Shown here: in pieces, positions 1 to 32,128 of the stretch
Layout: the number at the start of each line of letters is the position of its first letter
How positions within the stretch are numbered: the stretch's first letter is position 1
Origin: Bdellovibrio sp. ZAP7
GTDB taxonomy: Bacteria; Bdellovibrionota; UBA1018; CAIMNF01
Direction: 5' to 3'
DNA length: 32,128 bases
NCBI GenBank assembly: GCA_945874535.1
Contig: CAMCGZ010000026.1
Location: 1-32,128 of the forward strand
Made by a program: the position numbers and the translations under genes
The notes under the pieces: generated by a model
Told to the model about the DNA's origin: nothing
What the model saw: only the letters and a program-made list of their open reading frames with translations
Databases searched by the model: none

Positions 1-227
1 TCCTGGAGGTTGTGTCCGACGCCCGGGATATACGAAGTGACTTCGTACCCGTTGGTCAGGCGGACCCGGCAAACCTTCCGAAGAGCCGAATTCGGCTTCT
101 TGGGGGTAGTGGTGTACACCCGGGTGCAAACGCCGCGCTTCTGAGGGCAAGAAGCCATCGCAGGCGAACTGGTTTTCCAAACTTGTTTTTTACGGCCCGA
201 GCGAACGAGCTGGTTGATCGTAGGCAT
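1..227 (-). CDS. rpsL: 30S ribosomal protein S12 (N-terminal part; gene runs off the window)
   Basis: Reverse-strand reading from the ATG at 225-227 gives 75 residues beginning MPTINQLVR and containing [12 protein letters not shown] and [10 protein letters not shown], the hallmark of S12, a decoding-centre protein of the small ribosomal subunit. The C-terminal part (about 50 residues in the family) lies outside the window. K43 and K44 of the PKKPN loop, where streptomycin-resistance changes usually fall, are both wild type. AAAGGAA lies about ten bases before the ATG. In most bacteria rpsL heads an operon with rpsG, fusA and tuf, so those genes are expected beyond the left edge; that is inference. 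A + strand reading frame over this gene is its shadow. Confidence 0.97.
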
Positions 228-283
228 TCCTACACATTTCCTTTCATCAAAATCCGAAAATCTGAAGAGATACGGAAGGATTA

Positions 284-312
284 CAGATAATCTTTCGGAC
301 CGCTCAGGTCAA
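284..312 (-). promoter_or_regulatory. candidate sigma-70 promoter for rpsL
   Basis: On the reverse strand TTGACC (312-307) is followed after 17 bases by TATCTG (289-284). The -35 box is good and the -10 box weak. It would give a leader of about 50 bases before rpsL. The rest of 228-437 holds no gene that I can support. Confidence 0.4.
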
Positions 313-390
313 GCGCGATCTTCCAGTTCTCGTAAATATTTGTAACTTTGGCTTTTTATTCCCTCCTCAGCCCGGAGTTTGCCGAACCGT

Positions 391-419
391 TTGACGGCAT
401 CCCCCTCCTCCGCTACCTT
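391..419 (+). promoter_or_regulatory. candidate promoter for tRNA-Thr
   Basis: TTGACG at 391-396 and TACCTT at 414-419 are separated by 17 bases. The -35 box matches well, the -10 box only partly. Transcription would start near 426, a dozen bases before the mature tRNA. Confidence 0.45.
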
Positions 420-437
420 GAGCCTGTTCCTTAGTGA

Positions 438-513
438 GCCGATGTAGCTCAGTTGGTAGAGCAACGCTTTCGTAAAGCGTAGGTCGACGGTTCGAGTCCG
501 CTCATCGGCTCCA
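438..513 (+). tRNA. tRNA-Thr (anticodon CGT)
   Basis: The 76 bases fold as a complete tRNA. The 7-bp acceptor stem is GCCGATG with CATCGGC, the D arm contains AGCTCAGTTGGTAGAGC, the anticodon stem is ACGCT/AGCGT with loop TTCGTAA, and the T loop is TTCGAGT. CCA is encoded at 511-513. The anticodon CGT reads ACG (Thr), and the body resembles other bacterial tRNA-Thr. One oddity is an A-C mismatch at the second pair of the T stem (GACGG opposite CCGCT), beside a G-T wobble. The discriminator base is T. Confidence 0.95.
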
Positions 514-559
514 TTTTTTCCATTTGATTTTTATATAAAATCTATATATTATGCGCGCC

Positions 560-1012
560 ATGAAGCGCGTTCTCTTCTTGTTTTCAGCCTGTTTTGCACC
601 CTTTTCCGCTCTGGCCGCATCGCAATCGGGTGATTTCCTCATTTGCGCCAGCGAGGACAACCTGGTCAAGATGACTGCCGACCTGTCTTCGGGGCGGGGA
701 GAGAAAACGGCAGTGGCTGTTTCGAATGAACGCAGAATCCTGCTCGAAGAGGTGTCCGGCGGACGAATTCGCCACCGCTTCATGTTCTACCCCGACCGCC
801 GCACCCCCCTACTCGTGGGTCGCCAAGGCGTAAAAACCCCTGAGATCCGGGTGAGCGTGGATCCGGCACGGAGCGGTTATACCGTGGTGCTCGACCGGAA
901 GGCGCCGGTTTTGTACCGGGTCGCCAAGTACAGTGCAAAATTGACTGTGAAGTCATTGGGAATCGAGTCGCGCGATGTGGCCTGCACCGAAAGCAAGTGG
1001 GCAAGCGACTGA
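560..1012 (+). CDS. small exported protein, unknown function
   Basis: I do not recognise a family. The protein is about 150 residues, starting with a clear signal peptide (MKRVLFLFSACF, then a small-residue cleavage site near SALAA), so it is probably periplasmic or secreted. The mature part is basic with only two cysteines (near the LICAS and VACTE stretches), perhaps one disulfide. An upstream in-frame ATG at 551 would add MRA. I prefer 560 because TATATT at 545-550 lies nine bases before it and no ribosome binding site precedes either start, which suggests a leaderless message. It follows tRNA-Thr by fewer than 50 bases and has no partner gene. Confidence 0.7.
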   Translation: MKRVLFLFSACFAPFSALAASQSGDFLICASEDNLVKMTADLSSGRGEKTAVAVSNERRILLEEVSGGRIRHRFMFYPDRRTPLLVGRQGVKTPEIRVSVDPARSGYTVVLDRKAPVLYRVAKYSAKLTVKSLGIESRDVACTESKWASD

Positions 1013-1013
1013 A

Positions 1014-1373
1014 TCACCGCTTGGCATGAGCGGGAGATCTGAGCCTTTTTTTGACGGATTCCGGCTCAACTGACACCAGACTCCAACGCGCGTCGCCCCA
1101 AGCGGTGCCAGCACTCTGTTCCAAACGGATTCTGTAGCGTTTCCGCTTTCCGACGACGACAGCCGTGGCCACTCCCGCACCGCAACGGATTTTACCGACC
1201 CGGACCATGCGATCTCCACAAGCACCGAGATCCGCATCGATTCCCAAATTCAGACATTCCGAACCGTGAACGTAGACCCGCGGACAGCTCGACTCTTGGG
1301 GCTCCGCGAAAACCATGCCGCCGCCCCACATCATTCCCATCCAGACTGAAACCATGCCCGTTGTCATCACCAT
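1014..1373 (-). CDS. small exported cysteine-containing protein, unknown function
   Basis: About 119 residues with a methionine- and glycine-rich hydrophobic N-terminus ending near VFAEP, consistent with a signal peptide. The mature part carries four cysteines (SCPRV, SECLN, GACGD, IRCGA), possibly two disulfides. No family is recognised. The reading frame opens at 1385, but the start at 1371-1373 is preferred because GGAG sits six bases upstream; the earlier ATG overlaps that site. It converges tail to tail with the gene at 560-1012, two bases away, and diverges from the chemoreceptor gene. The unusual Met/Gly-rich leader leaves some doubt that it is real. Confidence 0.5.
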   Translation of the reverse strand: MVMTTGMVSVWMGMMWGGGMVFAEPQESSCPRVYVHGSECLNLGIDADLGACGDRMVRVGKIRCGAGVATAVVVGKRKRYRIRLEQSAGTAWGDARWSLVSVEPESVKKRLRSPAHAKR

Positions 1374-1388
1374 GTTGCTCTCCACGAT

Positions 1389-1405
1389 CCGGCCCGCAGG
1401 GCCGG
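1389..1405. repeat. perfect GC-rich inverted repeat between divergent genes
   Basis: CCGGCCC-GCA-GGGCCGG is a perfect 7-bp hairpin with a 3-base loop. It has no T-run on either strand, so it is not a typical terminator. It lies in the leader of the reverse gene, just upstream of its ribosome binding site, and in the divergent region before the chemoreceptor. Confidence 0.5.
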
Positions 1406-1506
1406 GATGCTCTACTCCTTACGGAAAATCCTCCGAACCTCTGAAATGTTTTCTTCACAATCTTCGATCTGTTTGAAAAGATTGGCTTTTGGAAGGAACC
1501 CTCCTC

Positions 1507-3735
1507 ATGAACTCCCGATCCCATTCGCTTCGATTCCGACTTTTGCTTCTGATCATTTCAGTGACCTTGCTGTTCGGCGTGATGGGGTTTTTCGTCTTGG
1601 AAAAGATCTCGGCAACGGTCGCACAAAAGGAGCTGCACTCCTTCCAGTCCTACTCCCTGTCGCTGGCGAGAAGCATCGAAGCCCAGTTCTTCGAACGCTA
1701 CGGGGACGTTCAGAGTTTCGCGGAGAGCCCTCTGGTGAAGTCCGGGTCACGCGAGGCAGCGGTTCCGTTTCTGAATCGCATGGTGGAACTGTATGGCATC
1801 TATGACCTGATCCTGGTGACCAATGAGAATGGAAAACTGATCGCGGTCAATTCGAAAGGACCGGACGGAAAGACCATCGAGACAGAAGCCCTCTACGCGC
1901 GCGACTACTCCCAGTCCGAGTGGTTCCGGGCGGTTCAAGAAGGGAAGGCCACCGAATCCTCCGAAAAAGGCCTGAAAGGGACCTATTTTCAGGATGTTCA
2001 CTTGGATCCTGACACTTCGAGCGCCTACGGCACCCATCACCTGAGCAACAGTTTCAGCACCGCCCTCCGCGACGCCCGCGGTCGCGGGATCGGCGTGATT
2101 TCTGCGCACGCCGGATCCCGATGGTTCGAAGTCCCGATCAAAGAAACTTACAGCAATCTGAAAAAGCTCGGCATGAACACGAGCGATGTGAGCCTGATCG
2201 CCAAGGACGGGACTCTCCTGTTTGAGTACTCCTCGAACCCTGCGGTGACCGAACTCGATCCCGCCCGGTACGACATGAAGCGACTCCTGAAAATCAATTA
2301 TGCCACCGCCGGATTCGAACCGGGAAAGCGCCTGAGTGAGGGCAAAGATGGCTCAGGAACCCACTATGACCCGACCTCGGGCGAGACTTACACCTCGGGG
2401 TTCACTCCGCTGAAAGGTCCGAAGTTCGTCGATTCGATCGGATGGGGCGTTCTGGTCCGGAACTCATCAAAGTTCAACGAGGGTCTGGCCGAGTTGAATG
2501 CCTTCAAGGTGCGCGTTTATTGGATCATGGGGATCCTGATGCTCGTGGCCTGGATCGCAGCAGGGTTCCTGTCGTCTTCTCTGGCGCGGAAGATCTCCGA
2601 CCTCGCCCGCTCCCTCTCGGAGCGGACCCGGGAAGTGGCGTCCGCCGCCCATTCGATCTCGGCATCCAGCCAGAATCTTTCCTCATCGGTCAGTCAGCAA
2701 GCGGCCTCACTTCAGGAAACCGCCTCGGCTCTCGAACAAATCGGATCCATGATCCAATCGAGTAGCGACAACGCGGTCCGATCGGTGGAAGCATCGAAAA
2801 AAAGCCATGAATTGGCAGGTACGGGATGCAGCTCAATGGACCAACTCATCGGAGCGATGAGCGAAATCAAGAGCGGCTCAGAAGTCATTCTGGAGCGGGT
2901 GGATCAGGGCAATGCCAAGATCACCGGTATCGTGAATCTGATTCAGGAAATCGGCCAGAAGACCAAGATCATCAATGACATCGTCTTTCAAACCAAACTG
3001 CTTTCGTTCAACGCATCGGTTGAAGCCGCCCGTGCAGGCGAGCACGGGAAGGGGTTCTCGGTCGTGGCTGAAGAAGTCGGAAACCTGGCCCAGATGAGCG
3101 GGACCGCAGCCAAGGAAATCTCGAATTTGCTGGAGTCGAGCACCCAAAGGGTGGAGGAGATTGTGCGGGAAACGAGGTCCCTCGTGGAACAGGAAGCCCG
3201 TCGAGGCCGGGATCAGGTCGAAAAGGGCACGGGAGTGGCGACCCAGTGCCGTGAAATCCTGGAACAGATTTTCGAGGGTACGGGCTCTGTCCAGGCGATG
3301 GTGACGGAAATCTCCGGAGCGACACGCCAGCAAAGTCAGGGCATCCAGGAGATCAACAAGGCCATGAGCCAGCTCGATCAAGCCACCCAGCAAAACTCAG
3401 GAATTTCCCAGACTGGTGCTTCTGCTGCGATCCAGCTGACCGCCCAATCCGAACAGCTGGAGAAACTTGTGGTCGAGCTCCACTCGGCTGTATTCGGGGG
3501 ACACTCCGGGCAGCCCGCCAGCCCGTCTGTCGAGCCGGAGCCGGAGATCCAGACCGAACACAAAGTCGAGCCATCTCGTGTGCAAGCAAGTGAGCCCAAG
3601 GTGGAGCCAGTTCTCACTCGAACCGAACGGAAGGCCTCTCCGGAACCTCGATCCAAAACCGCCCAAGTGACTAAGACGGTGGATCCCGGGCTTGGCGTTC
3701 CGAGTGCGGACGATCCCCGTTTCGAGGATCTCTGA
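1507..3735 (+). CDS. methyl-accepting chemotaxis protein with periplasmic Cache-like sensor
   Basis: A 742-residue transducer that senses a periplasmic ligand and signals to CheA/CheW. TM1 spans about residues 12-32, a large Cache-like sensor about 35-330, and TM2 about 337-357. No clear HAMP domain follows; the chain passes into a long coiled coil with the signalling hairpin near 485-515 (INDIVFQTKLLSFNASVEAA, ARAGEHGKGFSVVAEEV). From about 669 a Pro/Glu-rich tail runs to a C-terminal DPRFEDL, which resembles the flexible tether and terminal pentapeptide that recruits CheR in other receptors; that reading is inference. The ATG at 1507 is chosen over an upstream TTG at 1489 because GGAAGGA precedes it by nine bases. 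The ABC ATPase starts 37 bases downstream and may be co-transcribed. Confidence 0.93.
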   Translation: MNSRSHSLRFRLLLLIISVTLLFGVMGFFVLEKISATVAQKELHSFQSYSLSLARSIEAQFFERYGDVQSFAESPLVKSGSREAAVPFLNRMVELYGIYDLILVTNENGKLIAVNSKGPDGKTIETEALYARDYSQSEWFRAVQEGKATESSEKGLKGTYFQDVHLDPDTSSAYGTHHLSNSFSTALRDARGRGIGVISAHAGSRWFEVPIKETYSNLKKLGMNTSDVSLIAKDGTLLFEYSSNPAVTELDPARYDMKRLLKINYATAGFEPGKRLSEGKDGSGTHYDPTSGETYTSGFTPLKGPKFVDSIGWGVLVRNSSKFNEGLAELNAFKVRVYWIMGILMLVAWIAAGFLSSSLARKISDLARSLSERTREVASAAHSISASSQNLSSSVSQQAASLQETASALEQIGSMIQSSSDNAVRSVEASKKSHELAGTGCSSMDQLIGAMSEIKSGSEVILERVDQGNAKITGIVNLIQEIGQKTKIINDIVFQTKLLSFNASVEAARAGEHGKGFSVVAEEVGNLAQMSGTAAKEISNLLESSTQRVEEIVRETRSLVEQEARRGRDQVEKGTGVATQCREILEQIFEGTGSVQAMVTEISGATRQQSQGIQEINKAMSQLDQATQQNSGISQTGASAAIQLTAQSEQLEKLVVELHSAVFGGHSGQPASPSVEPEPEIQTEHKVEPSRVQASEPKVEPVLTRTERKASPEPRSKTAQVTKTVDPGLGVPSADDPRFEDL

Positions 3736-3772
3736 GGTTGTCAGGAAAGAGGGTTCGTGCAAAAGTCAGCGC

Positions 3773-4453
3773 ATGCTTTTGCAAGTGCGTTCACTCGAAA
3801 AAACCTACTCCCGGGGTGAAGAGACGATTCATGCGCTGAGAGGCGTGAGTCTCGAGATTCCCGAAGGTCAGTTCGTCTCCATCATGGGGCCAAGCGGATC
3901 CGGAAAAAGCACCCTGCTTCACTTGATGGGGGGACTGGATCGGCCGAGCTCGGGACAGGTGATCCTGGGCGGTGAATCGATCGACCGCCTCAGCGACCAC
4001 GATCTCTCTTTGTTCCGACGTCGGAAACTCGGTTTCATTTTCCAGTTCTTCAACCTTCTCCCCACTCTCTCTGCCCTCGAGAACGTGGCCCTTCCGCGCC
4101 TTCTCGGGAACGAGTCTCTGAAGGAAATCGAACCCCGTGCCCGGGAACTTCTCGGCATGATGGGGCTCGAGAGCCGGATTCATCACAAACCCGACCAACT
4201 CTCGGGTGGAGAAATGCAGCGGGTGGCGATCGCCCGCGCATTAATCAGTGACCCGCTCCTGATTCTCGCAGATGAACCCACTGGGAATCTCGACTCTAAA
4301 ACCGGTGAATCCATCCTCACTCTCTTGCGGGATATGGCACTCAAAACAGGGAAGACCATCGTGATGGTCACCCATGATCCGAAAGCCGCCTCCTTCGGGA
4401 ACCGGCTTCTCCGGATGCGCGACGGGGTGCTCGAGTCGGATGAGACTGTATAA
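3773..4453 (+). CDS. ABC transporter ATPase, LolD/MacB type
   Basis: 226 residues with every motif of an ABC ATPase: Walker A GPSGSGKS, Q-loop (FIFQFFNLL), signature LSGGEMQR, Walker B LILADEPTGNLD and H-loop THD. The FNLLP and DEPTGNLDSKTG stretches are typical of the LolD/MacB/FtsE branch, which drives FtsX-type permeases that act on periplasmic or lipoprotein substrates and do not themselves form a channel. The ATG at 3773 gives the usual N-terminus (MLLQVRSLEKTY) and length, though no strong ribosome binding site is visible. The stop overlaps the permease start by 14 bases, so the two are translationally coupled. Confidence 0.93.
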   Translation: MLLQVRSLEKTYSRGEETIHALRGVSLEIPEGQFVSIMGPSGSGKSTLLHLMGGLDRPSSGQVILGGESIDRLSDHDLSLFRRRKLGFIFQFFNLLPTLSALENVALPRLLGNESLKEIEPRARELLGMMGLESRIHHKPDQLSGGEMQRVAIARALISDPLLILADEPTGNLDSKTGESILTLLRDMALKTGKTIVMVTHDPKAASFGNRLLRMRDGVLESDETV

Positions 4454-7043
4454 CACTTTCCGTCACATTGGACTCAGCCACCTGAAGGCAAGACCGGCAA
4501 GAGCTGTTCTGACCACTCTCGGGGTTGCGTTCGGGATTTCGCTCTACGTGGCGATCGCCATCATCAACCACTCGACCCGCAACTCCATGCGCGACAGCAT
4601 CGATGCCGTGGCGGGAAAGGCCAGACTCAGCATCTCGGCCGGCATCGCAGGGTTTCCGGAAAGCCGCCTCGAGGTGATCCGGGTGATCCCCGGCGTGAAA
4701 TCCGCAGTACCGATGATCGAGGCACGCGCCTTTTTCGAGGGAGCGACCGAATCAGCCGACGGTCTCCAGATCATGGGTGTGGACCTCCTGCAAGAGGCTT
4801 CCGTCCGCACCTACAAAGCCACCGATCAGAAGATCATCGATGATCCCCTCACCTTCCTGAACCAGTCCGACAGCATCATCCTGACCCAGGCCCTTGCAGC
4901 GAAACGCGGACTCAAGATCGACGACAAGATCCGGCTCTCGACCGCTCTCGGCGCGCGTGAGTTCACCATCCGCGGACTGCTCGAGCCCGAGGGCGCGGCC
5001 AAGGCCTACGGGGGCTCGTTGGCCATCATGGACATCGACGGCGCCCGGGTGAGCTTCGGTAAAGAGAACAAGCTCGACCGTGTGGACATCGTTCCGCGAA
5101 ACGGCGAGGACCTGAATGCCCTCCAAGTCAGGATCGAGTCCGCATTGGGATCCGGGTACAGGGTGGAACGCCCCGAAACCCAATCCGAGCAGATGGAGCG
5201 CATGCTCGACTCCTACCAGTTGATCCTCACTTTTTTCAGCTCCCTGGCCCTCTTGGTCGGACTGTTTCTGGTCATGAATTCCATTTCCGTCGCCATTGCG
5301 GAGCGCAAGCGCGAAATCGGAACCCTCCGGGCTCTGGGGGCGACGCGATCTCTCATGGTCGCACTGTTTGTGAGCGAGGTAGTCGGGATCGGATTCATCG
5401 GGTCTGCTTTGGGTTGCGTGCTCGGAAAAGGACTTGCCCACCGGATGTCTTCGCAGATCACCACCTCGGTGGCGGCACAGTTCCAGATGAGAATCGAAAT
5501 CTCCCACTTGGAGTTCACCGTCTCACAAATGATTTTCACCCTGTTGGCAGGGACCGCCGCGGCGGTGATTGCGGCATTTTTTCCGGCCCTCCGTGCGGCG
5601 ACCATCCACCCGCTCGAGTCGATGCGCCGTCACTCCGAGTCACTCGATCCGGTCGAGACCCGGCGATCCAATCTCCAAGTGCTTCTCGGGATCCTTCTGC
5701 TCGGGTTCATGAGCCTCTCCATGATTTTTTCGTGGGGAAAGCTTTGGATCGGGATCGACCTCATGACCAAAGCCTCGGCTGTTCTCGGAGCGGCACTGTT
5801 CGGGCCCTTTCTGGTGCTCGGACTCTTGCGACTCACCCGCGGACTTGGCGCAAACCTTTCTTTTCCCATCCTTCGCCTGGCACAAGAGAACCTCCTTCGT
5901 TCAAGAAAGCGCACCGGGGCCAATGTGATGGCTCTCATGGTCGGGCTGTTTCTGGTCATGTTGATTGCGAGTGTCCGCTCGAGCTTTCATGACACTTTGA
6001 CCCAATGGCTCGACCGGATTTTTGTGGCAGACATCATGGTGGGTTCCAACGGACGTTTCATCAGTGGAGACGTCCAGGCGATCCAAGACTCGATCTTGCC
6101 GGAGCTTCTCTCCGTACCGGGAATCAAGCCCATCGGTGCCGACCGCGGTGCCGCCACGCGGATCGTCCCGTATTTCTATGAAGGTAAGAAAATGGCGATT
6201 AAGGCCATCGACCGTTATGCGGATTTCTACCGTTTTCAAAACATCCCGGTGACCGGATCCGACCGGACCCGCACAGCCCTCGACTGGTACGAAAGCGCGG
6301 AACCAGCGGCATTGGTCTCGAGAGGCTTCCTCACCAATGCCAAAAAGAAAGTCGGTGACCACTTCGAACTCGACTCACCCGGCGGAAAAGTCAGTTTCCG
6401 GATTGCGGGTGAGATCGTCGACTATGCATCCTCCCAGGGTGTGATTTATCTCGATCGCAAGGTCTATAAGAAATTCTGGAACGACTCCCTCGTGACCGTT
6501 TTCGTCCTGAACCTCGAGTCCGGAACCACTTTCGAGCAGGTCCGGACTGAGATCGCCAAGAGACTCGGTAAAAAATGGAACCTGGTCACCATCTCCAACC
6601 GCGAGTTCAAGGATCAGATGCAATCGGCTGTGGAGCGGAGCTTCGCCTACACCCGGGTGATCGAGACCATCGCCCTCCTCGTGGGCCTGCTCGGCCTCCT
6701 CAATACACTTCTGATCAGCGTGATGGAACGGACCCGTGAGATCGGGGTCCTCCGTGCCATCGGATCCACCCGTATCCAGATTTCGAAAATGATCCTGTTC
6801 GAGGCGGTGATCCAGGGCTTCTTCGGCGCCTGTGTCGCAATCCTGCTCGGTGCCTATGTGGGGAGGCTTTTTGTCGAATACGCTCTCACTGAACAACTGG
6901 GTTGGATCATCGAATACCATTTCCCAAAACAATCGGTCTGGATGACCATCATCACTGGAGTCCTGGTCGCCGCTCTCGCGGGCATCTGGCCCGCACGGCG
7001 CGCCTCAGGTCTCGAAATTACGGAGGCCCTGGATTATGAATAA
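4440..7043 (+). CDS. double FtsX/MacB-type ABC permease
   Basis: 867 residues of the ABC3/FtsX permease superfamily in the duplicated form. TM1 is near residues 20-40, followed by a periplasmic MacB-PCD-like region, then a three-helix FtsX module (about 260-400) with the cytosolic motif AERKREIGTLRALGATR. Two central helices come next, then a second TM (TGANVMALMVGLFLV), a second periplasmic domain, and a second FtsX module with MERTREIGVLRAIGSTR, ending WPARRASGLEITEALDYE. About ten TM helices in all. Such permeases use ATP to move lipoproteins, lipids or peptides away from the outer face of the inner membrane. The ATG at 4440 is inside the end of the ATPase gene. The stop overlaps the next start by eight bases. 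Confidence 0.93.
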   Translation: MRLYNTFRHIGLSHLKARPARAVLTTLGVAFGISLYVAIAIINHSTRNSMRDSIDAVAGKARLSISAGIAGFPESRLEVIRVIPGVKSAVPMIEARAFFEGATESADGLQIMGVDLLQEASVRTYKATDQKIIDDPLTFLNQSDSIILTQALAAKRGLKIDDKIRLSTALGAREFTIRGLLEPEGAAKAYGGSLAIMDIDGARVSFGKENKLDRVDIVPRNGEDLNALQVRIESALGSGYRVERPETQSEQMERMLDSYQLILTFFSSLALLVGLFLVMNSISVAIAERKREIGTLRALGATRSLMVALFVSEVVGIGFIGSALGCVLGKGLAHRMSSQITTSVAAQFQMRIEISHLEFTVSQMIFTLLAGTAAAVIAAFFPALRAATIHPLESMRRHSESLDPVETRRSNLQVLLGILLLGFMSLSMIFSWGKLWIGIDLMTKASAVLGAALFGPFLVLGLLRLTRGLGANLSFPILRLAQENLLRSRKRTGANVMALMVGLFLVMLIASVRSSFHDTLTQWLDRIFVADIMVGSNGRFISGDVQAIQDSILPELLSVPGIKPIGADRGAATRIVPYFYEGKKMAIKAIDRYADFYRFQNIPVTGSDRTRTALDWYESAEPAALVSRGFLTNAKKKVGDHFELDSPGGKVSFRIAGEIVDYASSQGVIYLDRKVYKKFWNDSLVTVFVLNLESGTTFEQVRTEIAKRLGKKWNLVTISNREFKDQMQSAVERSFAYTRVIETIALLVGLLGLLNTLLISVMERTREIGVLRAIGSTRIQISKMILFEAVIQGFFGACVAILLGAYVGRLFVEYALTEQLGWIIEYHFPKQSVWMTIITGVLVAALAGIWPARRASGLEITEALDYE

Positions 7044-7854
7044 ACACCTCATTCGCATTTCACTGATCACCTCGCTCATTCCCGCCTTCTCATGGTCCGC
7101 GCAGGCCGAAACCGCGCTCGAGATCATGAAGAAGAACGAGGAGGTCAGGAAAGTGAACGAGTTCGAGTCCCGGGCCAAGCTCACCACCGGGAACTCGGCC
7201 GAAAAAACTGAAAAAGTGAAGGAGTTCACCTTTTGGAGGAAAGTCCAGGCGGACCGGATCCACAACAGTACCCTCACACGGTTCCACTCACCTGCCGAGG
7301 TCCGTAACGAAGGAATTCTCATCCTGGAGAATCCGGACGGAAAGAATGATGTGCTGTTGTATCTGCCGAACTTCAAGAAAACCCGCAGGGTGGAAAGTCA
7401 GCAACAGAGCGGGAGCTTCATGGGGTCGGTGTTCAGTTATTCCGACATCGCCACGCCTCACACCTCGGACTACCTCTACAAAACGCTCCGACAGGAAAAG
7501 TGTCCGGGGGCCGAACATGCCTCAGTCCAGTGTCACGTGATCGAGGCTTTGCCCGTAAATGAGGACGTGCTCGAGCGGACCGGTTACTCGAAATCCGTGG
7601 TCTGGGTCCGGACGGACAATTTCATGGCTGTGAAGGGAGAATACACCAACGCCCAGGGCGAACTCTTCAAACGCTTGGAAGCCGGTCAGATCAAGATGGT
7701 CGATCCGAAAGAGAAGAAATGGCTCGCTCATTTCCTCTCGATCGAGAACCTGAAGACCCGTGACTATACCCGTCTCCTGTTCTCGAATGTGAAGGTGAAC
7801 GGAGGAATCGCGGACGCGGTATTCACCCAGCAGAATCTCCAGAAAGTCCGATGA
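7036..7854 (+). CDS. LolA-like outer-membrane lipoprotein-sorting family protein
   Basis: 272 residues with a signal peptide cleaved after about WSAQA, hence periplasmic. The body (TFWRKVQADRIHNS, RNEGILILENPDG, VLLYLPNFKKTRRV, GSVFSYSDIATP, then WVRTDNFMAVKGEY) fits the 'outer membrane lipoprotein-sorting protein' family, a LolA-like half-barrel that carries lipidated or hydrophobic cargo. It has only two cysteines (CPGAEHASVQC), probably a disulfide. It overlaps the permease gene by eight bases and the barrel gene by four (ATGA), which strongly couples the three. The likely role is to accept cargo extracted by the ABC unit and pass it to the barrel. The cargo is unknown. Confidence 0.85.
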   Translation: MNKHLIRISLITSLIPAFSWSAQAETALEIMKKNEEVRKVNEFESRAKLTTGNSAEKTEKVKEFTFWRKVQADRIHNSTLTRFHSPAEVRNEGILILENPDGKNDVLLYLPNFKKTRRVESQQQSGSFMGSVFSYSDIATPHTSDYLYKTLRQEKCPGAEHASVQCHVIEALPVNEDVLERTGYSKSVVWVRTDNFMAVKGEYTNAQGELFKRLEAGQIKMVDPKEKKWLAHFLSIENLKTRDYTRLLFSNVKVNGGIADAVFTQQNLQKVR

Positions 7855-9221
7855 CCCGGCATTGGTTTCCGATCCTGGCATGCTTGCTTTTCCAGGATCC
7901 AGCAGCGCTAGCCGCTCCACCGAAGAACAAGGGCTACCGGCGCCCCGTACCTGTGGTCCGTACCGTGGTTCCGGATCCCACACCGGCCCCCACCCCCGCT
8001 TTGGAATGGCGGGGCCGTCTCTACACGGATCAGTACTGGTTCACTGCAGGCTCACGCCCGGGGGAGTTCGAACATTCCTCGATTTCCGCCTGGCTCGATG
8101 TCTCTTCAGAGGTCACTTCGAAGTCCGGATTTCGCGGAGTGGTTCAACTGGACGCCTTCTACCGTGACATCAATCATCCTGATTCGAGTAGTGCCCGATT
8201 GAGGGTGAGAGAGGCTTATTACTCGTATCTGGGTGATGGAATCGAATTCAGGATCGGTCAGCAGATCATCCCGTGGGGACGTTCCGACGGAGTCAACCCC
8301 ACCGACTACTTCACGGCAAAAGACATGACCCTCTTGAACCCCGATGACGAGGTCAGGCGTCTCGGGGCTCCCGGATTCAGTTTGAATTACACTCCCGATG
8401 GCGGAGCCTCGCCCTTCACAGTGCAATTCGTTTTCCAGGCGGCCTATCCGCAAATGCGGATGCTGATTCCGGACCAGTCGATTCCCCCCGGCATCGTTTT
8501 CGAGAAAACCGCTCCCGCACCGGACTGGTTTCGTTCCGACTCGATGGAGGCCGGAGTGAAGCTCTCCTATCAACAATCCTCCTTCGACCTCTCTTTCTCC
8601 GCCTTCCGGGGGCGCTCCGCATATGCCCAGTACCTCTTCGATCTCCCCACCGCCTCGATCCGCGCGGTCCATCCCGGTGAAACCGCAGTGGGTGCTGACG
8701 GGTCCTTCACCTGGGATGCCCAGGTGTTCCGTTTCGAAACCGCCCTGCGGATGCCAGACAACGGCACGCGGGATGACCCGAACTTCGGGCTGGTCCAGCC
8801 TTGGCACTGGGACAGCACCATCGGAGTCGAGCGCCCCCTGGGGGACGACTTCAGGATACAGGCCCAGTTTCTGTACCGTTGGCACCTGTTTTACCCGAAC
8901 ACCATGGCCTTTCTGCCCGTACAGGTCGCTGTCGGGAATGCGAATGCCCTCATTCTCAATTATCAGGATCAGGGCAACCCGGGAGGCACCCTCCGTCTGG
9001 CCTGGCAACGGGACGGTTCGAACCTGACCGCAGATGTCTTCATGGTCGGCTACTTTGCCAGCGGCGAGAGTTACCTGATCCGTCCCCAGGTGGGATACAC
9101 CCCGTTCACCAACATGAAGTGGGTTGCAGGTGCTGACCTGTACGGAGGCAATCCCGATCGGCCCCTCGGTGCACTCCGCTCCAGGAGTCACCTGTTTTTC
9201 GAGGCGAAATATGTATTCTGA
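7851..9221 (+). CDS. DUF1302-like outer-membrane beta-barrel protein
   Basis: 456 residues: a signal peptide (FPILACLLF to AALAA), a short Pro-rich linker (PDPTPAPTPAL), then alternating amphipathic strands to the C-terminus, ending in KYVF with the terminal Phe typical of barrels folded by BamA. The segment FRIGQQIIPWGRSDGVNPTDYF is characteristic of DUF1302-like barrels, which in other genomes often sit beside LolA-like or DUF1329 proteins and RND/ABC pumps. It starts inside the stop of the LolA-like gene (ATGA), so stoichiometric expression is likely. It may be the outer-membrane acceptor or exit point of the ABC system; this is inferred from context only. A 391-residue antisense frame here is a shadow. 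Confidence 0.87.
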   Translation: MTRHWFPILACLLFQDPAALAAPPKNKGYRRPVPVVRTVVPDPTPAPTPALEWRGRLYTDQYWFTAGSRPGEFEHSSISAWLDVSSEVTSKSGFRGVVQLDAFYRDINHPDSSSARLRVREAYYSYLGDGIEFRIGQQIIPWGRSDGVNPTDYFTAKDMTLLNPDDEVRRLGAPGFSLNYTPDGGASPFTVQFVFQAAYPQMRMLIPDQSIPPGIVFEKTAPAPDWFRSDSMEAGVKLSYQQSSFDLSFSAFRGRSAYAQYLFDLPTASIRAVHPGETAVGADGSFTWDAQVFRFETALRMPDNGTRDDPNFGLVQPWHWDSTIGVERPLGDDFRIQAQFLYRWHLFYPNTMAFLPVQVAVGNANALILNYQDQGNPGGTLRLAWQRDGSNLTADVFMVGYFASGESYLIRPQVGYTPFTNMKWVAGADLYGGNPDRPLGALRSRSHLFFEAKYVF

Positions 9222-9236
9222 TACCGGGGGCTCCGC

Positions 9237-10073
9237 ATGATCCGTAGAATCGAGATCCTTGAGGCGGGCCATACCCATCAACTCGAATACTTCGCAAATC
9301 CGGTATCAGGAAAGTTCGAGACGGTCCGCTTCCCGACCACTGTGGCCCTGATCGAACATGCGGCCAGAGGATTGATCCTGTTCGACACTGGCGTCACTCC
9401 CCGACTCCGGCATCTGCTCAAACGCTTTCCGGAACACCTGTTCTCGAATCTATTCTCGATCCGGATCGACTATGAAACCACCGCGGTTCACCAGTTGAAG
9501 AATCTCGGAATCCGGCCGGATGAAATCCGGCATATTGTGCTTTCGCACTTCCACTCGGATCACATCGCAGGAGTGAATGACTTCCCTACTGCCAGGTTCT
9601 TTTTTTCTCCCGAGGAGTACCGCTCGATGTGCGGGCTCTCGAGATTCGCCCGACTCCGGCATGCTTTCGTCCCGGAACTCCTTCCGCCGGACTTCGTTCA
9701 GCGAAGGTCAGAGCCGGGAGCGGAAACAGACCTTCCCCAGCTCGGGCCCGGATTCTCGGGACGCGACCTATTCGGCGATGGCTCGCTCTTTTTGGTGCCT
9801 CTTCCGGGGCACAGTCTCGGACACCAGGGTTTGTTCGTGCCAGATTATCTGGGAAAACCCTGGTTTTTTGTCGGCGACGCAGCCCACCTCAGTTCCTCGA
9901 TCCGGGACGGGACTTCACCCGTGAGTCTGGGAGCGAAACTGATCTTCCACGACACCGAACAGTACAATGAGACCCTCAGTCGGCTCCGGGGTGTGCCCGA
10001 AACAGTCTGCCTGCTCCCCTGTCACTGCAATGAAGCTTTCCAGAGGGCGAAGACTCAGTTGGTGAGTCCCTGA
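9237..10073 (+). CDS. metallo-beta-lactamase-fold hydrolase
   Basis: 278 residues without a signal peptide. The binuclear metal motif HFHSDHIAG lies at about 104-112, followed by PGHSLGHQG, the bridging Asp in VGDAAHL and a late His in LLPCHCNE, so all expected metal ligands are present. The arrangement is closest to the lactonase/AttM-like branch of the superfamily (N-acyl homoserine lactonases and relatives), but substrate cannot be assigned from sequence alone. The start at 9237 follows GGGGG by six bases and is 15 bases after the barrel gene, so it is probably the last gene of the same operon. Its end overlaps the convergent glycosyltransferase-like gene by 19 bases with no terminator visible between them. 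Confidence 0.88.
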   Translation: MIRRIEILEAGHTHQLEYFANPVSGKFETVRFPTTVALIEHAARGLILFDTGVTPRLRHLLKRFPEHLFSNLFSIRIDYETTAVHQLKNLGIRPDEIRHIVLSHFHSDHIAGVNDFPTARFFFSPEEYRSMCGLSRFARLRHAFVPELLPPDFVQRRSEPGAETDLPQLGPGFSGRDLFGDGSLFLVPLPGHSLGHQGLFVPDYLGKPWFFVGDAAHLSSSIRDGTSPVSLGAKLIFHDTEQYNETLSRLRGVPETVCLLPCHCNEAFQRAKTQLVSP

Positions 10074-11797
10074 CCGCGACCTTCTGCCTGAGATGAATCC
10101 ACGGCCCGCGGACGTGCCAGCTCGAGGGTTTTCGTCGTCCAGGCATTCAAAAGATCCATGCCTTCAATCATCAGATCCAGTGCCTGAATGGTTTCTTTCG
10201 CCATACCCGAAAGCGTCTGGCTTTCGAGATTGTGAATCCTCTGGCGATACCACTTCAACAAGCATTCGAGCTCGGGCTCGACTCGCGTCACCCGTCCAAT
10301 CAGGGCTTCCATCTCGAGGAGTTTCTTCCCGCAAGATTCGATCGCCTCACGATCCTCGACCGTCATCAGATGCCCGTTCCGGTTGCGTGAAGCAAGAGTC
10401 TCGAGTTCGCGCGCGGTTCCGCTCGCGCCACCGACAATCTGACTGATGACCTGAACGGAATCCCGGAGACTCCGGATACGCTTGATCAACGCGGAGCTCA
10501 GGGTCAATTTGGCGGCTTCTTGTTCGAGTTCCGGTAACCATCCACAAAACCACGCACGGGCCATTTGTCCCCGGACCCGGTAAATCCAAGCTTCGAACTC
10601 ACGGATCGCTCCGGCGGTCTGTTCGTAACAGACTCCGCCCCCTTCATTCGAAGGCCGGATCCTCGATTTGTAGATCTGAACGGTCTCGAGTTGGCGGTTG
10701 CAGCCCAGGTGATCGAAGTGCCCCTGTAGGGTGAGTGAGTTTTTATGGAACCACTCACTCTGGTAATAGGACCAGGCGGCATAGGCGGCATCGGGATCCC
10801 ATTCCTTGGACGCGGCCAGAACCACATGGCCGTTACCGTATGGACCCGTTTCAGCCCATTTTAGGCCGAATTCGCGGACTTCGGGACCGGTCGAATAAAA
10901 CACCCGCAAATTCACCAGGGACGCGAGGTCAACGAGAGGATCCGCCCCCGCGCACAACCAAGCACATTGGGAGAACACACTCAAAGTCGTATCGAAACCG
11001 GTGCTTGGATCCAGACGGATGACTCGCGGACTGTCCGGAAGGTCTCGAATATCTCCGGGTCCTACCACAACCATTCCGTAATCGGGATTCCGACGGAGGA
11101 CTCGCTCCATCCATTCCGACATCCGGGTCGGTGCGGAGGATGCGGAAATCGCAACCCACTTGAGCCCCTTGGGCCGTCGGGTCCAGTTGTCAGGAGATTC
11201 AAGTGAAACCGTTTTAAAGAAGTAACGGGAAGTCACCTGATGGTTTCCTGCGTCCTGAGCAGGCTCGCCGGCATGAATCTGGAGAGCGGTCAGGAGCTGG
11301 GTCGTGACCAGATCGGTTTCATGGATGTCTTGTTCCACTCCCCCCTGGCTCCAGGCATGACGGTACATGCTCCAGGCATCGAAAGACCCCTGGCTGGAAT
11401 CCTCGCGGAAATGATCGCCCAACTTCACGATGGCAGGAATGAGACTGGTGGCAATCGATGCCATCCTAGAGGTCGGTCCATTGCCGGTCCAGTTGGCGAG
11501 AATGTCGAATTTGCGCTCGACCACCGTTCCGAGCCAAGAGGCCACACTTTGAAGCGCGTTTTCACGATTGAGCCCCTGAGGGAGAGTCAGGACTTCATCC
11601 ATCCACTCCACACGGGAAACCGGATCCACACCTTCCGACCGGACCAGCATTCGAACGCGAATCGCGGGATAAAGCTGCTTCACAGCCTTTAATGCCATGA
11701 GAGATCGCAAAACCTCGGACAAGGATCCCATTTGAACGATCAAAAGCTCGAGCGGGCGTCGCGGTTCCTGTCTTGCGGTTTCGACCGGAGTATTCAT
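10055..11797 (-). CDS. divergent GT9-like glycosyltransferase with helical C-terminal domain
   Basis: 580 residues. The first ~340 resemble the heptosyltransferase (GT9, GT-B) fold: an N-terminal strand-loop (LLIVQMGSLSEVLRSLMALKAV), then a second Rossmann half (KWVAISASSAP, YGMVVVGPGD) and a nucleotide-sugar region (CAGADPLVDLASLVNLRVFY, GPYGNGH). Two usual residues are altered: the Asp of the N-terminal G-D motif is Glu, and the D-x-G-x-x-H motif reads ADPLVD. Activity is therefore uncertain. Residues ~350-580 are helical and not recognised. The start overlaps the 48-residue gene (ATGA). As the last gene of the flagellar cap operon it may modify a flagellar protein, or be a non-catalytic relative; this is inference. 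Confidence 0.6.
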   Translation of the reverse strand: MNTPVETARQEPRRPLELLIVQMGSLSEVLRSLMALKAVKQLYPAIRVRMLVRSEGVDPVSRVEWMDEVLTLPQGLNRENALQSVASWLGTVVERKFDILANWTGNGPTSRMASIATSLIPAIVKLGDHFREDSSQGSFDAWSMYRHAWSQGGVEQDIHETDLVTTQLLTALQIHAGEPAQDAGNHQVTSRYFFKTVSLESPDNWTRRPKGLKWVAISASSAPTRMSEWMERVLRRNPDYGMVVVGPGDIRDLPDSPRVIRLDPSTGFDTTLSVFSQCAWLCAGADPLVDLASLVNLRVFYSTGPEVREFGLKWAETGPYGNGHVVLAASKEWDPDAAYAAWSYYQSEWFHKNSLTLQGHFDHLGCNRQLETVQIYKSRIRPSNEGGGVCYEQTAGAIREFEAWIYRVRGQMARAWFCGWLPELEQEAAKLTLSSALIKRIRSLRDSVQVISQIVGGASGTARELETLASRNRNGHLMTVEDREAIESCGKKLLEMEALIGRVTRVEPELECLLKWYRQRIHNLESQTLSGMAKETIQALDLMIEGMDLLNAWTTKTLELARPRAVDSSQAEGRGQGLTN

Positions 11798-11940
11798 ACC
11801 GCCTCCCGGGCGGCAACCGCGAGCTCTTCGGCTGTCAGAATCTCGAGGGCCAGCTCCTCCACCAATTGGAGGGTATTCTTGGGCCTCTGATCCGGGTCTT
11901 GAATGATTTTTCCTTGTAGAAGTTCGATGTCAGCTACCAT
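11794..11940 (-). CDS. 48-residue protein between TPR and glycosyltransferase-like genes
   Basis: A short frame easily missed by gene callers. The ATG at 11938-11940 is preceded by GGAGG with a four-base gap and translates to 48 residues starting MVADIELLQGKIIQDPD and ending LAVAAREAV. The composition is acidic and largely alpha-helical (NTLQLVEELALEILTAEEL). It is coupled to the downstream gene by a four-base ATGA overlap and lies 33 bases after the TPR gene stop, which supports real translation. No family is recognised; a small adaptor or stabiliser of the TPR/glycosyltransferase pair is possible but unproven. The ribosome binding site sits in the loop of a small inverted repeat (CTGTC..GACAG). 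Confidence 0.65.
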   Translation of the reverse strand: MVADIELLQGKIIQDPDQRPKNTLQLVEELALEILTAEELAVAAREAV

Positions 11941-11973
11941 CTGTCCTCCATGACAGTTGATCCAGGCGTCGGT

Positions 11974-13122
11974 TCACTCCGCCTCGATTCGGTTCATCAG
12001 GTCTTTCGCACCCTGGTGATCAGCCTTGATCTGGAGAATCCTTCTCGCAGTGATCGCAGCTTCATTTTTCTTTCCGACGTGGAATTGCAGTCCGGCCAGG
12101 CTGTACAACAGGCTTGGGCTCACGGGCGCGACGTCCACATAAGAAGAAAGCAATTTCTCGGCATGAGCGTACTTTTTGATTTCGTACGCGCACTTGACGA
12201 GGTGGAAAATGGCAGTGGAATTCCGGAGATTCAACTCCAATGAGCGGGCAAAGGCATCGTGAGCGGATTCCTTGTTTCCTTCGGAAACATGACACAGTCC
12301 GAGTCCTACCCACGCTTTGTCATTTTCAGGATTCGCAGCAACTGCATCCTGGTAGCAACGCTTGGCTTCGACCGCCTGACCCTGCTCCAGATAGAGAGAA
12401 CCGAGATTGGCCTGAACCTCGTCGCTTGCCGGACTCAGCTCGAGGGCTTTTTTGTAAGCACGCTCGGCATCGACCACCTGACCCAAACGGGCCATGCAGT
12501 TTCCGATCATTTTCTGGTATTCGGCCTTTTCTTGGGTTCCGAGATCCAGAGAACGGAGGGCGCGGGAGAGCGCTTGGGCAGCCTCTTGATCCCGACCTTG
12601 TTGAACGAGAAGTTGGGCCAACAATTGGTAACCAGGCTTGTTCGGAGCAAAAGCCACCGAGTCCCAGGCAAACTGAATCGCCTGATCGACCATGCCTTCA
12701 CGATCTGAACAGGCCGCAAGCCCGGCGTAGGCGATATCACTGGCCTCGCCCGATCTCAAAATGGCCCGGAACACATTCCGCGCAAGGGCCACCTCGCCAG
12801 CCGCGAGCAAAATTTGTGCATTTTCAGCAAGATAGGGGATGTCTTCTTTTTCGGTGGCCGCGGACCCGGCCACTGCGCCACTCCCGGTTTCCGAGACGGC
12901 TGGAGCACTGACAGGCTCCTGAACCGGTGTGTTCATGAAGGGGGGCGGGGTCACCGCCTTCATTTTCGGGGTCCGGATTTGGGCAAGGTAGTACTCATAC
13001 TGGTACTCCTCGTCGCTGTCCTGGAGGTGGATGGCCACATCTTCGAGAGAGGCCACACTAAAGAACCGGGTGTTGTCGGATGAAGAGTTTTGCGAAAGCT
13101 GTCCCAGTTGTTCAAACATCAT
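11974..13122 (-). CDS. tetratricopeptide-repeat protein of the flagellar operon
   Basis: 382 residues, cytosolic (no signal peptide). The first ~95 are polar and contain a Pro-rich stretch (TPPPFMNTPVQEP). From ~95 on there are about eight TPR-like helix pairs, clearest in AYKKALELSPASDEVQANLG, CYQDAVAANPENDKAWVGLG and AFARSLELNLRNSTAIFHL. TPRs bind protein partners. The gene lies 14 bases after the FliT-position gene and upstream of the 48-residue and GT9-like genes. One idea is that it delivers a flagellar protein to the transferase, in the way TPRs present substrates to O-GlcNAc transferases; the sequence does not prove this. Two adjacent ATGs (13122, 13119) are possible starts, with only a weak GTGAGA upstream. 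Confidence 0.85.
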   Translation of the reverse strand: MMFEQLGQLSQNSSSDNTRFFSVASLEDVAIHLQDSDEEYQYEYYLAQIRTPKMKAVTPPPFMNTPVQEPVSAPAVSETGSGAVAGSAATEKEDIPYLAENAQILLAAGEVALARNVFRAILRSGEASDIAYAGLAACSDREGMVDQAIQFAWDSVAFAPNKPGYQLLAQLLVQQGRDQEAAQALSRALRSLDLGTQEKAEYQKMIGNCMARLGQVVDAERAYKKALELSPASDEVQANLGSLYLEQGQAVEAKRCYQDAVAANPENDKAWVGLGLCHVSEGNKESAHDAFARSLELNLRNSTAIFHLVKCAYEIKKYAHAEKLLSSYVDVAPVSPSLLYSLAGLQFHVGKKNEAAITARRILQIKADHQGAKDLMNRIEAE

Positions 13123-13136
13123 GTTTTTCGTCTCAC

Positions 13137-13586
13137 TTAAACCGTTTGATCAATCCCGTCTCCAGTCGGGGACTGGGATTGGCTTTTAAACTTCGACACC
13201 GCCTCTTTTTCCTTGAGGCTTTTCAGAATCCGGCTGCGTAGCTCGTACCCTGTACCTTGAATGTATAGAAAAAGTGACTGATCCGTCAATTGAATCTCGC
13301 GAATGATGGTCATCACCCCGTCAAGAACCTCCTTGAAGCCCGGATCGGACTGCAGACGGATCACCTCGGGGGGTAAAAGTGCCTTCTTGGCCTGGTCGAT
13401 TTCGGCGTCGAGCGCCTGCATGACCCGGAGATTCGCCTCACGGACATCCGAAAGCTCGTCGATCAGATCGAGTTTCTCTTCAATCTCGACCCCTTCCTTC
13501 GAAAGGGATGTGTGAAAACCGCGCGTCCGCTCCAGGAAACTGCGAAGGAGCCTCTGCTTTTCTTCAAATAGCTTGATGATTTTCAT
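13137..13586 (-). CDS. FliT-position flagellar protein (putative chaperone)
   Basis: 149 residues, highly charged and predicted almost entirely helical (FEEKQRLLRSFLERTRGF, EKLDLIDELSDVREANLRV). The ATG at 13586 overlaps the fliS stop (ATGA), which fixes the start; a longer upstream frame is not needed. In many bacteria fliD-fliS is followed by fliT, encoding a small helical chaperone of FliD. Size, helicity and position match, but sequence similarity is too low for me to call it FliT outright. It could be another export chaperone or lineage-specific. Confidence 0.65.
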   Translation of the reverse strand: MKIIKLFEEKQRLLRSFLERTRGFHTSLSKEGVEIEEKLDLIDELSDVREANLRVMQALDAEIDQAKKALLPPEVIRLQSDPGFKEVLDGVMTIIREIQLTDQSLFLYIQGTGYELRSRILKSLKEKEAVSKFKSQSQSPTGDGIDQTV

Positions 13587-13972
13587 CCTGCGTTCACTTT
13601 CTGTTGTTTGACCTGTTCGATGGCACCCTTCCACCCTTCGAGGAGATTCTCGAGGAGCTTCCGGGCCTGGTCGAACTTGGTCGGATCGTTTTCGAGGTTG
13701 CCCCGGGTGATCTGTTCGATCATGAAGGCATAAAGACGCTCGAGGTTCTTGGCAATATCGCCCCCCACATTGAAATCGAGTGAATTCGACAACTCATTGA
13801 TGATGTCATGGGCCTTTCCGACCGCAACGCCTTTCCCTGCCAGATCTTTGGTCTGGGTGCATTCGGATGCTTTTTTAAGATACTTGATCGCACCTTCATA
13901 AAGCATGATGAGCACCTGCTCACGGGATGCAGTGGTCACGGCTGTTTGCTTGTATGCGTTGAACTTACTCAT
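13583..13972 (-). CDS. fliS: flagellar export chaperone FliS
   Basis: 129 residues with the classic FliS pattern: an N-terminal NAYKQTAVTTASREQVLIML (the conserved Y-x-x-x and LI-x-MLY-x-G-A region), then AHDIINELSNSLDF, NLERLYAFM and a helical end. FliS is a small cytosolic helical bundle that binds flagellin's C-terminus and keeps it unfolded for export. AGGAGG lies eight bases before the ATG and overlaps the fliD stop; the intergenic gap is four bases, so fliD and fliS are coupled. Confidence 0.95.
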   Translation of the reverse strand: MSKFNAYKQTAVTTASREQVLIMLYEGAIKYLKKASECTQTKDLAGKGVAVGKAHDIINELSNSLDFNVGGDIAKNLERLYAFMIEQITRGNLENDPTKFDQARKLLENLLEGWKGAIEQVKQQKVNAG

Positions 13973-13976
13973 GGAT

Positions 13977-15377
13977 TCATCCTCCTAATAACTGCGATAC
14001 CGGATTTCCTCCGCCACCCCCGAGGGTGGCAGAAAGATAACTTTGTTGCCGCTGAAGCTCGGACAGGGATCCTTGCAAACGGCTGAACTGGTTGGTCAGC
14101 GACTCGGTCTTCTTCTCGATCGCACGCTGCTTGCTGGATATCGATTCGTCGATCTGCCGGATCCGTGCCTGGAGACCCTTTTCCCGGGCCACCATCACTC
14201 CGCCCTGTACGTTGGCGAAGCCGTCCATCACCGACTTCAGCTGGGTGATGAAACCCCGTTCTCCGGATACGGCCTCGGCCACACCTTCGAAGTCCGACTC
14301 GAGCGCTTTCTGGAATTTCTCTTCTTTGAGCTGGACCACGCCCTTCTTGTCGAATTCGATTCCGAGCTCGCTCAAATGCACCACCTTGAACGAGTCCTCA
14401 TTCTCAGTATGGGACCCGAAGCCCTCGTGCATGAGGTTCCTGAGACGGAATTCGATGTTCTGAAGAGAAGTATCGCCCGCGAACGTGCTCTTGGTGTCCG
14501 AACTCTCATTGACCGCGTTCTGCTTGTTGATGAAGTCGAGGACTCCGTTGATTCCCTCGACCACCCTTTTGACCTTGTCGGTGACCTTGGCGTAATCGGC
14601 CTTCACATTGAAAGTGAACTTCTGACCGGGCTTGGCCTGTTTCAATTGGACTCCGATCCCTTGAAGAAAATCGGGGACTTCGTTTCCGGGGAGCTCGATC
14701 TCGAATCCATCCACCACCAACAATGCGTTTTTGGCCCCCTTGTCCTGGTCGATGTACAACTCCTCCTGACCATCCACGAAGTACATTTGCGGAAACTTCA
14801 CCTCGCTCTCGGAACCGTCTTTCTTGGCGGTGATCACGAGTCGATAGGGTTTTTCGGTATCGGTCACATCCTTGAGGACGGTGGCCTTCACCGGACTGTC
14901 GAGCATGAGATTGATCTTATTGGCGACACCGTACAGGGAGGCATCTTCCTCGGTGACGTAGATGTCGTGGCTTTTGCCATCGGGAAGATCGAAGGAGATG
15001 GATCCCACGCCGAGAACCTTTTTGTTCGGATCGCTGAATCCGTTGGAGATCATCGAAGATCGCTCTGCGAGCTCCTTGATCTCGACTTCCCAACTCCCGA
15101 CGTTGGCCTTTTCTTTATCGACATTGACCGCCATGAGCTGGGCACCATCACCCAATTCGGCCCTCAATTCTTTGAACTTCGAAAAGCCGATCATCGACTC
15201 TAGAGAGCCTTGCAGTGCGGAGAATTTCCCTTTGAAATCACCAAAGAGCTTCAATTTAGCGTTTTCCGCCTCCTTGCGCTTCTCGAGGGATTTGACCGGC
15301 TGTTTTTCAGCCTCGATGATGGCGTTCAAAGCCTGTTTGAACTGGCCTCCGCCCATGGGATCAAAACGTAAACCCAC
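13977..15377 (-). CDS. fliD: flagellar hook-associated protein 2 / filament cap FliD
   Basis: 466 residues. The N-terminus (VGLRFDPMGGGQFKQALNAI, then EKQPVKSLEKRKEAENAK) and a long central region followed by a C-terminal coiled coil (IDESISSKQRAIEKKTESL, FSRLQGSLSELQRQQSYL, then SQLLGG) match FliD, which caps the growing filament and guides flagellin folding. FliS and a FliT-position gene follow directly. I choose GTG at 15375-15377 because AAGGAGG precedes it by about nine bases and the product then starts as FliD proteins usually do; an upstream ATG at 15401 would place that site inside the gene. A 386-residue antisense frame here is a shadow. Confidence 0.93.
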   Translation of the reverse strand: MGLRFDPMGGGQFKQALNAIIEAEKQPVKSLEKRKEAENAKLKLFGDFKGKFSALQGSLESMIGFSKFKELRAELGDGAQLMAVNVDKEKANVGSWEVEIKELAERSSMISNGFSDPNKKVLGVGSISFDLPDGKSHDIYVTEEDASLYGVANKINLMLDSPVKATVLKDVTDTEKPYRLVITAKKDGSESEVKFPQMYFVDGQEELYIDQDKGAKNALLVVDGFEIELPGNEVPDFLQGIGVQLKQAKPGQKFTFNVKADYAKVTDKVKRVVEGINGVLDFINKQNAVNESSDTKSTFAGDTSLQNIEFRLRNLMHEGFGSHTENEDSFKVVHLSELGIEFDKKGVVQLKEEKFQKALESDFEGVAEAVSGERGFITQLKSVMDGFANVQGGVMVAREKGLQARIRQIDESISSKQRAIEKKTESLTNQFSRLQGSLSELQRQQSYLSATLGGGGGNPVSQLLGG

Positions 15378-15424
15378 GCTTGAAGTCCTCCTTGACCTCA
15401 TCTCTTATTTTGAAGGAATTCCCA

Positions 15425-16189
15425 CTAAAATCCAGGGAAATTGCGGCGTGAGATCATTTCTCCATCAGATTCCGGGAAATTCCCGCAGACTAGAAATTGA
15501 CGGTGAACCGGCGGATAACCCATATTGAAATAAAAGCCGCCTGCCGAGTCAAGGTCGTGACAGTGACCAAGGATCACACCGTCAAATCCCCGAGCTCGGA
15601 TCGCGGAGGCGAACTCCCGGAATACCTTTCTCAGGGAATCCCGCCGGAAGGGGGGCCAGCTTTCCGGTAACTCCCCGGCCTGTCGCTCCGGGGACCTCGA
15701 AAGCCGTGAAGCCACCCGGTCGATCCAAGCACCGGGGAGGATTCGCGCCAGACCCTGCAGGGGGGGCGATCTGAAAAAAGCCCTGAGTTGCAGGTAGCCG
15801 ATGTCGTTCTGATCGACCAAATCGCCATGGGCGACATAAAGCTTGCGGACGCCGGTTGCCCCCTCCATTTCAACACAGACCGCCTCGGGCTCGAAGCGGA
15901 CTCCGCGGGGCAGGAACCCCGACAAATGGAAGTCATGGTTACCCTCGATATAGAAGACCCGCACCTGTCGCGAGAGCAATCGAACGACGGAATCGATGAA
16001 ATCCCGGTGCTTGATCCGGAAGTATTCGGAATCACCGACCACCAGATCGAAGATGTCTCCGGCAAAAACCACCGCATCCCCCTCACCCGCAGGTTCCTCG
16101 AGGGCGGCGATCAGCGAACGGTATAAAGGCTCATTAGGACGGGTCAGGTGCAAATCCGAAAAGACCCAAACCCGGCGAAACCGTTCCAT
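15425..16189 (-). CDS. lpxH: LpxH-type UDP-2,3-diacylglucosamine pyrophosphohydrolase (metallophosphoesterase)
   Basis: 254 residues of the calcineurin-like phosphoesterase fold. All metal motifs are present: SDLHL (D12, H14), GDIFDL (D45, D48), EGNHDF (N84, H85), AHGDLVDQND and GHCHDLD. The SDLHL...GDIFDL...GNHDF set with about 250 residues is typical of LpxH, which hydrolyses UDP-2,3-diacylglucosamine to lipid X in lipid A synthesis at the inner membrane. Start and stop are shared with the upstream FlaG-like gene (TGATG, one base). fliD follows 47 bases later with its own ribosome binding site and no promoter visible between. A different phosphoesterase specificity is possible. Confidence 0.75.
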   Translation of the reverse strand: MERFRRVWVFSDLHLTRPNEPLYRSLIAALEEPAGEGDAVVFAGDIFDLVVGDSEYFRIKHRDFIDSVVRLLSRQVRVFYIEGNHDFHLSGFLPRGVRFEPEAVCVEMEGATGVRKLYVAHGDLVDQNDIGYLQLRAFFRSPPLQGLARILPGAWIDRVASRLSRSPERQAGELPESWPPFRRDSLRKVFREFASAIRARGFDGVILGHCHDLDSAGGFYFNMGYPPVHRQFLVCGNFPESDGEMISRRNFPGF

Positions 16190-16557
16190 CAGGCTTTTTG
16201 ATCGAGAATACGTCCGGATTTATTTCCCGAATGGATCGCCTCGCGGAGACGGAGAAACTCCTCACCCGAGACCGACCGGAGGATTCCTCCGGCCCCGTCT
16301 TTCAATACCACCCGAAGTCCGGGGCCGCTCCCCACCGATGAGGCACTGATCCCGTGAGAGAGATTGGTCTCATCCACAGTGAAAGACTCGATCGCCTCCT
16401 CCAGAGCCTCGGCCGTGACAGGAGTTTGGTCTTCTTTTTTTTCTTGTTTCTTCTGGCGTTCGTAAGCATTGGACCCCGCGCCCCCCTGCTTGTCGTTACC
16501 CGCCTCGGTGATCCGGCCAAAAGAGGCCTGAATCGGTATAAAGGTCTGGATCTTCAT
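16189..16557 (-). CDS. FlaG-like small protein heading the flagellar operon
   Basis: 122 residues starting MKIQTFIPIQASFG. A charged middle region (ERQKKQEKKEDQTPVT) precedes a C-terminal domain (GLRVVLKDGAGGILRSVSGE, then EFLRLREAI) that recalls the FlaG family, where a '..V.D..TG.VIR.IP.EE.L' end is typical. FlaG genes commonly lie just upstream of fliD. The resemblance is modest, so I leave the symbol blank. The ATG at 16557 follows GGAGGG at a normal distance; the longer frame to 16671 lacks such a site. It overlaps the LpxH-type gene by one base. Confidence 0.55.
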   Translation of the reverse strand: MKIQTFIPIQASFGRITEAGNDKQGGAGSNAYERQKKQEKKEDQTPVTAEALEEAIESFTVDETNLSHGISASSVGSGPGLRVVLKDGAGGILRSVSGEEFLRLREAIHSGNKSGRILDQKA

Positions 16558-16611
16558 TCCATCACCCTCCCAGCAGCTATTCGGCAAAACGGGAAGAATG
16601 ATTGAATTTGT

Positions 16612-16627
16612 TGCTTCTAGGCTGCCA
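16612..16627 (-). promoter_or_regulatory. candidate sigma-54 promoter for the flagellar operon
   Basis: On the reverse strand TGGCAGCCTAGAAGCA has GG and GC separated by exactly ten bases, the invariant -24/-12 spacing of sigma-54 promoters. The -12 side (AAGC) departs from TTGC. It would start transcription near 16600, about 44 bases before the FlaG-like gene. A GCCGAATA sequence at 16585-16578 resembles a sigma-28 -10 box and is an alternative. Confidence 0.35.
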
Positions 16628-16715
16628 GGGCTTTGAAGATTCAGGGGTTTTTTGTCACCCAATCGGGCCATTCCGCCCCGAACTTCACCCGACTGAAGCG
16701 AACTGCGCTTTTTTC

Positions 16716-16745
16716 TTGACTCCTTACATCAACTTTGTGTAAGAT
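16716..16745 (+). promoter_or_regulatory. sigma-70-type promoter of the lipoprotein gene
   Basis: TTGACT (16716-16721), an 18-base spacer and TAAGAT (16740-16745). Transcription would begin near 16752, leaving a short leader that holds GGAGG before the ATG at 16770. This is one of the clearest promoters in the window. Confidence 0.7.
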
Positions 16746-16769
16746 GTGCAAAATTTTTTGGAGGATTCC

Positions 16770-17672
16770 ATGATCTCTTCCCGCCTGATCGCCCTGATTG
16801 CCGCACTTCCAGCCCTGCTCACGGCTTGCTCCGAAGGAGCTTACTCTCCGAATTCCGGCACTCCTTATCTGGCAGCGGGCATGAATCAATTCGGCATGAA
16901 CCAACCCGGGGTGATTCAAAACAGCGTGAATCCGATGATGACGAATCCGATGATGATGACCGCCCAGGCTCGGATGAATGCGGGATTCTACTTCAACGGT
17001 TTCTGGAACATGGGATGTGGCATCCGGACCGGAGTCGCCTACACCGCCGATCAATGCGCCTGCGTCCAAGCCCCCTGTGATTGCAAAAAAGTGATGCAAC
17101 AGTGCCAGAACGGAAACACTTCCGGTGGTACCGATGGCATCAATTGCGATTCGAAGACCCTGCCCCTCACCCTGACGGGCGCGGATGCCCGAGCTCTTTA
17201 CAACCGCATGGCCCGCGAAGAAGTCGAGACCGGCAAGCGCGGCAAGACCCGGATCAAAACCGGAACTGTGATCAAGTGCTTCAAGGATGGCAAGGGCAAG
17301 CGTGACGAGAACTACGCCTGCGATTTCGATATCGCCGTAGCGGACGGCCGTTTGTACGAGTACTACCCAGTGGGTCGCCCGGCGACGGCAGGTACCGCCT
17401 CTGACAGTGTGTATGCCGGATCGAGCCTCGAAATCGGTGGCCAGTATCTGAACACCAACGAAGCCCTGATCCGTCTTCGCGGACGGATTGCCGCAACCCT
17501 CTACAAGAAGCTCGGCACCGAGGCAAAGCCTGGCAACATCGGCGGAAGCACCGCAGCCAACATCAAAAGCGGCATGAACCTCAAGTGCTTTGAGACCCTC
17601 ACCACTGCCACTCCGATCACCGAGTGCCAGATCAAACTCCGGGTTGAAACCGGTGAAGTGATCTCGAACTGA
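16770..17672 (+). CDS. lipoprotein with Met/Asn-rich linker and duplicated C-terminal domain
   Basis: 300 residues starting MISSRLIALIAALPALLTAC, with a good lipobox (LLTAC) for lipidation and outer-membrane anchoring. A flexible Met/Asn/Gln-rich linker follows (MNQFGMNQPGVIQN, PMMTNPMMM). Next comes a cysteine-dense block (CACVQAPCDCKKVMQQC). The rest holds two related units: ALYNRM...RIKTGTVIKCFK...ACDFDIAVADGRL and TLYKKL...NIKSGMNLKCFE...ECQIKLRVETGEV. Family unknown. GGAGG lies seven bases before the ATG at 16770, which excludes the upstream frame opening at 16746. No terminator is obvious afterwards. Confidence 0.8.
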   Translation: MISSRLIALIAALPALLTACSEGAYSPNSGTPYLAAGMNQFGMNQPGVIQNSVNPMMTNPMMMTAQARMNAGFYFNGFWNMGCGIRTGVAYTADQCACVQAPCDCKKVMQQCQNGNTSGGTDGINCDSKTLPLTLTGADARALYNRMAREEVETGKRGKTRIKTGTVIKCFKDGKGKRDENYACDFDIAVADGRLYEYYPVGRPATAGTASDSVYAGSSLEIGGQYLNTNEALIRLRGRIAATLYKKLGTEAKPGNIGGSTAANIKSGMNLKCFETLTTATPITECQIKLRVETGEVISN

Positions 17673-17761
17673 CCCCCTTCAGAGCCCCGACCGACCCGGC
17701 AATTCATTCCCATTCACCCGGATGCCGGCTGAGCCGAAAGGTAGGCAGGAGGGTGACAAGG

Positions 17762-18937
17762 ATGTCAAACCCAGGACTCGGAGAATGTTTGGTTTTCATC
17801 TGCCTGGCTCTGATCACAGGCGCACCGTTTTACTTCAAGCACTGGCTCGATCGTGAGCAGCCGGTGCTCCGGGATCCACTCGACCGGCACACCAACCGCC
17901 TCTCTCTGATCATTTTCGGAGCCCTGTTCGCCGGCGCCTTTCTGTATCCGCGACACTCCTGGAAAGTGGCCCAGGTCCTTCTGGGCGCCTCGATCCTTTC
18001 GTTCTCCATTCTTTACCAAACCCGGGGCCGTTACATCGCCCGAATGTCAGGACTGGCGACTCCCAAGCCGGAGGCTTCCTTTCGTCAAAGTGCTGCCCGG
18101 ATGGCCATCGGACTCGCGCTGTGTGCCGCCTTCTCCTGGAATCCTCTTCTGATTCTTGTCGCACCCTTTGCCCTGCCTTTCCTGATGCCCTCCATTTTGA
18201 GGCTGCAGTATTCCACCCAGTCCATGGAGGACTCCCCGATTCGCTCAAAGATCTCCCGGACTTTTGCAGAAGCTGGCATTCCACTTTCTCGAATTCTCAT
18301 CATCGATGAAACCGGATCGGGCTCAAGGAATGCCTTCATCGCCGGAAGCAGCTTCGGCCGCGGTGCCTTCGGAAGAACCCTGTTCATCGGACTCGGTCTT
18401 TTTGAAACACTGGAAAACGAAGAACTGCATGCAGTGGTGCTCCACGAAGCCGCCCATGCGAAACTTCACCACATCCGGAATCGCTGGTTTGCGGCGATTG
18501 GCCTCTTCATCCTCTGCAGTTTCTGGACCGCGATTCCAGCAGCCTTCTTGTTTCCGGGGGATACGGGAATTCTGATCGCAGCTTTCATTGTCGCCTGCAT
18601 AGCGCAAATCTGGCTTCTCGGAAGAGTCATTCACCGTCAGGAGCTCGAAGCCGATCGGGAAGCGGTCAGACTGGGAGCCGGATCGGATGCTCTTGGAATA
18701 GCTCTCAAGAAGCTCGACGCAGGGATCTCAGGACCCTACCCGACCCTCGAGGAGCGCTTGGGATCCCTGAAGGAAGGACTTCCCCCTTCAGAAGGAATCA
18801 TCCCGCAAAAGTCATTTTTCTCGGCCTACTCGATGATGGTGGTCGGAGTGGTCCTCTGGTCGGCGCAGAACCTGGCCCCCAAAGAACCCGGCCCGGCACA
18901 AATTGCCCGTTCAGCGCAGGAGGGCGTGCGTCGATGA
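17762..18937 (+). CDS. M48-family integral membrane zinc metallopeptidase
   Basis: About 391 residues. Hydrophobic segments near 10-28, 48-65, 75-90 and 115-150 precede the zinc site HEAAH (H228, E229, H232). Two further membrane helices follow (about 240-290), then the third ligand in QELEADREAVRLG (E296), the usual M48 E-x-x-x-D arrangement. A last hydrophobic stretch lies near the C-terminus. M48 membrane enzymes such as HtpX and Ste24/BepA relatives handle misfolded or processed envelope proteins; this one is closest to that broad group, without a firm subfamily. AGGAGGG ends eight bases before the ATG at 17762, so this is preferred over the GTG at 17753. A membrane/coiled-coil gene follows 22 bases later. 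Confidence 0.85.
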   Translation: MSNPGLGECLVFICLALITGAPFYFKHWLDREQPVLRDPLDRHTNRLSLIIFGALFAGAFLYPRHSWKVAQVLLGASILSFSILYQTRGRYIARMSGLATPKPEASFRQSAARMAIGLALCAAFSWNPLLILVAPFALPFLMPSILRLQYSTQSMEDSPIRSKISRTFAEAGIPLSRILIIDETGSGSRNAFIAGSSFGRGAFGRTLFIGLGLFETLENEELHAVVLHEAAHAKLHHIRNRWFAAIGLFILCSFWTAIPAAFLFPGDTGILIAAFIVACIAQIWLLGRVIHRQELEADREAVRLGAGSDALGIALKKLDAGISGPYPTLEERLGSLKEGLPPSEGIIPQKSFFSAYSMMVVGVVLWSAQNLAPKEPGPAQIARSAQEGVRR

Positions 18938-18959
18938 ATAAGAGGGAGAAGGATTTCCT

Positions 18960-20090
18960 ATGAAGTGGACATTGGGTTGGATCGGATTTGTGATCGCACT
19001 CGTGATGACCGTGCCCTCCGGAGTTTGCTCCGAAGTCGCACCGGCAATGAGTCTCGACCAGGCTTTCGAAAATCTTGAAAAATCGATCAAAGAAGGCAAG
19101 GACTCAGCTTCCGGCTCGACACCCCGATGGAAGGAACTCGAGCAATTCCAAACCTCCTTATGGAGAGCCATGGCCCTCGACCCGACTCCCGGCGCCGCTG
19201 TGCCCGTCCATGAGGTGCCCAAAGAACTTTTTGCTGCCGAACTGAACCAGGACCTCAAATCGCAGTGGGAAACTCTTGAGAAAAGTCCGCTCCCGAAGCA
19301 AAGCGGTTCCGAGACGGAGTTCAAACAGTACGCAGCGACCGTCCAGCAGATCTTGACCTTGCGCGAGAGCCGCCAGTTCCCACTGGCTCGAGCCATCGCC
19401 AAGCGCGGAATCCTCGATCATGACTACAAACCCCTTCTGACTCGCATTCAATCGTCAAAAGAGTCGAACGGCCCCCTGACCGGCTGGTCCAGAATTGAAG
19501 AACACGCCAAATCCATACGCGAAAGGGTCTTACCTAAAGACCCTCAAAAACGAGAACTCTTCACCAACGGCAACCAATTCATCTGGTATGCCGTGGTCGC
19601 ATTTCTAGGTTTTTTTGTCGGCGTGATTGGAATCCGGTTCAGGCCCGACTTCTTTCAGAGATTCGCCGACACGATCGAAACCGCGGCATCCGCCTCCGTG
19701 AGCAAAAGGAGCGATGCGCAGGCCCTCGATTATTCAAAGTGGCTAAAAGAGCTTGAAGAGATCCTGAGTCGGCTCCGCTCCTCCCAGATCGGACATGAGC
19801 GGAGAATTGAAGACATGGTCCACCAGGCCGATCAAATGGTCCAGCAGGCCAGCGGCTTGGCCGTGGATGCACGGATCAAGAACGAACCGAATCTCGATTT
19901 CCGCGTCAATGGACTCCTGAAACAACTCAGGGGGCAGATGGAACACGCGCAAAAGCTGAAGGCCGGCGATCGAGTACAGATCACTGTGATGATGGAACAC
20001 TGCCTGCGCCTCTGCGATGCCATCGAAGCAGGAGCCATCCATTACGACCGGACCCGCCCCGTCGAACCGCCCGTGATCAAAAGTGCATGA
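18960..20090 (+). CDS. membrane protein with extracytoplasmic and coiled-coil regions, unknown function
   Basis: 376 residues, no family recognised. It begins with a signal peptide or first membrane helix (WTLGWIGFVIALVMTVPSG), then a helical region of about 175 residues. A clear TM follows at about 205-225 (FIWYAVVAFLGFFVGVIGI). The last ~145 residues are charged and helical (WLKELEEILSRLRSSQIGHE, VHQADQMVQQASGLAV), probably cytosolic coiled coil. It lies 22 bases after the M48 gene with AAGGA upstream, so the two are likely one operon; it could be a partner or regulator of that peptidase. That link is inferred from position only. Confidence 0.75.
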   Translation: MKWTLGWIGFVIALVMTVPSGVCSEVAPAMSLDQAFENLEKSIKEGKDSASGSTPRWKELEQFQTSLWRAMALDPTPGAAVPVHEVPKELFAAELNQDLKSQWETLEKSPLPKQSGSETEFKQYAATVQQILTLRESRQFPLARAIAKRGILDHDYKPLLTRIQSSKESNGPLTGWSRIEEHAKSIRERVLPKDPQKRELFTNGNQFIWYAVVAFLGFFVGVIGIRFRPDFFQRFADTIETAASASVSKRSDAQALDYSKWLKELEEILSRLRSSQIGHERRIEDMVHQADQMVQQASGLAVDARIKNEPNLDFRVNGLLKQLRGQMEHAQKLKAGDRVQITVMMEHCLRLCDAIEAGAIHYDRTRPVEPPVIKSA

Positions 20091-20108
20091 ACGGAATTCG
20101 TTAATTTC

Positions 20109-20118
20109 TTGACGTCAA
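20109..20118. promoter_or_regulatory. TTGACGTCAA palindrome in the leader of the Cys-rich protein gene
   Basis: A perfect 10-bp palindrome 19 bases after the stop of the preceding gene. It could be an operator half-site pair or contain a -35 box (TTGACG), but no convincing -10 box sits at the right distance. The rest of 20091-20323 (233 bases) has no gene; I see no fold in it that I can name. Confidence 0.3.
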
Positions 20119-20323
20119 ATCGGCTCTCGTTACCTCAAATTAAACTATAGAAGCTAATTTTCCGTCTCAATTTCATGTTTTCTCGGAGATCTGCTTTACA
20201 GGGCCGTTTGTCCGGTCAACACTGAATAAAACCTCAGGACGAGGAGTAATAGGGATCCGTATGGAAGGGCCTCGGCCTCGAAGTGCGAATTTCAAAAAAC
20301 AAGTAGTACGTAAGGAGAAACAA

Positions 20324-20908
20324 ATGAAAAAGGCCCTTTATTATTGGTGTAGCGTGTTTGTACTTTCGCTCGGAATCTCGACCTATGCTCAAGCCCAGTG
20401 TGGCATTCAAGTGAAGCGGACCTTCACCTGTAACGGCGTGATCAATCTGATCGGCGCTGTCAATAAATCTTATGCTCCCAATCCTTGGGGATCTTACTGC
20501 TGCGGCGCTCTCTGCGATCGCGAATCAAAATGTAAAAGCGATCTCGAAGCCCAGTGGCTGAACAACGGCGCTTTCTGGAGCCTTCTCGGTCTGAGCGCTG
20601 GTGAACAGAACACGATCTGTAAAGCAAAAGGCGGCAACGTCCGCGTGGATTACGGCTTCGACGCCCGTAAAAAAGATTGGCAGTTCACCAAGTACGTAGC
20701 CAAGAACGGCTGTAAGTGCGACTTCACTTGCGAAAACGGCTTCTGGAAAGAAGGCAACACTTGCGTTCGCCAAGCTTGCCCGGCTAACAGCATGGTGAAC
20801 CCAGGCGTTCCTGCTTGGTTGGCCATTGGCAACTCCGGTTACAAGACCGACGACAAAGGCGGAACCCGTTTCTTCAAGCCTGCTGTCGAAGGCAACTGCA
20901 CTTTCTGA
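20324..20908 (+). CDS. cysteine-rich secreted protein, unknown function
   Basis: 194 residues with a signal peptide (KKALYYWCSVFVLSLGIS to AQA). The mature chain has 13 cysteines (QCGIQ, FTCNG, YCCGALC, SKCKS, TICKA, GCKCDFTC, NTCVR, QACPA, GNCTF), suggesting several disulfides and export past the cytosol. No family is recognised. The ATG at 20324 has AAGGAG six bases upstream; the frame open from 20261 lacks a well-spaced site. Codons are more A/T-ended and lysine-rich than in neighbours (many AAA, GGC, AAC), which can mean high expression or a different origin. It has its own leader and a strong terminator, so it is a single-gene unit. Confidence 0.8.
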   Translation: MKKALYYWCSVFVLSLGISTYAQAQCGIQVKRTFTCNGVINLIGAVNKSYAPNPWGSYCCGALCDRESKCKSDLEAQWLNNGAFWSLLGLSAGEQNTICKAKGGNVRVDYGFDARKKDWQFTKYVAKNGCKCDFTCENGFWKEGNTCVRQACPANSMVNPGVPAWLAIGNSGYKTDDKGGTRFFKPAVEGNCTF

Positions 20909-20932
20909 TCTGATTTGAAAAAATCCGATGCG

Positions 20933-20966
20933 ACCGCCGGCAGGACAACTTGCCGGCGGTTTTTTT
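20933..20966 (+). terminator. strong Rho-independent terminator
   Basis: A perfect 10-bp stem (ACCGCCGGCA with TGCCGGCGGT) around an 8-base loop, followed by a run of T. It lies 24 bases after the Cys-rich protein gene and is the only textbook terminator I find in the window. Confidence 0.93.
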
Positions 20967-20975
20967 ATTTCCTCC

Positions 20976-21004
20976 TTGCACTTGATGCTTTGATTGGATA
21001 TGAT
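20976..21004 (+). promoter_or_regulatory. sigma-70-type promoter of the serine protease gene
   Basis: TTGCAC (20976-20981), a 17-base spacer and TATGAT (20999-21004). It sits directly behind the upstream terminator and about 30 bases before the ATG, with AAAGGAGG in the leader. Confidence 0.75.
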
Positions 21005-21033
21005 GCGCCGCGTTAACACTAAAGGAGGCGCTC

Positions 21034-21780
21034 ATGTTGAAATCCCTGGCTCGGTTTTTGGTCCTGTCTCTACCCCTTTTCGCCCACGCCGAGCCGACAG
21101 GCATCGAAGGGGTCATCGGCACAGACGAGCGCTACCCCATCACTCGCGCCAACATGCGCCAACCCCACTTGAGCATGGGGCAGTTGGTATTGACCTTCGC
21201 CGGGGGCGAGGCGCTCTGTTCTGGAACCGTGATCGGCAAACGCCACGTGCTGACTGCAGCTCACTGCCTGGTCGACCATGGGAAAATCCCGAGCAAGATC
21301 GTGTTCTACCCCGGCTCGACCACATCCATCGCGACCACCAAGAATCGGTACGGAAAACATGAGGGAGTGGCCGTGCGAGTCCACCCCGGTTACAACGAGG
21401 CTCAGATCACCGAGAACGACATGGGGATGATTTATTTTGCCAAAGACCTTCCCGTCCCGGCACTGCCGATCGCTGAGGCTCCGAGCGCGTACACTCTCCC
21501 CTTCTATGAACTGATCGTCAGCGGTTACCCAGGCGACAAAGAAACCGGAACCCTCTGGGAGGCCAAGGGCTACATGAAGACCAATCCCCTGGTCGACAAC
21601 AACTCCCACTACCTCGATACTTACGCAGGCATGTCGGGCGCGTCGATCCGGACCGGAGGCGCGGTGATTGCCGTTCATTCGAGCGGGCAGTCCGACGCGA
21701 GTGGCAAGTACATCGTGAACTACGCAAACTTCCTCTCAGCGACCCGCATTCAAATGCTGAAGAACTGGCTCAAGGATTAA
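21034..21780 (+). CDS. secreted trypsin-like/V8-type serine protease
   Basis: 248 residues with a signal peptide (LARFLVLSLPLFAHA). The catalytic triad is visible: H77 in LTAAHCL, D129 in TENDMGM and S201 in AGMSGASI, where GMSGAS fits the V8/glutamyl-endopeptidase branch of family S1. A short stretch after the signal peptide (EGVIGTDER) could be a propeptide. Only two cysteines are present in the mature chain (LCSGT, AHCL). The product is probably released to the periplasm or medium. AAAGGAGG precedes the ATG by six bases. It has its own promoter and lies 21 bases before mnmA, which appears to use a separate start. Confidence 0.92.
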   Translation: MLKSLARFLVLSLPLFAHAEPTGIEGVIGTDERYPITRANMRQPHLSMGQLVLTFAGGEALCSGTVIGKRHVLTAAHCLVDHGKIPSKIVFYPGSTTSIATTKNRYGKHEGVAVRVHPGYNEAQITENDMGMIYFAKDLPVPALPIAEAPSAYTLPFYELIVSGYPGDKETGTLWEAKGYMKTNPLVDNNSHYLDTYAGMSGASIRTGGAVIAVHSSGQSDASGKYIVNYANFLSATRIQMLKNWLKD

Positions 21781-21785
21781 CCCTG

Positions 21786-21794
21786 TGCTAAACT
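21786..21794 (+). promoter_or_regulatory. extended -10 promoter candidate for mnmA
   Basis: TGC followed by TAAACT (21789-21794) forms an extended -10 element. The ATG of mnmA begins eight bases after its last T, so the transcript would start at or next to the start codon. No ribosome binding site is visible before that ATG. Confidence 0.5.
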
Positions 21795-21801
21795 CCGCGC
21801 G

Positions 21802-22944
21802 ATGAAGCCCGGTTCCGGAAAAAAAGTGATCCTCGGGATGTCCGGGGGGGTCGACTCGTCGGTCGCAGCTCATCTGTTGCTCGAGGAGGGCTACGAAGTC
21901 CTCGGGCTCTTCATGAAGAACTGGGACGAGACGGATGAGTCCGGAGAGTGCTCCGCGACCCGGGATTTCGAGGATGTTCGGAAGGTCTCCGCACAGCTGG
22001 GAATTCCCTGCTACTCGATCGAGTTCATCGAGGAGTACCGGAATCACGTGTTCTCCGAATTCCTCCGCCAGTATGAGGCGGGCTTCACCCCGAATCCCGA
22101 CGTGCTCTGCAACCGTGAGATCAAGTTCGATCTGTTTTTGAAAAAAGCGATCGAGTTCGGGTGTGATTATCTGGCCACCGGCCACTACGCGCAGGTGCGC
22201 CCCAGGACCACACCCACCCCGAACGGGGCCAAACAGGAGCTCCTCCGCGGAGCGGATCCGAACAAGGACCAGACGTATTTTCTGACCGCGGTACCCGGTG
22301 CAGTCTTTGACCGAGTTTTGTTTCCGATCGGACACCTCCCGAAGCCCGAAGTCCGTGAAATCGCCAAGCGGCTCGGGCTCGCGACTAGCACCAAGAAAGA
22401 CAGTACCGGCATTTGCTTCATCGGAGAGCGCAAGTTCAAGACCTTTCTGAACCAGTATGTGCATACCCAATCGGGAATCATCCGTGACCTCGATGGCAAC
22501 CGGGTCGGTACGCACGATGGCATCGCCTTTTACACGCTCGGACAACGAAAAGGGCTCGGCCTCGGAGGCGAGGGCGAGCCCTGGTTTGTTTGCGGAAAAG
22601 ATCGCGAAAAGAACGAGCTCGTCGTCGTCAGGGGTCAGGAACATCCGGCCCTCTATGCCTGGGAACTCGAAGCATCGGAATTGAATTGGTTCGGCGGGAC
22701 CCCGCTCACTGAAAGCTTCGATTGCACGGCGAAGTCACGGTACCGCCAACAAGACCAAGCCTGTCGGGTCACCTTCACCGGACCGGGATCGGTCCGAGTG
22801 AGGTTCACCGAACCGCAGCGAGCGATGACACCCGGACAGTACGTGGTATTTTATCAAGGCGAGGTTTGTCTCGGCGGCGGGGTGATTCAAAGCATCGGGC
22901 GCAGCTTGTTCGAAGAACAGACCGGGATTCAAATGATCCGCTGA
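21802..22944 (+). CDS. mnmA: tRNA-specific 2-thiouridylase MnmA
   Basis: 380 residues. The PP-loop SGGVDSS lies at 14-20. The catalytic cysteines are C103 in NPDVLCNRE and C205 in STGICFIGERKF. The C-terminal barrel region ends AMTPGQYVVFYQGEVCLGGG, diagnostic of MnmA. The enzyme adds sulfur to U34 of tRNA-Lys, -Glu and -Gln in the cytosol, with sulfur relayed from a cysteine desulfurase. The ATG at 21802 has no Shine-Dalgarno sequence and a -10-like box just upstream. The end overlaps the convergent Nif3-family gene by 16 bases. A 302-residue antisense frame is a shadow. Confidence 0.96.
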   Translation: MKPGSGKKVILGMSGGVDSSVAAHLLLEEGYEVLGLFMKNWDETDESGECSATRDFEDVRKVSAQLGIPCYSIEFIEEYRNHVFSEFLRQYEAGFTPNPDVLCNREIKFDLFLKKAIEFGCDYLATGHYAQVRPRTTPTPNGAKQELLRGADPNKDQTYFLTAVPGAVFDRVLFPIGHLPKPEVREIAKRLGLATSTKKDSTGICFIGERKFKTFLNQYVHTQSGIIRDLDGNRVGTHDGIAFYTLGQRKGLGLGGEGEPWFVCGKDREKNELVVVRGQEHPALYAWELEASELNWFGGTPLTESFDCTAKSRYRQQDQACRVTFTGPGSVRVRFTEPQRAMTPGQYVVFYQGEVCLGGGVIQSIGRSLFEEQTGIQMIR

Positions 22945-24068
22945 GTCCGCTCATCGAGTACCGAGACCGGGATTTCCCACTCTTTCATCCAGCTCTCGAA
23001 GGTTTTCAAGAAGTAGTGCTCGCTTTCGCGATGCCCGAGTTCGAACACGCTCAAGCCCTGGCGAGCCGCCTCGAGAGATGCGTGGTAACCCACCTCGCCG
23101 GTGAGGTAAACATCGACCCCCTGCGATTGAACCGCTCCGACAAAAGACGATCCGCTCCCGGGGGTGAAAGCGATGCTCCGGACTGATTTCGGTGTGTGCT
23201 GATTGGTCAAAAAGGATTTCACTTGGAACACCCGCTTCACCCGCCGGACGAACTCAGAATATGAAACCGGCTTTTTCAATTGGCCCACAAACCCGTAGCC
23301 AAGACCCCAGACCATGCCTTTCATGCCGGGAACCGGATCGAGTGGAATCAAATCATAGGCCACCATTTCGTAGGGGTGAGCCTCTTTGAGTGCGCGTATG
23401 GCCACCGACTCCATTCCGGCCACCACCAGGGTTTCCAGCCGGATCTCCTCGACTTCTTCAAGCTCCCCCACGGCTCCGATGAAGGGCGAAGCGCCCTTCA
23501 ATGGACGGAAGTTTCCGACTCCGGAAGTCCCGAAGCCGCAACAATCATATTGACCGAGGTGTCCACAACCCGCCAGATAGAGCGCATCCCTCACTCGCTC
23601 GTAATGATCGACCGGAATGTAGGTGACGAGCTTTTTCATCAGACTCCGTCCCTCCTTCGGGACCTCGAGCACCCGGGCAGTGGGCTCGGCGCCGAGGGCT
23701 CTGGCAAGATTCACCATTCCGTCAATGGCGCCGCGATCAAAGTTAGTATGAGCCACCACTAGCCCAATGCCACGACGGTAGCACTCGAGGAGGAGTTGCT
23801 CACGGGTCTCTGCCCCGCCTGGAACCAAGCGCGCCAGACCCTTCCCCTTCGGGAAAAGGGGCGGGTGATGAATCACGATCACATTGGCTTTCTTCCAACC
23901 GGCCTCTGCCAGCAGGGCCTCGGTCAGGTCCACCCCCACCACCACCCCCCGGACGGCACTCTTGGGATTGCCCACCACGAGCCCTACCGGATCCCACGAT
24001 TCGGCCAAAGAGGCTGGAATCCGGGTTTCGAGCTGTTTCAGAAGGGTTTGCAGTGTGAGCTTGGCCAT
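22929..24068 (-). CDS. Nif3/YqfO-family dinuclear metal-centre protein
   Basis: 379 residues. The Nif3 fold is shown by ESWDPVGLVVGNP, the metal-site motif IHHPPLFPKG, AHTNFDRGAIDGM and the C-terminal TGEVGYHASLEAARQGLSVFELGHRESEHY. The central insertion domain (about 120-260) is of the longer YqfO type, compared with ~250 residues in short Nif3 proteins. These are hexameric, metal-binding cytosolic proteins; proposed as GTP cyclohydrolase I type 2, but the true function is unsettled. TACAAT lies six bases before the ATG with TTAACG 17 bases further up, and no ribosome binding site, so the transcript may be leaderless. Confidence 0.92.
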   Translation of the reverse strand: MAKLTLQTLLKQLETRIPASLAESWDPVGLVVGNPKSAVRGVVVGVDLTEALLAEAGWKKANVIVIHHPPLFPKGKGLARLVPGGAETREQLLLECYRRGIGLVVAHTNFDRGAIDGMVNLARALGAEPTARVLEVPKEGRSLMKKLVTYIPVDHYERVRDALYLAGCGHLGQYDCCGFGTSGVGNFRPLKGASPFIGAVGELEEVEEIRLETLVVAGMESVAIRALKEAHPYEMVAYDLIPLDPVPGMKGMVWGLGYGFVGQLKKPVSYSEFVRRVKRVFQVKSFLTNQHTPKSVRSIAFTPGSGSSFVGAVQSQGVDVYLTGEVGYHASLEAARQGLSVFELGHRESEHYFLKTFESWMKEWEIPVSVLDERTQRII

Positions 24069-24074
24069 AGCCCG

Positions 24075-24103
24075 ATTGTAGCAGATTCAACCTGATTCGT
24101 TAA
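24075..24103 (-). promoter_or_regulatory. promoter of the Nif3-family gene, leaderless arrangement
   Basis: On the reverse strand TTAACG (24103-24098), a 17-base spacer and TACAAT (24080-24075), then CGGGCT and the ATG. The start codon is where transcription would begin. The remainder of the divergent gap to 24172 is A/T rich. Confidence 0.6.
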
Positions 24104-24172
24104 ACCAACAAAATCAAAAGACTTTTAGCTTTTTTATTTAATTTTTGTGTATTCCATGTTCTAATGTCGCGC

Positions 24173-24997
24173 ATGAAAGCCCTCACCCTCCTTTCGCTCT
24201 CCCTGGTCTCGCTCACTCCATCCCTGGCCTTTTCGACTCCCTATCAGGTCTCGACCTCATCGACCGAAATCGGAAACATCATCCTGGCCAAAAACTGCCT
24301 GGATTACACTTTTTGCGGAGGAGAAGGCACCTCGCTCGCCGGGGGTGATGGCTCGTGGAGGCTCCACAGCTACGTCGACCTGAGTTCCTTTCAACTCCTC
24401 AAAGCCCAACAGGTGTGCAACTTCAAAACCATCGGAACCGCCGTTTCGATCAAGAATCTCGCCAGTAATGCGTCTGTGCCACTCTCGATGATTCAACCCG
24501 ATCGTGCACCATTCGCTTCCGTGCCGAACCTTTATTTCCCATCGATGACCCAGGCCGAAAAACAGACAAAAGCCTCAAGAATCGAATCTCTGAGCAAGGC
24601 GGGAAAGAAAATTGAGGCGATCGAGGCGGTGATTCGCGAGTACGGCCTACAAAATCTCGGCTACGCCATTCGCCTCGGGGGAGACATGGGAAGAGCGGGT
24701 GCGGTGACCGACCACCAGAAACGCGAAATCCGCGTCTCGGATTCAGCATTCGAACACCCCTGCATTCTCATCGAAACCATGCGCCATGAGCTCGAACACG
24801 TGACCCAGATCGCCCAAGCAGACCGTTGCCTCGCCAAAAACGAAGGCCACAACTTGCTCGATCATGTGACGCGCGAGCGCTCCGCCTACTTGAACGATAT
24901 CCGGACGATTCCGCAGTTCTGCCCCGATGCCCGCTTTGCCAAGATGCTTCAGGATTCGGTGGCGGACACCTTCTTGAGTTCGTATACCCGAAAATAA
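24173..24997 (+). CDS. exported protein with HExxH zinc-peptidase motif
   Basis: 274 residues with a signal peptide (KALTLLSLSLVSLTPSLAFS). The active-site candidate is MRHELEHVTQ (H205, E206, H209), followed by a helix with NEGHNLLDH and RERSAYLND, where a third ligand could lie. Cysteines pair plausibly around CLDYTFC, CNFK, HPC, DRC and FCPD. No peptidase family is recognised beyond the motif, so the enzyme class is tentative. An in-frame ATG at 24164 would add three residues; 24173 is preferred because TAATGT ends five bases before it and no ribosome binding site is present. YgiQ follows 15 bases downstream. Confidence 0.7.
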   Translation: MKALTLLSLSLVSLTPSLAFSTPYQVSTSSTEIGNIILAKNCLDYTFCGGEGTSLAGGDGSWRLHSYVDLSSFQLLKAQQVCNFKTIGTAVSIKNLASNASVPLSMIQPDRAPFASVPNLYFPSMTQAEKQTKASRIESLSKAGKKIEAIEAVIREYGLQNLGYAIRLGGDMGRAGAVTDHQKREIRVSDSAFEHPCILIETMRHELEHVTQIAQADRCLAKNEGHNLLDHVTRERSAYLNDIRTIPQFCPDARFAKMLQDSVADTFLSSYTRK

Positions 24998-25012
24998 ATC
25001 GAGGATCTACCC

Positions 25013-26971
25013 ATGAGCGTTCAAATTGAAACCATCACGAACGAGCGAGTCCGCAAGGAAGCGCTCCTGAAGTTCCTCCCGACCAATCGCGAAGAAATGG
25101 CCCTGCGCGGGTGGGAGGAGCTCGATGTGCTGCTCGTCTCGGGCGATGCCTACGTCGACCACCCCACCTTCGGAATTCCCTGCCTCGGCCGCTGGCTCGA
25201 AAAACTCGGCCTCCGGGTCGGGATTGTGTCCCAACCCAAGTGGAAGGACGAGAAAGACTTCTTGGTCATGGGCAGACCGCGACTTTTCGTCGGAGTCTCG
25301 AGCGGCACCGTTGACTCGATGATCAACAACTACACCGCAAACAAGAAGAAGCGCACCGACGATATGTATTCGCCTGGCGGCGTGGGCGGAAAACGCCCCG
25401 ACTATGCTTCGATTGTCTATTCCGAGCTTGCTCGGAAAGCCTTCCCCGAAACGCCGGTCGTGGTAGGTGGAGTGGAGGCTTCGCTCCGCCGCCTGGCACA
25501 TTACGACTACTGGCAGAACCGGATTCGCCCATCCATTCTGACCGAGCTCAAGGCTGATTTCCTGGTCTTTGGAATGGGAGAACGCACCACCGAGATGATG
25601 GTCGAGGCCTTCAAAGGGGCAGAGGCCGAAATCGGTGCGCCCCTCACGACCTCGCATCCCGCCACTCAAAAAGCACTCGATTACATCAAGACCCAGCGCG
25701 GGATTGCCTTTTTATCGTCTAAGGATCACGCCCGGCAACTCGAAGGCCGCCTGACCATTCCGAGCTTTGAAGAGGTGCGTGATGACAAACGCAAATTCGC
25801 CAAAGCGGCCTACTTTATCGAATACGAAGCCTCTCCCTACAACGGCAAGCGCCTGATCCAGTACCACGGAAGCAAGGCCGTTGTGATCAACCCGCCGGCT
25901 CTTCCGCTCAGCACGGAGCAAATGGACGCCGTGTACGAAATGCCTTTCACTAAAGAGCAACACCCGATGTACAAGCACCGGATTCCGGCTGCTGACATGA
26001 TCCGATTCTCGGTGAATTCAGTCCGCGGGTGCTACGGAGGATGTTCCTTCTGCGCCATCACCCTGCACCAAGGCCGGATCGTGCAGAGCCGCTCGACCGA
26101 AAGCGTACTCAAAGAAGTCGAAGGGCTCAATAAAGTACCCGGCTTCAAAGGCATTGTGTCGGATATTGGAGGACCTACCGCCAACATGTTCCGCACCAGT
26201 TGCAAGAGCCCCGAGATCCAGAGTAAGTGCCGGAAGCTCTCGTGTGTGCACCCCAAGGTCTGCCCGCAGCTCCAGCACGATCATACGGTGCAGGTCGACA
26301 TGCTCAGGAAGGCTCGTAAGATACCTGGAATTCGAAAGATCCACATTGCCTCAGGGCTCCGATACGATCTGGCTCTCTCCGACAAGAAGGCGGGCCACGA
26401 ATACCTCCGCGAGCTGATCAGCCACCATGTGGGGGGCCACTTGAAGGTTGCTCCGGAGCATTTGGACGACGATGTCTTGCACTTGATGAAAAAGCCGGGA
26501 CTCAAGAACTTCGACGAGTTCGTGAGTTACTTCAAAGAAGTTTCTGAAGAAGCGGGCAAAGAACAGTACGTGGTGCCTTACTTCATCTCGGGCTTCCCGG
26601 GCACGACCCACGAAAAGATGGAGAAAGTTTACGACTACCTGAAGGAGAAGGGCTGGAATCTCCAGCAGGTTCAGGCCTTCATCCCGACCCCCATGACGCT
26701 CGCCACTGCCATGTACTGGACCGGCTTGAACCCGATGAGCATGAAGCCGCTCTTCGTGGCCAAAGAATGGAAAGACCGGAAGATCCAGCAAGCCCTTCTC
26801 CAGCCCCACAAGCCGGAACACCGGGAAATCTTGCGCGAGTACGAGCGAGACAAACGCAAGCCTCTTTCAAAGGCGGTCTCGCCGCGCGATGCGAACGGTA
26901 AGCGATTCAGGAGTGTGGTCGAGGCTCCGAAGAGCAAGCTCGGACAGAAGCTCTTACTCGATTCGAGGTGA
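25013..26971 (+). CDS. YgiQ-family radical SAM protein
   Basis: 652 residues, cytosolic. The N-terminal part (LLVSGDAYVDHPTFGIP, FVGVSSGTVDSMINNYTANK, VVVGGVEASLRRLAHYDYW) is the signature of YgiQ. The radical SAM cluster motif CYGGCSFC gives C340, C344 and C347 for the 4Fe-4S cluster. The C-terminal KVAPEHLDDDVLHLMKKPG and VQAFIPTPMTLATAMYWTG regions are also family-typical. The biochemical reaction of YgiQ is not established. GAGGA lies seven bases before the ATG and the gene follows the HExxH protein closely, so they may share a transcript. It ends seven bases from the convergent papain-like gene. Confidence 0.94.
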   Translation: MSVQIETITNERVRKEALLKFLPTNREEMALRGWEELDVLLVSGDAYVDHPTFGIPCLGRWLEKLGLRVGIVSQPKWKDEKDFLVMGRPRLFVGVSSGTVDSMINNYTANKKKRTDDMYSPGGVGGKRPDYASIVYSELARKAFPETPVVVGGVEASLRRLAHYDYWQNRIRPSILTELKADFLVFGMGERTTEMMVEAFKGAEAEIGAPLTTSHPATQKALDYIKTQRGIAFLSSKDHARQLEGRLTIPSFEEVRDDKRKFAKAAYFIEYEASPYNGKRLIQYHGSKAVVINPPALPLSTEQMDAVYEMPFTKEQHPMYKHRIPAADMIRFSVNSVRGCYGGCSFCAITLHQGRIVQSRSTESVLKEVEGLNKVPGFKGIVSDIGGPTANMFRTSCKSPEIQSKCRKLSCVHPKVCPQLQHDHTVQVDMLRKARKIPGIRKIHIASGLRYDLALSDKKAGHEYLRELISHHVGGHLKVAPEHLDDDVLHLMKKPGLKNFDEFVSYFKEVSEEAGKEQYVVPYFISGFPGTTHEKMEKVYDYLKEKGWNLQQVQAFIPTPMTLATAMYWTGLNPMSMKPLFVAKEWKDRKIQQALLQPHKPEHREILREYERDKRKPLSKAVSPRDANGKRFRSVVEAPKSKLGQKLLLDSR

Positions 26972-26978
26972 GTCGGGT

Positions 26979-27890
26979 TCAGTTCTCATGGCAAGAGTGG
27001 AACTCAACCGTCTCGATGTCCGTCCGGCCCCCCAAGGCCTGCTCCAGATCCCAGATCCGGGGCTCAGCCCAATCTGAATCGAGCATCAAGAGCCGCTTTT
27101 TCCCGAGGGCCTCGAAGGCCGCTACGGCCACGACCGAATGCCCGCCACTGTTGCGTTCGCCAATCTTGCGGGGAAGCCAGAGGCGACCATCCAGGCGTGA
27201 GGTCTTTGTACCCGAGAGCGCCACTAAAGGAAGATCCGCCTCGAACATATTGGGGCCGATATCGAAGGAGACGAGCACCGGAGTGCCCGCCAACACCTGC
27301 TCTGCCACATGAGCCATGGCCCGGGCGGAATCCTTGAATTTGCGGAGTCCGCAGTTCAGACCGAACTCCTTGCCGTAGGTTTTCAGAATGCCGTGGATGG
27401 AAGTCCGGTGAACGGTCGAAATATAATAGTCATTGATGGCCCGGACCAAAAACTGAGTGCGGCCTTTTTCGCTGGCAAACTGCGCCTGAAGGGTGTCATT
27501 TCCTGACAAACGGTTGCGGGCGATCTGTTCCATCATGTGGTCCATGGCGTAGCCTGTGCAGGTGCCATCGACCTGATCATAGGGGCGGACGATCTTTTGA
27601 TAGCGGGCACGGGGAGCCAACACTTCGGAGCGGTCGAGAATCAGGACCTTCTTTCGATCGAGGTCGAGAAGCATGCGCTGTTCGGCACGCCCGTTGGCGG
27701 CGACGAGGTCTCCTAAAAAAAGCGCCCGGCGAGGGGTGGCTTGGTCATCGAACTGCAGCGCCACCCTGGAGCCGACCCCGACCGATGCTCCAGCCTGATG
27801 GGCTGCCGACACCACATCCATTCGCACCGCACCTTCGGCCAGCGAAGAAACCAGCAGGACAAGACACCAGAACCATTGAAACCGGACCAT
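26979..27890 (-). CDS. exported papain-like cysteine peptidase (putative)
   Basis: 303 residues with a signal peptide (RFQWFWCLVLLVSSLAEG). A possible catalytic set is Q106 and C111 in YDQVDGTCTGYAMDH, H251 in NSGGHSVVAVAAF and an acidic residue in LLMLDSDW, in the order Q-C-H-(N/D) of papain-type enzymes; bacterial C1 peptidases often read DQG..GSCTA.A around the Cys. The Q-to-Cys distance is one shorter than usual and Asp replaces Asn, so function is not certain. About 100 residues before the Cys may be a propeptide or binding domain. AGGGGG precedes the ATG. The promoter diverges from that of the next gene. Confidence 0.6.
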   Translation of the reverse strand: MVRFQWFWCLVLLVSSLAEGAVRMDVVSAAHQAGASVGVGSRVALQFDDQATPRRALFLGDLVAANGRAEQRMLLDLDRKKVLILDRSEVLAPRARYQKIVRPYDQVDGTCTGYAMDHMMEQIARNRLSGNDTLQAQFASEKGRTQFLVRAINDYYISTVHRTSIHGILKTYGKEFGLNCGLRKFKDSARAMAHVAEQVLAGTPVLVSFDIGPNMFEADLPLVALSGTKTSRLDGRLWLPRKIGERNSGGHSVVAVAAFEALGKKRLLMLDSDWAEPRIWDLEQALGGRTDIETVEFHSCHEN

Positions 27891-27916
27891 ACAACCCCCT
27901 CAGTTGAGCGCAGAGA

Positions 27917-27945
27917 GTCATATCCGAGACTTAGACGTTTCGCAA
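27917..27945 (-). promoter_or_regulatory. promoter of the papain-like gene
   Basis: Reverse strand TTGCGA (27945-27940), a 17-base spacer and TATGAC (27922-27917). Its -35 box is only ten bases from the -35 box of the divergent promoter, so a single regulator could control both. Confidence 0.6.
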
Positions 27946-27955
27946 TAAATAAAGA

Positions 27956-27984
27956 TTGACCAATCCAGTCAGGTATTGTAATCT
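27956..27984 (+). promoter_or_regulatory. promoter of the GH16 operon
   Basis: TTGACC (27956-27961), a 17-base spacer and TAATCT (27979-27984). The ATG at 27994 begins ten bases after the -10 box, so the leader is at most a few bases and carries no ribosome binding site. Confidence 0.7.
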
Positions 27985-27993
27985 CCCTCGATC

Positions 27994-28455
27994 ATGAAAG
28001 CCATCCCCCTCCTTTTGACCTTATCCCTCCTGCTGGGCATGCCCTGTTCCGCCGCCGAACCGTCCTTCATGGACTCCGTCCTCTCCTACTTTTCCAAGGA
28101 CTATGTCCACGCCCGGAACACCCTCGGCTTTCTGAAAGTCCGTGCCCGGACCGCCCGCTCCCTGCTCGCCGCCCGGAAGGTTTCTGAAGCCGAGCGCTCG
28201 CGTCGTCTTCATGTGGAACTGAATCGTGCTTACGACCTCCTCCAGGACAATCGCTCCCTCTTGAGCCGGGACACCTACGGGACCTTTAAAAAAGAAGTCG
28301 ACCGGGCCCGCTATCACGTGGTCATGCACGATCTTTATCTGAAGAAAAAGGCGACCCCAAAAGCCGTTTGGCACCACAAGGTGTTGTCCGAAGAGCTGGC
28401 CTCGACCCTGAATCTGATCGACTGGATCGAGCTCATGACCGGAGGTCGGACATGA
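27994..28455 (+). CDS. small exported helical protein, unknown function
   Basis: 153 residues with a signal peptide (KAIPLLLTLSLLLGMPCSA). The mature chain lacks cysteine, is rich in Arg and Lys and predicted helical throughout (RARTARSLLAARKVSEAERS, ELNRAYDLLQDNRSLL). No family is recognised. It opens a three-gene set: its stop overlaps the GH16 gene start (ATGA), which in turn overlaps the third gene. The context suggests an accessory role for the glycoside hydrolase, for example binding or assembly, but nothing in the sequence shows this. Confidence 0.75.
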   Translation: MKAIPLLLTLSLLLGMPCSAAEPSFMDSVLSYFSKDYVHARNTLGFLKVRARTARSLLAARKVSEAERSRRLHVELNRAYDLLQDNRSLLSRDTYGTFKKEVDRARYHVVMHDLYLKKKATPKAVWHHKVLSEELASTLNLIDWIELMTGGRT

Positions 28456-29516
28456 AAAAGGCACTTCCTTTGATCCTGACGATTCTATTTACCGCAACTG
28501 CATGCGAAAAAGTGGATCTGCAAATGAACCCGAAGGGCTTTACGAGCGGACGTTGCTTGAACTCGGCGGGCAAAGGTCCGAGTGCTACCAGTCCTTACCA
28601 AAACCGAGTCTGGGCTGATGAATTCAACGGACCCGAGCCGGGAGAAGATCCGGGCTGCTATTCGAGAACTCCGGAATGCGCGCTTCGCCTCGATTGGCCC
28701 GGCCACGGTGACCGCTGTAGTTCTGCCGCCAATCATGCGGGACTCCGCGACCTGAACAAGTGCAACTGGAAACTCTGGGACGGATTCTCGTTTTGGGGCG
28801 AATGGCCCAAGGGTGGGAAGTTTTCTTACAAACCAAGTCAGGTTTCGGTCCATGGCGGTGCGGTGCACTTCACCGTTGCCCGCAGGAATCCTCAAGCCGG
28901 GGCTCTGTGCGGTAAGCATGCGGGCGGTGATCCGAATCGCGGAGATTACTTCGGAACTGACTGCGAGTGGGTTTCTGGAGGCATCGATTCGAGCCATGCG
29001 GGCGGCATTCCCGGAAGAAACATCAAGAACGGGCGCATCGAAATGCGCGCCAAGCTGCCGTCTGGCGTGGGTGTTTATCCGGCGCTCTGGACCTGGATGA
29101 CCCCGAAAGGCCGTGGAATCCCCTACCAGAACCCCTCACAAACCAGCTTTTCAGGTGAGTACGACATCCTCGAAGCTGTCACGAAATCCTCCGGCCGCAT
29201 CCAGGCATTCCAGACCTACCACGACTGGGGATACACCCCTACTTCGCACACCCAATCGGGATCGGGCACCGAGTACCTCGATCCGGGTGTGTGGTACCGC
29301 TTCGGAGTCGAACGCTTCCATGACAAAATCCGTTATTACATCGACGATTGCTACACCCATGAAGTCGTGGACGGTGATCGCGGTGTAAGGATCAACGACC
29401 TGGCCCAGTACCTGATCATGAATCTCGCCATGGAAAACCATGTCATCAATGAAGGCCGGGCGGGTCCGCTCGATGGCAAAACCCTCGATGTCGATTACGT
29501 GAGGCTCTACGAATGA
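28452..29516 (+). CDS. glycoside hydrolase family 16 protein, probable lipoprotein
   Basis: 354 residues. The catalytic motif E-x-D-x-x-E is present as GEYDILEAV (E236 nucleophile, D238, E241 acid/base). Flanking GH16 signatures include RIEMRAKLPSGVGVYPALWT, GVWYRFGVERFHDKIRYYID and the final DVDYVRLYE. GH16 enzymes cut beta-glucans, laminarin, agar, carrageenan or related polymers; the substrate is not evident. The N-terminus MKKALPLILTILFTATAC ends in a plausible though imperfect lipobox (Ala at -3), so the enzyme is probably surface- or periplasm-anchored. Several cysteines in the first half may form disulfides. GGAGG is six bases before the ATG, and the genes on both sides overlap by four bases. 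Confidence 0.93.
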   Translation: MKKALPLILTILFTATACEKVDLQMNPKGFTSGRCLNSAGKGPSATSPYQNRVWADEFNGPEPGEDPGCYSRTPECALRLDWPGHGDRCSSAANHAGLRDLNKCNWKLWDGFSFWGEWPKGGKFSYKPSQVSVHGGAVHFTVARRNPQAGALCGKHAGGDPNRGDYFGTDCEWVSGGIDSSHAGGIPGRNIKNGRIEMRAKLPSGVGVYPALWTWMTPKGRGIPYQNPSQTSFSGEYDILEAVTKSSGRIQAFQTYHDWGYTPTSHTQSGSGTEYLDPGVWYRFGVERFHDKIRYYIDDCYTHEVVDGDRGVRINDLAQYLIMNLAMENHVINEGRAGPLDGKTLDVDYVRLYE

Positions 29517-30100
29517 AACCGCTCACCGTCATTTTGGGTCTTCTCCTATCGCTAGTCTGTATCGAATCCGGAGCCACCGTTCTGTTCCCGCCGGAAAGCG
29601 GATGCCAGATCTCTGACCTCGAGATTCAGACCACTGACTTGATCCGGATCCGGAACTTGCGTCCTGAAATGTGCCGGCTTTCGTCAGGTGAGATGATTTC
29701 GATCGGTCTCAGCTTCGGACATCAGTTTTACAGTGGAGTCGCTGCACAGTGGGCTCATCAAGGTGCGAGCGGTAAAATCCTGTTTCACGTCAATGCCGAG
29801 CTCGCAACGAGCCGGATGTTGAACGACGTGTACGCCAACAGCTCGAAGCTCTCTTTTGACCTGCACATCGGTAAGAGCGGTCTCTTTGCAGGACCGCTGG
29901 TCCAATCCGTCTTGCTCGTGAATCCTCTGATATCCAGTCCCCAAACGCTGCGTTTTAGCGGGGCGGGTGGGTCTTTCTTATCTTATTTTCTCGGGTCAAA
30001 AGCCTCGCGCAGTGATTCGCCGATAAGGTTGATTGAAATCAGCATCCAGGAAAGTGCGACCGTCGGGGCCACGAGCAACCAGGCCGCGTTCTGGATATAG
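29513..30100 (+). CDS. exported protein, unknown function; C-terminus antisense to yejE
   Basis: 195 residues from an ATG overlapping the GH16 stop (ATGA). A signal peptide (KPLTVILGLLLSLVCIESG) precedes a mature chain with two early cysteines (SGCQIS, EMCRLS) and beta-rich pattern, perhaps a carbohydrate-binding or structural partner of the GH16 enzyme; this is inferred from context. No family is recognised. The last ~39 residues (from about GSKASRSDSP) are read antisense to the C-terminus of the convergent yejE, a 118-base overlap. That tail probably arose by loss of an earlier stop and may not be functional. Confidence 0.65.
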   Translation: MKPLTVILGLLLSLVCIESGATVLFPPESGCQISDLEIQTTDLIRIRNLRPEMCRLSSGEMISIGLSFGHQFYSGVAAQWAHQGASGKILFHVNAELATSRMLNDVYANSSKLSFDLHIGKSGLFAGPLVQSVLLVNPLISSPQTLRFSGAGGSFLSYFLGSKASRSDSPIRLIEISIQESATVGATSNQAAFWI

Positions 30101-31020
30101 GTCCGGCCCTGCTGGAGCAGTTCGCCGAGGGACGGAGTTGGCGGCGACAGTCCGAATCCGAGGTAATCGAGCACCGCCAGTGTGGCGATCCCGCCCGAGA
30201 CTGTGAAGGGGGTCAGTGTCAGGATGGGAGTGATCGCATTCGGCAAAATGTGACGGAAAATGATCCGTCCGTTCTTGGCCCCAGCCGCGCGGGCCGCCTC
30301 GCAAAATTCACGATTCCGGATCGAGAGCACTTGGGCACGGAGCTGGGATGCGATCCCGACCCAGGAGAACAGCACGACCACCATGAGGGTGACCCAGAAC
30401 GAATCCGCCTTCATGAGTCCGTTGACCAGGATCACAACCGACAAGAACGGCAGGATCTCGATCAGTTCCTTAAGGCGCTCGGTGAAGAAATCCGTATTGC
30501 CGCCGAAATAACCTTGTACGCACCCAATCGATACTCCGATCAAGAAACAAAAGATCCAGAACATGAGCCCGTAAGAGAGCGACACCCTGAGTCCGTAAAC
30601 CAGACGAGCGGTGACGTCACGCCCGAGGGAATCCGTCCCGAGCCAATGGTTCTTCGATGGCGATGCCATCACATCGGGGGTCTGCTCCAAAGGATCCCAG
30701 GGATTCAAAGGAAACAACACGAAGGTATCCTTCCCAGCCTCACGGTCCTGGTTTGCGATGCCGCGGTAGTCGACCACAAAAGAATCGGTGATGCCGAAGG
30801 ATTGCGCCGAATAATCCACCAAGGCAGGAAAGTACCAGCGTCCTTCCCTTTTGAGGAGCAGCGGTTTGCTGTTCGACCAGACCTCGGCCGTCATGGAAAA
30901 GAAAAAGACGCTCAGAAAACCGGCCAAGCCCACCCAAGCGCGCTTTTGGCGGAAAAAGGAATTCCAACGGCGAAGGGTGAGCGGAGAGAAAGAAGACTGT
31001 ATCGAAAACATGTGCTTCAT
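29983..31020 (-). CDS. yejE: peptide ABC transporter permease, YejE type
   Basis: 345 residues. After a cytosolic N-terminus, TM1 (VGLAGFLSVFFFSMTAEVW) leads to the periplasmic insert typical of YejE (NSKPLLLKREGRWYFPAL) and GTDSLGRDVTARLVYGLRVS. Further TMs carry the permease loop EAARAAGAKNGRIIFRHILP, where the EAA motif contacts the ATPase. The canonical end is ESLREAFDPRK. In enterobacteria YejABEF imports microcin C and peptides. Its ATG overlaps the yejB stop by four bases. No ATPase gene follows: a convergent gene starts at once, so the ATPase must lie elsewhere. Confidence 0.92.
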   Translation of the reverse strand: MKHMFSIQSSFSPLTLRRWNSFFRQKRAWVGLAGFLSVFFFSMTAEVWSNSKPLLLKREGRWYFPALVDYSAQSFGITDSFVVDYRGIANQDREAGKDTFVLFPLNPWDPLEQTPDVMASPSKNHWLGTDSLGRDVTARLVYGLRVSLSYGLMFWIFCFLIGVSIGCVQGYFGGNTDFFTERLKELIEILPFLSVVILVNGLMKADSFWVTLMVVVLFSWVGIASQLRAQVLSIRNREFCEAARAAGAKNGRIIFRHILPNAITPILTLTPFTVSGGIATLAVLDYLGFGLSPPTPSLGELLQQGRTYIQNAAWLLVAPTVALSWMLISINLIGESLREAFDPRK

Positions 31021-32051
31021 CCCCTCCCGCTGAAATCGATCCTCGGATCAACCAGCACATAAGCCACGTCACTCATCAATTGTCCGAACATGACGACTCC
31101 GGACTGGATCACCGCGACCCCCATCAAGACATTGTAGTCCCGCGAATTGAGCGACTCGATCATGAGCCGCCCCATTCCGGGCAGACCGAATACGGACTCG
31201 ATCACGATCGAACCGGCCACAAATGCAGAGAGGAATCCACCGAGACCCACCATCAAGGGAAGGATCGCGTTCCGGAGAGCATGCTTCATGACCACCCGGC
31301 GTTCGGGCAAGCCCTTGGCGCGAGCAGTCCGGATAAAATCACTCGAAAGCACATCGAGGAGGGAATTTTTCATGAGCATGGTCAGGAAGGTAAAGCCCCC
31401 GAGCAAAGAAGCCGCCACAGGCAGGAACATGTGACGGGCGTAATCCACACACTTTTGCACGAAAGTGAAACTATCCCAGTCATCCGAACGGGCCCCACCG
31501 AGCGGGAACCAGGCCCCTCCCGGGAACACCCGGTCCGTACAGAATACGAGGAGAAGGACCACCGAAACCACCAGGGGCGGAATACTGTAGGCCACAAAGA
31601 GCCCGACGGAGCTCCCGATATCGAGGCGTGAGCCGTCCTTCAGAGCCTTCGCCATTCCGAGAAAAATACAAACGATGTAGGTCAAAAAGAAACCTGGAAT
31701 GCCGAAACCGACCGAGATCGGCACCCGCTCTGCAATGGTATGGATCGCCGGTTCGCGGGTCGCGGTGGAATCGCCGAAATCGAGCACTGCGATTTTCTTG
31801 AGCCAGTTCCAATAACGGACCGGCACGGGTTTATCGAGTCCGTATTGCTTTTCGAGCTCGGCCTTCAGTTTGGCGATGTCATCGACGGACATTGAGCGAC
31901 CGCCCCCGTCTCCGCCTCCGAACTGAATGCGGGCTAGGACTTCCTGGACTGGACCACCCGGCAGATAATTCTGAACAGCGAAATAAACCCCGGTCATCAG
32001 GAAGAACATCGGGATCATCGTCATGAGTCTTCGGATCAGATAGGCGAACAT
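31017..32051 (-). CDS. yejB: peptide ABC transporter permease, YejB type
   Basis: 344 residues of the DppB/OppB family. It starts MFAYLIRRLMTMIPMFFLM, continues with NYLPGGPVQEVLARIQFGGG, a glycine-rich insert before ELEKQYGLDKPVPVRYWNW that is typical of YejB, and has five to six TM helices. The EAA-type loop is FIRTARAKGLPERRVVMKHA and the end reads VDPRIDFSGRG. It forms the inner-membrane channel with YejE for peptides delivered by the periplasmic binding protein. GAGGAG precedes the ATG by a few bases, and the gene follows the yejA stop by 12 bases. Confidence 0.94.
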   Translation of the reverse strand: MFAYLIRRLMTMIPMFFLMTGVYFAVQNYLPGGPVQEVLARIQFGGGDGGGRSMSVDDIAKLKAELEKQYGLDKPVPVRYWNWLKKIAVLDFGDSTATREPAIHTIAERVPISVGFGIPGFFLTYIVCIFLGMAKALKDGSRLDIGSSVGLFVAYSIPPLVVSVVLLLVFCTDRVFPGGAWFPLGGARSDDWDSFTFVQKCVDYARHMFLPVAASLLGGFTFLTMLMKNSLLDVLSSDFIRTARAKGLPERRVVMKHALRNAILPLMVGLGGFLSAFVAGSIVIESVFGLPGMGRLMIESLNSRDYNVLMGVAVIQSGVVMFGQLMSDVAYVLVDPRIDFSGRG

Positions 32052-32063
32052 GGGCTCCTCGGA

Positions 32064-32128
32064 TCAGGGTTTTGCGGTGTAAATCGAGACCGGTGCGGTG
32101 TCACTGTACTTCATCAACCAGCGGGACG
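32064..32128 (-). CDS. yejA: C-terminal end of a peptide-binding protein, probable yejA (runs off the window)
   Basis: Only 20 residues and the stop (32064-32066) are inside the window: SRWLMKYSDTAPVSIYTAKP. The fragment is too short to identify on its own. The call rests on position: it ends 12 bases before yejB, where the family 5 solute-binding protein YejA is encoded in known yejABEF operons. Anything else reading out at this point is possible but less likely. Confidence 0.45.
   Translation of the reverse strand, partial: SRWLMKYSDTAPVSIYTAKP

Follow-up and report, generated by a model that had tools for sequence, protein, structure and literature searches.

A GT9-like protein behind fliD-fliS in a Bdellovibrionota genome as a candidate non-catalytic derivative of a flagellar glycosyltransferase module

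Flagellin glycosyltransferases are usually regarded purely as enzymes. For Aeromonas Maf1, the glycosylation step precedes chaperone binding and export (PMC4065374). Among heptosyltransferases of the GT9 family, WaaC loses activity 4688-fold in the D13A mutant, 2027-fold in D261A and 926-fold in K192A (PMC5713226). D13 and H266 are the only residues conserved across all heptosyltransferases compared; D261 is replaced by Ser in one characterised enzyme (i.e., WahF), and several have another residue at K192 (PMC3559599); losing D261 and K192 alone would therefore not abolish activity. A heptosyltransferase-type GT-B enzyme that modifies protein is described in TibC, which needs an Asp base (D110) and K230 (PMC4358343).

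In a 32,128-nt stretch of Bdellovibrio sp. ZAP7 DNA (the window), which belongs to a Bdellovibrionota MAG, an initial annotation had noted genes for a TPR protein, for a protein of 48 residues and for a divergent GT9-like transferase behind fliD-fliS, and had proposed either a new protein O-glycosylation pair or a non-catalytic flagellar factor. This transferase (GT580, 580 aa) shares the GT-B fold with WaaC/HepI and WaaF by profile and fold match, but lacks D13, K192, D261 and H266 and differs further in its C-terminal domain of ~230 residues and its flagellar operon setting. The TibC/BAHT autotransporter heptosyltransferases, likened here by published description, are also distinct: TibC is a dodecamer that acts on autotransporters, and in GT580 the positions of the WaaC base and Lys have lost those residues. 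Regarding the Maf flagellin glycosyltransferases, the operon of sister lineages holds a small protein similar to the N-terminal domain of Maf, but the transferases here are of GT9 type, and the Maf/MptE catalytic domain PF01973 was found over cut-off in none of the 22 genomes tested (own genome included) nor on GT580. The cluster also carries fliS and a FliT/FlgN-like gene, and the role proposed below for GT580 would be a similar escorting, although GT580 and the TPR protein fall outside the FliT/FlgN/FliS families. Finally, the same GT-B body occurs in PnsB1 of the chloroplast NDH complex (Foldseek 9grx_1 and 7f9o_6), from an unrelated setting and with no significant sequence link (E 0.21). 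PnsB1 is a structural subunit of that complex and may therefore be a precedent for a GT-B protein without catalytic activity.

Gene layout of the locus and its relatives

All three genes were indeed found to close the operon, on the minus strand like the other members described here. The identities of fliD (filament cap protein, 13977..15401) and fliS (flagellin export chaperone, 13583..13972) were confirmed by Pfam (PF07195 at 134.5 bits and PF02465 at 44.5 bits for the former; PF02561 at 134.2 bits for the latter, with TIGR00208 also above cut-off). Between fliS and the TPR gene lies a further gene that had been overlooked, encoding a FliT/FlgN-like small helical protein of 149 aa (P149, 13137..13586). 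Its first 4 bp are shared with the end of fliS, and its relatives give weak FliT matches in 5/16 and weak FlgN matches in 4/16 cases. Next come the TPR protein of 382 aa (11974..13122), in which the repeats are certain (TPR_16, 1e-22) and no obvious signal peptide was seen by eye, the conserved small protein of 48 aa (P48, 11794..11940), whose ORF overlaps the GT580 start by 4 bp (ATGA), and GT580 itself (10055..11797). Directly upstream of fliD, the window carries an lpxH-like gene. A scan for sigma-54-like promoters gave matches no commoner than chance, and a PHROGs search yielded nothing useful.

The TPR gene adjoined the GT gene in all 31 loci of the first set, with fliD-fliS upstream wherever the contig reached, and 16 further loci of the class had the same layout, contig ends and split genes aside. 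Profile searches of the genomes' contigs, run with a narrower alignment than the full family, gave a strong match in every genome of the order that was at least 90% complete. By this synteny, the TPR-GT pair after fliD-fliS is an ancient, order-wide layout, and a TPR homologue occupies the equivalent position phylum-wide. Among 30 loci sampled from other classes, 18 have a tandem pair of GT9 genes after fliD-fliS, usually together with the TPR gene and a Maf_flag10_N-like gene. The window's class has only the second GT left, and the window's order also has the P48 micro-protein, with homologous small ORFs in the TPR-GT gap of nearly all loci. That P48 might be a remnant of the Maf-N-like protein was rejected, as hhalign found nothing between them. 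The module (or its GTs) is missing from some flagellated genomes of the phylum, so having flagella does not as such depend on it. Nor is position in the operon proof of a flagellar role where the cluster is inherited vertically.

Family, fold and active-site residues of GT580

The relation of GT580 to GT9 proved real, though too remote to show in the single protein: on its own, GT580 matched no Pfam family (PF01075 included), its sole match was TIGR02193 (E 0.017), and a single-sequence search of the PDB found nothing. Across the family, however, PF01075 matched 19 of 29 members at E ≤ 0.1 (best 3e-22), and the family profile matched WaaC in the PDB at 6e-12. The AlphaFold model (pLDDT 88.6) predicts a WaaC-like GT-B fold, which Foldseek aligned to WaaC at E 3e-9 with a TM of 0.69–0.70 on the target. 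In a tree of GT cores that takes in the own-genome GT9 paralogues L101 and L104, GT580 was placed in the GTb clade (SH-aLRT support 95, quick tree). GTb denotes the second GT9 of the Bdellovibrionota fliD operon, an orthologue group defined in the present analysis by a position after fliD-fliS beside the TPR gene, by the tree clade and by the C-terminal helical domain. GT580 shares all three features, by which it is assigned as the orthologue of the second GT9 in the loci of sister lineages.

The ~230-residue helical domain reported initially is real (residues ~331–565, 10103..10807, minus strand; model pLDDT 87.5), but it is no extra of this protein, being common to the GTb group (hhalign E 5.9e-5, probability 65, against GTb C-termini). 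It consists of a beta hairpin, conserved GGGV and CGW motifs and then a long-helix bundle. A fold search against the PDB returned no significant match (best E 0.044), only generic helical bundles.

Both reported active-site changes were also borne out by alignment: E28 (codon 11714..11716, minus strand) stands at the position of the WaaC catalytic base D13 (role in PMC5713226), and A285-D-P-L-V-D290 (10928..10945, minus strand) replaces the D261-(T/S)-(G/A)-x-x-H266 signature (PMC3559599). In addition, the equivalent of K192 is deleted. The divergence is not confined to this one protein: it is genus-wide and recurs elsewhere. In the nine sequences of the window's genus, the D13 position always holds E (against D in each of the 14 family-f2 relatives that are fully intact), the K192 position is always deleted and the H266 position always holds D, while D261 is kept in one and absent from eight, its position being occupied by A, P, Q, D, E, K or R. 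At pocket columns, 4% of the genus sequences still have the ancestral residue, versus 63% at equally conserved core columns (P 0.0013); this genus-level figure is used because the set of other degenerate sequences was chosen by pocket score and is partly circular. E28, P287 and D290 do not vary within the genus (9/9), as would also be expected of a remodelled active site, but the same is true of 97 of 330 core columns. Relatives at the equivalent operon position retain the complete heptosyltransferase signature (D13, K192, D(T/S)xxxH). Catalytic-residue losses recur: mapped onto a FliD tree, which is independent of the GT, they take approximately ten changes of state. None comparable was seen in the 18 two-GT loci, although the single- and two-GT counts are not phylogenetically independent. 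The structure prediction that had been suggested as a check for a sugar-nucleotide pocket thus gave a divided answer, with the GT-B fold predicted but the sugar-binding residues gone.

Selection and possible roles

Compared with two close relatives, the GT580, P48 and TPR genes have dN/dS values of 0.02–0.07, and they are therefore not chance ORFs. For GT580 the ratio is ~0.05–0.07 at a dS of ~1 or more, for P48 it is 0.02–0.03 (closest trio), and for P149 it is 0.06–0.09. Within GT580, dN is 0.045 in the C-terminal domain versus 0.089 in the GT core, i.e., about half. The gene is thus kept by strong purifying selection, the helical domain most of all. A decaying remnant without function, as might be suspected from several catalytic positions having lost their conserved residues, is refuted by this result and hardly credible, given also the unbroken 580-aa frame in close relatives and the equal constraint on TPR and P48. 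Decay through lost ADP-heptose synthesis was rejected likewise, as HldE domain II is present in 23/23 genomes tested, own genome included.

It is unlikely, though worth weighing, that GT580 is still an active glycosyltransferase whose pocket has been remodelled (D290/P287 rebuilt, E28 acting as the base) and which modifies flagellin or FliD from another sugar-nucleotide donor, the acceptor being presented by the TPR protein. Glu can serve as a base, the three residues concerned are invariant in the genus, the predicted GT-B fold is retained, close orthologues keep the whole signature, and the operon position with a TPR partner suits protein glycosylation. Nevertheless, K192 is deleted, seven residue types at the D261 position in one genus are unlike a donor-binding residue, other degenerate lineages differ again in their residues and so point to no common new chemistry, and the C-terminal domain is more constrained than the core. 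Still less probable is that the TPR-GT pair was merely inherited beside fliD-fliS and acts elsewhere (e.g., as an LPS or envelope factor) without a direct flagellar role. GT9 is mainly an LPS-core family, the GTs are missing from some flagellated phylum members and an lpxH-like gene neighbours fliD in the window; yet lpxH moves away while the GT gene stays directly after fliD-fliS in every locus of the order seen, the GTb C-terminal domain was found in 0/20 FliD-negative genomes, and for envelope work the own genome has four other GT9 matches that pass the Pfam cut-off.

With the sugar-transfer residues lost and the protein still under purifying selection, a non-catalytic flagellar role is therefore the most likely one, and GT580 probably helps flagellum assembly by a route other than sugar transfer. 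Our preferred reading, at a probability of about 0.58, is that the ancestral module glycosylated flagellar protein and that its GT has here turned into an assembly factor without catalytic activity. Of the two initial proposals, the modification pair is then the likely ancestral role, in line with the order- and phylum-wide synteny and the intact signature in relatives, but fits this genome less well than the non-catalytic factor, considering that D13, K192, D261 and H266 are changed or missing and that the strong purifying selection is strongest outside the GT core. The three genes would be a reduced, lineage-specific form of an old Bdellovibrionota module behind fliD-fliS, of which the fuller form, where two GT9 transferases accompany a TPR and a Maf-N-terminal-like protein, would most simply be explained as a cytoplasmic O-glycosylation unit for flagellin or FliD. 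In the window's genus, the GT would have given up sugar transfer while retaining its GT-B body and helical C-terminal domain, most likely as a scaffold or escort. The TPR protein, P48 and the GT-fold protein may assemble into a complex in the cytoplasm and keep FliD or flagellin ready for hand-over to the chaperone, with the helical domain as the binding surface.

More tentatively, and at somewhat less than even odds, these loci may represent an undescribed phylum-wide GT9-type flagellar glycosylation module (TPR, Maf-N-like, GTa and GTb), in which GTb repeatedly became a non-catalytic assembly factor after loss of its partner GT. This would predict that GT9 enzymes glycosylate protein in Bdellovibrio-type flagella, of which we found no report in the open-access literature searched, and it cautions against labelling this family as LPS heptosyltransferases in annotation. 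Intact and catalytically stripped orthologues occur at one operon position, and two-GT loci exist, in a phylum of predatory bacteria with cultured members; with intact and stripped orthologues side by side, the separability of an assembly role from glycosylation is directly testable. If true, a single orthologous operon position would show the change from enzyme to scaffold many times over.

Layout of the flagellar operon

The contig (C26) belongs to a 2.4-Mb MAG whose closest named relatives are Bdellovibrionales, Oligoflexia and Bacteriovoracaceae MAGs. On its minus strand, fliD (15401–13977) is followed by fliS (13972–13583), a 149-aa gene (P149; 13586–13137), the TPR gene (13122–11974), a 48-aa gene (P48; 11940–11794) and, as the last gene of the operon, the 580-aa glycosyltransferase-like gene (GT580; 11797–10055), with 4-bp overlaps at the fliS/P149 and P48/GT580 junctions. 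All coordinates in the initial annotation were correct; its description omitted P149, which separates fliS from the TPR gene. Relatives of P149 yielded weak FliT or FlgN matches, and the protein has a conserved C-terminal tail (i.e., ...KFKS...G..(L/I)D.T). Small ORFs homologous to P48, with the pattern LLxGE...VExLLxxLLxALLxE, were present between the TPR and GT genes in nearly all loci of the order.

Compared with the two closest genomes (dS being near saturation for the second), dN/dS was 0.05–0.07 for GT580, 0.03–0.05 for the TPR gene and 0.02–0.03 for P48, and these three are real genes.

The 3′ end of GT580 is convergent (tail to tail) with a metallo-beta-lactamase-fold gene on the opposite strand (9237–10073, plus), which overlaps it and whose top NCBIfam similarity is to the quorum-quenching AHL lactonase AttM (70 bits, far under the cut-off). 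Homologues of this lactamase-fold gene occur downstream of GT in three other genomes of the genus; in two, the genes are directly convergent. Immediately upstream of fliD, the window's family carries an lpxH-like phosphoesterase gene and a 160-aa gene (15425–16671, minus), a pair found several kb away on the opposite strand in several other families. Further along, an ABC ATPase, an FtsX/MacB-like permease with duplicated domains, a LolA-like lipoprotein-sorting protein and a DUF1302-like protein are encoded in a row (3692–9221, plus), probably forming a lipoprotein or lipid export unit.

Distribution of the module

The TPR and GT genes were neighbours in 31 of the 31 loci of the order analysed first, and fliD-fliS lay upstream of them in each case where the contig extended far enough; this adjacency recurred in further loci of the class. 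At f15 loci, the window's TPR query did not recognise the TPR gene. FliD was present in all 58 genomes of the class, and in the order-level data, nearly all of which are MAGs, every genome at least 90% complete gave a strong GT match. In other classes, 30 fliD loci were sampled: 18 carried two tandem GT9 genes (GTa and GTb, in that order) behind fliD-fliS, three carried one and nine none. Most two-GT loci had a TPR homologue and a ca. 200-residue protein ahead of the GTs, the latter similar to Maf flagellin glycosyltransferases in their N-terminal domain (a similarity shown by five of eight members, one of them above the Pfam cut-off). This Maf-N-like protein stands alone in the fliD operons of other Bdellovibrionota classes (L122–L140), e.g., between the TPR gene (end 4942) and GTa (start 5556) in L122, and the Maf catalytic domain was absent from those genomes tested.

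A profile of the GTb C-terminus, narrow enough that degenerate members could be missed, found no match when 20 FliD-negative genomes from the phylum were searched, in agreement with a putative flagellar role. The same profile, which degenerate members may escape, found none in several flagellated genomes either, and the module is therefore dispensable for flagella as such. The window's own genome encodes eight strong flagellins (open frames of 278–310 aa on C11, C16, C3 and C17; L151–L158) as well as a weaker match on C1. Being so short, the eight proteins seem to have little if any outer variable domain. A search of the open-access literature returned no description of this module.

Predicted fold and catalytic positions of GT580

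By itself, GT580 had no match in a Pfam search and a heptosyltransferase I match that was sub-threshold only. PF01075 was found in 19 of the 29 members of its family, and the family profile matched WaaC, WaaF and the Veillonella GT9 protein 3tov (5.6e-12 to 2.3e-10). The AlphaFold model was confident (pLDDT 88.6, pTM 0.87), with WaaC complexes as top PDB fold matches (E 3e-9, TM 0.69–0.70 on target). The fold matches also included PnsB1, a structural subunit of the chloroplast NDH complex and so points to a possible non-catalytic role for the GT580 fold. The C-terminal 250 residues were modelled as a beta hairpin and a long-helix bundle (pLDDT 87.5) without significant match among PDB folds (best E 0.044). 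Since GT580 falls in the GTb clade (support 95), with a C-terminal domain related to the GTb C-termini (hhalign E 5.9e-5, probability 65), this domain marks the orthologue group and is not a local addition; the helical domain described initially is present in the model, but was wrongly called extra.

Profile alignment, which set the register against WaaC, placed E28 at D13, A285 at D261 and D290 at H266, with K192 deleted, bearing out the Asp-to-Glu change and altered D-x-G-x-x-H motif noted earlier. In WaaC, activity drops 4688-fold in D13A, 2027-fold in D261A and 926-fold in K192A (PMC5713226), and one comparison found D13 and H266 to be the sole residues common to all heptosyltransferases (PMC3559599). 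In every one of the nine sequences from the window's genus, E replaces D13, D replaces H266 and K192 is absent; the D261 position reads A, P, Q, D, E, E, K, R and Q. All four residues are kept in 14 orthologues of the largest sister family. Where those 14 showed conservation of at least 90% in a core column, the genus retained a mean of 63% of residues, against 4% at the five pocket positions (P 0.0013, sampling). Single-residue calls are less sure at the deepest level than in the genus, because identities there are near 20%.

Probable repeated pocket loss and a proposed holding complex

Scored over five positions, the GTb pocket was near-complete in 18 of 18 two-GT loci, and 22 of 39 single-GT loci were degenerate; one of these 22 (L133) clusters with GTa on the GT core tree. 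On a FliD-only tree (the trees being quick searches with some forks open), the pocket states need at least 10 changes, e.g., G031 beside G027 and G029 beside G030/G035. From WaaC and the outgroup lineages, we infer that the direction of change was loss, not gain. ADP-heptose synthesis is not missing, since HldE domain II was found in 23 of 23 genomes tested. Four other GT9 matches above the cut-off occur in the window's own genome, and no Maf/MptE catalytic domain scored above the cut-off in 22 genomes.

The main rival explanation, in which the active site was remodelled around E28 and D290, is weakened by the free variation of the D261 position within the genus and by the missing Lys (K192).

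By analogy with Maf1, which acts prior to chaperone binding and can bind flagellin even without sugar (PMC4065374), the simplest account would be an ancestral cytoplasmic unit that glycosylated a flagellar protein. The window's genus would then have retained the transferase body and the helical domain while losing the chemistry. Because this body and helical domain were kept, with amino-acid change in the latter half as fast as in the core (dN 0.045 vs. 0.089), we propose that TPR, P48 and GT580 may form a complex that keeps FliD or flagellin ready for transfer to FliS or the FliT-like protein, these being its putative binding partners.
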